From Macrotis lagotis (taxonomy: Eukaryota > Chordata > Mammalia > Peramelemorphia > Peramelidae), in the NCBI RefSeq assembly GCF_037893015.1, contig NC_133663.1, forward strand, positions 225,715,199 through 225,779,198: DNA of 64,000 nt. Direction: 5' to 3'. The notes under the pieces are model-generated. The model was not told the origin of the DNA and did no database searches. It worked only from the letters and a program-made list of their open reading frames with translations. Numbering within the stretch: the stretch's first letter is position 1; every line of letters begins with the position of its first letter. This document shows, piece after piece, positions 1 through 64,000 of this stretch. The position numbers and the translations under genes are program-made.

Positions 1-289
1 CTCCCTCCATATCTCTGCCTGTTTAAAAAAACAAAAAAACAAAAAAAATTTCCAACTGAGAAAATGCACCTTTCTTTCTTCTTTGCAGATGGTAGGCATG
101 CAATATGGCATGTATCAGAATTGCTCGATGCATTGGATAGTTGTGAAAAACTGGTTTACTTCCTTCTTTTTTATTTTATAAGAGCTGGGCAAGGGAGAGG
201 GAAAGGCTTGATCTGAAAAAGAAAGTGATCTAAAAAGCAAAGGCTATAAATATGCTTTCTTAAACATCTAGTATAAACATCCTCAAAAA

Positions 290-360
290 TAACCTAGAAG
301 GTAGGTCCTATTTTATTCCCATTTTAAAGATAAGGAAACTGAGACTGAGCAGCAGGTAAG
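290..360 (-). mobile_element. MIR fragment
   Basis: ttcccattttaaagataagg and aaactgagactgagc are the antisense of the MIR 3' core. It is broken by the SINE at 371. Confidence 0.6.
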
Positions 361-370
361 AGATTTCTTT

Positions 371-517
371 TTTTTCTTTTTTTCAAGGCAGTGGGGTTAA
401 GTGTCTTGCCCAAGGTCACACAGCTAGGTAATTATTAAATATCTGAGGCTGAATTTGAACTCAGATCCTCCTGAATCCAGGGCTGGTGTTCTATTCATTG
501 CGCCACCTAAATGCCCA
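371..517 (-). mobile_element. WSINE-type CORE-SINE
   Basis: T-rich head, then caaggcagtggggttaagtg, acacagctaggtaattatta and cgccacctaaatgccca: the reverse of the tRNA-like CORE-SINE. It sits in an older MIR. Confidence 0.9.
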
Positions 518-1242
518 AGTAAGTGATTCTTGATCTAAATCTTAAAATCTGTTGATTTATCCAATGACTAAAAACATAAGGGACAAAATTATCTAATTCA
601 GTTTGTATTGATTCCAATAAATAAGATTGAGAATACGTAAGATTAAAAATGAGAAGTATTAAAGATATATTCACATTTGTAGAATCATGAAGGTCATGAG
701 AAAAGCAAAAGCAAATTATATGTAATGTGGGTGTAAATCAGGTAACAATGATGATTAAGTTTCAGAGTGGACTTAATTTGGAGCATAAGGAATTGGTTCA
801 TTTATCTAAAGACAGGTTGAGAGTTAGAATAGTAATACAGGTTCCATGTAACATTGAGGAATTCAGAGAATAAATGGGGACAAGTTTTTAGACTTTTGGA
901 CAATTAGATAAGATAATAGAAAGTGGGAGGCAATGTCATAAGAGAGAAATGAAGATATCAGTGATTTAGGAAATCTGCTTCTACTTTATTAAGCAGATAA
1001 ATGTATAGAATAAAGGAGAAAGGAAGGAAATCTTTAGCATTTTAGGAGCCATCTTTAGATCTATGGATCAAAATTCAGATCTAGAATTCCAAACTCAAAT
1101 CAGGGATATATGGAGGGAACACATCATCTAGAGATTTACAGTCAATACAAATACAATAGTTTCTATTGTTTCACTTTTAGGAATTTTTAAAACCACTCAT
1201 TAAATCATTTCCCCCTTATTCATTAATGAGAATTCCATTTCC

Positions 1243-1283
1243 TCTTTTTTTTTTTTACTTTTGCAAAGCAATGGGGTTAAGTG
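1243..1283 (-). mobile_element. Very short 5'-truncated WSINE
   Basis: Only the poly-T end and ttgcaaagcaatggggttaa are present. Near-identical flanks attccatttcct and attccattttct look like a target-site duplication. Confidence 0.65.
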
Positions 1284-1654
1284 ATTCCATTTTCTTTTGA
1301 TAATTTTAACCCTACATACTTGCTTCACAGTAATTAAAATTGTGTGCTTAAATTAAGTTCAGCCATGAGTAGGAGACAAGAAACCTATTTACAATTTGAT
1401 TATAATCTAAATTCAAGAATCAGAAAGCTTTATGATCCAATTGTAAAAATATATCATAGATTCATATCCTACCTGACTAGAAGGAGGAGAACAATTATAA
1501 CCTGTTGATTGTCTTAAGGAACCTTTAGGAATTTTGTTTTTCTTTTTTATAATAAATAATTGTATTTGCTTAATATACCTAACAAAAGACAAAAACCAAA
1601 TTTTCAGTATGTAACTACTTCCATAACACAATGCACTTAAAAATATGTCTTTGA

Positions 1655-1809
1655 GGGGCGGCTAGGTGGCATAGTGGATAGAGCACCAGCCCTGGAGTCA
1701 GGAGTACCTGAGTTCAAATCTGGCCTCAGGCACTTAATAATTACCTAGCTGTGTGGCCTTGGGCAAGCCACTTAACCTCATTGCCTTGCAAAAACTAAAA
1801 AAAAAAAAA
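1655..1809 (+). mobile_element. WSINE-type CORE-SINE
   Basis: Complete, from ggggcggctaggtggc to an A-rich tail, with the short flanking repeat gtctttg. It has the tRNA-like head with ggttcaaatc-type B box and the MIR core tagctgtgtggccttgggca. Confidence 0.95.
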
Positions 1810-2240
1810 GTCTTTGTCCTATTGCAAATGTACTTAATTCTTATCAGTCAATACTGTTTAAATATTAAATGACAGTTAATGTTTAATACAAAATTATTTT
1901 AAAACTCAACATATAGTATACTGAGGAAATTATTTTTCACATTTAATTTATTCACAAAATTAACAAAAATGGCATTAATAAATTCATAAATTCCTTTAAA
2001 GCAAGTATTAAGACAAAATACATCTCTAAAGATACAGTTTCTAATTAAAAAATACATCTTTATTAAAGAGATAAAATTTACAATAGGATAACCAAAGGAG
2101 GGAATTTTTTTCTAAGTTCAAACCAGTTCAGATCATTCATATATAATTTTATTATGCAAAAGTTGGTAAAACTTTAAGAATATTAGTAATGAATAGAAAT
2201 TTTTATCTCAAATTAGAAGCATTAAATATTGTTCTCTTAC

Positions 2241-2438
2241 CAGAGTTATCTGTAGAATCTTCAAATTCCACTAGGAAAGAATACCCATTATTCCAGATAT
2301 GAAGACATGTACTTGGATCATAACAAATTTTTAAGGGCTTAAGGCAAGGATCATAAACACTATCTCTCCATCGGATATTGATTGGTGATTGTCGATCCCC
2401 TTCAGGTGTCATGTTCAGACTTTGCCAGAGTGGATGTA
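2241..2438 (-). CDS. CA5B: CA5B second coding exon (mitochondrial carbonic anhydrase 5B)
   Basis: This exon encodes the N-terminal part of the alpha-carbonic anhydrase fold, which catalyses reversible CO2 hydration in the mitochondrial matrix. On the minus strand it starts after a pyrimidine-rich acceptor (tttttttcctag) and ends at G|GTAAGAG. Its 198 nt is the usual size of the second coding exon in alpha-CA genes. The translation contains the family signature DRQSPINI, then [19 protein letters not shown] and [11 protein letters not shown]. From memory, these match human CA5B better than CA5A (for example [10 protein letters not shown] and EFEDST). The reading frame joins in phase to the upstream exon: A|TA makes Ile-His-Pro-Leu-Trp, parallel to human LHPLW. 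The zinc-binding histidines are encoded by later exons outside the window. No stop or frameshift is seen, so this looks like a working exon. Confidence 0.93.
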
Positions 2439-2960
2439 CTAGGAAAAAAATAGGTTTTTATTAAGATGTTCTATTAACTACCTATTTTCATAGACAAAGT
2501 GATTCCAGGCAAGGAAAACTTCTCATAGAGGCCAAATATTTTAATACCCTGCTGCTTGAAAGCTTATTCAATTAAAGACTGGAAAGAGAAAAAGAACTCT
2601 TTTCAAGGCCATTACTCTGAACCCTGTTAATTATGGCTTATAAGAATGATAACTGACTAATTTTGCTTTTGGCTAAAACAAAAATACTTTACTCCTAATG
2701 ATATTTCTCTACATAAGCAAGTTATTTTAAAATTCAGTTCTAAAATTCAATAAATTTGAAAGGAGTCCTAGAATAAATAGCAAATGATTATTTAAAATAA
2801 TATTTTGGAGCCTTAGAATAAGAACCAAAGATTTGCAGTTTTCAACAAGTTGGTCTGAGTAGGTAAAATGTTTATCCCATACAAGAAAGAATGTAGAATT
2901 CCTTTCATTACAGGCAAACATGAAGAGGCTGGATAGTACAAAAGAAAGAACACTAGCTCT

Positions 2961-2983
2961 GGAATGAATGAATGAATGAATGA
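2961..2983. repeat. (GAAT)n short tandem repeat
   Basis: About five to six gaat units next to a catttattaa MIR/L2-type tail and the composite SINE at 3035. Confidence 0.9.
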
Positions 2984-3034
2984 AGCATTTATTAAGGTGG
3001 TTACTATGTGCAAAGCATTGTGCTAAGTAATAAT

Positions 3035-3352
3035 AATATTTGTCCTTCATTTTAGAAGAAGACCATGACATCGGGGAGATCATGCCATGACAAGCATGAG
3101 AATTGGATTTGAATGAGGGGTTGTTGCTGTGCTAAATCATTAGCCTCATTTTCTCCTGCAAAACCATCTGGGTCCAGTGGCCAGATATGAATCAGGACAA
3201 CTTGAAAGAGTCCTGGATGTGAGATAATCAGAGTTAAGTGACTTGCTCAAGATCACACAGCTAGTAACTGTCAAGTGTCTGAGATCAAATTTGAACTAGG
3301 ATCCTCCTGACTCCAAGGCCAGTACTCCATCTACTGTGCTGCTTAGCTTCCC
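3035..3352 (+). mobile_element. Two-module composite SINE
   Basis: The head reads atttgtccttcattttagaa, then agaccatgacatcggggaga and ccatctgggtccagtggcca. The tail is a reversed CORE-SINE (gttaagtgacttgctcaaga to ctactgtgctgcttagcttc). The same two-part order recurs in other copies here. The head resembles marsupial RTE/MAR4-type SINEs; the name was not verified. Confidence 0.75.
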
Positions 3353-3404
3353 TGTGTTAAAGAGACAAATAGAAAATAGGACAGTCCTTGCTTTCAAGTT
3401 CATA

Positions 3405-3530
3405 ATAACCCTTAAGAGCCAGGGCCTGCTAAGGAGCCTTGGGCCTGGAGTCATGAAGATTTTGACTTAGACACTTATTAGCCATGTGACCCTGAGCAAT
3501 TCCCTTAACACCTTCCTGCCTCCAAATTCA
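3405..3530 (+). mobile_element. MIR-like SINE
   Basis: gggcctggagtcatgaagat, then acacttattagccatgtgac and cctgagcaattcccttaaca follow the MIR order. Confidence 0.6.
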
Positions 3531-3559
3531 CAACTATAAGGTTTCCTCTCTCCAAATTA

Positions 3560-3745
3560 TCCTCCATATAGCTGACAAAATAATGTTTCTAAAATCAAGT
3601 TTTATGTCATTTTCCTGCTCAAAAAAGTTCTGTTGCTTCCTAATAATATCTCTAAGATAAAGTAAAATCTTCAGTTTAGCATCTGAACTCCAGATTCCAA
3701 TAAACCTTGGAATATAATGCAAATTATTCTCATCTACACTTATTT
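3560..3745 (-). mobile_element. Fragment of a long ancient interspersed repeat
   Basis: tttctaaaatcaagttttat, tcctgctcaaaaaagttctg and tctaagataaagtaaaatct run antisense to the long repeat seen at 62265-63950. Family name not established. Confidence 0.4.
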
Positions 3746-4949
3746 CTCCTACCTCAAAATTATGAAATTACTTAGCACCACATAGTTTTATTTTTCAGGA
3801 TGGAATGAGATAACATTTCTAAAGTAGTTTGCATGGTTCTTGGCACTTATAAATGCTGACATTCAAATACATGTAAAGAGAGATGATGGGCAAGATGGTG
3901 GTAGTGGTGGTCTGACTTGCCCAGGCAGGTAAATGCCACCTGTGTCTTTCCCTCTGAGGGCCATACCATTTCAGCTAGCTGACTGACAGTTGATAGGGAT
4001 GGTTGGGTCTCCTCTTCTTAGGAATTGCTTCCCTGGAGAACTAGATTAGAAGCAAGACCGGCAGGTGCTACCACCAGAGGGCTCTTTTGCTCACCAGCCT
4101 GTTCGTGGCAGATGGTCAGGAGTTGTTCCGGGTAATGATGGAGAAGGCAGACAGACCACTTCTCCACAATCATTTCTTCCCTCAGTGATAGCTGTGGAAC
4201 TCTGCTGGTAGCAGGTCTAGTGGACACTGCTATTCTTAAGGCTCTTGGGTTAAGGATCCTGGCCATCTTAGGAGGGACCAAGGTGAAATGGTAGTCAACT
4301 TTCTTTCTTATTCATATGAAATTGTGGCCCCATTCACTGTCAATTATTTATATTTTTCAAAGACATATATAGGTATGAGTGGTCCATAACTATAGGTTAA
4401 TTATTCAATTCTATATTGTGTCATAGATAGAAAGCACTTTTCATCCAATTGCTTTGCAGAGTAAGGTAGAACTATTTTAAATGGTTAAGAATCAAGAAAT
4501 TATTAGGAGATTATGAAATGTATTTAGAGTTTGATGTAATTAGCACAATGTTGTCCATAAATATGAGTGTCTAGAGAGCCTCCCTTTCTAAAGGGAATCC
4601 TCTCTTTGATTTGCATTATTAACTGGACATCATTCATGTCAGACCCAATATTTTGGAAAATATACATCTCCCTGTTTTATGCCTTACTGAATATGAACAA
4701 CCAGAAGGTCAGCAACATGATTTCTGTCATTATATATCTTTGGATTTTCTCATATGATTTGATATATTCAGGAGATAATTATGCTTATTAGGTGAAGGTG
4801 GTCTTTTGATTCTCCTCTTACTGATCTTATTGCTTCTTTTTAGACTCCTTTCCCATTTCTACTGCCATTTACTGCCTTCTAATTGCTTTCTACACTTTCC
4901 CTCAGTGATCTCTTTAGCTTTCATAGTTTTAGTTATTATTTTGGGGTAT

Positions 4950-5215
4950 CTGCAATGGAAAATGCCATCTGTATCCAGAGAAAGAATTGTGGAATTTGAA
5001 CAAAGACTATTACTTTTAATTAAAAAAATTCTTATTATGTAATTTTGTTATCTTTTATACCTTGTTTCTTCCTTAAGGATATGATTTCTCTCTCATCACA
5101 ATCAACTTGGATCAATGCATACCATAAAAATAATGTAAAGACTAACAGACTGCCTTCTGTGGGGGGTGGGGGGAGGGAAGCAAGATTAGGAAAAAAAATT
5201 GAAAAATTCAAAAAC
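4950..5215 (+). mobile_element. L1 3' UTR fragment
   Basis: Reads gccatctgtatccagagaaa, then gtaaagactaacagactgcc, then gtggggggtggggggaggga and ends in an A-rich tail. It is the reverse complement of the 3' UTR at 7270-7560 and 36090-36340. Confidence 0.75.
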
Positions 5216-5339
5216 TTAAATATAGTTAAGTACAATATTTATTAGCAATAATTACAGAATTAGACTTTGGAAGAACATTAGAGATCAACTATTCCAAAGC
5301 TCATCCCACCCCTCCCCACCCACTCCACAAATCTAATAT

Positions 5340-5870
5340 CATCGAATCTCAGAGCTGGAAAGGACATTTAGTCCAACCTATATCTGCTGAAGAATCCCCT
5401 CAATTGTATTACCAACAAATAATCATCCAGTCATTCTTTGAAGCCCTCAACTGGCAGAAAAGTCTACCAGCTCCAAAGACAACTCATGCTATTATTTTAT
5501 AGTTCTTATTGTTAGGAATCTACATCTCTAAAACCTCCACTCACTGTACCTAGTACTGTCCTCCTGCACCAAAAATATCCCTGGTCAGCCTTCTTCTATG
5601 AGGCAGTTCTTTAGATACTCAAATCGGGCTTGTTTATATCCTAAAAGTTTTATCTTCTCCAAGATAGGTGTCCCCCGTTGATTCAACAAGTCTGTATATG
5701 GCCTGAACTTGAGGTCTTTCATGATTCAAATAACCTTCATCTGGATGATTTTTCATTTTGTCAATATACTTCCTACAATGACTGGTACCCAGAACTGAAC
5801 ACAATAATTCTAGAAGTGGTATATTAGAAGAAGAGTTTGCATCTGCAGCTCTGTCTGGCTTCAACTCCAG
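5340..5870 (+). mobile_element. L3/CR1-like LINE relic
   Basis: Contains tcgaatctcagagctggaaa, agtccaacctatatc, ttgttaggaatctacatctc and cccagaactgaacacaataa. These are landmarks of the amniote CR1/L3 3' region, in the expected order. Heavily diverged. Confidence 0.65.
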
Positions 5871-6249
5871 AAATTAAAATACCTATCCCAGCATAAGCTT
5901 ATTATTTCTAATCCATCACCCTGTGGTTCATGTAGCCCAGATTGAAAGGACCTTTCTGTCTCTTCTCCCTTCTGATTGGAGATCTATAGGAAGAGTAATA
6001 AACTCCTCCCAATGCCTTCCTTTACAGAGGGCAGAAATTGGACTCAGCTCACTCCATTTTGTATCTGCTTTCCTGCCTGATTACAACTCCATGGAACAAG
6101 CTCTCCTCCCCTTTCCTACTTTCAGTGGTTATATCCCCAGAATTTAGCACTGTGCCTGGATATATCACTAAAACATTAATAAATTTTATTGGATTTTTGA
6201 ATTGGTAAAGTAAAGATAGACTAAAATTATACTATGCTAAACACATGCT

Positions 6250-6411
6250 TCTCAGTGTGGCTCTGGGCAATTCATTTCAATTTTCTTAATTTTTGGTTTC
6301 TCATCTGTAAAATGGGAATAACGATAGCACTAACTCATAGGCTTGTGGAAGGAATGAATTGAACAAATATTTTGCATTTTGCAAATTTCAAAGCACTATA
6401 TAAATGCTTTG
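6250..6411 (+). mobile_element. MIR
   Basis: ggctctgggcaattcatttc, then tttctcatctgtaaaatggg and a decayed 3' tail with caaagcactatataaatgct. Confidence 0.7.
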
Positions 6412-6640
6412 TTGTTCAATCGGATCCAACTCTTTGTTTCCCTATTTAGAGTTTTCTTGGCAGAGAGACCAGAGTGATCTGCCATTTTATAGATGATAAA
6501 ACTGAGATAAACAATGTTAAATGACTTGCCCAGGTTCACACAACCAGGAAGTATCTGATGCCAGATTTGAACTCAGGAAGATAAGTCTTCCTGACTCTAG
6601 GTCTGTTGCTCTATTCACTGCACCATCTAACTGCCCCCAT
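6412..6640 (+). mobile_element. Mar1-like SINE
   Basis: Contains ttgttcaatcggatccaact, agagttttcttggcagagag, aaaactgagataaacaatgt and ctattcactgcaccatctaa. It is a longer marsupial SINE distinct from the WSINE type. Confidence 0.8.
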
Positions 6641-7263
6641 ATAAATACTGGTCAGTATCATTGATCTCAGACTGCATTAGGTTTTTTTGGAAACCATATG
6701 AAGTGCTACCAAAAAAACCTCAAATCTTTTCCAACTGAACAGTCATGCCTAGGGGTAGTATGGCTTAAGTGGAAAGTTGGCTTAATTGCCCTAGCCTTTA
6801 AAGATCTTATAACTGATGCCATTCAACTCAAAAGTTATATCTCCAGGATACAACTCAATAAATTTGAGAAGTATAACATCTATATCTTTATGCATCAGGT
6901 ACCATGCTAAACAGCAATGACAAAACAATAGATACTAGAGGCACTTTATAGAAGCTACTTTTCACACTGATATCAGTCCTTTAATGACTTCAGTTAGATC
7001 TGTTCATTGAACGTACTCTGTATTGATGGAACTGTAGTTCACCTCTTTCCATCTTGTGTATTCAGTTAGCATAAGGGATTCCATTAAATGCTTTTCTAAA
7101 TTCTACCTTATGAAAGTGTTTCTTTAGGATTCTCCTCATCTGACTGTCTAGCAACCCTGACAAAAAGGTTAGTCTGATATAACCTTTCCTTGATAAGGTC
7201 ATGATCACTTTGTGATTACCACTTCATTTCAAGATGGTTGCAACAAACTGTTCTTACATTTTT

Positions 7264-8534
7264 TAGAAAGATTTTAGTTATTCTGAGTTTTACAATTTTC
7301 CCCTAATCTTGCTTCCCTCCCTCCACCCCCCACAGAAGGCAGTGTGTTAGTCTTTACATTGTTTCCATGGTATACATTGATCTAAGTTGAATGTGATGAA
7401 AGAGAAGTCATATCCTTAAGGAAGAAAAATAAAATATAAGAGATAGCAAAATTACATAAAGATAACAGGTTTTTTTTCCTAAGTTAAAGGTTTTTGGTCT
7501 TTGTTTAAACTCCACAATTATTTCTCTAGATACAGATGGTATTCTCCATCACATATAGCCCCAAATTGTCCCTGGTTGTTGCACTGATGGAATGAGCAAG
7601 TTCATCAAGGTTGATCATCACCCCCATGTTGCTGTTAGGGTATACAATGTTCTTCTGGTTCTGCTCATCTTGCTCAGCACTAGTTCATGCAAATCCCTCC
7701 AGGATTCCCTGAAATCCCAATACTCCTGGTTTCTTTTTTTTTTAGGTTTTTTTTTTTTTGCAAGGCAAATGGGGTTAAGTGGCTTGCCCAAGGCCACACA
7801 GCTAGGTCATTATTAAGTGTCTGAGACCGGACTTGAACCCAGGCTGGTGCTTTATCCACTGCACCACCTAGCTGCCCCATCCTCCTGGTTTCTAATAGAA
7901 CAATAGTGTTCCATGACATATATATGCCATAGTTTGTTAAGCCAATTCCCCAATTGAAGGGTATTCACTTAATTCCCAATTCTTTGCCACCACAAACAGG
8001 GATGCGATGAATATTTTTGTCCAAGTGATATTTTTACCCTTTTTCATAATCTCTTCAGAGTGTAGATCCAGTAGTGGTATTGCTAGATCAAAGGGTATGC
8101 ACATTTTTGTTGCTCTTTGGGCACAATTCCAAACTGCTCTCCAGAAAGGTTGGATGAGTTTACAGCTCCATCAACAATGTATTAGTGTCCCAGATTTCCC
8201 ACATACCTTCCAACATTGATCATTGCCTTTTCTGGTCATATTGGCCAGTCTGAGAGGTTGTGAGGTGGTACCTCAGAGATGCTTTAATTTGCATTTCTCT
8301 AATAAGTAGTGATTTAGAGCAATTTTTTCATATGACTATGGATTGCTTTGATTTCCTCATCTGTAAATTGCCTTTGCATAGCCTTTGACCATTTGTCAAT
8401 TGGGGAATGGCTTTTTTTTTGAAAATTTGACTCAGTTCTCTGTATATTTTAGAAATAAGTCCTTTATCAGAAATCTTAGTTGTAAAAATTGTTTCCAATT
8501 TACTACATTTCTTTTGATCTTGGTTACAGTGATT
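7264..8534 (-). mobile_element. 5'-truncated L1 with exact target-site duplication
   Basis: It contains the L1 3' UTR and ORF2 C-terminal region on the minus strand, closely matching 36083-37130. The exact 15-bp repeat tgttcttacattttt flanks it (7249-7263 and 8535-8549). A younger SINE (7735-7881) is nested in it. It lies in CA5B intron 1 in the same orientation as the gene. Confidence 0.88.
7735..7881 (-). mobile_element. WSINE nested in the L1 at 7264-8534
   Basis: Full-length minus-strand copy flanked by ctcctggtttct (7723-7734 and 7882-7893). The uninterrupted form of the target is seen in the related L1 at about 36486. Confidence 0.92.
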
Positions 8535-9254
8535 TGTTCTTACATTTTTAAATTAAAGTTTAACTCCCTATCCTATAGTGTACAGATTAGATTCACTTCT
8601 GTTTTCTGAAAAGTAAGATAAAAAATGTTCTTCTTCAGTCTGGTGGCATCTTTCCCATTTACTATGATCTTTTACTATGTTCAAAAGAACATCACTGACA
8701 GTGGTTCAATAATTACATTACTCATTTCTTTCACAACCCTCTGATATAGTTTGTCTAAGTCTGGTAACATAAAGTAATAAGTTCAAGGAAACTGTGTTCT
8801 CTCTTCTCATACCCTTATTCATCGGGTATTTTAACTCTCAACCATTCTTATTCTGACCATTACAGTCTACAGATTATTTATTTTCCTTGGCAAAAAAAAA
8901 AATAGGAGTTAAGCAATCATGCCTTTTCTCTATTGTCATTACCATTCTCTTGTCCACCCTAATACCTAATAACAGATCTATTTTTTCCTTTAATCCTTCT
9001 CCTTTTCTCAGTATCACCAAAAATCCTTTCTGTTGCCTTTATCATTCCTTGCCAGCATCAGCTCATTCTGAGCATGGATTTTCCTAATTTTCGGACATTG
9101 TCATGATTTTGTATTCAACTTTATTGCCCTTAAAATCCTACCTGTCCTCCTTGCTACTATCTTACTTCTATTCCCTGTGAATTTAAATAACTCTTTTTAG
9201 GCATCTTTCACAACTTCCCTTTTCTTCCTCCACATGGGAATTTCTGAAGAAAAC

Positions 9255-9345
9255 AACTGCTGAGGAAACTAATGTCCCAGAGTTTAAGGAACTTACTCAG
9301 AGCCCCATAGCTGGTTAAAAGTCAAACCAGGACAAAAACAAGAGA
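9255..9345 (-). mobile_element. MIR fragment
   Basis: gaggaaactaatgtcccaga, then ggaacttactcagagcccca and tagctggttaaaagtc. Confidence 0.5.
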
Positions 9346-10111
9346 TTTTTTTTGTGCCATGTTATCTGCATCATTCTATTAAGGATATTAGCAAAACAAT
9401 TACATTTACAGACTATGAAACAGAATGATTTTTAGGAGAACTTTAAGGGCAATGAGTCTATCTTATTTGAGTGCTGTCAAAAAAATCCTTTTAAATATGT
9501 CAAAAAGCAAACTTGCATTGTTCTCATGTATATCACCAATGACTGACACATTTTACCACATACAAAGGAGGAACAGAAATATCCTAAATTATGAGAACAT
9601 AAATCTCTCTCTGCATTATTCCCCACCCAAAAGACATTTTGTTCTTAATCCCCTACTTTTAATTTATGAAGACTTGATATTATAAAACCTGACTTTTATT
9701 CTCTTAGGAGTTAAGCAGTCATGCTTGTCACTTTTCATGTTGTTTTTTAATCATATTCTTAAATATTTGTTGATTCTTTTCCCTCACTCTATACTAGCTG
9801 TAGCAATTTGGCTAATTCTCAGTAATTGGGGGGGGTATAATACTGAAAGAGAATTTTCCTTAATCTTGAGCTAAATCTATAGGCTTAAAAATCAATATTA
9901 TTAAGTAACTTGATATCTGGGAACTCATATAGTATTTAAGAGTTGTTAAATGGTGCATCCCAAGCATGAAATGAAGTTTCTACAGTTTTCTTTCAATTCT
10001 AAATATAAACTTCTTGAGGATAGGAACTGGATTTTTTTTTCTTTGTATCACTAAGATATAATTCATGTTTATTGTATTAGGCTGAAATATTAATTATAAT
10101 ATTGTGGTTTG

Positions 10112-10416
10112 TCCTTCATTCTCAAAGAAGACTATGACATCAGGGAGGTGTTGCATATGAATTGGATTTGAGTGAGGGGGTGCTGTGCTAAGTCACCAGC
10201 CTCACTCTCTCCTTCAGAGTCATCTGGGTCCAATAGCCAGATATAGATCAAGACAACTATCGATGGTCTTGGATGCAAGACAATTGGAGTTGTCAATTGG
10301 AGTTAAGTGACTTGCCCAAGGTCACACAGCTAGTATCTGTCAAGAGGCAAGATTTGAATTCAGGTCCTCCTGATTCCAGAGCTGGTGTTCTTTCCACTGC
10401 ACTACTTAGCTGGCCC
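10112..10416 (+). mobile_element. Two-module composite SINE
   Basis: Same layout as 3035-3352: gtccttcattctcaaagaag head, catctgggtccaatagccag middle, and a reversed CORE tail from gttaagtgacttgcccaagg to cactacttagctggccc. Confidence 0.75.
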
Positions 10417-10484
10417 TACTAATTATAAAACATAACACATAAAGGTAAAGTCCTAGCATAAAAAGGCCAACATCTCTTATTGAA

Positions 10485-10826
10485 TCAAGGGTCATCTCCA
10501 GCTGCCCTGATCTATATCTGGTGACTGGATCCAGAAGGCTTCAGAAAAGAAAGTGAAGTTGATAATTTACAGTCTTCCCTAACTTAAATCCAATTCACTT
10601 GCATGTCATAGCATCACATGCCTGATGTCATAGTCCTCTTTGAAAAGGAAGGACAGGGGTGGCTAGGTGGTGCAGTGAATAGAGCAACAGCCTTGGATTC
10701 AGGAGTACCTGGGTTCAAATCCGACCTCAGACACTTAATAATTACCTAGCTGTGTGGCCTTGGGCAAGCCACTTAACCACATTGCCTTGAAAATCCTAAA
10801 AAAATGAAGGACAAACAACAAGAACA
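10485..10826 (-). mobile_element. Composite SINE head, split by a WSINE
   Basis: On the plus strand it reads agctgccctgatctatatct, then aatccaattcacttgcatgt and cctgatgtcatagtcctctt, the antisense of the composite head. The WSINE at 10656-10804 interrupts it. Confidence 0.7.
10656..10804 (+). mobile_element. WSINE nested in a composite SINE
   Basis: Starts ggggtggctaggtggtgcag and ends in a short A-run. Flanks share gaaggaca. It divides the minus-strand composite SINE at 10485-10826. Confidence 0.92.
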
Positions 10827-11815
10827 ACTGCATCTACAGAAAGGAAGAGTAGCTAAATGCTTAGAGTTACAACTCCAAAAAGGTTCCAAGCTACTTGGGG
10901 TGATGGGCTACTAGATGAAAATGGAAGAAACATTAGGGAATTACCATTGATTCCTAGGGATTATCAGAAAAGTTAAAAGAAATATAAATTTAAAATAATT
11001 ATAAAGAGCAGCACTGCCTCCAAAAACATGTCTCAGGTGTGCCATAAGGAAATGTGAAGACAAGTGTAAACATATGAAAATACATTGGAAATACAGCTGC
11101 CATAAGTATTTTTAAGTATCTAACAAAAAAGAGAATTTTGTCTGAATTTCTAAAACAACTAGAAAAAATATTTTTGCTTATCCCCTTTTATTCAAAGCAA
11201 AATAATACAGCTGTTCTAATACCTAACAGATCCTAAATTTGAAATTTCTACTTTTAGTAAAGAAAAAAACAATAACATATTTCTAATTAAAGAAATGTGG
11301 CTCCTCATCTCCCCCTTTAGATACCAGTCTCTTAAATAAATTCAATGAGGCAAACATGAATGTAGGCAAACATGCTAGAAACCACACCCAGCTTAAAGAA
11401 ATTTATGAGTCAGAACAGTCTATTTTCATGACACATTCCTTTTTAGAGGAAACAAAATAAACCTACAATTTAAAATGTTATGATTCTTCTTCAAGTATTT
11501 GAATTAGATATTTCTTATGAATTCCAGATATTGATAGGTGTCGAAGCCTACAGCTAGAAATCAGACCTAAAAGAAAAAAATTAGAAAGTCTTTTATCCTA
11601 ATAATAAATAATTAAAATCTGTATCACCTTTATTTAGATCATAGAACATGAGTTTTTTTTTATCATTTTTACCATTTTGACCTGTCTACAAAAATGTTAA
11701 CCTATAGTTTTTATATTAGAAGATTGTTATTACAACTTCATACAGCAACATCAAATCAACAGATATTTAAGAATATAATTAAAAAACAACAACATGAAAA
11801 GTAACATATACTCAC

Positions 11816-11945
11816 TGGCCCGATTCCTGCTTTTGTATGTGCAGGTATACAAGCTGCAAGTTCTCACTGGCACAGACCGCTGATTCTGGGTCATTTTCCA
11901 TAACAGCTTGTATGGAAATGCCCTCAAGTTATTTAACACAATCAT
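11816..11945 (-). CDS. CA5B: CA5B start-codon exon with mitochondrial presequence
   Basis: The ATG at 11945-11943 opens 43 codons plus one base, ending at the donor A|GTGAGTAT. The peptide begins MIVLNNLRAFPYKLLWK and runs through CSLYTCTYKSRNRA, closely parallel to human CA5B (CSLYTCTYKTRNRA). It is rich in Lys and Arg with no acidic residue, as expected of a cleaved mitochondrial targeting presequence. Splicing to the exon at 2438 restores frame. The sequence upstream of the ATG is probably 5' UTR. A possible acceptor AG lies at 11996-11995, but its pyrimidine tract is poor, so the 5' edge of the full exon is not fixed. An in-frame read-through into the intron gives a 64-residue ORF that has no meaning beyond residue 43. 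Confidence 0.92.
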
Positions 11946-13149
11946 TTTTAACTTGAAGCCTTTATCAGTTCCAAAACAGTTTCAATAAGTTCACCTAATA
12001 ACACAAAGGAGGTAAATGAGAAAAGCTGTGAAAAATGGAGATTAAGACAACCAACAATAACAAAGAAATCAAAATCAGACTATTAATCTACAACCCTTTT
12101 CTCACAAGGGGAAAAAGTACCTAAAACGAAAGTTAATGTTTAATCCAGTTCTGGTCTTACAAAACTCATTGGCTAAATGTATTGGAGGGCAGGGCTAACT
12201 GATGATTTCCCCATGAAATGCTTTGCCATTCCCTCAGGGTTTGCAGATACTGAGAGTAAGGGCTCCGACAAAAGAGCCTCTGTCATATGAAAGGAAATAT
12301 TGTTTATATTACTCAAATAAGTTTCTTTCTTATTTTTTTCTATTATAAGCCTAAATACTCTATCAATTATTCAATCTGGTTTTTAAGGATTTAAGAAAAG
12401 GCCAAAAACTAAAATCCTCTCTTTGAAATTTGAATGGGCATAATATTCTTGAAATATTAAAAAATAAGTATTTTCATTACATTAAAATATTGATGTAATT
12501 TTCTCTCCTGAAATAGTTGTACAAGAGGCAATTGCAAATGTCCCTTTTGAATAGTTTTAAGATTTTTAAAATGCCTCTGGAAAAATGAAACTCTAAAACA
12601 GATCAATCCTGTCAACTTCCAATTTATCTAGGAAAAAAATCTTGTTTTTTGTACAAATTGTTTTTCTACCAAAAATACTTCATTTTAGACAAACTGCTAA
12701 AATCAATTTATTTTGACATAATAGACATCATAAAATTCACTGTAAATTTAATATACATGGAATGCATTTTTCCTTAAACACTCAAGATAGCTACAAATCA
12801 ATTTTTTTCATAAAACAAGTAGTTTTTGAAATGTTACAAGATGTGTTATGATTATAACTCTAGTTCTGACCTTTCACAGTGATTCCAAAAAAGATTTTCT
12901 CATTGCCCACAGGTAGTATTTGAAATGGACCCAAAAGATATAATTTTACTTTAGGCAAACACATTTCTTTGTGTTCTACATTCCTTATCTCTATAATAGA
13001 AATAATGATAGCTTACTGGGTTATTATTATAACATGAGAAAGATCCATGATTTAGTCCTAATAAGGAAATTTTCTTCTGCAAAGCAGAAGCAAGCAGATT
13101 CCATTTGATTTCTGATTTAGCAGATTAAGCCCTAAAGCATTTTTCCAGG

Positions 13150-13265
13150 AATAGAGGTTAAATGACTCCCCCCCCCCCTCCACCTGTCACATAGCTAGCA
13201 GGTATCAAACATAAAATTTGAACCTAGTCTTTCTCACTCCAACTCTAAGGATTCTATCCACTATT
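13150..13265 (-). mobile_element. MIR-like relic
   Basis: gaggttaaatgactcc, a C-run, then cacatagctagcaggtatca and tttgaacctagtc. Confidence 0.55.
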
Positions 13266-13555
13266 CAGTGTTTCTTTTGTGATGCAAATGAGTTTGTGTA
13301 TGTGATTTGGCAAAATTATCATGCTGGTGATGTTTATATGGTATCCTCTCACCTCCAGTTTCTTTTATTACCTTCCTCTTTACCAAATACCTAATATTCT
13401 AAGGTCAAACTTTAAGATCCTTGCAATCTTGAGGAAGGCAGCCGATTAATTACAAATACCTTAGTGTGATTTAGTTTCTATTACTCCTAGAAAGCTGGAT
13501 TAAGAGTATACAAATTTTCTTAGAGTTTTGTTGAAAGATCCATTTAGGTGACTTT

Positions 13556-13706
13556 GGGGCAGCTAGATGGCACAGTGGATATAGCACTGGTCCTGGTGTC
13601 AGAAGTACCTGAGTTCAAATGTGACCTCAGACACTTAATAATTACCTAGCTGTGTGGCCTTGGGCAAGCCATTTAACCCCATTGCCTTGTGAAAATCTAA
13701 AAAAAA
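13556..13706 (+). mobile_element. WSINE-type CORE-SINE
   Basis: Starts ggggcagctagatggcacag. The 12-bp repeat aagatccattta occurs at 13535-13546 and 13707-13718, leaving nine extra bases before the usual start. Confidence 0.92.
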
Positions 13707-14099
13707 AAGATCCATTTAATCATTGAAGTTTTAGACATTTTGCATAACTTTGTCAGTAATACAGTTCTTAGGGAATTAAAGTAAGTAAATCTCTCTGTTT
13801 AATAAGATGACCATTTTATAATAAGTTAATGAAGATGAAGAGGGAATCTGGTTCAAAGATCTTCTGGAAGGTAAGAAGGCCTAAGTTCTGGTCTTTCCTC
13901 TTACTGACACATAGAATGCTTAGTTAGTACCCCTCACTGCACTTGGAGGTAACTCTCTAAAATTGTAAATTGCAAAACTAATGCTCATTTGCAGAGATGG
14001 AAGGAGTTTCCTGAATAGGAGATTTTGACACAAATGAAGGCCATTTCTCGATCAAAAACTTTGTAGCCGCTTGTATACCTGAGTTCTGTTTACTGCCAT

Positions 14100-14274
14100 G
14101 TGAAGAATCACTTTTCAGACCCAAGAATTCAGGCGTGGAAGAAGTAGAGATTTATTAAAAGAAGTTACAACACATAAGTGTTAGAAAAATTAAGAAGATT
14201 TTAAAGAGAAGACCACTATGTGGGTTGCTGATTGAACTGGCAGATCAGCTGGTAGGCTTAGCTGAAGTTTGGTA

Positions 14275-14335
<61 letters not shown>

Positions 14336-14630
14336 AGGCAGCCATGAGGCTTGGGTTAACCAGGCCACATGGTAAAGCCCATGGAGCTCCACATGGTTTA
14401 ATGAAGAGCCAGAAGAAGGCCATCCTTCTGGATGGGAAGCAGAAGAAACAGGAAACTGGAAGGGGGAAGCATCCTGTTAAATACCCCTCCATTGTAGGCT
14501 GGACAGGTGGTGTTTGGGGCGTGGTCTTTTCACCTTAAAGCAGGTAACTTCCAATGGCAATCTATGTGCTGGTCCTTCCTGTCTCAAGGTACTTGATGTC
14601 CTGTTTTAACTCATCATTCCCTGCCCAACA
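14100..14630 (-). mobile_element. LTR-like fossil (solo LTR candidate)
   Basis: On the minus strand it reads from about tgttgggcagggaatgatga, through a GC-richer block with a TATTTAA-like box (near 14480), to a TAATAAATCTCT polyadenylation-like signal near 14155, and ends near tcttcaca. The order of TG start, promoter-like box, AATAAA and CA end fits a solitary LTR of an endogenous retrovirus. No internal region is seen. A GA microsatellite lies inside. The exact ends and the family were not established. It is a broken, old copy. Confidence 0.45.
14278..14333. repeat. (GA)n microsatellite
   Basis: An uninterrupted run of about 28 GA dinucleotides inside the LTR-like fossil. It creates artificial Arg-Glu and Ser-Leu frames. 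Confidence 0.98.
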
Positions 14631-14984
14631 GTGTTCAGACCAAGGTTAACAGAGTCAAGGTAGAAATACAAAGTGTCCAAGGGAGGCAGAATTTCAAGAG
14701 AAGAGACCTCCATCTGCTTGAGAGTATGTTTCTGCTAGTTCACAATTCTCTATATTATTTCCCTGCATCAGCTTAACTTACTACTTTGTGCTTAGTCTAT
14801 TGGTATTTAAAGCAGCACATGCCCCAGTGTGTCTCTAATTTTCTTTCAGTTTATTTTTGAATATAGTGGTATTGAAATTTGCTCTAAAATTTTTTTGAAT
14901 TCATTTAAATTTCAAAAATAAATATATAAGTCAAAGGACTTCACAACTAGAAGACATGTTAGCAACAACATGATCCAATTTTTA

Positions 14985-15125
14985 CTCTAATATTTTGCTG
15001 ATGAGGAAACTAGAGCTAAAGATTTACCCAAGATCACTCAGCAAGTTAATGACAAAAGCTGTGGAGGAAATATAATATTTCTGGGGAACTAAGGACCTTA
15101 GTTTTGTCTTCCTAACTCCAGGGTT
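14985..15125 (-). mobile_element. MIR-like relic
   Basis: gctgatgaggaaactagagc, then acccaagatcactcagcaag and ctaactccagggttct. Confidence 0.6.
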
Positions 15126-15141
15126 CTAGGCAAATAAGAAT

Positions 15142-15169
15142 TATGATGATGATGATGACGATGATGATG
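15142..15169. repeat. (ATG)n microsatellite
   Basis: About nine ATG units with one ACG interruption, directly before a composite SINE. Confidence 0.95.
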
Positions 15170-15355
15170 CTTGTCTTTCATTCTCGAAGAAAACCATGAT
15201 ATCACAGGAGGTGATGCTATGACAAGAACAAGAGCTGGATTTGAGAGAGGGGTTCCTGGGCTAAATCACCAGTCTCATTTTCTCCTCCAAAGCCATCTGG
15301 GACCAGTGGCCAAATGTGAATCAGAAGGACTGCCACTGTGCCATATAGCTGCCCC
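15168..15355 (+). mobile_element. Composite SINE, tail mostly lost
   Basis: Head gcttgtctttcattctcgaa to catctgggaccagtggccaa. Only the last bases of the tail (ccactgtgccatatagctgc) remain. An ATG-repeat tract precedes it. Confidence 0.7.
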
Positions 15356-15394
15356 AGGCAATTAAGAATAAATTAGGCAAATAAGAATACTCTA

Positions 15395-15645
15395 ATCTTT
15401 TCCAGTTGACTATCCTTCACATACTTGAGGATAATCTTCTACCTGCTCTACCTTTTCTTCTATAGGCTAAACATTCCTAGTTACTTTAAATGATACTAAC
15501 ATAGCAAGCTCTCAAGGCCGTTCAACACCACCACCCCTGCCAGGTTGCCCTTCTCTGTATGTTCTATGACTTATCAAAGTCTTTCCTAAATTGTGGCACC
15601 CTGAACTGAACATAGTCCTATAGATAAGAGCAAAGATGTGATTGA
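15395..15645 (+). mobile_element. L3/CR1-like LINE relic
   Basis: Contains ttctataggctaaacattcc, ttgcccttctctgtatgttc and gcaccctgaactgaacatag, matching the same CR1/L3 3' region as the relic at 5340-5870. Old and partial. Confidence 0.6.
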
Positions 15646-17911
15646 ATTTTCTTTCTCATAGTAAATCAATTCTTTACTTAATTTTTAACCATCATTTATT
15701 TTCCATAGAAAATTAGCTATTGAAAGTAAAAACTTCTGTACTAGTTCAGTAAAAAAGGAGAAAAAAAGCATGCAAATGTTCAAGATTTTTAAAAAATGTG
15801 TAGAACTATGAATAGAAATGAGAACTTTGACATAGTAAATCAGTGTTTTACCTGTACTAATCTACTTTTTAATGTAAATGTTGCACTTTCTTCAATATTC
15901 ATAGATCCTTCTTAAGATCACAAAGCAAGAGAGTCCAATGGAATTTTGCAAGTTTTGAACTGTAATTCAGTTAGGCATGTCATTGCATGATTTAACATTA
16001 CTGCTTAGTAATCACAAAAATGTGTTGGTACTTGTAATTCACTAGAAAACTTATAGAGGAGTTCCAAAACCAAGGGGGGCTTAGGAGATGTTTAAATAAG
16101 GCTATAAAAGAAGTTGACATTTTCTAATAGTACTATCAAGAATAAATCTTTGATTATTATTTATGGATCATATGCAATCCTTACACTTTATTGATATTAA
16201 GTTCAACAAAGAAAAGTTACTTCAATTTATTTCCTTCATACCTTGAAGCTCTTTAATATCTTTAAAAACACATTCTCTTTTTCTTTCCCTTTCATCTTAG
16301 ATGTATCCTTTCCCCTGCCAGTTAATAACATTTTTACAAATCTATCCTTTCCAACCTGAAAACTACTCCCCAAATCATCCTCCATCTTTCTTATTAATCT
16401 TCAATCTCTCATCCTACATTTGTTTCTTCCCATTGCCTATAAATATATGAAGACTTCTTCAATGTTTTTTAAAAAAGAAAAGCCTTCAGTAGCTCTTCTA
16501 TAATATCAAGCTTTCATTTTAGTCCTATCCTATTCACTAACAAAAACAGAAAAATAGTCTTCACAATTGAAAAGCCTTTCACATCTTTATGAGAATGTAC
16601 ATCAAGGATATATTTGATGAAAATATGAAAAAAAAGGAAGAGGAAGATCTGCATAAACAATATTCCATAGCAGACTGACTCTTTCTAACCACATAGCTGC
16701 CCGAAAAATACTTTTCAACAACACAGAAGATATTGTTTTGATGTTTATTTACCAAACATTACCAAAATAGTTTTGCCTCCTAAAAACCAAATTCAACTTA
16801 AAAGACTTTCTTCCCACAAGGCATTTCATGCATATATATTAATGTCACAAAAAGATTCTTTGACAAATACAATCAAAGAAACTTCTAGCAAGATCTGGAG
16901 TGCAAGGGTGCTCTAAGTCCTGCCCCTGACCACCTTGTGAAGAAATGTGACAAAGTATGAAAAACAGCAACACAAGAACAAAAAGAAGCAAATCACCACA
17001 AGGTAATTATTTCAGAACAGATATTGCTGGTCAGATCCACTCTATCCTCCAAACTGCAACTCTAACCTAATTTACCATTCAATAATGTTCTGGCCAGAAG
17101 CCCCCATACCCAGCTTTCATGAGTTGAAAACTTTGAATTTAATTAGTTCTCATAATGCAGATGGAAGGAAACAGCTGACTGTGATTAAGGGCACAGACAT
17201 TTAAGCAATACTACAAAGCAATCTATGACTTTTAACGGTCTTAGAAGAAAATGATTTCCAAGGAAAGGAAAAGAAAATGCACATTTTTCCCTTCTTCGCA
17301 AAGGTATGAATATAAAATGATGCATATTCTGTCAAAATAGACTGATAATGTTCTTTAATTTTGCTGAAAGGATATTTTTCTCATTCATGTTTATTCTCCA
17401 TTATCGGAAAGGATGGCTGAATAGAGGAGAAGCAAAGAATGCATTTCAAAACAAATGTCACATAAAAATAAGATATTTATAAAAATTAAAACTGCAAAAA
17501 TAGAAGCTTTTCATAGGATAATCAATTGAAAGGCAGAGATTGGAGAAAAAGGGAAAATAATGGGGCAGGGTCTGGAGTTATATATGATGTAAGGAACTAG
17601 GAGGAGAGAGAGCACTTGATGATTGGCATCAAACAAGAGGGTGAGATTGTCTTTTGAGAGAGAGGATGGGTGGCATAAGTAACTGGAGAAGAGAAGTTGT
17701 GGATCAATCAGGAATAGTGAAAAGACTTCCCTGAAGAGTGTGGATCAAATTGAGATAAAATAACAAAAAATTTAGTGGACCAAGTCAGATTGTTTATTCA
17801 ACTTCCTCAGTAATCTCTGATTTTTAAGATTGTGATGACTCCAACATGGATTTTCTTAGTGTACACTTGATCTAATCTAGCCCCGCTTCTTGACTTCAAC
17901 TTCTTAAAGGC

Positions 17912-18109
17912 CTTTTATTCTTTTTTTATTTTCATATAGCACAATGAGGAATAAGGGTTTAAGAGTTCAAATGTAGTTTTACTGTTATTGATGACAAAAA
18001 TGGGCTACTATAGAAATGCTGACAAAACTGTTCCATTTTTTTATCTGTTTATTGTTCTCCTGCCAGTTTCATTATTATTATTTCTTACCTGGAATAAGAA
18101 AACTTAGTT
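17912..18109. repeat. 197-bp sequence, copy A
   Basis: Starts cttttattctttttttattt and ends gaataagaaaacttagtt. It is about 90% identical by eye to 19491-19685, in direct orientation. It shows no inverted ends, poly-A tail or coding frame. Confidence 0.85.
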
Positions 18110-19490
18110 GAATCTCAAGTCAATCCTTTTGTAGATCTGTTTATTTACCTTCACTGCTTTTCACTGTTTTAGGAAGCAATACCCCTTCCTCCTTGAAGTG
18201 TAACAATGGTACCAATGACAAAAAGGATCAATAAAATTTTAAAATATATAATTTACAGATACTGAAAATCATGATTTTGTAAATAAATTATGAAAGTCAA
18301 ATAGATACAAATGTTATAAACAAGCTTACAGCTAAATTCTGAAATGCAAAACTAAGCATTTTAAAATTTGCCCTCAACAACAATGTAGTAAAATAAAGTT
18401 GCAAGTGATTATACTTTATATAGTGGATATAATGTTTAGAAGATCTATTAATCGATTTTTATATATTCATATTTCCTAATACTTTATATTATCATCTTGG
18501 AAATGCTTCATCTTCATTTATGATTGCTCTTTAATTGTCAGAATCTATGTCCCTAACCAGGATTTCGTGAGAATCAAATGAATTAACATGTGAAGCATAT
18601 TACAAACCTCGAAATGCTATTTGTGGTTAATATTCTTTGTCCAGGAAATATATAACAAAGATTATCTCCAATAGCATTCTTTTTTCCAAAATATATCACT
18701 TTTCCCTTTGATAAATAGCTCAATATAAGAAGTACTGAAGAAAAAATGAAGTATATTGTAAAGTAAATAAAAATATAAGCCATTATTATTATTATCATCT
18801 CTAAATCATCCCAGAAATCCACAGGATAAAATGCAACTAAATCCAACCAAGAATATAAGGAAAATATAAAAGATTAACACTTTATACCTAGTATCATGAT
18901 TTCAAAGAATCATTTGGTTCAAGATTTTCTGTTCTTTATCATCTTATTGTCCTCACTCTGGGGTCTCTAGTACTCATGTCAACCATCCTTCCACCATTAA
19001 GATCACAAAGATTCTTGACCTCTTCAACTCTAGTGTCTTCTTTTGTTCTCGTCCATTTCAGCTACACACTAGCTATGTCACACCTTGAATTGCATTAAAA
19101 ACTCCAAGATCGTGAAATTTGATATTCCATTCTAAAACTACAGCCTTATATCCTTTTACCTCTTTCACTGCTTTCACTGCTCTTACTTCTTCACCCCCAA
19201 GAGTCATTATCAATCCCTTAACCCCTCCTTATTCTTCCAGTTGTTTTGGCTAATTTGGTTTCTTACCACCTCTACCCTCAATCCTACCCTTCAGTTAAGA
19301 AACCGTTATCTGACATGCTAATGATGCATTTGTCACAATCTCAAAATCTCTCATCCCTGACCATTCTATCTTGATTTACTAATGCTACAATGGACAACCC
19401 CAACCATTTAATTCTGCTCCACATGGCATTGGGTCCTCCCTTAAAAGGAGGATTTGGGAAGAATTCTCCATTGTCTATCCTCCACTCTCT

Positions 19491-19685
19491 CTTTTATTCT
19501 TTTTTTATTTACATATAGCATGTTGGGGAATAAGGATTTAAGAGTTCAAATGTAGTTTCACTGTTATTGATGACAAAAATCGACTGCTATAGAAATGCTG
19601 ACAAAGCTGTTCCATTTTTTTTTATCTGTTTATTGTTCTCCTGCCAGTTTCATTATTAATACCCCTGGAATAAGAAAACTTAGTT
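19491..19685. repeat. 197-bp sequence, copy B
   Basis: Direct copy of 17912-18109, sharing aagagttcaaatgtag, ctgttattgatgacaaaaat and ttattgttctcctgccagtt. The flanks of the two copies do not match each other. Confidence 0.85.
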
Positions 19686-19899
19686 TCTTCTCATAGTGAG
19701 TCAAGGACCCCAAGGCCAGGGGCTACTGAGGAGGAGTGAGTTTCATAATTCATTTGATTTTTGAAGGAAAATGGGTTACTGAAGATAACAGACAACTGAG
19801 TGGGAGATAACTATAGTGCAATAACATTACATTAAATTCTTATGCTATGATTTGTTCAGTTATTATCTATATGATGAGTACTCTTTTAGTTTCCAGTTA

Positions 19900-20060
19900 G
19901 TTTTTTGGTTTTTTGCCACTGTAAAAGGAGTTGCTTTTAATATTTTTGCACATATAGAACCTTTCCTTCTTTCTTTGTTCTCTTTTAGACCTAGTAGTAG
20001 CATTTAAGATCAAAGTGTTTGTACAATTTAGTAACTTTTTGGAATATCTAGACCAATTCA
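19900..20060 (-). mobile_element. Short old L1 ORF2 fragment
   Basis: The plus strand reads gccactgtaaaaggagttgc, then aatatttttgcacatataga and tagacctagtagtagcattt. These are the antisense of the L1 ORF2 C-terminal region, as in 53130-53220. Confidence 0.6.
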
Positions 20061-20419
20061 TCATTTCAGCCTCAGTTGCTGCCTCCAGAGTCCTCAATGA
20101 TTTCCAACACCTTTTCCTAGGTCCTGCCTCAGGGGAGGAACTTTCCAACATCATCAGCAGAACTACTTTCCACCCTCCCAAATCCACCAAAATGGAGCCA
20201 CCCACCTGTTGAAAACAACCTTGAGATCAGGACTTTATAACTGGGAACTCCATCCACTTGAGGTAGATCTGAAACAGCAGCCCATATATTTGCAAGATGC
20301 ATTACATTTATTATACCTTTCCTCAAAATCTACCCCATTTCAGAGCTTTCATATTTCTGTTGAGGGAACAACTATTGTTACAGTCACCCAGGTTCACAAC
20401 CTCGATACTTAACTCCTCA

Positions 20420-20720
20420 GACTACTTCAACCCACAAACTCAACCATTACAAAATAGAGAATTATTGTCACTACATCTCAGATATCCTCTCTACTCTCAA
20501 AGCCAACATCCTGGTTCAGACTCTCATAACATAAAGCCTGGGCTTCTGAAGTAGCCTCCTATTTTATCTCCTTGCTTCAGTAACTCCCTATCCAATCCAT
20601 CCTCAACAGAGCTGTCAAAATTATTTTTTTCTAAAGTACAAGTTTAACTCCCTTGGTCAACAAACTTCAATGGCTTCCCATTGACACTAAAAATTAAATA
20701 TTTATTTCATTTTTTATCAC
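20420..20720 (-). mobile_element. Fragment of a long ancient interspersed repeat
   Basis: gaagtagcctcctattttat, ctcaacagagctgtcaaaat and acttcaatggcttcccattg are antisense landmarks of the same family as 62265-63950. Confidence 0.45.
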
Positions 20721-22701
20721 ATCTGTCTAAATTTTTATAACCTCTATTCTTTGATCCTAGTGTTGATTTTTGGAACTTCATAAAATAAATGTTTTTTTAC
20801 AGTATTGGTTGATATTTACTAATCCCATATCAATCCATGCTGATATAGTATTTAACAACTGGTTCTCTGGGAAAAGACACATGGGAAACACATTTTTAAG
20901 TTTAATCCACATGTTTAGCATTTTCTCCATCACTTTTCAAAGTCTAGACAATCAACAAAGCAAAAAATTAAATTATGATTTATAACATTTGCTTATTTCC
21001 AAGATGTAAAATGTTCACATTGAAATTTTAATGATTGACTCCAGGAGCTGGTTCCAGCACATCCCTCCCTTTAGTAATAACTCCTTCATTTTGAGCTGAA
21101 AGCAAGTTTAAACTTTTGTTCACAGAATTTACAAACCAAAACGTGTCAGTCAACAAGTATCCATTAAAAATGTATACTATATAAAATGTATCAAATACTA
21201 AATATAATACAAGCAAAAAGAAAAGTAGGACCTTGCTTAAGGAGACATGCTAATGAAAAAAAGATAACATAGAAAAGGGGAAGGGGGACACAGGATAGTC
21301 AACTGTTGGTATATGGTGGAAATGGAAATGCTAGGAAGAAGTAACCAATGGGAGAAAAGACCCATAGCAATTGATCAAGAGACAGATGAAACATGGTGAA
21401 ATACTTTTCTGCCAGTTTCTATATTCTCTTAGTCAAAAAGAAATACTGAAAATTTATTTTGGAAACTGTGGTAACAGCCATAGATGAAAAATCTATCTCT
21501 CAAGGAAATCTTAAGTTTAAACAAAGGTGGATAGAGAAAAGGGGAATAGTTTTCCATCAGTCAAACCATGTAATATCTTTGTGACCCAGAATTATCCTTT
21601 CAGAGAATTGCAAAGCAGACTTGATCCTTTCACTCTAAAGAGGTAAAGAATGAGGAGAATTGATCTGAAGAGATGCCTGAAGTAAAACTTATTTAATTTT
21701 ATTTGATACTTAAAGATTATATTTTTGTGCCTCATTTGGTCTTGTCTTGAAGAGCTGAAAATAGTTGAATATATCTTATATAGGCAACATATATGCATTT
21801 TATATGTAGATACATATCTGAATCTACATATAATATACATAATATACCCAGAGATAACAACAGCTGTGAATTTCACTTATATTTCTGTAACACCAATTTA
21901 GAACCTGAAACCATTTTCTCCCACAGTGACTACAGATAACATTACTGTAATTTTAAGGCTTTGAAATCTTTAATGGTGACAGTTTAAATGTTATTCACAG
22001 AAGAAAAACACTCCTGGAGTGTAAAGTGCATTAGTTTTAACTTTGGACCATGAGAAATCTATGAGGACACAAACTTTAAATGCTATCTGAAAACAGTTTG
22101 AATTTTAAGTGTTGCCTTTAAGGAGAATGACATTGTTATTCAGAAGAAATCATCCATACCAAACATTAAAGTCTGAAAGAAACTGTGCGATGACAAAGAG
22201 AAAGAACAAAGAAAACTTCTTTTCTGATCGACACATTGAACTATTACTTTTTGAAGAAACAATAGTAGAATTTTTGAGGAACTTTGGCTCAAATTTTGAG
22301 AGCTGTATGGTGGGACTATGCTTTATAAATGAAGAAAAACAGTAACAGTGATGGTTTGACGTGACTTGAGGTGATCTTTCACACAACCGAAACACTATAA
22401 ATAATAACATGTATTTGTGTTGGTATTATTAGGTACAATGTTATTAAATTGTATAGTCAGTCACTTTTATATTTATTTAAGCCTGGGAGATTGTTGATAT
22501 AAAATAAATATGAACAACCACTCTTTCTTTGGTAAAATAGTTTCAATGTGTTCAAACTTCAGTTCATTAAATAGTATTTAATTAACAATAGCTACATAAT
22601 CTAGAAAATTCACTTGATTGAGAAAATGATTTTTTTTAAACATGGGGAGAAAAACAACCAAAGAGCATATCCACTTTCTCCCCCATTAAGAATAAAGACA
22701 A

Positions 22702-22844
22702 GGAGCAGCTAGGTGGCCCAGTGGATAGAGCACTGGCCCTGGAGTCAGGAGTACCTGACTTCAAATCCGTCCTCAGACACTTAATAATTACCTAGCTGTG
22801 TGGCCTTGGGCAAGTCACTTAACCCCATTGCCTTGAAAAAAAAA
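22702..22844 (+). mobile_element. WSINE-type CORE-SINE
   Basis: Reads gcagctaggtggcccagtgg to cattgccttg plus an A-run. It is immediately left of the pogo-like relic. Confidence 0.92.
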
Positions 22845-22884
22845 GGATAAAGATGAACTAGTACTGAAAGGAAAAGTTCATTAC

Positions 22885-23711
22885 TACATTTCTCCATGTA
22901 AAAGACACACACTTTTTTGAAAAATTTGGAGTATAAAAACTGGAAGTGTCTTATACAATAGTTGTAGTTTTTTACTTGCATTTCCCAATTTTTCACACTT
23001 CTTGTCTTTGTGCTCATTGTTTCCCATTTGTTACCAGTCATAAGGTAACACTTTTACCATGTTCTGCCCAGAAATGGCTCAGAAAAGATTTTCATACAGT
23101 GCTGAATCAAGTTAAAAGTGATCCAGTTTGCAAAAGTGAATGGAAATCGTGCTACTGAATGTCAGTTTGGTCCTTCTCCAACTGAGAAAACAATCTGAGA
23201 CTGACTATGGGAATAAAAAGCCCTACTGAAAGCACCAGGGCAGAAGTAGGCCATGAGAGGCAAAGCAGCAAAATGGTCTGATTTAGAAAGGGAATTAGAG
23301 ATGGATTGAAGAGCAAAGGGCAATTGGAATTCCTGTATCCACAAAGATGGTTCAGGCAAGAAGAATTGCTGATGAAAAAGAAGTTACTGATTTCAAAGGA
23401 GGTCACAATTGGTGCTTCAGGTTCGTGAAACTGAATAGGCTGAGCATGTGTCCATGCATCAGACTTGCCCAGGGAGTGCTTGTGGTCAACCACAGACTAG
23501 AGCACAGGAGAGCAGTCTAAGACTATCCTGAGATAGTGATTCAACATCAAACACAGACGAGGACAAGCTAATGGGAGTTTTGAGAGTGATGAGGAGTTGT
23601 ATGAATTTTATGACCGATAAAACCTGAGTTCAATAACTTTATGCAATGCTTTGTTTTTTCAAATTTCTGTCCCCAGAATTAAAGTGAATCTTATATATGG
23701 GAAATACAGTA
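22885..23711 (+). mobile_element. pogo/Tigger-like DNA transposon relic, internally deleted
   Basis: TA dinucleotides and related inverted ends bound it: left tacatttctccatgtaaaag, right (reverse) tactgtatttcccatatata. Inside, from ATG 23074, diverged coding sequence reads MAQKRFSYSAE, then in another frame KLKVIQFAKVNGNRATECQF. Further on come AKWSDLE, STKMVQA, RIADEKEVTDFKGG and WCFRFVK. These are typical of the N-terminal CENP-B/psq-type DNA-binding half of pogo-family transposases. The DDE catalytic half is missing. Several stops and frame changes mark it as old and inactive. Confidence 0.75.
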
Positions 23712-23971
23712 TTTAGTACCATTTAAAGAAATCTTACCAGAAAAAAAAAATCAAGGGTAAGCACAAATTATCATAGTCAATAAATTTCACTGTTCTATGC
23801 CTTAGTTTTTTCTTCTGTCAAATGGGGTTAATGAAAAACATGTGTTATAAATTATAAAAATACTATAACATTTACTAAAATGTAATACCTTTCCTTTAAC
23901 AATAGCTAGTATTGATAAGTTATTTTTAAATTACTATTACACACACAATCACCATTAAGAACTAATAGCTA

Positions 23972-24123
23972 GGGGTGGCTAGGTGGTACAGTGGATAGGG
24001 CACTGGCTCTGGAGTCAGGAGTACCTGGGTTCATATCCGGCCTCAGACACAATAATTACCTAGCTGTGTGGCCTTAGGCAAGCCACTTAACCCCAATTGC
24101 CTTGCAAAAACCTCAAAAAAAAG
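23972..24123 (+). mobile_element. WSINE-type CORE-SINE
   Basis: Full-length copy flanked by taatagcta (23963-23971 and 24124-24132). A MIR follows directly. Confidence 0.92.
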
Positions 24124-24134
24124 TAATAGCTAAC

Positions 24135-24365
24135 AAGTATACAGTGCTTACTATGTAGCACAGTACTGTACTAAGTGCTTTGTAAGAAATATCTCATTTG
24201 ATCCTCGCAACAATTTAGAGAAGTAGGTATCAGTTAGCATTATCACCATTTTATTGAAAAGAAAACTGAGATTAAAGGACTTGTCCATGGAGGTCCCACA
24301 GCTAGCCCTATCTAAGACCTTCATAATTCCAAATACGGAGCTCTATCCAACTATGTCATCTTAGT
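24135..24365 (-). mobile_element. MIR
   Basis: tacagtgcttactatgtagc, tctcatttgatcctcgcaac, ccattttattgaaaagaaaa and gtcccacagctagcc in MIR antisense order. Confidence 0.7.
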
Positions 24366-24934
24366 TGCCCTAATAACAATACTAATAGTGATCCCTAACA
24401 ACTATTATTCTTGAAGCCAAGAATAAAAATCCAGATTGGTAGAAGGGGAGGTATGGAGAGTGATAGAATCGACCCTCCAAAACTAAAATATATAGCTAAC
24501 CTGTGGCTTGGCTAATTGGAAGCATATTCTATACTACCACTGACTTCTGGAATATTAATAACAATAAACATTTATTTTGTTTTGTTTTCCCAAGATTGGA
24601 AATTTTTTTTATTAAATAAATAATATTTAAGGAACTGGAAGAGAGGCTTTGAGAAAACTGGAAACTCCCCTCCCCCCCAAACAGAGCTATATCACAAGTT
24701 ATAATCTCATAGGCTCGAGTAACAATATTTGTGATGCTGACATGAGACAAGCAATTAAATGTGTATTACTAGTAAGATGTCACAGGATTCCTAAAAGATA
24801 TTCTATATGCAATGATGACAGAACTTTCAAGTTTGCAAAGCACTCTACATGCATTTTCTTAGTTGATCCTTAGTAATGTCAAGAGATGGGTGCTGCTCAT
24901 TTCCCATGACCCATTAATTGAGACTGAAAGATAG

Positions 24935-24938
<4 letters not shown>

Positions 24939-24982
<44 letters not shown>
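24939..24982. repeat. (TG)n microsatellite
   Basis: 22 uninterrupted TG units about 100 bp from the CpG island. Confidence 0.98.
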
Positions 24983-24983
<1 letters not shown>

Positions 24984-25200
24984 CACACTGTCAACACTCA
25001 AAATAGTGCCTTGCCCCCAACAGACACTTGAAGGTGGGAATTAAACATAAAGGAGAGGGGAGGAGAAATGTTCTGCAAGGGTCGGCCACAGGCTCCGATA
25101 GGTGGCGCTGTCACCGCCCTCCGGCTCTGCTCCTCCTGTCGGGATCCAAGGAGAAAAGGGGAGGGGTGAGGGGGAAGGGAAGAAGCTGGGGCCGCGCCCC

Positions 25201-25252
25201 TCCCCCCGCCCCAGCTCGGCCGCCCCTCCCCCCGCCCCAGCTCGGCCGCCCA
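25201..25252. repeat. 26-bp tandem duplication carrying a GC box
   Basis: Two adjacent near-exact copies of a 26-bp unit (25201-25226 and 25227-25252). Each contains CCCCGCCCC-like and CTCGGCCGCC sequence, so a likely Sp-factor site is doubled within the CpG island. Confidence 0.8.
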
Positions 25253-25282
25253 GTCACCTGCGCCCTTTTTCCAAACCGTTAC

Positions 25283-25400
25283 CTCGCGCTCCTCCGGCGC
25301 GTGCTCGCGCTCCGGGGCGCTCCCTTCCCTAACAGCAGGCGCGCCCCCGCCGCGCAGCCGTCGCCATCTTGGCGGCCGCCGCCCCTTTCCCGCCCTCCGC
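25283..25400 (-). other. CA5B: Candidate non-coding first exon of CA5B
   Basis: On the minus strand a donor-like GCGAG|GTAACGG ends at 25283, and the YY1-type site lies about 80 bp upstream of it. A second donor-like GCAG|GTGACT lies near 25256. The 5' end is a guess. Only transcript data can fix the exon. Confidence 0.3.
25363..25373 (-). promoter_or_regulatory. YY1-type site in the CpG island
   Basis: On the minus strand the sequence reads GCCAAGATGGC, containing the AAGATGGC core of YY1 sites that often sit just downstream of the start of housekeeping genes. Its orientation favours minus-strand transcription, in agreement with CA5B. Confidence 0.5.
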
Positions 25401-25589
25401 GCGCGGCGCCACGCCCCGCCTCCTCCTCCGCCTATGGGCACGCGCCGCGGGGGCGCGCCTGGGCGGGCGCGCGGGGGCCGCGGGGGCCGCGGGCGCGCGC
25501 GGGGCCGTGAGGCCGGACCTCTAATGGGCACTCCGTGGAAATCACTTCAAGTGTAATTAAATCTCACGGCGGCCCTGCCGACCGTATTT

Positions 25590-25680
25590 TGGACAGAAGG
25601 GGAAACTGAGGACCAAGCCTACGGCCCAAGGCCCCCTCAGGACGTGAGGAGGTGGGATCTGAAGCCAGGCCTTCCCCCTG
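25590..25680 (-). mobile_element. GC-rich MIR relic within the CpG island
   Basis: ttttggacagaaggggaaac, then tgaggaccaagcctacggcc, caaggccccctcagg and gatctgaagccaggc follow the antisense MIR core. The GC-rich context has altered many positions. Confidence 0.5.
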
Positions 25681-25914
25681 GGGGCCCGCGGGTGAGGAGC
25701 TCCGTGTGCTGCCTCGCCCCCCGGGCTTTTCCTCGGAGGAATTGGCAGAGGGATGCCCGCTGCCTGGGCCAGTCGGGGCCACCACCCGGACCAGCCCCCA
25801 AGGCGGTCATGCGGCATCCTCGGGCTGCCCGCAGCCCCGTTCGGGCCTATTCTTTCCTGGAAGTGTCCCGTCCCAAAATTAACTTTGTGTTTCCTTTCAT
25901 TAAGAAGTCTGAAT

Positions 25915-26102
25915 CCCAGCATCCCTCTGGCCCTTAATTTTTATTTTTTTTCCTCTCCCCTTAATCGCTCATGCGGGTCTATATTTTTTTTGGGGGGGGG
26001 GGGCATTATGTTTACTCCTAAACAAGAATATTTTAGTAATGTGTTAAAAAAGCATTATTTGTACAAAATAAGAATAAATAAATAAATTTTTTTTTTTAAA
26101 AA
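25915..26102 (+). mobile_element. 5'-truncated 3' end of the composite element family
   Basis: This 188-bp insertion is flanked by the exact 13-bp duplication aagaagtctgaat (25902-25914 and 26103-26115). Its second half (atgtttactcctaaacaaga, then tttgtacaaaataagaataa) matches the 3' terminal 150 bp of the element at 44412-47612. It lies directly beside the CpG island and includes a run of about 12 G. Confidence 0.75.
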
Positions 26103-26242
26103 AAGAAGTCTGAATACACAAAAAAGAAAAAAAAATATGGTGGGACCTTCTCTCCAGCCAAAAAAGGGGCAAAGCCTCCAGTAGAGATGCTTTCTTGAAA
26201 CCTCCTAAGGGATAAATAAACATTTTTTTTCATGAAACTCTA

Positions 26243-26366
26243 GGGACCACATAGTAATAGCTGTATACATGCAATAGTAACAAACCTGTCTGAGGGACTA
26301 CATGGTTATAGTTGTATGCATGCAATAATAATACTATTTAGCACTGGATAGTAACAAACCTATGAT
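26243..26366. repeat. Imperfect direct repeat
   Basis: Unit 1 (26243-26293) and unit 2 (26294-26366) both read ggga(c/t)(c)acat, tatgcatgcaat-like sequence and taacaaacct. Unit 2 has about 24 extra bases. Confidence 0.75.
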
Positions 26367-26462
26367 TTCATTAAGAACTCCCAGGTAAGGAAAATACCAA
26401 TACAGAACAGCATTTTTTCTGCACCTGTGTAAACTTAAATCAGAATTTTTCAATTTTATGGG

Positions 26463-26464
<2 letters not shown>

Positions 26465-26505
<41 letters not shown>
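26465..26505. repeat. (TG)n microsatellite
   Basis: About 20 GT/TG units preceded by a short G-run, on the other side of the CpG island from 24939-24982. Confidence 0.98.
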
Positions 26506-26506
<1 letters not shown>

Positions 26507-26554
26507 TTTATTCTGGTGAAAACTTTGGAGCCCTTCTCAGGATAATGTTTTTAT

Positions 26555-26670
26555 TATTTTAGGAGACATTTAAGTGACTTGACCAGGGTCACACATCTGA
26601 GGCTAGATTTGAACCTGGTTGGTTCCTGCTGACTCCAAAATCAGTGATCTTGTACCATCTTAGGTGTCCC
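26555..26670 (-). mobile_element. CORE-SINE relic
   Basis: ttaagtgacttgaccagggt, cacacatctgaggctagatt and tgctgactccaaaatcag. Confidence 0.6.
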
Positions 26671-26957
26671 TTATGGTTTTCTAAAATAAAAATAGAAAGG
26701 AAATCAAAGGTTAGTGAAACTAAAGATATAAATTTTATTTTTCCCCATCCAAGGTTTCAGACATTTTTATTTTTGTATGCACACAAAAAAAAAGATATTT
26801 GGTGGTTAGTGGACACCAGGTTAAGAACCTCTGTCTTGTAGCGTTGGTTAGTGCTAGAAGTTTGTATCAGAGGCAGGACTTGAATTTAGGTCTTTCTGAC
26901 TTCAAAGTTATTCCTCCATCTACTAAACCAGGCTTCTACTTAATGCATTTCATATCA

Positions 26958-27145
26958 CTTGTTGAGTCATTTTCAGTCACATCTGACTTTTTGTGACCCC
27001 ATTTGGCAGAGATACTGGAATGGTTTTCATTTATTTCTCTAGCTCATTTTACAGATGAGGAAACTGAGGCAAACAGGGCTAAGTGATTGCCCAGGTTCAC
27101 ACAGCTAGTACGTATCTGAGGTCAGGTTTGAACTCAGGAAATGTT
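26958..27145 (+). mobile_element. Mar1-like SINE, 3' part lost
   Basis: Reads gttgagtcattttcagtcac, then tttttgtgaccccatttggc, then gaggaaactgaggcaaacag, and stops after tgaactcaggaaatg. Same family as 6412-6640. Confidence 0.8.
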
Positions 27146-28904
27146 AAAAACTCAATTTAAATATATCACCTTAAAAAAATGATGTCACTCCCAAACTCCC
27201 TAAACGATTCTAGCTAAATTTGTCACCTGTCTGATTTTGACCTGAACACTTTTGGAATTCAAAAATAGAATTTCATTTAGCTTGTCAAACTTTTTTGTTG
27301 TCAAGAAATTAGATGGAAAAAAAACACCAAAATAGATATTATATGATTTTTTTTGAGATGTCCCAGTTTGTTTTGTCCATTACAGAAACCTTTACTGCTA
27401 TCATCACTATGGACTTTCCCCATCACTCTCTGATTTTGATGGAAATAGGAAAGTGACAGCATTCTTGTGTGAAATGAGAGACTAATAAACTCCCTTCTTC
27501 CCTGTTCCCATTAATAGCCTTTTAAGGTAGTATGTTTTCCTGAAGTGTCATCATGTTCAGTAATATGAAACACTCAATAAATTTGACCAGACCTTCATTT
27601 TACTCTCCATTTAAAAAAATCTAGGATTTCTCCCCCATAACAGATTAATCCTAATTAGAGTTCCAAGGTAACATATCAGATTCTTTCACTTCTATCTTCA
27701 AAATCTTGAATTAAATGTAGAAAATAGAAATTCTCCATCAGAAAATTTACTACATTGACAATAGTCTTGAGGTCTTCCCTCACTAACAGAATGATTCAAC
27801 AGTAAATGCTTGGCAACAAAAAAGTGACATGAAAGGTACAAAATACATCCTTTTCAAGTTACTAAGTAAATACTTGACTACAAAGTAAGACAGCCCAGTA
27901 TCAGAAGCCTTAGCATATTCTTGCTCTTCCTATCAGATTTATGTTTTATTGGCTTTAAGACATAGATTAAGAAAGTATATATTTACCCTTTTGAGAAATA
28001 TTTGTTCCTTAAATTTAACTTAGTTAATTGAATATCGGTAAAAATTACATTTTCATAGTTTGCCAGAGTTAATTTTTAGTTCCAAGTAGTAGAGATTAAC
28101 TTCTGCAGAAGAAATGTTAACTTGTGAAAAATAAAAGTCAATGTTCATAATGATCATGGCTATTAATTAACTTAAAAAATTTGATGATTCTCTTTGACTA
28201 TCCTGGTTTCATAAGACTTTCCCCTTCTAAATAGAGGGCATAGGTATGAGAGAAAAGTTTAAAATTTTCCAGTATTAAAAATCTTCGTTTACCACAGAGA
28301 ATCATGGTTATTTTTTCTTAAATTACAAAATACTGAATACTCAGATTCACTTTTCATGAAATTCTTAGAACACAGCTTAAGGGAAGGCTATATTTTAGAT
28401 ATTTCTTTCTTGGAATATACTATAGAAAATCCATTTTGGAAAATGTGAGTTACAACATCAAATAAGTACACATATTTATTGAATCTCCTACGATAAAATG
28501 GTATCATAGAAACATAGCCTGATGATATATGCCAAGCAATCATTATCATGTTTGACTTAAAAAGGAGGAAATTTATACCAAACAACCATTTAAATTGTGA
28601 CTTGTGTTTTGCAAGATTTTTAAGCTAGAAGTAAATTTATATAAAGTCACAAATACAGCATGTGTAACAAACTGAATGTATTAACTAGGCCAAAATAAAG
28701 ATACATGAGAAACTGGAAAAAAATAATTAAATATATGAAGAAATATGCAAAAAGAACCACAATAATCTTAAGAAAAATCAATATTGAAAGTCAGCTGAAT
28801 TCAGATTAAGTTCAGTAACTAAATTTGGTCTCCCCAAAATACTTAATTAAACATTCCACCTCTTTTAGAAAAGTAGTAGGCTATGGATGAAGAATTAAAC
28901 AAAT

Positions 28905-29115
28905 GAAAGAAAAAAAGGAAGAAAGAAAGAGAAGGAAGTAATGAAGGAGAATTGAAAGGCAGGAAGGAAAAAAGGAAGAAGAGTTGAAAAGGAGAAGTGA
29001 AAGAAAAGAAAAAAATGAAAAAAGAAGGAATAAGAGGTGGAAAGAAAGCAGAGGAGGGGTAGAAGAAAAAAGGAAAGAAGGAAGGCAGGAAGGGGAAGGG
29101 GAAAAAAGGAAGTAG
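28905..29115. repeat. Purine tract (GGAA/GAAA-rich)
   Basis: About 210 bp almost entirely of purines on the plus strand, with irregular gaagg and gaaag units. Open frames on the other strand (Phe/Pro/Ser-rich) are artefacts of this composition. Confidence 0.95.
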
Positions 29116-29144
29116 AGAGATAAGCATTTAAGAACCTAGGCACT

Positions 29145-29330
29145 TTATAAATATCTCATTTAATTCTAACAGTATTGGCAAGCTAGGGCTATTATGAGAC
29201 CCACTATACAGTTGAGAAAACTGAAGTAAGCGGTAGTAATATGATTTGGTCAGGGCCGCACAACTGGCAAATGTCTGAGGTTGGATTTGAAGTTGTACTT
29301 CTGCCTAGAGACCCAGCATTCTACTACAAT
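29145..29330 (-). mobile_element. MIR
   Basis: tatctcatttaattctaaca, cagttgagaaaactgaagta and ggtcagggccgcacaactgg in antisense order. Confidence 0.65.
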
Positions 29331-29989
29331 ATCTAATTTCTTGTAAAATGCTATGAGAAACTATATTGGTCAGATTTTTCTGTTTTATTATTGTTCCCTA
29401 TCACATTGGGCTTCTACTTTGTATTTATTTTATTTCTAATATGGACTCTGTAAACTTTTCTTAATTCTTCACCATGAAGTGAATCAATATGAATTAAACC
29501 TATTTTTCAGGTAGGACAATAGTTTGAACTAATTAGGGTAGTGTTATTTTTCTCAGAGTGTTGTCATTTCAACAATTGAGCAGATAGTTGAAGATGATTT
29601 GATCAGTTTAGAGAATTGTGTGACTGATGAATCAGAGGAAGTAATAATTCTAGAAGCTGTTCTCTTAACACTGGAATTGTAGGAAAATTTCAATGACCAA
29701 AGTCCTATGGCCTAGATCTCCTTTGGTGTGGAAAAGCCATTTCAGTAGTTACTAGAGGAATAAGTACATTTTTTGTTGAACACAAATTCACAGTAGAGTG
29801 ATAGCATCCAATTACCACCTTCCAGGTTAGCTAGAATTATCAGTAATTCAGCAGACTTACTAACAATAAGAGCAAAAAGAGGAGAAAACTCAATGGATTC
29901 AACTAAGGAAATGGAAGAGTTATTAAAAAATATAAGTTAAGGTCCTTTGGGGAAGAGAGAAACATTAATGGGGAGAGGAGCTTTCAAGG

Positions 29990-30330
29990 TGTTTGGTATG
30001 GTCATCAGGCACCTACTATGTGCCAGACATATGTGGATACATAGAAGGATAAAAAAAACATTTCTTATTCTTAAGGAATTGATAGTCTGATGGGGAAGAC
30101 AAGCTGAAACAACACGAAGTAGAAACAAAATATAGGGAGAATAAATTAGTGATGAGCCCAGAGGCAAGGCACTGCCATGAAGTGTGTTGGGAGAATTCTT
30201 GTAGAACTTGGGATTTTAGGAGGATCTTAAAGGAAACCAAGAGAGGGAAATGATGATGAAGACAATAACAGGCATGAGGGACAGATATCTGATCTGACCC
30301 TGGTGAAAATAGGCTGTGAGTGATAGGACG
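29990..30330 (+). mobile_element. Fragment of a long ancient interspersed repeat
   Basis: gcacctactatgtgccagac, then aaggaattgatagtctgatg and acttgggattttaggaggat match the 5' half of the copy at 62265. Confidence 0.45.
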
Positions 30331-30577
30331 GAGTGAAAGTCTTTGTCCTGTGAAAATCTCTGTCCTGTGTTTGACCAGGTGTAGTTTAAACTTCTCCAGA
30401 GTTCTAGCAATCAGCCCAGGCAGAAAACAGGCTTGGCTTCATAGGATTTACTGCACCAAAGGAAAAAAATGGGGAAGTGGGACTTGATAAAGAGAGAATT
30501 TGTGCTAGTATTATAATTATAAAGAAAAAGTCCTTATGGAAAATAGATTGGGCACTGTGACCCCATATACATTTTTT

Positions 30578-30770
30578 TCACCATTTTTATGATAATTTTT
30601 CCAGCTACATGCAATGGTAGTTTTCAACAGTCTTTTTTTTTTTTGCAAGGTTTTGAGTTTCACATTGTTCTCCCTCCCTGATTCCTTCCTTCCCCCTCCC
30701 CCTGAAAAACATGCTAAACATGGATTCATATTAATCATGTTGCATCACATAATTTTAAGTGAGAAAATGG
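30578..30770 (-). mobile_element. Old L1 3' end fragment
   Basis: Contains ttccagctacatgcaatggt, then cattgttctccctccctgat and catattaatcatgttgc. These are landmarks of the antisense 3' UTR of an older marsupial L1 subfamily, also seen at 52500-52660. Confidence 0.6.
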
Positions 30771-31624
30771 GGTGGCCTCCACAGTGATACTTCACCAAAA
30801 GAAGATTAGAGAATTTTTGAAACTGAGCAATAAGTTTTGTCATTTATAGTCTTGGAGAGTTACCTTGGAGAACTGAAACATTAAATGACTTTTGCAAGTG
30901 ATCACGCTGATCACACAGTCAGCTATTTTGTGTGAGAAGCAGGACAATTAGTGCTCATCTCTCCTAACCCAGAGACGGCACACTGTCTGCTACAGCTTGC
31001 TGCTATGATCACTTAATTGCAGAAAAATGTCATATATGTCTCCCCTAGGGCTTTTAGTATGTCTGTAAAAGGACATATTGTATGAGTCAAAAGAAAACTG
31101 TACAGGTTATCCAGCTCTTATAAACTTAGATTTTGTTTACCTAAGCAGGGAGCAAATCAATAAATGTATGCTGAGAAAATGCTTTTCTGGTTGGCATAGA
31201 GTAGACAACAAATAGAAATAGGAGGATCAATAAGCTTTTCTCTGCTTCAGGACCCAGGTTTTTTTTTGTTAATCATTTAAATAATATATCATCTCAGTCA
31301 TTAGGAACATATGTGCCCTCAGGCAATTCTTTGGACAGTGAAAAGATGAACTGAATGTCCTCTGAGAACACTTCCAGTCAGAATCTTATGATTTTATAAT
31401 GATACTGATTATTATCACCATCAGCACTTAGAGTTTCATTGAAATTGCTTTCTTCAGCATTATTATTATAATTATCTACTATTTCCTAACCTCTCAAAAG
31501 TGCAATAAAAACATCCTCACTGGTCCTGGATTCAGAAGAACTGGTTTCATATCCTGCCAGTCATGCTTACTACTTGTTAGACCTTGGGAAAGTTCCTTAT
31601 TCCACAGGTTTGTTTCCTCACTTA

Positions 31625-31852
31625 TCACTTTCTAGCTGTGTGATCTTGGGCAATTCATTTAATCCTAATTGCCTTGCATCCAGGGCCATCTCCAATCATT
31701 CTGATTCCTACCTGGCCACTGATCCCAGATGGCTCCAGAGGAGAATATGAGGTTGGAGACAGCACAGCACCCCCTCACTCAAATCCAATTCATGTGCTTG
31801 TCACGGCATCACCTTCCTGATATCATGATCGTCTTCAAGAATGAAGAACAAA
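31625..31852 (-). mobile_element. Two-module composite SINE
   Basis: Minus-strand copy: CORE part ctagctgtgtgatcttgggc, then ggccatctccaatcattctg, ggccactgatcccagatggc and atcatgatcgtcttcaagaa. Confidence 0.7.
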
Positions 31853-32659
31853 TGTCTAAGATGAGGAGGAATTAGATTTATCTATAACCCCAAACCTTCC
31901 ATTTCTCAAGCCATTTATCTCTCAATCCCTTGCAATATAAAATAAGACACTACTCAAATAAAACTGCTCTCTAAAAAATATTACTAACAATCCCTAAATC
32001 TATAAAAATATGGCTTATGATTTCTCTCCTGACCTTTATGAGTCAATTATCCCACATTGCTAGAAATTATTCAAATAGCCAGCTATAAGGCCTATCTTCT
32101 AGGCTCTAGTGACTTAAACTGGAATATAAAGAAGGAGCTCAGTGTTAATCAACAAGCTTCCCCCCACCCCCAGAAATATTTACTATGAGGACATCTTCAA
32201 GCCAAGAAATACAAGAATCTCCCCACCATCACTATCTGCTTTGAGGATACTCCCCAATGCTTTCTCAGTCTCTAGGGAGGAGAGATCAAACTTAAAGCAG
32301 TTTTCATAGCATGTTTACTCAATTCTCTTTCAAGTGTGTCATAGCATTGGATAAGTCTATGTCTTTGGAAACACCGGGCTGGATCAAGTCCTTCCCATCT
32401 GACTTCTTTCAGTCCTTACCATCTGATTTCTAACCAAACTTTTTTTTTTTATGGACTACAGATCCTACACTTCTAAAGGCAAATTCTCTTAATCTTAAAA
32501 AGCTCACAAGATCATCCCACCCACTTTGCTTAATTCATTAGAGACAGAAGCGATAGTTAACCCTGTATTCATAAACCCTAGTAGGGATATAAAAGCTTTG
32601 CCCAAGAGTACACAGTCAGACATGACTGATGACCCCTTAACAAGTATATTAAATTTGTA

Positions 32660-33900
32660 TTCTAATATTGCGGTGGGCAAAATATAGAAAAGTCCTTACC
32701 CTCAAACAGCTCACATCCTATTGAGAGAAACAAGTATAAAAATAAATAGAATAAGTGTTAAAGAGAATAAATATAAATGAACACAAACTAGTTTAATAGA
32801 AGGTAGTCTGTGAAAAAGGGAACTATTAATTGGGAAAATCATAGAAGGCTTTAGGTAGAAGATGGTGCTAAGGGAGTCAGTGAATATATTTTAGAAGAAA
32901 AATGAGTTCTGTTTGGGACATGTTGAATTTGAGATGCCTAAGGGACATTCAGTTGGATAGGTCCAGTAGAAATCTGGTGATGTAGGACTGCAGCTTAGTA
33001 AGACAATTTGTGGCTTACCATCTGATATTATACATATGTATTATATTATATACACATATTGTATATATGTATAATATGTATCTATAATAACCTGATATAT
33101 AATCTAATGTTATAATCTAACAAGAGAGAGAATCAAGAAAGTGAAGATAGCCCAGCATAATCTTGGGATATATCCAGGTTGATACATGTGATAAGGATTT
33201 TAAAATAGATTGTCAAGGTGTTTTGAGTTGAAAAGACGGAGAAAACAGTGAACCCATAGCAAATAGTTCCAATTTTATCATTAAAGTAAGGGCAATGTTC
33301 TCAACTGAGAGAGTGGATGGGAAATGTGGGAAGATGTGGGAAGCTTGAGAAGAGATGATTTGGAACAATTTCTCAGAGGAGTAGCCTAGGAATCAATTAA
33401 GGAGAAATTGTTTTGTGTTGTGCTTCAGTGAGAATCCAATTGAGATAATATAAAATTTTAGTGTATTCACTCAACTTGGTTATGATTTCCTTTAACTGAT
33501 CTCTAGCACATGAGATACTGCAAGAGGCAGATTGTGGAAGTAATTTAGGATTTGAATTTTGCAAGGGATAAGTAGAGATAAGATTAGGGATTGAGAATAG
33601 AAGTCAATGAATAGAAGACAAATTAAATTGGGTAACTAAATCAAGATAGGGAAAGAAATTAAAATAAATCAGAATAGTAGTAATAGACTGAGAAAGTTTT
33701 TGGTATAAAGGAATTAGAGATCATAACAAGAACAAAGAATAAGTTTAAGGAGAAGTCAGCTATATGGGGAAATGGAATAACAGTTAATTGTACTTGTGAC
33801 AAATGTTGAAATTCACTGCATGACTATATGTGTGACTGAACAGAGTGGAAGACAACTAATGCAGGTGGCTTTTTATACAACTTTATCTTTGAAAGGGAAG
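32660..33900 (+). mobile_element. Long ancient interspersed repeat
   Basis: Starts with taccctcaaacagctcacat and cctattgagagaaacaagta. Later it has gtttgggacatgttgaattt and gagatgcctaagggacattc. It follows the order of the copy at 62265 with gaps, and two short AT-rich expansions interrupt it. Confidence 0.45.
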
Positions 33901-34031
33901 AAATAATAAAGGACAATAACTTGAAATTATGGTAGGATCAAGAAAGGGATTTTTTAAGGATGAGGGCATGTCTGGACATGTTTGTAAACAGAAGGGAAGA
34001 AATCACTGGATAAATATATGTTGAAATTAAG

Positions 34032-36082
34032 GAGAAAGGAGCCAAGATGACAGAGCAAAGCTAGGAAGTTACCTAAACTTTTCCAAATTTTCCTCTGAAA
34101 CAACTTAAATGAAGCCTCTAAGCAGACTGTGGAACAACAGAACTCACAGAAAAGATGGAGTGAAAAAAATCTTTCAGTTCAAGATATTTTGAAAGAACTT
34201 CAGGAAAAGGGGAGTGCAGCCCCAACAGAGGCAAGGAGTGGGAAAGCCAGTAGAAGGCTCTTAACCACAGTTCAGAGAGGTAATTAAGGACCCTAAGTCC
34301 TGGGTAGGCAGACCAATGGTGCATCAGGGCAGCAGTGAGGGCCCCCAACTCCAGGGCAAAAGGCATAGGACTGTGTTAGGCTACCCTTGTGTAGGGAGCA
34401 ATGTGCCAGTAACTGAGGCCCCAGTGAGGAAAGCCAGTGATCAGACCCTTGTGGCCCCTTGTCCCTAAGAGCAGAACTCAACTTTTAAAATGAGAAAAAA
34501 AAGAAAAAGGGCTCTAATCATAGAAAGCTACTATGGTGACAGAGAAAATTAAAACATGATCTCAGAAGAGGGAAGCAGTAGCAAAATGCTTATATGTGAA
34601 ACCTCAGATGGTGTTAAGAATTTCTCTAAAGTACAAAGAATCCTCTTGGAAGAGCTCAAAAAGGATTTTAAAAACCAAGATAAGAGAGGCAGAAGAAAAA
34701 TTGGGAAAGAAAAGAGTTATGCAAGAGAATTGGGTTGAGAAAAATCAACATCTTGAAAAAGGAAGAACAAAAATTGACTGAAAAAAATACCTTCAAAATA
34801 GATTGGCCAGGGGCAGCTAGGTGGCACAGTGGATAAAGCACCAGCCCTGGAGTCAAGAGTGCCTGGGTTCAAATCTGGTCTCAGATACTTAATAATTACT
34901 TAGCTATGTGGCCTCGGGCAAGCCACTTAACCCCATTTGCCTTGCAAAAACCTAAAAAAGCCCATAGAATTGGCCAAATAGAAAAGGAGATATAAAAGCT
35001 AACTGGAGAAAATAAATCCTTAACAGTTAGAATTAGATAAGTAGAAATTAATGACTATATAAATTATACTTCAAGAATCCATCAAGCAAAATCAAAAGAC
35101 TGGAAAAATAGAAGAAAATATAAAGTACCTCATAAAAAAAACAACTGACCTGAAAAATAGATCCAAGAGAAATAATTTAAGAATTATTAGACTACTTGAA
35201 AGCCATGATCAAAAAAATAGCCTGGGCAATATCTTTCAAGAAATTATCAAGGAAAACTGCCACAATATACTAGAATGAGGGTAAAATAATCCTTGAAAGA
35301 ATTTCCCAATCACCTCCTAAAAAAAGAAACCAAAATAAAGTATCAATTATTCAAAACTATTTGGTACTGGTTTAGAAATATAGTAGTGGATCTGTGGAAC
35401 AGATAAGATACAAAAGAAACAGAAGTAAATGACTAATAGTCTACTGTTTGATAAACTAAAGATTCCAGCTTTTGGGATAAAAAAAATCACTATTTGACTA
35501 GGAAAACAAGAAAATAGTATTGCAGAAACTAGGCATAGAACAATACCTCACACCATATTCAAACACAACTTCGAAGTGGATACATGATTTACACATAAAG
35601 GGTGATACCATAAACCAATTAGAAGGGTTGTTTGCCTGTGAAATGTATGAAGAGAAGAATTTATGACCAAAGAGAATAGAGAGCACTGCAAAATTCAAAA
35701 TGGATAATTTTGATTACATTAAATTGAAAAGTTTTTTCACAAACAAAACCAGTGCAACCAAGATTAGAAGGAAAGCAGAAAGATGGGAAACAATTTTTAC
35801 CACCAGTGTTTCTGATAAGGACCTCATTTCTAAACTATTGAGAGAACTGAGTCAAAACAGAAGAACGCAAGTCATTCCACTATTGGTAAATGTTTCAAAG
35901 GCTATGAAGAAATTAAAGCTATTTATAGACATATGAAAAAAGCACTCTAAACCACTATTAGAGAAATGCAAATTAAAACGACTTTGATGTACCACCTTAT
36001 ACATAATCAGATGGGCTAATATGACGGAAAAGGGAAATGATCACTGTTGTAGGGGATATGGGAAAACTGGGACACTAGTGCC
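34032..36082 (+). mobile_element. Plus-strand L1 with most of ORF2 deleted
   Basis: It starts with aggagccaagatgacagagc, a decayed L1 5' terminus. A 5' UTR follows, then ORF1 (about 34555-35365, with a SINE inside). It then jumps near 35365 directly to the ORF2 C-terminal region (ttggtactggtttagaaata, then WETIFTTSVSDKDLISKLLR). It stops at 36082 where the minus-strand L1 begins, head-on. About 3 kb of ORF2, including endonuclease and RT, is absent. Confidence 0.75.
34809..34963 (+). mobile_element. WSINE inserted in plus-strand L1 ORF1
   Basis: Starts ggggcagctaggtggcacag. The flanks atagattggcc and atagaattggcc are the duplicated L1 target. Confidence 0.92.
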
Positions 36083-36770
36083 ATTTTTTTCCTTTAGAAA
36101 GATTTTATTAATTTTGAGTTTTACAATTTTTCCCCTATTCTTGCTTCCCTCCCCCCATCCCTCACAGAAGGAATTCTCTTAGTCTTTACATTGTTTCCAT
36201 TGGTATATATCTAAGTTGAATTACATAATAAGATAACCTTTTTTTTCTAAATTGCAGGTAATAGTCTTTGGTCTTTGTTCAAACTCCACAGTTCTTTCTC
36301 TGGATACAGATGGTATTCTCCATTGCAGATGGCCCAAAATTGTCCCTAGTTGTTGCACTGAAGCAATGAGCAAGTCCATTAAGGTTGATCATCACCCCCA
36401 TGTTGATGTACAGGCATACAATGTTTTTATGGTTCTGCTCATCTCAGCATGCTTAAGATTCAGGCTTCCCTGAATTCCCATCCCTCCTGGTTTCTAATAG
36501 AACAATAGTGCCCCATGACATACATATACCACAGCTTATTAAGCCATTCCCCAATTGAAGGACATTTACTTGATTTCCAATTCTTTGCCACCACAAACAG
36601 GGCTGCTATGAATATTTTTGTCCAGGTGATGTTTTTACCCTTTTTTCATAATCTCTTCAGGGTGTAAACACTGTAGTGGTATCGCTGGATCGAAGGGTAT
36701 GGCACATTTTTGTTGTCCTTTGGGCCCAATTCCAAACTGCTCTCCAGAAAAGTTGGATAAGTTCACAGCT

Positions 36771-37220
36771 CTACCAACAATGTATTAGTGTCCCAGATTT
36801 GCCACATCCCTTCCAACATTGGTCATTGCCCTTTCTGGTCATATTGGCCAGTCTGAGAGGTGTGAGGTGGTACCTCAGAGATGCTTTAATTTTCATTTCT
36901 CTAATAAGTAGTGAATTAGAGCAAATTTTCATAAGACTATGGATTGTTTTGATTTCTTCATCTGTAAATTGCCTTTGCATAGCCTTTGACCATTTGTCAA
37001 TTGGGGAATGGTTTTTTTTTTTTAATTGACTAAGTTCTCTGCATATTTTAGAAATGAGTCCTTTGTCAGGAATCCTAGTTGTAAAAATTGTTTCCCAATT
37101 TAGTACATTTGTTTTGATCTTGGTTACAGTAGTTTTATCTATGCAAAAGCTTTTTAATTTAATGTAATCATAAATATTTAGTTTGTTTTTAATGATTTTC
37201 TCCATCTCTTCCTTGGTCAT
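36771..37220 (-). pseudogene. L1 ORF2 C-terminal fragment
   Basis: The 149-residue open frame contains TKEEMEKIIKNKLNIYDYIK, SFCIDKTTVTKI, RYHLTPLRLANM and CWKGCGKSGTLIHCW. This is the cysteine-rich C-terminal part of L1 ORF2p. It is the longest intact stretch of ORF2 in the window. Confidence 0.9.
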
Positions 37221-37647
37221 AAACTGCTTCCCTTTCCATAAATCTGACAGGTAAACTACTCCTTAATCTTCAAGTTTTACTTATAATAATTTTTTTTATG
37301 TATCTAAATCTTTTGATCTTCTCTTGGTATAGGGTGTGAGATGTTGGTCTAATCTAAGTTTCTTCCATACTAATTTCCAATTTTCGCAACAGTTTTGTTT
37401 TTATCGAAAAGAGTTTTTATTCCAATAGCTGGGTTTTGGGGTTTATCAAACAGCAGATTACTATAATCATTTCCTGATATTGTACTTAATCTATTCCACT
37501 GATCTACCACTCTATTTCTTAGCTAATACCAGACAGTTTTGATGACTGATTCTTTATAATATAATTTTAGATCTGGTAAGGCTAAGCCAGCTTCTTTTGC
37601 ATTGAATCCCTGGAAATTCTTGACTTTTTATTTCTTCATATGAATTT

Positions 37648-37800
37648 TTTTAGGTTGTTTTTTTTGCAAGGCAATGGGGTTAAGTGGCTTGCCGAAGTCC
37701 ACACAGCTAGGTAATCATTAAGTGTCTGAGGCCAAATTTGAACTCAGGTACTCCTGACTCCAGGGCCAGTGCTCTATCCACTGCGCCAGCTAGCCTCCCC
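37648..37800 (-). mobile_element. WSINE inserted in minus-strand L1 ORF2
   Basis: Minus-strand copy flanked by the exact duplication catatgaattt (37637-37647 and 37801 onward). Confidence 0.92.
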
Positions 37801-38198
37801 CATATGAATTTACTTACAACTTTTTCTAACTTATTAAAGTAATTCTTTTGGAATTTTGATTGGTAGGGCACTAAACAGGTAATTAGTTATGGTAGAATTG
37901 TCATTTTTATTATGTTAGCTCTGCCTATCCATGAGCAATTGATGTTTGCCTAGTTATTGAAGTCTGATTTTATTAGTGTGAGAAGTGTTTTGTAATTGTT
38001 TTCAAAAAGTTTTTTGAGTCTGCCTGGGCAGATAAACTCCCAGGTATTTTGCATTGTTTGAGTTACATTGAATGGAATTTCTCTTTCTAGCTCTTTCTGC
38101 TGTATCTTGCTAGTCATATATAGAAGTGTCATGGGTTTATGATGGCTTATTTTATATCCTGAGACTTTGCTAAAGTTGCTAATTATTTCTAGTAATTT

Positions 38199-38387
38199 TT
38201 AAGATTTTTTTTTAGGATTCTCTAGGTATACCATCATGTCATCTGCAGAGAGTGAGAGTTTTGTCTCTTCCTTCCCAATTCTAATTCCTTCAATTTCTTT
38301 TTCTTCTCTTATTGCTGAGGCTAACATTTCTAATACAATATTGAATAGCAGTGGTGATAATGGGCATCCTTGGTTCACCCTGATCAC
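38199..38387 (-). pseudogene. L1 ORF2 reverse transcriptase core fragment
   Basis: The 62-residue frame contains [19 protein letters not shown] and [13 protein letters not shown], the conserved RT motifs around the catalytic F/YADD box, here SADD. Flanking RT sequence continues on the minus strand from about 37250 to 39580 but is interrupted. Confidence 0.85.
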
Positions 38388-40246
38388 ATTGGGAATGCCT
38401 CAAGCCTATCCCCATTGCATATAATGCTTGTTGATGGTTTCAGATAGATACTGCTTATTATTCTAAGGAACAAACCATTTATTCCTACTCTCTAGTGTTT
38501 CTAGTAGGAATGGATGCTGTATTTTGTCAAAATCTTTTTCTGCATCTAATGATATAATCATATGATTTCTGATAGATTTGTATTCATATAATTAATTATA
38601 CTAACAGTTTTCCTAATATTGAACCAACCCTGCATCCCTGCAATAAATCCTACTTTGTCATAGTGTATTATCCTAGTGATAACTTGTAATCATTTTGTTA
38701 AAATTTTATTTAAGATTTTGGCATCTATATTCATTAGGGAGATAGGTCTATAATTTTCTTTTTCTGTTTTAACTCTTCCTGGTTTAGGTATCAACGCCAT
38801 ATTGGTGTCATAGAGAGTTCAGTCTTCACCCGTTTTTCCAAAGAGTTTATATAGAATTGGAACCAATGGTTCCTTAAATGTTTGATAGAATTCACTTGTG
38901 AATCCATCTGGCCCTGGAGATTTTTTCTTAGGGAGTTCAATAATGGCTTGTTGAATTTCTTTTTTTCAGATTGGGTTATTTAGGCTTTTAATTTCCTCTT
39001 CATTTAATCTGGGCAACTTATATTTTTGTAAATATTAATCCATTTTTCTTAGATTGTCAAATTTATTGGCATAGAGTTAGGCAAAATAATTCTGAATTAT
39101 TATTTTAATTTCCTCCTCATTGCTGATGAGTTCACTTTTTTCATTTATGATATTAGCAATTTGGCTTTCTTCTTTCTTTTTTTAATCAAATTGACCAGAG
39201 GTTTATCAATTTTATTATTTTTTTTCATAAAACCAACTGTTGGTTTTATTTATTAGTTTATTAGTTTTCTTGCTTTTGATTTTTATTAATTTCTCTTTTA
39301 ATTTTTAGAATTTAGAATTTGCTATGTAATTGGGGGGTTTTAATTTGTTCTTTCTCTAATTCTTTTAGTTGCATATTTAGTTCATTGATTTCCTCTTTCT
39401 CTAATTTATTCATGTAAGCATTTAAAGATATAATATATCCTCTGACAGCTGCCTTGAGTGAATCCCATAGGTATGTTGTTTCATTATTGTCATTATCTGG
39501 GATGTTAATTTTTTCTATAATTTGTTGTTTGATCCACTCATTTTTAAATTGAGGTTATTTAGTTTCCAATTAATTTATCCATATTCCCCAGTATTTTATT
39601 TCTGAATACCATCCTCTTCAGTGTGTTTACCCTCCTATATCAACCTCCCTCTTCTTTCCTCTTTTCCTTTTCCCCTTCTTCCCTCCCTTCCTTCTTTTAG
39701 TTCCTCTTTTTCCTCCTCCCTGTTCCCCCTTCCCCCTTTTAATACTTGAAAGGTAAGATAAGTTTCTTAACATAACTGAGTGTTTGTGTAAGTTAACTTT
39801 AAGCCAAGTCTGATGAGAAGAAGATTCAGGTGGTTCTCAGCTCCTCCCTTTCTTCCCCTCTATTACAATAGGTCTTTTGTACCTCCATGAGATTTATCCC
39901 ATTCAGTCTCCTCCATTCTCCTGTTTCCTTACTGTCTCCCTTCTTAAGGAGGTATTGTTTTTTTAATCATTCTGTCTGAGTCACAGAAAAGTCATGAATG
40001 TCCATCACTTCTGGCTAAGTATATTCTCTCTAATAGAGTTACAATTCTCAAGAGTTATGAAAATCTTTCTCTCAGGAGGGGATATAGTCTGTTTCAGCTT
40101 ATTGGGATAGCAGTCTTTTTTTCCTTTACCTTTTCATATGTCTCTTGAGCCTCCTTTTTGATGTCCAAATTTTCTATTAAGCTTTGTTTTTTTTTTTAAA
40201 TCAGGAAATGTTGGAAGTCTTCCATTTCATTAAATGTCCATCTTTT

Positions 40247-40383
40247 TTTGCAGTGGGGTTAAATGGCTTGCCTAAGGGCACACAGGTAGGTATTTTATTT
40301 ATTAAATGTCTGAGCCCAGATTTGAACTCAGGTACTCCTGACTCTAGGGTGATGCTCTATCCACTTCACCACCTAACCTCCCC
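40247..40383 (-). mobile_element. WSINE inserted in L1 ORF1 region
   Basis: Flanked by the exact 16-bp duplication taaatgtccatctttt (40231-40246 and 40384-40399). The SINE itself is somewhat diverged. Confidence 0.92.
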
Positions 40384-40889
40384 TAAATGTCCATCTTTTC
40401 CCAAGGAAGAAAAGCTTTGCTGGGGGTGGATTCTTGGCTGCATTCCATGCTCCCTTGTTCTTAGGAATATCTCATTCCAGGTCCTTCTCTTCCTTAACGT
40501 TGATGCAGCCCAGGTCCTGTGTAATCCTTACTGTGACTCTTTGGTGTCTAAATTGTTTCTTTCTGGCTTCTTGCAGGATTTTCTCTTTTATCTGATAGTC
40601 CTGGAATTTGGCCACAACATTCCTTGGTGTTTTCATTTTAGGATCTCTTTCTGGAGGGGATCAAGGTATTCTTTCAATAACGACTTTGCCCTCTGGTTCT
40701 ATGATATCAGGGCAGTTTTACATCACTAAATCCTATAATATTAAATCCAGGCTTTTTTTCTCTTCAATGTTTTCAGGAAGACCTATAATTCTCAGGTTGT
40801 CTCTCCTCATTCTATTCTCAAAGTCAGTGGTTTTGCTGATGAAGTATTTTACATTTTCCTTTATTTTTTTGATTTTTTGGTTTTGTTTA

Positions 40890-41140
40890 AAAGACTCTTA
40901 CTGTATCATGAAGTCATTAGTTTCTATAGACTCCATTCTTTTTTTTAGAGAAGAATTTTCTTCATTTACCTTTTGCAGCTCCTTTTCCAATTGGTCAGTT
41001 CTATTTTTGAAAGAGTTTTCCATTTGACCCATTGAAGTTTTGAGAGAATTATTTTCTTTTTGCACTTGTCCAATTGTATTTTCCAATGGTTTATTTTCTT
41101 GTTGCAAGGTATTAATTGTCTCTCCCAAATTTTCCAATTA
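40890..41140 (-). pseudogene. L1 ORF1 coiled-coil fragment
   Basis: A 79-residue frame with heptad repeats (LQQENKPLENTIGQVQ, RTDQLEKELQKVNEENSS) from the coiled coil of ORF1p. It lies in the expected position upstream of the RRM portion on the minus strand. Confidence 0.75.
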
Positions 41141-41144
41141 ATTT

Positions 41145-41297
41145 ATTTTTAGATTTTTTTTTGCAAGACAATAGGGTTAAGTGGCTTGCCCAAGGTCACA
41201 CAGCTAGGTAGTTATTACGTGTCTGAGGTCAGATTTGAACTCAGCTATTCCTGACTCCAGGGCTGGTGCTCTATCCACTGTGCCACCTAGCCGCCCC
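41145..41297 (-). mobile_element. WSINE inserted in L1 ORF1 coiled-coil region
   Basis: Flanked by tttccaattaattt and tttccaattgattt. Full-length minus-strand copy ending gccgcccc. Confidence 0.92.
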
Positions 41298-41574
41298 TTT
41301 CCAATTGATTTTTAAACTCCTTCCTGCTTTCTTCAAGGAAATCTTTCTGTGCTGGAGACCAGGAACCAGGGGTAGGTAAGCTTCCACTCCATTGTCTGCC
41401 TCCTTTAGCTAAAGTTCCCAGACCCTTTGCAACCTCCAGTTTCAGGCTAAATTTTATACTCAAGCTGGAAGGAAGGCTCTTAGAGAGAGACCAGTGAGTA
41501 GAAAAGAATGTTAGTCTTACTTCCTTCTCACTTCTTTCAGTCTTAATAATAATGTTTAATTTTTAATAATGTCC

Positions 41575-41925
41575 TTAATTTTTGAAGAACACTATGATAT
41601 CAGGGGAATGATGTCATGACAATCATGTGAATTGGACTTGAGTGAGGGGTTGCTGTACTAAGTCACCAGTCTCATTTTCTCCTCTAGAGCCACATCTTGC
41701 TACCAACCTTTATCCCAAGGTTACCCAGCTAAGATGCCATGCCCCCTTTTCATTCTAACCTTGGTGTGGGAGGTACATATGAATCAGGATGACTGGAGAT
41801 GGTTCTGGGAGAGGCAATCAGGCTTAAATGACTTGCCCAAGGTCACACAGCTAGTAAGAGTCAAGTGTCTGAGGTTGAATTCGACCTCCTATTCTCTTGA
41901 CTTTGTAGGGTTCTCTAGGTATATC
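41575..41925 (+). mobile_element. Two-module composite SINE between two L1s
   Basis: Head ttaatttttgaagaacacta to ttctcctctagagccacat, an unexplained insert (about 41698-41775), then atgaatcaggatgactggag and a reversed CORE tail gacttgcccaaggtcacaca. Confidence 0.65.
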
Positions 41926-44396
41926 ATCATATCATTGACAAAGAATGAGTTTTGTTTTTTCATTACTAATTCTAATTCTTTCAATTTCTTTTTTCTTCTC
42001 TTATTGCTAAAGCTAACATTTATATTACACCACTGAATAACAAGAATCCTTGTTTTACCTTTGATTTTATTAGGAATGCTTCTAGCTTATCCTCATTACA
42101 TATAAGGCTTCTTGATGTTTCAGATAGATTCTTCTTATCATTTTGAGGAACAATTCATTTCTTCCATTGCTCTCTAGTGTTTTGAGTATTTTGTTAAAAG
42201 CTTTTCCATCATCTGTTGAGATGATCATTTATTTCTGTTAGGTTTGTTATTGATATAGTCAATTTTCTGATAGTTTTCCTAATATTGAACTAACTCAGCA
42301 TTCACACAGCTTACTTGTTCATAGTGTATTAACCCAGTAATAACTTGCTATAATCACTTCGTTAATATTTTATTTAAAGTTTTTGTATCCACATTCAATC
42401 TATAATTTTCTATCTCTGTTTTGATTCTTCCTGATTTAGTTATCAGCACCCTATTGACTGAGTTCCTTTTTTACCCATTTTTTCAAATAGTTTATATAGA
42501 ATTGTTCAAGGAACCAATTGTTTCTTGAATGTTTGATATAATTTACTTGTGAATCCATCTGGCCCTGGTGATTTTTTTTCTGTAGGGAATTCATTGATGG
42601 CTTATTGAACTAATTTTCCTGAAATTAAGTTTTTAAATTCCTTTTCTGTGCAATTTATATTTTTGCAAATATTCATACATTTCACTTTAAAGTTATTGGC
42701 ATGCAATTTGACAAAATTGTTCCAAATTATTACTTCAATTTCCTCCTCATTGGTGAATTCACCGTTTTCATTTTTATACTAGTAATTTAGTTTTTATCTC
42801 TCCTTTTTAAATAAAATTAATGAAATATTTTATTTTTTAATAAAAACAATATTAGTTTTATTCATTAGTTCAATAACTTTCTTGCCTTCAATTTTAAGAA
42901 TTTTCAGAATTTTTTTAATTTTCAGAATTTCTAATTTGGCATTTAATTAGGAATTATAAATTTGTTCTTTCTCTAACATTTTTAGCTGCATGCTTTCCTC
43001 TTTCTCTATTTTATTCATGTAAGCATTTAGAGATATAATATATACCCTAATAACTGCTTTGGTTATATCCCATAAGTTTTGGTATGTTGTCATTGTTTTG
43101 GATGACATCATTAATTCTTTCTATGATTTTTTGTTTGATTCATTCATTCTTTAAAACAAGGTTATTTAGTTTCCAATTAGTTTTAGGTCTATCTCTCCAT
43201 GGCCCTTTATTGCATGTGATTTTTATTGTATCATGGTCTGAAAAAGATGCATTCAATATTTCTGCCTTTCTGCAAGTGATTATGAGGTTTTTAATGCCCT
43301 AATACATGGTCAATTTTTGTGTAGGTGCCGTGTATTGCAGAAAAAAAAGTTATATTCCTTTCAAACCCCTTCAATTTTCTCCAAAGGTCTATCATGTCTA
43401 AATTTTCTAATATTCTATTTACTACTTAACTTCCTTCTTGTTTATTTTATGGTTAGATTTATCTAATTCTGAATGAGGGAAGTTGAGGTCTCCCACTAGT
43501 AGAGTTTTGTTTTCTATGTCTTCCTGTAACTCATTTAGCTTGATGCATTTTGTACATACATATTTAATTTTGAAATCAATTCATTGTATATGGTACTTTT
43601 TAGGAGTATATAGTTTCTTCCCTTATCTGTTTTAAAGAGATCTACTTTTGTAACTGCTTTGTGTCAGATAAAGATTGTTACCCCTGATTTTTTCACTTCA
43701 GTTGAAGCACAATATATTCTGCTCTAACCTTTTACTTTTACCCTGTGTGTATATCTTTCTGCTTCAAATGTGTTTCTTGTAAGCAGCATATTGTGGGACT
43801 CTGATTTTTAATCCACTCCATTATCTGTTTCCATTTTATAGGAGAATTCATTCCATTCACATGCAGAGTTAAAATTACTAACTCTTTAATTGCTCTTTAT
43901 GCTATCTCCCCTCCATTTCCCCCCTTCTTTCACCTTATCCTTCCTCCCCAGTATTTTGCTTCTGAATACTGCCTCTCTCAATGAGTTTACCCCCTTTTAT
44001 CTACCCTCCTTTTCTTTTCCCTTTCCCTCTCCCCCTTCTTTCTTCCTTCCATTCTAATAGTCCCTTCTTCGCTCCCTACCCCCTTGCCTCTCCTAATACT
44101 TGAAAAGTAAGATAAATTTCTAAATTCAACTGAATGTGTGTGCTAATTCCTCTTTGAGCCAAATCTAATGAGAGTAAGGTTCAGGTGTTTCTCACTTCCT
44201 CTCTTCTTCCCCTCCCCTTATTGTAATAAGTCTTTTACACCTCTTCATGCAATGAATTTTACCCCATTCAATCTCCCCTTTCCTCCTGTCTCTTTATTGT
44301 CCTCCTTTTTAATGAAATATATTTTTAAATCATTCCATCAAAGTCATAGACGTATCATGACTGTTCATATCTTCTACCTAATTATATTCCATCTAA
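41925..44396 (-). mobile_element. L1 element, ORF2 part (3'-truncated), left of the composite insertion
   Basis: On the minus strand this holds the RT region (about 41930-43180), the endonuclease region (about 43185-43930) and the inter-ORF spacer with pyrimidine-rich plus-strand blocks. Many stops interrupt it. It is continuous with 47628-49500 once the composite element is removed, as the exact target-site duplication shows. The 3' end stops inside RT. Confidence 0.8.
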
Positions 44397-44611
44397 TAGA
44401 ATTACATTTCTTTTTTTTGCAATTCTTTTTTTAATTTATTTTTTTATTCTCATTTTGTACAAATGTTCTTTTTTACATTAATAAAATATTCTTTTTTTAC
44501 AAGTAAACAAAATACCCCTCCTCCCCCATGAATATAGATAGACTTGCTTGGGTGAAAAAAGTAAAGGGGAGAGAAAAAATTAAAATAAAAAATAAATAAT
44601 AGTAATAAATG

Positions 44612-44760
44612 TAGGTATGGCCAGGTGGCACAATGGACGAAGCACCAGCCCTGGAGCTACGAGCACCCGAGTCCATATCCAGCCTCATAAACCCAACAAT
44701 CACCCAGCCGTGTGACATGCAAGCCACCCGATCCCCACTGCCCTGCAAAAACCAAAAAAA
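44612..44760 (+). repeat. SINE-like module a within the composite element
   Basis: It aligns along its length with the WSINE-type consensus (ccaggtggcacaatgga, then gcaccagccctggag, then gcaagccaccc, then ctgccctgcaaaaacc). Differences are dominated by T-to-C on the plus strand. It is antisense relative to the host element. Confidence 0.75.
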
Positions 44761-44796
44761 AAAAGACCCAAAATAAAATAAAATAGTAATAATAGT

Positions 44797-44945
44797 AGGG
44801 GTGGCTGGCTGGGTGGCAGACAGAGCATTGGCCCTTGAACCAGGAGCACCTGGGTCCAAATTCGGCCCCAGACACCCAAAGATCACCCTGCGATGTGGCC
44901 CCAGGCAGGCCATCCAGACCCACTTGCCCTGCATCCTCCCCCAAA
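44797..44945 (+). repeat. SINE-like module b within the composite element
   Basis: A second diverged WSINE-like unit in the same orientation as module a, with recognisable ggggtggctggctgggtgg, ggagcacctgggtcc and ggccccagacaccc. Again many T positions of the SINE have become C. Confidence 0.7.
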
Positions 44946-45147
44946 TAACAATAACAAAAAATGTGTTTCAGTCTTTGTTCCAACACCAACAACTCTATCA
45001 TGGGTGGATCTCATTCTTTATGATAAGTCCATCACAAAAGTTACTTCCATATTATTCCACTGTTGCCATTGCTGATTGCAACTCCCTCCTTTCTTATTTT
45101 TCCACTACCATGTACTATATTTTCTCTCTCCTTTCACTCTGACTCTG

Positions 45148-45295
45148 CTGTAGGGTCGTTGACTGGCTCAGCATACAGATCCCTGGTCCTGGGGCCAAGA
45201 AGCCCTGAGCCCCCATACCACCCATTAAGCCCAGCATCTACCTGGCCCCATGGTCCTGGGCAGGCCTTCCAATCCCAGCCCCTTGCAAGAAGTAA
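45148..45295 (+). repeat. SINE-like module c within the composite element
   Basis: The most diverged of the three, with gactggctcagcatacagat, ccctggtcctgggg and gtcctgggcaggcc in the order expected of a WSINE-like unit. About 200 bp of unrelated spacer separates it from module b. Confidence 0.5.
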
Positions 45296-45759
45296 GAAAG
45301 AAAATGTGTTATATCTGACCAGTCTCCTCCCATGGTCCATCCTCTCCTCCTTTATTCACATCCCCACCCCTTCCCCCTGCTCCCCCCTCCTTCTTACTCC
45401 AGATGTCTATACCCCATTGAGTATATATGCTGTTTCCTCTCCTAGCCATCTCTGATGAGAGCAAAGGTTCCCTCATTCCCCCTTGCCTCCCCCTTCCATA
45501 TCATTGAAATAGCTCATTTTAATAAAAAAAAATCTTATGTGAAATATCTTGACTATTCCCCCTCTCCTTTTTCTTTCTCCCATTCCATTTCCCTTTTTTT
45601 CTATTGACTCCATTTTTACACCATATTTTATCTTCGAATTCAGCTTTCTCCTGTGCTTCAACTATAAAAGCTCCCTCTACCTGCTCTATTAACTGAGAAG
45701 GTTCACTGAGTATTATCAGTGTCATTTTTCTATGCAGGAATACATGCAGTTCATCCTCA

Positions 45760-46880
45760 TTAAATCCCTCCTATTTCCCCCCTCTCCTCCAATCTCCATG
45801 CTTCACCTGAGTCCTGTATCTGAAGATCAAACCTTCTGTTCAGCTCTGGCCATTCCAAAAGGAACATTTGAAATACCCCTGGTTCATTGAAAGTCCATCT
45901 TTTTCCCTGGAAGAGGACATTCAGCCTTGCTGGGTAGTTCATTCTTGGCTGCATTCTAAGTTCTTTTGCCTTCCGGTATATTGTATTCCAAGCCCTACGA
46001 GCTTCCAATGTAGTTGCTGCTAAGTCCTGTGTGATCCTGACTTCAGCTCCATGATATTTGAACTGTGTCCTTCTGGCTGCTTGTAATATTTTCTCTTTGA
46101 CTTGGTAGTTCTGGAACTTGGCTATAATATTCCTAGGGGTTGCTTTTTTGGGATCTCTTTCTCTGGGGGATCGGTGGATTGTCTCCATTTCTATTTTGCC
46201 CTCTCCTTCTAGAATATCAGGGCAATTTTCCTGTAGTAATTCTTTGAAAATGATGTCAAGGCTCGTTTCCTGATCATGACTTTCAGGCATTCCAATAATT
46301 TTTAAATTATCTTTCCTAAGTCTGTTTTCCATATCAGTTGTTTTTTCAATGAGATATTTCACATTTTCTTCTAATTTTTCATTTTTTTGTTTTGAAGTAT
46401 TGATTCCTGATTTCTACTAAATTCATCAATCTCCCTGAATTCTATTCTTTGTCTGAAGGATTTGTTCTCCTCAGAGAGTTTTCTTATCTCTTTTTCCATC
46501 TGGCCAATTTTGCTTTTTAAAGCATTCTTCTCCTCCATAACTTTTTGAACTGTTTTGTCCATTTGACCTAAGCTTGTTTTTAGCATGCTATTTTCTTCAG
46601 CATTTTTTTGGATTTCCTTGACTAAGCTGCTGACTTCATTTTCATGTTTTTCCTGCATCTCTCTCCTTTCTTTTCCCAGTTTTTCTTCCAACTCCCTCAT
46701 TTGATTTTCAAAGTCTTTTTTGAGCTCTGGCATAGCCTGAGCCCAATTTCTGTTTTCCTTGGAGTCTTTAGATGCAGGAGCTTGTGCTTCCTCATCTTCA
46801 GACTGAGTATTTTGATCCTTCTTGGGCTCATTTGCAAAATATTTCTCAATAGTCTTTCTTTTGTTTCTCTGCTTGCTCAT
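45760..46880 (-). pseudogene. L1-type ORF1 protein of the composite element
   Basis: L1 ORF1p is a trimeric RNA-binding chaperone that coats L1 RNA. The first part starts MSKQRNKRKTIEKYF at 46880 and is a long heptad-patterned coiled coil to about 46371. The second part (46362-45760) carries the RRM region (RKDNLKIIGMPES) and the C-terminal domain (RRTQFKYHGAEVRI, YPARLNVLFQGKRWTF). A frame change close to 46365 separates the two halves; otherwise the frame is well kept, which suggests a fairly young copy. It is about 370 residues in all, near the normal L1 ORF1p size. Confidence 0.85.
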
Positions 46881-46930
46881 TTTCCCAGCCTGGGCCTGGT
46901 TTGGGGTGCTTCCTGAGCTTTTGGGACACA

Positions 46931-47612
46931 CCCAAAAGGGTCTCAGTGTGTGAGGCTCTGTCCTCCCTCCTGGGTCTGTGAATGACCATAAGCACCTCCC
47001 TCTTTCAAATGGCTGAGGTCGGGGGGGGGGGCCTGCTGTTCTATGGGGGGACCTAGACTGGGATCAGGATCTGAATGTGGTCAGAGCCCCAGAGTCCTGT
47101 TCCAGGGGCAGGGGACCTAGCTCACAGTTTCTCTTCATTCCCCTCCCTCAGCTCAATGGGCTCATGCCCTGGAGGCTCCTGCTTACAGGCTCTGCCTGCT
47201 TCTGTTTCCTGCTCTGAGCTGCAGAAAGACCAAGCTGCTCCCTGTGTGCCCTGAGGGCTGGGCTCCATGTGCTCGCTCTGGCAGAGGTCCCCCACTGTTC
47301 CCCCACTTTATGCCTGGTGCTCCTCGGGGTGCAGCTCAGGAGACTCCCCCACTGCTGTGAGCTGAGACTCCCAGCGCCCTGGGGCTGCCTCCGGGAGGCT
47401 GAAGTTCTTTCGCTCTGGTGGGCCACCCCTCAGACCCCAGGGAGCAGAGCCTTTCTGCTCTTTTCCAGGTTACCTTGAGTAGGAGAACTGCCTCACTGGG
47501 TCCCTTTGTGGGTTCTGTCTCTGGAAAGTTTAGTTAGAGTCCATAGCTGATGAGTTTTATCAGAGAGCTCCTAAGACTGGATCCCTTCTTGTCGCCATCT
47601 TGGCTCTGCCCC
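46931..47612 (-). promoter_or_regulatory. L1-type 5' UTR of the composite element
   Basis: GC-rich segment from the 5' terminus to ORF1. Its first bases contain the CCAAGATGGC YY1-type site that positions L1 transcription. Copy 2 (52325 downwards) has the same start and a related UTR. Confidence 0.7.
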
Positions 47613-47627
47613 TAGAATTACATTTCT

Positions 47628-49500
47628 CAAGAATTATGAGAATTTTCCTACCAGAAGAGAATGTAACCAATTTAAATATATTGGATAACAGGTTTTTTCC
47701 TTTCCTCCAGCTTAATTTCACTTATCTCTATTTTCAGCTCTGGTCCTCTCATCAGAAAAGATGGAAAGTCATCTATTTTGTTAAATGTCCCTTTTACCTT
47801 GAAAGAGAGGGCTCTATTTTGCTGGATTGTGGACTCTTGATTTTAATCTAAGCTCTCCTGCTCTCTAGAATATCATATTCCAGCCTTTGATCCCTTAATG
47901 TTGATGCAGTCAGATACTGTGTAGTCCTGACTGGCTCCTTGGTATTTGAATTGCTTCTTTCTGACTGTTTGCAGGATTTTCTCTTTTATCTGTTAATTCT
48001 GGAGGTTGGTCACAATATTCTTTGATGTTTTCATTTTGAGATTCTTTTCAGGAGGGGATTGATGTATTCTTTCAATGACTATTTTGCCCTCCGGTTGCAG
48101 GACATGAGGGCAGTTCTCCTTAACTGTATCCTGAAGAGTGGTCCAGGCTTTGTTGTTGTTGTTCAAGGTTTTCAAGTAGTCCTGTGATTCTAAAATTTCC
48201 CCTTATAGATCTATTTTATTAGTCAATTGTTTTACCACTAAGGTATTTTACATTTTCTTCTATTTTTTTTATATTTTAAAATTTTATTAACACATTCTTG
48301 GTGTCTCATGAAGTGTTTAGTTGCTACAGATCCCAAACTTTCTTTTAGAGAAGAATTTTCTTCATTTACCTTTTGCATCTCCTTTTCCAATTGGTCAATT
48401 CTATTTCTGAAGGAGTTGTCATCTTTTTCCATTTGTCCAATTGTATTTTTAAGGGAATTATTTTCATTTTACATTTGTTCAATAGTATTTTGAAAGAATT
48501 TTTTTTCTTCTGTCATTTTACGTTGTAAGATGTCAAATTTTTTTTATGTTTCTTTTCCAAATTTTTCCTTTCAATTTTTAAACTTCTTTATGATCTCTTC
48601 TAAGAAGTCTCTCTGCACTGGATAACATTTCATAATTTCCTCTAAAGCTTCACATATAGCATATCTTCTGTCATCCTTTTCTGAGCTAGTGCTTTTATTT
48701 CCAAAGTAACATTCAAAATATTCTGCTTTGAACTTATCTTTCTTCATTTTGGCTCTTCACCCTAAGGTCTTGTATTGGGGGAAGGGGCTGGTTTGCAAAC
48801 TTTCTGTGTTGATAACCCTAGAGGCCCTGCTCACTGGGGTTAGGAACTATAGGGGTTCACTCAATAGACCCACCAGCAAGATTTCTCTGGATTGTCTGTA
48901 CTGGAGGCTTCAGTGGCCCACTCCCTAGACCTGGGGCTAGATTTGGGTTGTCCTCACATAATTCGGGCTAGGCCTTCAGGGTTAGAAATGACAGAGGATC
49001 TCTCTGGATAGTTAATGCTGGGAAAGATCTGCTTCCCACATCCTGGCCTTAGGGCAAAGTGAGAACACCTAGAGCTGTGTTTGAATTTGTACTGGAGAAA
49101 TCCAGGCCCTCCCACAGGAACTCCATGGGCTTCTCTGGTAACATAGGGGCTCATGGTCCAGGCCAAGTGGGTGTCCTGAGCAGCCACTCTGGAGCTCTCC
49201 CAGTCCATACACCATCCACACCACAAAGACTTCTGCTACGGTACTCAGGTAAGTCCCTGACCTCACTCTGCCACCTGTTTGCATGGTCTCTGCTCTCTGC
49301 CCTGTATGTCCATGCTCCCCTATGGCAGACCTTGCTGGAAGATGTCACCCTCTGTTCTTCTGAATGTTCTGTCCATCCAAAATTAGTTAAGAGGCCTGAC
49401 TCATGTTGGTTTTTAGGGAAAGTCAGGAGAACTTATAACAGTATCTGGCTTCTCTTCATCATTTGGTCAGAAGTCTGTTCATACAATAGTACAATAAGTA
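47628..49500 (-). mobile_element. Same L1, ORF1 and 5' UTR part
   Basis: On the minus strand, from right to left, it holds a GC-rich 5' UTR (about 49500-48720), the ORF1 coiled coil (RIDQLEKEMQKVNEENSSLK near 48350) and a degraded ORF1 RRM and C-terminal region (about 48240-47700). The 5' limit is not sharp; it could extend to about 49610. Confidence 0.75.
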
Positions 49501-50394
49501 CTCTTTAAGAAAAAACCATAAACCATAATCTTGGCAGGAAATCTTGGCACTTAGACATGCTATCTCCTCCATGGGGTCTTAGCTCCCAGTACTAGATGTA
49601 ACTCCTCTCACTGATTTAACTTGATTCTGCAGCTGAACCTTTTGTTATGTCAGTGGAAGGATAGAACAGAAAGGTATCCCCTCCCCCACTGTTGCACTTT
49701 CCAAGACATTCAATACAGAAAGCAAAGAGCAAACTCAAAAACCAAGCTAGTGAAGAGTATTAAAATGTTTTTTGGAGTTGGTGGAAGACTCCAAACTGGC
49801 TACTGATTGAACTAAAATTTTACACAGTAAAATTTTAAATAAATTTTAAAAAATTTAAGTAATCACAAAAGGAAGAGAAATAACTCATCCATGCATACAA
49901 CTTTGGTGCCATCCTAAATTCTTCCTTCTTTATTAGTCATCATATCTAACCACTTCCCAAATCCTGTAGATTCTACCTTTAGACTTCTACTGACATGTTG
50001 TACTTAGCAAAATGCATAGTAACATAGTTGGTGCTTAATAAATGCTCATTGGTTGACTGATCAACATCTCATTTGTCTTACCTTCTCTCCTTTCATAGGA
50101 CTACCAACACGGATAAGATCCTTATCACACCTTCCTCTACAATTGTGATAGTTACAGTCTCTTATTGGAATACTTAGTTGCTGATCTTTTCTCTCTCCAT
50201 CCTTCACATAGTGATCTAAGAGATTTCATAGAGTCTCTGTCTTTACTGCTTCCCCTCATCCCCAACTGAAGGTAGTTCTTTTGCCACTTGCCATCAGAGA
50301 AAAATTACTGTCTTTGGACCCTCCAACAAGGGAGTTGAGTTTTTGACATGCAAAAGAACATTGCTATAAAGTAGTCTGATTTATAAGATGGTAG

Positions 50395-50485
50395 TATGAT
50401 CATAGCTTTTGATCTGGAAGAAACCTTAGAAGTCATTATATTCAATCACCTCATTTGATAGATAAGAAAACTGAGCAATAGGTCA
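50395..50485 (-). mobile_element. MIR-like fragment
   Basis: tctggaagaaaccttagaag, then cctcatttgatagataagaa and aactgagcaatagg. Confidence 0.5.
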
Positions 50486-50766
50486 TTGTAATAAAGGAAG
50501 ATCTTATTATATGAAATATCTTATCCTATTCCACCTCTCCTTTTTCTTTCTCCCATTAGATTTCCCCTTTTTCTATTGACTCCATTTTTACACCATATTA
50601 TATCTTCAAATTCAGCTTTCTTCTGTGCTTCATCTATAAAAGCTCCTTCTGTCTGCTCTTTTAAATGAGACATTTCATATGAGTATTATCAGTATCATTT
50701 ATCTATACAAGAATACATGTAGTTCAACATTAAGTCCCTCATATTTTACCCTTCTCCTCCACTCAT

Positions 50767-51415
50767 CTATGCTTCACCTGAGTCCTGTATTTGAAGATCA
50801 AACCTTCTGTTCAGCTCTGGCCATTCCAACAGGAGCATTTGAAATTCCCCTGGTTCACTGAAAGTCCATCTTTTTCCCTGGAAGAGAACGTTTAGTTTTG
50901 CTGGGTGGTTGATTCTCGGTTGCATTCTAAGTTCTTTTGCCTTCTGGAATATTATATTCCAAGCCCTGCAAGCTTTTAATGTAGTTGCTGCTAAGTCCTG
51001 TGTGATCCTGACTGCAGCTCTATGATATTTGAATTGTGTCCTTCTGGCTGCTTGTAATATTTTCTCTTTGACCTGGAAGTTCTGGAACTTGACTATAATA
51101 TTCCTGGGTTTTTTTGGGGGGATCTCTTTCTCTGGGAGATTGGTGGATTCTCTCAATTTCTATTTTGTCCTCTGTTTCTAGGATATCAGGGTAATTTTCA
51201 TGTAGTAATTCTTTGAAAATGATATCAAGGCTCTTTTCCTGATCATGGCTTTCAATTATTCCAATAATTTTTAGATTATCTTTCCTAAATCTGTTTTCCA
51301 TATCAGTTGTTTTTTCAATGAGGTGTTTCACATTTTCTTCTAATTTTTCATTCTTTTGGTTTTGAAGTATTGTGTCCTGATTTCTTGTAAAATCAGCAGC
51401 CTCCCTCAGTTCCAT
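50767..51415 (-). pseudogene. ORF1 remnant of the second composite element
   Basis: Overlapping frames encode EKTTDMENRFRKDNLKIIG (RRM start), RRTQFKYHRAAVRITQDLAA and HPAKLNVLFQGKRWTF (C-terminal domain). A frame change lies near 51100. The coiled coil continues beyond the inserted SINE to about 52010. It is close in sequence to the ORF1 at 45760-46880. Confidence 0.75.
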
Positions 51416-51685
51416 TCTTTGTCTGAATGATTTGTTTTCCTCAGAGAGCTTTCTTATCTTTTTTTTTCCATCTGGCCAATTCTGCTTTTTAAAGCATTCT
51501 TCACCTCCTCAATAACTTTTTGAACTGTTTTATCCATTTGACCTATGCTGGTTTTTAACTTGTTATTTTCTTCAGCATTTTTTTGGATCTCCCTGACTAA
51601 GCTGCTGATTTCTTTTTCATATTTTTTTTTCCTGCATCTCTCTCATTTCTTTTTCCAATTTTTCTTCTATCTCCCTCACTTGACA

Positions 51686-51846
51686 ATTTTTTTAGGTTTT
51701 TTTTTTTTTTGCAAGGCAGACAGGGTTAAGTGGCTTGCCCAAGGCCACACAGCTAGGTAATTATTAAGTGTCAGAGACAGGATTTGAACCCAGATACTCC
51801 TGATTCCAAGGTTGGTGCTTTATCTACTATGCGACCTAGCCACCCC
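51686..51846 (-). mobile_element. WSINE inserted in composite element copy 2
   Basis: A long T-run, then gcaaggcagacagggttaag to gacctagccacccc, splitting the ORF1 coiled coil. Short shared flank cttgac. Confidence 0.9.
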
Positions 51847-52335
51847 TCCTTGACTTTCAAAGTCTTTTTTTAGCTCTGTCATAGCCTGAGCCCAATTTCT
51901 GTTTTTCTTGGAGTCTTTAGATGCAAGAGCTTGTACTTCCTCATCTTCAGATTGAGTGTTTTCATCCTTCTTGGGATCACAGGCAAAGTATATTTTCTCT
52001 GCTTACTCATTTCTCCAGCCTGTACCTGGTTTTGGGGTGCTTCCTGAGCTTTTGAGTATTATTCGGACACAGCCCCCCCAAGGGTCTCAGAGTGTGAGGC
52101 TCTGTCTTCCCTCCTTGTCTGTGAATGATCATAAGCCCACCTCTCTGCCATGTGGCTGAGGTGGGGGGGGCTGCTCTTCTATGTGGGGCCTAGACTGCCA
52201 TCAGGATCTGAATGTTGTCAGAGCCCCAGGGTCCTGTTCCAGGGACAGAGGACAGAGCTCAGCAGTCTCTCTCCCTCCCTTCCTTAGGCTCAGCACTCTC
52301 CTGTTGCCATCTTGGCTCCGCCCCCCCCCTTCTTT

Positions 52336-52484
52336 TTTAAGAATTTTTGCAAAGCAATGGGGTTAAGTGGCTTTCCCAAGGCTATACTGCTAGGTAATTA
52401 TAAAGTGTCTGAGGCTGGATTTGAACTCAGGTACTCCTGACTCCAGGATTGGTGCTCTATCCACTGTGCCATCTAGCCACCCCT
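52336..52484 (-). mobile_element. WSINE at the 5' end of composite copy 2
   Basis: Reads gcaaagcaatggggttaagt to gccatctagccacccc. It lies directly against the 5' terminus of the second composite element. Confidence 0.9.
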
Positions 52485-52489
52485 TCTCT

Positions 52490-53870
52490 TCTTTAAATTT
52501 TTTTCCCATTTATATATAAAAGCAGATTTCAACATTTATTTTGGTAAAACTTTCTCCCTTCTACTCTTCCCTCCTCCCATCTTAAGGGAACAAATAATTT
52601 GGTATAGGTTATACATGCACAATCAAGAAACACATATTTCCATATTAGTCATACTGAGAAAGAAGAATCAAAACAAAAGGGAAAATGATAAGAAGGAAAA
52701 ACAAAAATCAAATTTTTAAAAATGAAAATAGTATACTTTAAACAGCATTCAGATTCCACAGGTCTCTCTCTGTATGTGAATGACATTTTCTCTCACAAAT
52801 CTTTTGGATAGTCTGTGAACACTATTTTGCTGAGTAGAGCTAAGCGTATCATAGTTGACATATTGTATATTTTGTTTTCCTGGTCCTGCTCACTTCTCTT
52901 GGCATCAATTCATGTAAATGTTTCCAGGTTTTTCTTATAGAATTATGCTATGATATAACATAACATAACATAACATAACATAACATAACATAACATAACA
53001 TAACATAACATCATAACATCACATCACAACATAATATAAATAAGTATAATATATAATATAATAATATTGTATAACTTGTTCATCCATTCTTCAACTGATG
53101 GATATCCCCTCAATTTCCAATTCTTTACCACTAAAGAAATTGCTTCTATGAATATTTTTGTACAAGTAATCTTCCCCCCCCTCCTTTTTTTAGGATATAG
53201 ACCTAATAGCAGTATTGCTGGTATAAAGGATATACACAGATTTCTAGCCCTGTCCATATAATTCCAAAATGCTTTTCAGAATGGTTGAATCAGTCCTCAA
53301 CTCCATCAATGATTTTCCAATATCCCCTCCAACAATGATCATTTCCCTTTTCTATCATATTAGCCAATCTGATAGATATGAGGTGACATTGCAGAATTGT
53401 TTTAATTTGTATTTCTTTATCAGCTATTTAGAGCATTTTTTCATGTTACTATAGATAGCTTTAATTTCTTCATGTGAAAATTGCCTTTTCATATCCTTTA
53501 CCATTTATCAAGTGTGCAACGACTTCAATTCTTCTCTTTTGACTGTTCTCTCTATAGTTTTGAAATGAGGCCTTTATCAGAAACTCTGGCTGTAAAAATA
53601 TATTTCCCTGTTTTCTCCTTGCCTTCTAATCTTGGCTGCATTGGTTTTTGGGAAATCTTCTCAATTTAATATAATCAAAATTATTCATTTTGTCTTTTGT
53701 AATATTCTCTATCTCTTCTTTGGTCATAAATTCTTCTCCTCTCCATAGATCTAATCAAAAAACATTTCCTTGCTCTTCTAATTAGCTTTTGGTATCAACC
53801 TCTAAGTGTAAATTATGTACCCATTTCGACCTTATCTTAGTATAGAAGATGGGAAGGCTTTGGTTCCACT
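52490..53870 (-). mobile_element. Older L1, 3' UTR and ORF2 C-terminus
   Basis: Antisense L1 3' UTR (52490-52950) followed by the ORF2 C-terminal region, with LLGLYPKKRRGG and VVKNWKLRGYPSVEEWMNKL at 53024-53257. A TAACA microsatellite has grown within it. More diverged than the L1 copies at 36083 and 7264. Confidence 0.8.
52955..53015. repeat. (TAACA)n microsatellite
   Basis: About 11 pentamer units, then decayed copies to about 53035. It lies inside an old L1 where the normal sequence has a single copy of this motif region. Confidence 0.95.
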
Positions 53871-53899
53871 CACATTTCAGATATTACTAGTTTTGTGGT

Positions 53900-54010
53900 A
53901 CTTGGCATGTCACTCAACCTTTATCAACTTCATTTATGTGATTTCTAAAATGTGAGTCTCAAATGAGATAACTAGATAAAGTGCTTTGGAGATCCTAGAG
54001 TTCTAGATAT
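53900..54010 (+). mobile_element. MIR-like fragment
   Basis: tacttggcatgtcactcaac, then atttctaaaatgtgagtctc and aaagtgctttggagatcct. Confidence 0.5.
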
Positions 54011-54351
54011 GTAGAAAAAATATCTAGATATGAGCTACTATTATTATTAGAAACAAAGTAAGAGTCTAAGATATAAAATGCAGGAGTCTAAAAAGAATTA
54101 AGGGTTAACTGGTCTGTGATATTGCATCATTGGTGCTTGTGTTCACTTATCATATTTTGGTTATGTAATGTGGGCCACATGAATGAGCTTTGAAGATTCC
54201 ATGAGACCTGAGGGCCTTAGGTTAGTCACAACTGTTCTAAAGTCATTTTTCTATGTTTTGACCAATTTGGTAGACCAGGGTTTATTTGGTTTTTTTACTT
54301 AAACATGTACTATACAGCATATTCTATTCATCTTTTAATTTTTCCATTTTA

Positions 54352-54506
54352 GTTTTAGTTTTTTTTTTCCGCAAGGCAAATGGGGTTAAGTGGCTTGCCC
54401 AAGGCCACACAGCTAGGTAATTATTAAGTGTCTGAGACTGGATTTGAACCCAGGTACTCCTGACTCCAGGGCCAGTGCTTTATCCACTGCGCCACCTAGC
54501 CATCTC
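54352..54506 (-). mobile_element. WSINE with exact 16-bp target-site duplication
   Basis: Flanked by taatttttccatttta (54336-54351 and 54507-54522). The body is close to consensus, which suggests a relatively young insertion about 1.6 kb upstream of CLTRN. Confidence 0.95.
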
Positions 54507-55979
54507 TAATTTTTCCATTTTAACCAATTTGACATAATAAGATTTGTTTGTTTTATTTAATTTACTGTTGAATGTATACTATGTATTAGAAGTTTTCTCA
54601 GTGTATTCTACCACAAATTTATTTCCTTTGTGGAGAATGATGAGTTCATTTTGACTGAATTAATTGATATTTCATGGCCCAATTGGTCAAATATATTTAT
54701 TTGGTCCCTGCTATGCATATTCTACTTGTCTATCAATCTTGCTTACAAATCTAGATACTCTTTTGTCAACCAAAGCTCTGCATCCCTAAGCTCTTCAATT
54801 ATAGTCACATGGAAGGCTGGTAGAAGATTTGGGGAGGAGAAAAGAACATTTTTATGATGTATTTGTTTGAATTCCAATGGCTAAATATAGAGGAACAGCC
54901 AGCATTGAGTTTCTTGCTTAATATAAAAAGGTCTCTGGAATGGCAATATTGTTTGTGGTACTAATCCACTTTGCTGATTATCGTATAAATCTATGTGATT
55001 TATGTATAAAAACCAAGTTTATCTGTTCTAATATTTCTATTTATTTTAGGAAACTTAGGAAATAGTTTTAGGAAATAGCTTCACCATTTCAGCAAATCTC
55101 TACCTCGTCTAAGAGCTTGTGCCAAGGATATGCTATACAAAATGGCATTTTTTTGAACTGAAAAACTAGAACAATTGTTGTTGTTACTTCTACCCCTATC
55201 ATACCTTTTCCTGTGATGTGATGATGTCATCCTTTATACCTGAAGGGAAGTAGATGAAGCTTTTTACTGAATTGGAATCATCCACAAAGGTAAGTTAAAA
55301 TTTAATTCACAATTTGAAAGAGCTGGGAAAGGAGGACTTAGAAATACTTGGCCTATGGAGTTGGTTTTTAACTTATGATTTTGAAAAATTCATCAAAATA
55401 TGACCCCTTTTTGGAGACTACTCCATTATGTATTTCACTAATTTTCTATTTAAAATCAAATTTTGTTTCAATTTTTTTATTGTGGGTTTGTTAACAACTA
55501 GATAGACATTGGAGAATTTTATTTGTTGAACTGTTTATTTGTTTATAAAAAAGATATTGCATAATTGCTGAACTTCAATATCAAGTGAAAATATCTTTGA
55601 TTAAAATGAGCATTTTTCTGAGTTTTGTGATTTGTGGAGTTAAGGACTGAGATAAGTACTTCCATGGAAGTATTGTTCCTCATTCATCAAAGAAAAAGTG
55701 AGAGTGAATCTGATAAATTCATATATTCTATCTAATAGCAAACTATCTTAACTCTCACATATCAAAATGAGCCAAAGGAAATTTTCTAATAGAGTTCTTT
55801 TCTTTGCAATATACATCAATTTAAAAATATATAAGGTTAAAATTTTGATAAGCACAAGAAATATTTTTAGTGTAGAGTTTGGGAAGAAAAACTCATCTCC
55901 TTTTTCCAAACAGATTTTTAGTAAATAACTGACAAGGGAATGGTCTGCATCTATAACTGTACTAGCTGTAGTGATGTGG

Positions 55980-55992
55980 GTTAATTATTAAA
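55980..55992 (+). promoter_or_regulatory. HNF1 binding site upstream of CLTRN
   Basis: The sequence gttaattattaaa matches the palindromic HNF1 consensus GTTAATNATTAAC at 12 of 13 positions. It lies about 120 bp before the CLTRN start codon. Collectrin is an established HNF1A target in pancreatic beta cells and is abundant in kidney, so both the site and its position are expected. Confidence 0.8.
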
Positions 55993-56111
55993 CCTTTTAG
56001 TTGGTAGCTCATTTGTTGAGCTGATGTTCTAATCCTGGGTCACAGAAAGTTTCAGACTGCCTTACAGTAGTAAGTTTTTTCCCTTTACCTTAAGATTCCC
56101 ACTCTGGCAGG

Positions 56112-56178
56112 ATGTTAGTGGCTTTGTTTCCTACCTTGTCACTGATTACTGTTATTCATGCTCAGCTCTGTCAACCAG
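56112..56178 (+). CDS. CLTRN: CLTRN (collectrin/TMEM27) exon 1, signal peptide
   Basis: The ATG at 56112 opens 22 codons plus one base, ending CCAG|GTAAGT. The peptide reads MLVALFPTLSLITVIHA followed by QLCQP. This is a hydrophobic signal peptide ending in HA, then the mature N-terminus that in human collectrin reads ELCQP. Collectrin is a type I membrane glycoprotein related to the ACE2 collectrin-like domain. It is a partner of SLC6 amino-acid transporters in kidney and is linked to insulin exocytosis. The exon joins in phase to exon 2 (G|AT gives Asp). No defects are seen. Confidence 0.93.
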
Positions 56179-56468
56179 GTAAGTTTCTCCAAGTCTTGAA
56201 AATAAAATAACGGTTTTTCTCAATGATTAACATAATTGTTAGCTTTACAATCTATTTCTATAAATCTTCATAGCATACTTTATGTTTATATTATGAATAA
56301 AATTTAAAACTGGTACTCTAAAATAATTATAAGAAACCTTTCAGTGAAAATCTAGAGTGTAGTGTTGCATTTTAGGAATTTTGATGTGTTTCAGTTGTAT
56401 TTGATTCAAATGTGTGCTCTTCACTGTTTGAAAATTTTGTTATGATCTGTTGTTTCTCTTTATGGCAG

Positions 56469-56527
56469 ATGCAGAGAATGCTTTTAAAGTGAGACTTAGT
56501 CTCAAAACTGCTTTGGGAGATAAAGCA
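56469..56527 (+). CDS. CLTRN: CLTRN exon 2, start of the collectrin ectodomain
   Basis: The exon is bounded by an AG acceptor (atggcag) and a GTAAGT donor. With the carried-over base it encodes 20 residues, DAENAFKVRLSLKTALGDKA, nearly the same as human collectrin AENAFKVRLSIRTALGDKA. The exon ends in phase 0. The next expected exon would begin YAWDTNEEYLF, and I could not find it before the right edge, so the rest of the gene lies outside. An open frame on the opposite strand across this exon (56372-56581) is a shadow. Confidence 0.95.
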
Positions 56528-56654
56528 GTAAGTTGAACATTTTATTATATTTTTTCTTTTAGTTATATCCTTTATAGACATTGCAAACTGTAATAAATTT
56601 TTCCATAAGAAATTATTTCACAATTTAAAATTGGGGTAATGGATATTAGTAAAT

Positions 56655-56825
56655 AGTTTGGCACAATAGTGTATACTGAATCCAAAGATCTGTCTTCAAA
56701 TTCTGACTCTGTAAGCTACTTTGTCAATGATCTTGAACAAGTTACTTCAACTTTCTGAACCTCAGTTTATCTGTAATGGGGGGGGCTGAACAATACCAGT
56801 CTCTAAGGCCCTTCTAACTTTAATT
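56655..56825 (+). mobile_element. MIR in CLTRN intron 2
   Basis: ttctgactctgtaagctact, tgatcttgaacaagttactt and ttctgaacctcagtttatct in MIR order. It begins about 130 bp after exon 2. Confidence 0.65.
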
Positions 56826-57029
56826 CTGTGAACTTCTGTTCTCTATATTATTTGCTTGATACAATGATTTAATATAAATTCTTTTATGTAAATAATACAT
56901 TTTGAAATGCATGGAATAGATTTATAATATCTAGTTAATGAAAATATTCTCTAATGAAAATTTTGCTGTAATGCATAAAATCCAAGCTTTGTTCAAAGAT
57001 TATTTATTGCGTATCTTGTATATGCCCAG

Positions 57030-57860
57030 CTATGAAATTCATTCAACTAATATTTTTAAAGTTTGTACTATGTGCCAGTCATTTTGCTAGATATCAGTGA
57101 GACAGTTCTTGCCCTTTCCTCAAAGAATTTATTTATATGAGAGCAATTGGAAAAACAAAAATAGCACTCAATGAATATGTCCAATTCTAGATTAAACATT
57201 TTTTGGTACTTACTGTGAGGTTATAGTTGTTCAGAAAACAGAGAGACAAGAGAATACAAAGGTAAGTAGAAGAAACTTCTTGTAAAACATGTGACTTTAT
57301 CCCCATTTTGAATAATGGGTACTATCCAGTAGGCAGAATAGATGAACACTGGTCTTCAAGGCAGGGTAAATAGCCCAGCCAATACAGAACTGCCAATAGA
57401 AGTTTGCCATATGCAGAGTGTCCCAAAGTCTCAGTGTAAATTTAGGCTTTAATAGAATTTGAAATATGATGAATGGGGAGGTCAATGGAGAGATCTAACT
57501 TAATGTAACAGAAGATAACATTGTATAGTGGTGGAAAGTGAAAGTGGATAAAGTGGAGTTTTGAAAACATGATTAGAGAGGTTTGAGTTTGACATGTTAT
57601 ATAAAGAGACAGTATAAGTTTTTGAGTGAGTGTTTTCAAAGAAATGATTTAGGGACATTAGTGTGACAGCCATATGTGGAATAGATTGGAAGTAGAAGTT
57701 AAAGGCAGTAAGACTACATAGGAGGCTAGTCTAGCTATCCAGTAGTAAGATGATATGGGTCTAGAATATGTATTCTGACTGAAGTTCATGAATAGATTTC
57801 AAGGGATATTTGAAGTTGGTTGAGAATAAAAATCACATATATTTTTAACAGTCTCTGAAA
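57030..57860 (+). mobile_element. Long ancient interspersed repeat in CLTRN intron 2
   Basis: gtttgtactatgtgccagtc, then cagttcttgccctttcctca, and later gacagccatatgtggaatag and tagtctagctatccagtagt. Same family as 62265-63950. Confidence 0.45.
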
Positions 57861-57938
57861 TTTAGCATTTTCTTGAATTATTCAAAAACATAAATTTGGG
57901 CTAGGATGAACTTCACTTGATTACCAAAGGTGTCTCCA

Positions 57939-57940
<2 letters not shown>

Positions 57941-57980
<40 letters not shown>
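57941..57980. repeat. (CA)n microsatellite
   Basis: 20 uninterrupted AC units in CLTRN intron 2. Confidence 0.98.
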
Positions 57981-57982
<2 letters not shown>

Positions 57983-58139
57983 AAAATCCCTAGTCTAGAG
58001 TGAGTAGTAACTAATAATTAGAGACAAAAGTTGTGAATTGTAATCGAAGAAACAGTGAGATTTTGAAGTTTGAGGTATGCAGAATGAACAGAGATTAATC
58101 GGATATATTAATAGTTTCTGACTTAGTCAAGGATTATAA

Positions 58140-58465
58140 AACAGGCAGTTTTCAGAAGACTATCTATAGTCACATGAAATAATGCTCTAAATCATTTACT
58201 GATTAGAGAACTACAAATTAAAACAACTTTGAGGTATTACTTCATGCTTATTAAATTGGTTCTTATGAGAGAAGAGGAAAATTATGGAGGGATATGGAAA
58301 AATTGGGATATTAATATTTGGTTGGTGGAATTGTGTAATGCTTTCACCCAACATTATCCCAAAGAGAGCAAAGAAAAACTAAAAAGCCTGTATGTATAAA
58401 AATATTTATAGCAGCTCTTTTTTGGGGTGTCAAAGAATTTTTAAATTGAGGAGATGCCTAGTAAT
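58140..58465 (+). mobile_element. L1 ORF2 C-terminal fragment in CLTRN intron 2
   Basis: Reads aacaggcagttttcagaaga, then gagaactacaaattaaaaca, then gcagctcttttttggggtgt, which follows the L1 ORF2 C-terminal coding sequence with an internal gap near 58370. Old and degraded. Confidence 0.65.
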
Positions 58466-58974
58466 TTTGAATATCTAAAATTATGTTATATGATCTTAAC
58501 AAACTTCATCTCTCCCACTATTTAGCACAGTGCTCTGAAAGTTTGCCATGTGTGCTTAAAAAATATTTATTAAATTGAGTTGTTAAAAGATTTCTGGGTC
58601 AAGCAAAATATGTGTATATGGGATGAGCAATATTTTAGTACATGACAAGATAGAAGAGAAGAAATCTATTTATGGTTAGGGTTTTCAAATAAGAAATGGA
58701 TAACTAGTTTAACAATGTCAGAGGATGTGGAAATCAACGTTATCTAGAATATTACTGAAGAGATTATCTTTAGAGGGGACAGAAACGTCTCTCTCTGAAG
58801 GGAAAATAAGAAGAAAGACATGAAATGTGATATATTCTGATAAAGTATATGAGAAAATATTGGTTAAAAGCAGAATAAACATAGCAAGGGTTAACTTTAT
58901 CTCTGTGCTGGGAACTGAAGAATTTCTCAGTTCTTTTCTAAAAGATTAGAATTTATACAGAAAGACTGATTTTT

Positions 58975-59130
58975 TTTTAGGTTTTTTTTTTTTTTGCAAG
59001 GCAAATGGGGTTAAGTGGCTTGCCCAAGGCCACACAGCTAGGTAATTAAGTGTCTGAGACCAGATTTGAACCCAGGTACTCCTGACTCCAGGGCCGGTGC
59101 TTTATCCACTACGCTACCTAGCCATCCCTT
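58975..59130 (-). mobile_element. WSINE with exact 15-bp target-site duplication
   Basis: Flanked by gaaagactgattttt (58960-58974 and 59131-59145). It lies in CLTRN intron 2, antisense to the gene. Confidence 0.95.
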
Positions 59131-60949
59131 GAAAGACTGATTTTTGAAAATGAAGGTTTTGTAAAGGAAATATATGTAGGAAAAGAGAGAGGTTTAGGGA
59201 ATTCAAATTGAATACAAATTTTTTTAGTTGTATACTAGAAAAAGTAAAATGCCATTTCATGTCATTGATATCTGAATCAAATACTTTTAAAAAGTATTTT
59301 GCTAACTTACTATATAGTTTGATTTTTTTGTTTTCTATTTTATTAAAAATTAATAAGATTTATTTCCATTGATTCCTAGAATAATTTTCAATTTCAAAGT
59401 TGGGAGGGGTTTCAAAGGTTATTCAATCAAATTCTTCTCTACATTTTTTAGTTATTTCAATGTACCTAGGCCACTCAAACAGAAAGAAGAATAAGACAAA
59501 TTCAGGTAATAAAACACAAATTTGATCCAAAAGCAGATTAAAAAATGATGGGGAACTTCAGTTATACAGGTATGTGCTGGATCTCTCTCTCCCCAAAGCA
59601 GAGTAGCTAGTAACATTTTGACTTACCTTAATAATAATAATTTCATCCTTTAAAAATCAGTGAATGTAATTTTCTTTAGCAAGTAATTGGATAGGAAATG
59701 ATAGGAACTTTAGGAAATAAAGGTGAACCCCCCCAAGATTTTGTGATAAAAGAGATGCTAGCTGGGTATAGTCTTATTATTCACAGATTTCAAATGCTTT
59801 AGAGAGGAAAGATAGGATTCCTGTTGACTAGAATTCTGTCAATCTAGTTGGGAAAAGAAGTTCTAAATAATGCAATTCTGAAGAAACAAAGAGAAACAAT
59901 TCTGAAGGGGGGGAAATTCAATCTAAAGACTCTCACATGGAGTTCTGGTGAAGGAAATGTTTTCTCTTCTTTCATACCCCTCTTCTATGAATTGTTAATA
60001 TCCCTTGGACCTACTGGACCAGTAGGAGACATTGCATCCTTTAGGAAGAAGATAGAAGTACTCTATATAGAAATCCGTCATCTGAGAGAAGAAATATAAC
60101 CCCTTACGATAGAGAAGAAATCCAGAAATGGACTAAGAAAGGAGTAGACAGTAGAATGCCAGTTGAACAACATAATCAGCAGATGCTTTCCCTTAGAGGG
60201 AACAGAGAAGAATAAAAGAGAAAGAACTCTTAGGTCCTATAATAGTGGGATTTGTGAGTTGCATTTGCCAAATTTCAATCCTACATTTAAGATTCATTAT
60301 TTTTGTATTCTAAATTTGAGCCTATTCTTCCCATGGCCTTTCTGTGAATTTATGGAAGAATGAGATCCAGGTTTTGGGAGAGGGGGTTGGTTTTTATTTA
60401 CTATTCTTAATAGGATATCTTAATGAATGCCTTTACCAATGTACCAATTAAAATTATGGGCTAATTGTTCTCTGAAAGCACACTGGTAGGGACATATGAG
60501 CTATAATGGTAGAAGTTACTACCATAAATACCTCTAGAATCCAAGCAGTCACTTTCCAGGGACCCACATTATGAGTGTGAATGCCTAGGAGAGTGCTATA
60601 TATTCACTGCTTGGGTTTTCAGCAAAGTTTTATGAAATTTCTCATACTAAGATTATGGAAAAGAGACAGAGATGTGAACTAAATTGAAGCATAATTAGAT
60701 ATATTCAGAATTGGTTGAATAGTTACAGTCATAGTGATTTGATTTCAACTGAGATATCAATAACATTTCTGTTCTGCATCCCATAAATCTGTTTTTCAAC
60801 AAGTATCATTGAAATTAGGAACAAAAAGTGAAAAGCAAAAAAAAGACACAATTATGGGAGCAGCCAAATAAGCACGTAAAGGATAATTTATATTTCTAAA
60901 CCTGTGCATCAATAAAAGATAGAAAGAACAGATTAATGAACTGGCATAA

Positions 60950-61165
60950 TTTTTTTTTAGTTTTTGCAAGGCAATGGGGTTAAGTGGCTTTCCCAAGGCC
61001 ACACAGCTAGGCAATTATTAAGTGTCTGAGGTCGGATTTGAACTCAGGTACTCATGACTCCAAGGCCAGTGCTCTATCTACTGTGCCACCTAGCCACTCC
61101 ACTGTACCACCTAGCCGCCCCCACTGCACCACCTAGCCACCCCTACTGTGCCACCTAGCCTCCCC
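60950..61165 (-). mobile_element. WSINE with a four-fold repeated 5' head
   Basis: An ordinary minus-strand SINE body (60950-61079) whose head (actgtgccacctagccactcc and relatives) is repeated four times in tandem to 61165, with a period of 21-22 bp. Confidence 0.9.
61080..61165 (-). repeat. Tandem array of SINE heads, 4 x 21-22 bp
   Basis: Units at 61080-61100, 61101-61122, 61123-61144 and 61145-61165, each containing ccacctagcc. They differ from each other at one to three positions. Confidence 0.9.
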
Positions 61166-61477
61166 ATAACAATTTTAAAAACATAGAAAAAGAACAATTT
61201 ATAAATCCCTAATTAAACATCAAAATGGAAGTTTTGAAAATCAAAGCAGGAACAAAGAATTGATTTTATGAAAAAATTAAATAAAATAGATAAACCATTG
61301 GTTAATTTCTTAAAAAAGAAATACTAGTATTTATACTAGTAGGAAAAAAATGAAAAGGGTGAATGCACCATTAACAGAGATGAAGTTAAAACAATTCTTT
61401 GGACTTTCTCCCTCAATTATATACCAGAAAAACTGATGATCTAAGAGATTAATTGAAGAGGAAATTTTAACATTGAG

Positions 61478-61710
61478 TTTTAAAAATTTTGAGTTGCAAA
61501 TTTTCTCCCTCTTTTCTCAACCCTCTTCTTATATTATTTATGTGAAATCATGCAAAACATATTCAAAACATGTTCATAGTAACCACGTTGCAAAAGAAAA
61601 TAAGACAATAAATAAAAAACCTATTTTCAGAGTTCATCCATTCTCTATCTCAAGGTCTCATTTTTCATCAGTAGTTAAGAAAAAAAGGAAGGGAAGAAAT
61701 TTTTAACTCA
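61478..61710 (-). mobile_element. Old L1 3' end fragment
   Basis: The plus strand shows ttttgagttgcaaattttct, then gttcatagtaaccacgttgc, similar in order to the antisense L1 3' ends at 30578 and 52520. Highly diverged. Confidence 0.45.
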
Positions 61711-61799
61711 AAATTTTGAAAAAGAATGTTAAAATTCTTTTATATGTATTTGAGAAATTTTTATGAAATAAATAAAAATAACATTAAAAAAGAAAATAT

Positions 61800-61990
61800 C
61801 ATTGGTTTAGAATTGGAAAGGATCACAAACTCCATTGAGCTCAACCCCTCTTGTTTTATAATTGATAAACCCAAGATTCAAAGAGATGAAATGACTTTCC
61901 CAGGTTCATACATACTTAGGCAAACTTTGCACCAATGTCTTCCTGATTTCAAATTCAATGCCCTGTCCTTTATATCCATCACTCTATAAA
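61800..61990 (-). mobile_element. MIR-like relic
   Basis: attggaaaggatcacaaact, then tttataattgataaacccaa, gactttcccaggttcataca and tcctgatttcaaattc. Confidence 0.55.
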
Positions 61991-62264
61991 CAGGACATAG
62001 AATTACTCAGTGTTCTCATTCTAATCAGAACCCTCCATTCAAGTCATGATTTTCTTTGCTGTTTCATATTTACCTCTCATGTTAATTTCTGTCTCTATAC
62101 CTTCATTTTTGTTGTTCTCTAAATACATTGTACTTGTCTTTAAAGACTGTTAGATCCCTATATCCTCCAAGAAACCTCTCCTCATCATGTTGAGTGTTGT
62201 GTTTGGTTTTGACTCCATAGTTTAGGAAGCACACTAATCCAGAATTCAGAAATGGTCAGTTAGT

Positions 62265-63950
62265 CAGTTAGTCAACAAACATTGAAAAAACTACCGAGCG
62301 CCAGGTACTATGCTAAACATTGGGAGATTCAAAGAGAGACAAAAAAAAATACAAAACAAACTAAAACAACAAAAAATAAGCCTCCTCTCAAGGAGTTATC
62401 ATACTATGCTGGAGACAGAATACAAACAGTGATGTTCAAACCAGATATAAGTGGGATCGATTGAAGATAAATCTCCAGGGGGAAAAGTGGAGGAGGAGTG
62501 GGGAAAACTTCTTGTAGAAGGTGACACATTAGTTGAGATTTAAAGGAATCCGGGGAAGCTCAGAGGCAGGGAGAAGAAGAAATGGGGAAGGAAAAACAAT
62601 GAAAATGTCTAGAAATCAGGAGATGGAGTGCAAGAAACAGCCTGAAGATCAGTGTCTCTAGATTAGAGAGAATACATTGGAAAGAATGTGATGTCAAAAA
62701 CTGAAAATATATTTATGAAGGACTTTAAAAGTCAAACAGATGGTTTTATCTTTGATTCTGAGAATAATAAGGAGATGCTGGCACTTTTTAAATAGGGGGA
62801 TGACATGCTCAAAACTGTGTTTTAGGAAGATTGCTTTGACAGCTGAGTGGAAGATGACCAGAGTAGAGAGAAATTTGAGGCAAGAAGACCAACCAGAAGG
62901 TAATAGTCCAGAGAGTGATGGTTTGGGAAGGGTTTAATACCTGGGTGATTGCAGAGGTCAGAGGAGAGAAATGAGTAAAATGAGAGATGTTATAAAAGAA
63001 GAAATCATAGGACATGACAGCAAATTGAATGTGTGTGTGGGGGGGTTAGAAAGAATGAGGATTTGAGGATGAAACCTAGATTGTGAATCTTGAGTGACTG
63101 AGAGCATGGTGATATCTTTGAAATTAATAAAGACATTAGGAAATGAAAGAGTTTGAGAGAAAAGATGAGTTGTTTTGAACATTTTGAATTTAAGATGTAA
63201 AGACATCTTAGGACAGTTTAAAATGTTTGAAATTACTAAACTAAATAGTATAGAGGGAAAAGAAGAAAACCTAGGAGAGCTTGGGACATTCCTCTTCTTC
63301 CCCCCACCCCCATTAACAGGTATGACCTGGTTGAAGGAGACTGAGGAGTCGTCTAATAAGTAGGAGAAGAAGAAATAGAGAGGTATCATGAATACCTAGA
63401 GAGAAGACTATCAAGAAGATGATCAAGTATCTGTAGGGAGGTCAAGGAAGATGAACTATGGTAACAGTTCACTGGATTTGGCAATTAGAAACTTTAGAAA
63501 GAGAACAGTTTTTGTTAAAGGATAGTGTTAGAATTCAGAATGTAGAAAGTTAAAAAAAAAGAGTGAAAGAAAAGGAAGTGGAGCTATCAGTTATAGGACA
63601 CCTAAAGGACTTTAGCCACAAAAAGAAAAAGAGATATGGAACAATAGCTAATGGAGTTTAATGGTTCAAGCAAGGATTTTTTGATGTTGTAGGAAACAGA
63701 GAAGCAGAGACCAGGCAAGGAGAGACTGAAGATAAGTGAGATAGAGGATTGATAGAAGAGGCAACATTATGAATGAGATGGAATGGAATGGGATCCTTTG
63801 AACATATAGAAAAGTTTACTTTGAATTCATACCTATGAAGATTGTCGAAGGGGCTGGGATATTTAATATGTAGAAGAAAAGTCTCAGGGAACTGAATTGG
63901 GAGCAAGGAATGGAAGCTGTAAAGGTAAATTTAAGCAAAATTATGGAAAT
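62265..63950 (+). mobile_element. Long ancient interspersed repeat, near-complete copy
   Basis: Order: gcgccaggtactatgctaaa; ctctcaaggagttatc; aacagatggttttatctttg; gaagattgctttgacagctg; gaacattttgaatttaagat; ggatttggcaattagaaact. This is a recurrent mammalian pattern, probably an ancient LINE of the L2/CR1 side, but I could not fix the family. Open frames across it have no coding support. Confidence 0.5.
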
Positions 63951-63967
63951 GAAAAAAACTTTTCTAA

Positions 63968-64000
63968 TAACTGGTGTTCATTCATGTCTGACTCTTTATG
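63968..64000 (+). mobile_element. Start of a Mar1-like SINE cut by the window edge
   Basis: The final bases gttcattcatgtctgactct followed by ttatg match the head of the SINE at 26958. Confidence 0.6.

Follow-up and report, generated by a model that had tools for sequence, protein, structure and literature searches.

We identified, at positions 44412-47612 of the window (the whole stretch of 64,000 nucleotides of Macrotis lagotis DNA analysed here), a 3.2-kb element that with a probability of about 0.9 is a copy of a HAL1-type family, i.e. a non-autonomous L1 derivative that encodes ORF1p only, carries three antisense SINE modules as ancestral parts and would depend for its movement on ORF2p supplied in trans by a two-ORF L1 resident in the genome. 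A half-L1 lineage would then have taken up antisense SINEs and gone on to make thousands of copies, and the 'half-L1' and 'composite' designs would be combinable in one parasite of L1.

Organization of the element and its insertion site

The element reads on the minus strand, with its 5' end at 47612 and its 3' end at 44412. It is flanked by an exact 15-bp direct repeat (TAGAATTACATTTCT), the target-site duplication (TSD), found at 44397-44411 on the 3' side and at 47613-47627 on the 5' side. The insertion target is an older, decayed two-ORF L1 on the same strand (41902-48509), whose ORF1 side lies near 47628-48509 and whose ORF2 side lies near 41902-43880. A paralogue of this L1 within the window (38209-41100) contains an empty site at 39941-40127, where the joined flanks match in 136 of 187 alignment columns and the junction is crossed without a gap. 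The exact 15-bp duplication that a preliminary description of this DNA had placed around the element is thus confirmed, together with an uninterrupted paralogous site.

From 5' to 3' the element comprises a 5' UTR of ~730 bp (46881-47612), which starts with GGGGCAGAGCCAAGATGGCGAC, by its likeness to other L1s what we take to be an L1-type 5' terminus; ORF1 (45763-46880), encoding 370 amino acids in the family majority sequence; a purine-rich region (45311-45762); module C (45151-45310); a non-SINE spacer of 200 bp (44951-45150); module B (44797-44950); module A (44612-44775); and a 3' end region (44412-44611) that contains AATAAA and has an A-rich terminus. The modules, recognised by their similarity to the SINE consensus, lie on the plus strand, antisense to ORF1, and module C is the most changed of the three; all other parts lie on the minus strand. 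The 5' boundary is defined by the starts of 21 copies, which fall on element position 1-3 in 20 of them and on position 13 in L025, and the 3' end region is common to other retrotransposed copies. The spacer is shared with an older, module-free ORF1-only family, and for the purine-rich region a related sequence lies between the two ORFs of the older L1 (62% identity with window positions 44048-44236 over 192 alignment columns). All the parts named in the preliminary description are therefore present: the L1-type 5' terminus, 5' UTR and A-rich 3' end, which read on the minus strand, and three spaced SINE-like modules, whose common orientation is antisense to ORF1. An A/T-rich stretch that precedes module A recurs between A and B (44577-44797), as a 28-nt near-repeat that flanks module A (44577-44604 and 44770-44797, 86%). 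Searches of the window against Rfam (at gathering scores) and with ARAGORN gave no matches.

Copies in the host genome

In the host genome (3.66 Gb searched) the best 40 of 9,748 candidates for the 5' part of the element are 91-100% identical to it, the window included. For an 899-bp query covering modules and tail the best 40 of 6,582 candidates, again including the window, are 92-100% identical, and each covers at least query positions 28-899. Twenty further copies were fetched as the best of the 39 non-window scored matches to the 5' part, with ~7 kb extra on the 3' side; being the best matches to the window copy and not a random sample, they favour young copies. All three modules are present at a coverage of at least 90% in 16 of the 21 copies including the window (15/20 further copies). 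The common 3' end is reached by 18 of the 20 further copies (19/21 with the window), L018 and L021 stopping early, and internal gaps occur in L022, L023 and L026. A TSD of its own was recognised by one rule for 16/21 copies, as against 3/420 in a control with flanks mixed between copies; the same rule found none for L010, L011, L017, L021 and L024. The ORF1-only composite family proposed in the preliminary description is borne out by this shared order of ORF1, modules and tail in copies of which 16 have their own TSDs. Mean identity of the 21 copies to their majority sequence is 95.3-98.3%, depending on the region.

With 32-base probes and at most 2 mismatches, the internal spacer has 12,335 places in the genome, the junction between module C and the spacer 9,261 and the 5' start 2,742; each reversed-pattern control has 0. 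The junction and 5' start numbers are probably undercounts, since both of these probes contain CpG.

ORF1 and the absence of ORF2

In the window copy one frameshift near 46390 divides ORF1 between two frames that overlap (45760-46413 and 46371-47063), and there is no internal stop. The C-terminal piece matches the Pfam families Transposase_22 (E 6.7e-15) and Tnp_22_dsRBD (E 9.4e-8) and, in the PDB, LINE-1 ORF1p (best E 9.6e-30); no Pfam family matched the N-terminal piece, and the viral contigs scanned with the ORF1 piece gave no match. With a single frameshift and these matches to L1 ORF1p, the frame agrees with its earlier description as nearly intact. ORF1 is open over 370 codons in the majority sequence of the 21 copies, and full-length by the longest frame in 1 of them (L020).

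Against the ORF1 of L037 and L038, two two-ORF L1s of the same genome, we obtained a dN of 0.24-0.25 and a dS of 1.8-2.2 over 209 and 215 C-terminal codons. The resulting dN/dS of about 0.11-0.14 indicates that constraint acted on ORF1 during most of the time since its divergence from L1. The low ratio may date partly from before the loss of ORF2, because the within-family comparison is not significant (copies versus majority 278:110, old versus young 16:9, p 0.49), the latter being 16 nonsynonymous and 9 synonymous differences between the old and young majority ORF1 over 139 codons.

When two pieces of ORF2, taken from a two-ORF L1 of this genome, were searched by tblastn, they matched 0 of the 21 copies (two of them 3'-truncated) but did match the older host L1, which served as positive control. 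The absence of ORF2 stated in the preliminary description, which had named an ORF2 at this place in other copies as evidence against its proposal, holds across this set. An ORF1 and an ORF2 in one unit, as in an autonomous L1, are not what the element contains. On one contig (C1), the distance between the 5' start and the internal spacer probe is 2605-2630 bp for 5 of the 11 exact 5' starts in the range where the matches listed for the two probes overlap, the other six being without an exact partner among the matches listed; the majority sequence predicts 2614 bp. This spacing speaks against an ORF2, because an ORF2 would add thousands of bases.

Resident two-ORF L1s

Two loci with long frames, L037 and L038, were read from among 150 matches listed for the reverse-transcriptase family; both are two-ORF L1s. 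They are 94% alike over 6.8 kb, which suggests fairly recent activity of an L1 that could in principle act in trans. Their ORF1 DNA is 65-68% identical to that of the element, and the L038 protein shares 62% amino acid identity with the ORF1 product over 159 residues. The sequence CCAAGATGGCG is found near the 5' end of L037. No match to L037 or L038 was obtained at E 1e-4 for the 5' UTR and the non-SINE 3' parts of the element, and the 3' UTR of both L1s differs from that of the element. L037, L038 and the older L1 at 41902-48509 have a related ORF1 but, unlike the element, contain an ORF2.

From the TSDs, the A-rich ends and the presence of two-ORF L1s that are 94% alike we infer that the element presumably depends on such an L1 of the same genome for mobilisation in trans; the different 3' UTR of L037 and L038 counts against this. 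In such a scheme ORF1p would bind its own RNA, the ORF2p of L1 would prime on the A-rich tail of the element RNA, and the modules would ride along as 3' UTR with no pol III function.

Source and age of the modules

The window contains 16 clear copies of a standalone SINE that is tRNA-type and short and has an A-rich tail; these are 84-97% identical to their own consensus. Identity to the same consensus is 75% for module A, 70% for B and 57% for C. The GTTC motif of the tRNA-type box B is altered in every module, and because of this a pol III function of the modules appears unlikely. Modules A and B probably derive from one SINE, since most of their changes are in common, and instead of two insertions the pair may represent a tandem duplication at an AAT-type repeat.

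A piece in L026 led to an older subfamily, whose main aligned pieces are 77-90% identical to the young majority. Modules C, B and A are in place in L040, L042, L043, L044 and L046, the older copies of sufficient length; L041, L045 and the L026 piece, whose sequence begins in the spacer or beyond it, have B (only part of it in L026) and A. A still older ORF1-only family, represented in L022 and L025 and related to the element at about 66-70%, has ORF1, purine region, spacer and 3' end without modules or ORF2 (the L025 stretch starts at the end of ORF1), and module C is absent at its point in both. When the 831 bases at the end of the L022 copy were compared with the genome, 18 others among the 43 matches listed (self included) span at least 700 query bases. 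These relatives measure 766-867 bp, which leaves no room for the three modules or an ORF2; six of the 43 rows are three pairs of split matches, in which insertions may be present. The modules are thus ancestral parts of the family and not later insertions, because the older subfamily has them and the still older ORF1-only family is without them. As these module-free relatives already had no ORF2, the antisense SINE sequence joined a lineage that was ORF1-only by then. One module-free copy ends in A-rich sequence followed by a fragment that by eye resembles the middle of L1 ORF2.

Two other histories of the element have to be weighed at this point. The modules are SINE-like, the genome is dense in the same SINE type and an imperfect 28-nt repeat flanks module A, as would be expected if ordinary SINEs had inserted into the window copy after its arrival. 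We give this next to no credence and rejected it, given that the same modules occupy the same places in independent insertions, namely in 16/21 copies, 40 scored matches and the older copies, and that they are 57-75% identical to a consensus which the window SINEs match at 84-97%. Later SINE insertions had also been named in the preliminary description as an outcome that would count against the composite; with the modules shared by 16/21 copies and by the older subfamily, they are not what is found. Alternatively, the element might be a deletion product that arises again and again from a living two-ORF L1 and not one ORF1-only lineage; in favour are its ORF1, which is an L1 ORF1, and the relationship of the sequence that follows it to the stretch between the ORFs of a two-ORF L1. 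The copies, however, agree in their junctions and in their 3' end, the two two-ORF L1s that were read, although a closer one may exist, are only 65-68% identical in ORF1 DNA and differ in the 3' UTR, and the module-free ORF1-only family, related at about 66-70%, argues for a long history apart. Recurrent deletion is therefore improbable, and a single ORF1-only lineage with ancestral modules is preferred.

An early A-to-G burst in the modules

On the SINE strand, 1,112 of 2,089 T sites are changed to C in 74 places inside element copies, compared with 101 of 1,888 T sites in 67 SINE-like places outside them. At most 4 of up to 29 T are changed in 66 of the 67 outside places; the sole outlier (L026:5872-6035, 19/29 and hence 19 of the 101) is module A of an older element copy. 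T>C on the SINE strand corresponds to A>G on the sense strand of the element. For states common to the old and young subfamilies, the modules show A>G at 37/79 sites, G>A at 5/105, C>T at 7/104 and T>C at 8/90. Outside the modules, comparison with the module-free relatives gives A>G at 41/226 and G>A at 40/167; this rests on seven old fragments from six loci and on an alignment that is loose in the 3' tail. The difference in A>G between modules and non-module sequence corresponds to an odds ratio of 4.0 (p 2e-6).

An A-to-G bias of the whole element was rejected, as the changes outside the modules are balanced, and so was an ongoing bias, as the module changes between the old and young subfamilies are not rich in A>G. 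The burst was thus early and confined to the SINE parts, because non-module changes are balanced and no excess is seen after the split of the subfamilies. The SINE parts are those parts of the element that are able to pair with SINE RNA.

Modules A and B have 10 of 11 comparable changed sites in common (p 1e-4, or 0.02 with the 5' neighbour fixed), for which duplication of one already changed SINE is the best reading. The overlap in changed sites between module C and the other two is only at chance level, and C is less specific, with 11 A>G among 39 ancestral changes. An independent change of A, B and C was withdrawn for A and B once the ancestral states had been separated. We propose that module C was the first SINE to insert, and that a second SINE would have been changed by the A-to-G burst and then duplicated to give A and B.

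RNA editing of the modules is possible. ADAR may have hyperedited the modules (A to I, read as G) during pairing of the half-L1 transcript with SINE RNA, and reverse transcription of this edited transcript may then have founded the family of thousands of copies, a scenario that we put forward tentatively and regard as doubtful. The main rival, to which we give distinctly more weight at somewhat under even odds, is that the excess is not due to editing and that the modules come from an extinct SINE subfamily which on its own strand already had C at those places. A common source of this kind predicts the 10 of 11 comparable changed sites common to A and B. The neighbouring bases bear on the same question. 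ADAR has an expected neighbour preference; in the modules C is disfavoured as the 5' neighbour (5/26 changed versus 32/53 for other bases, p 0.0007) and G is not (7/12 changed), so that the expected ADAR pattern is not clearly seen, and the avoidance of a 5' C is also explained by CpG loss. Against an extinct subfamily stand the 66 of 67 outside SINE-like places with at most 4 changed T, the one outlier being itself a module, and the chance-level agreement of module C with the changed sites of A and B. If the editing scenario is correct, an RNA-editing scar was fixed and amplified in a genome, and editing possibly freed the element from dsRNA sensing or from pairing with SINE transcripts. The confined early burst is a test case for whether RNA editing of a retrotransposon transcript can be inherited and amplified.

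Relation to known elements

HAL1 elements are described in sections of PMC5322556 and PMC5753468 as L1-derived, encoding ORF1p only, with a poly(A) tail and TSDs and dependent on the RT and EN of L1; several independent origins in mammals are reported there. The present element has, like these, an L1-type ORF1, no ORF2, an A-rich 3' end and its own TSDs. It is unlike HAL1 as described in having three antisense SINE modules fixed in the 3' UTR, a distinction drawn between descriptions. A paper by Bao and Jurka from 2010 is said to treat the origins of HAL1.

The composite construction of the SVA type is seen in the ORF1 unit and the three SINE modules, which keep the same order across copies. 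The Alu-like part of SVA is antisense. SVA and the gibbon elements LAVA, PVA and FVA are, according to a portion of PMC5753468, composite, L1-mobilised and in part derived from a SINE (Alu); the element is likewise a composite with SINE-derived parts and would likewise be moved by L1. SVA contains hexamer and VNTR repeats and a HERVK10-derived part, again as described in that portion of PMC5753468. The element differs from SVA in having an L1 ORF1 unit as its base and in lacking a tandem array: Tandem Repeats Finder reported 0 arrays in 44412-47612, leaving no counterpart of the SVA-type VNTR. Of the preliminary proposal that the element combines the HAL1 and SVA ideas, the ORF1-only composite moved as a unit stands, whereas the element resembles SVA only in the way it is put together.

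In layout and by eye, the standalone SINE of the window resembles short marsupial CORE-SINEs such as WSINE1. For SINEs of this kind an excerpt of PMC3403934 describes a tRNA-related part, a short conserved core and a poly(A) tail, and expects propagation by L1. The modules themselves are 57-75% identical to the local SINE consensus. Such an element was not found described in the titles and abstract beginnings of the open-licence literature, which is no proof of its being unpublished. By the features tested, the element is a variation on known kinds, HAL1 and composite, and not a new kind.

Other copies in the window and early-stopping copies

A second copy of the family is present at 50477-52330 on the minus strand, 87% identical over 1.2 kb and 80% over a further 470 columns. 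It is without everything 3' of position 45508, i.e. the 3' third, has one SINE inserted inside it and another at its 5' edge, and shows no TSD recognisable by eye. A 5'-truncated insertion that consists of the 3' end of the family only lies at 25902-26115 with its own TSD (AAGAAGTCTGAAT), close to a CpG-rich stretch (~25080-25500) that by eye resembles a promoter CpG island.

The two copies that stop early, L018 (587-1910) and L021 (6554-8581), have a normal 5' end, stop inside the element and carry no A tail. Their TSDs measure 16 bp in L018 and 10 bp in L021, the latter failing the TSD rule. Both resemble the 'tailless' L1 products described in a section of PMC5322556.
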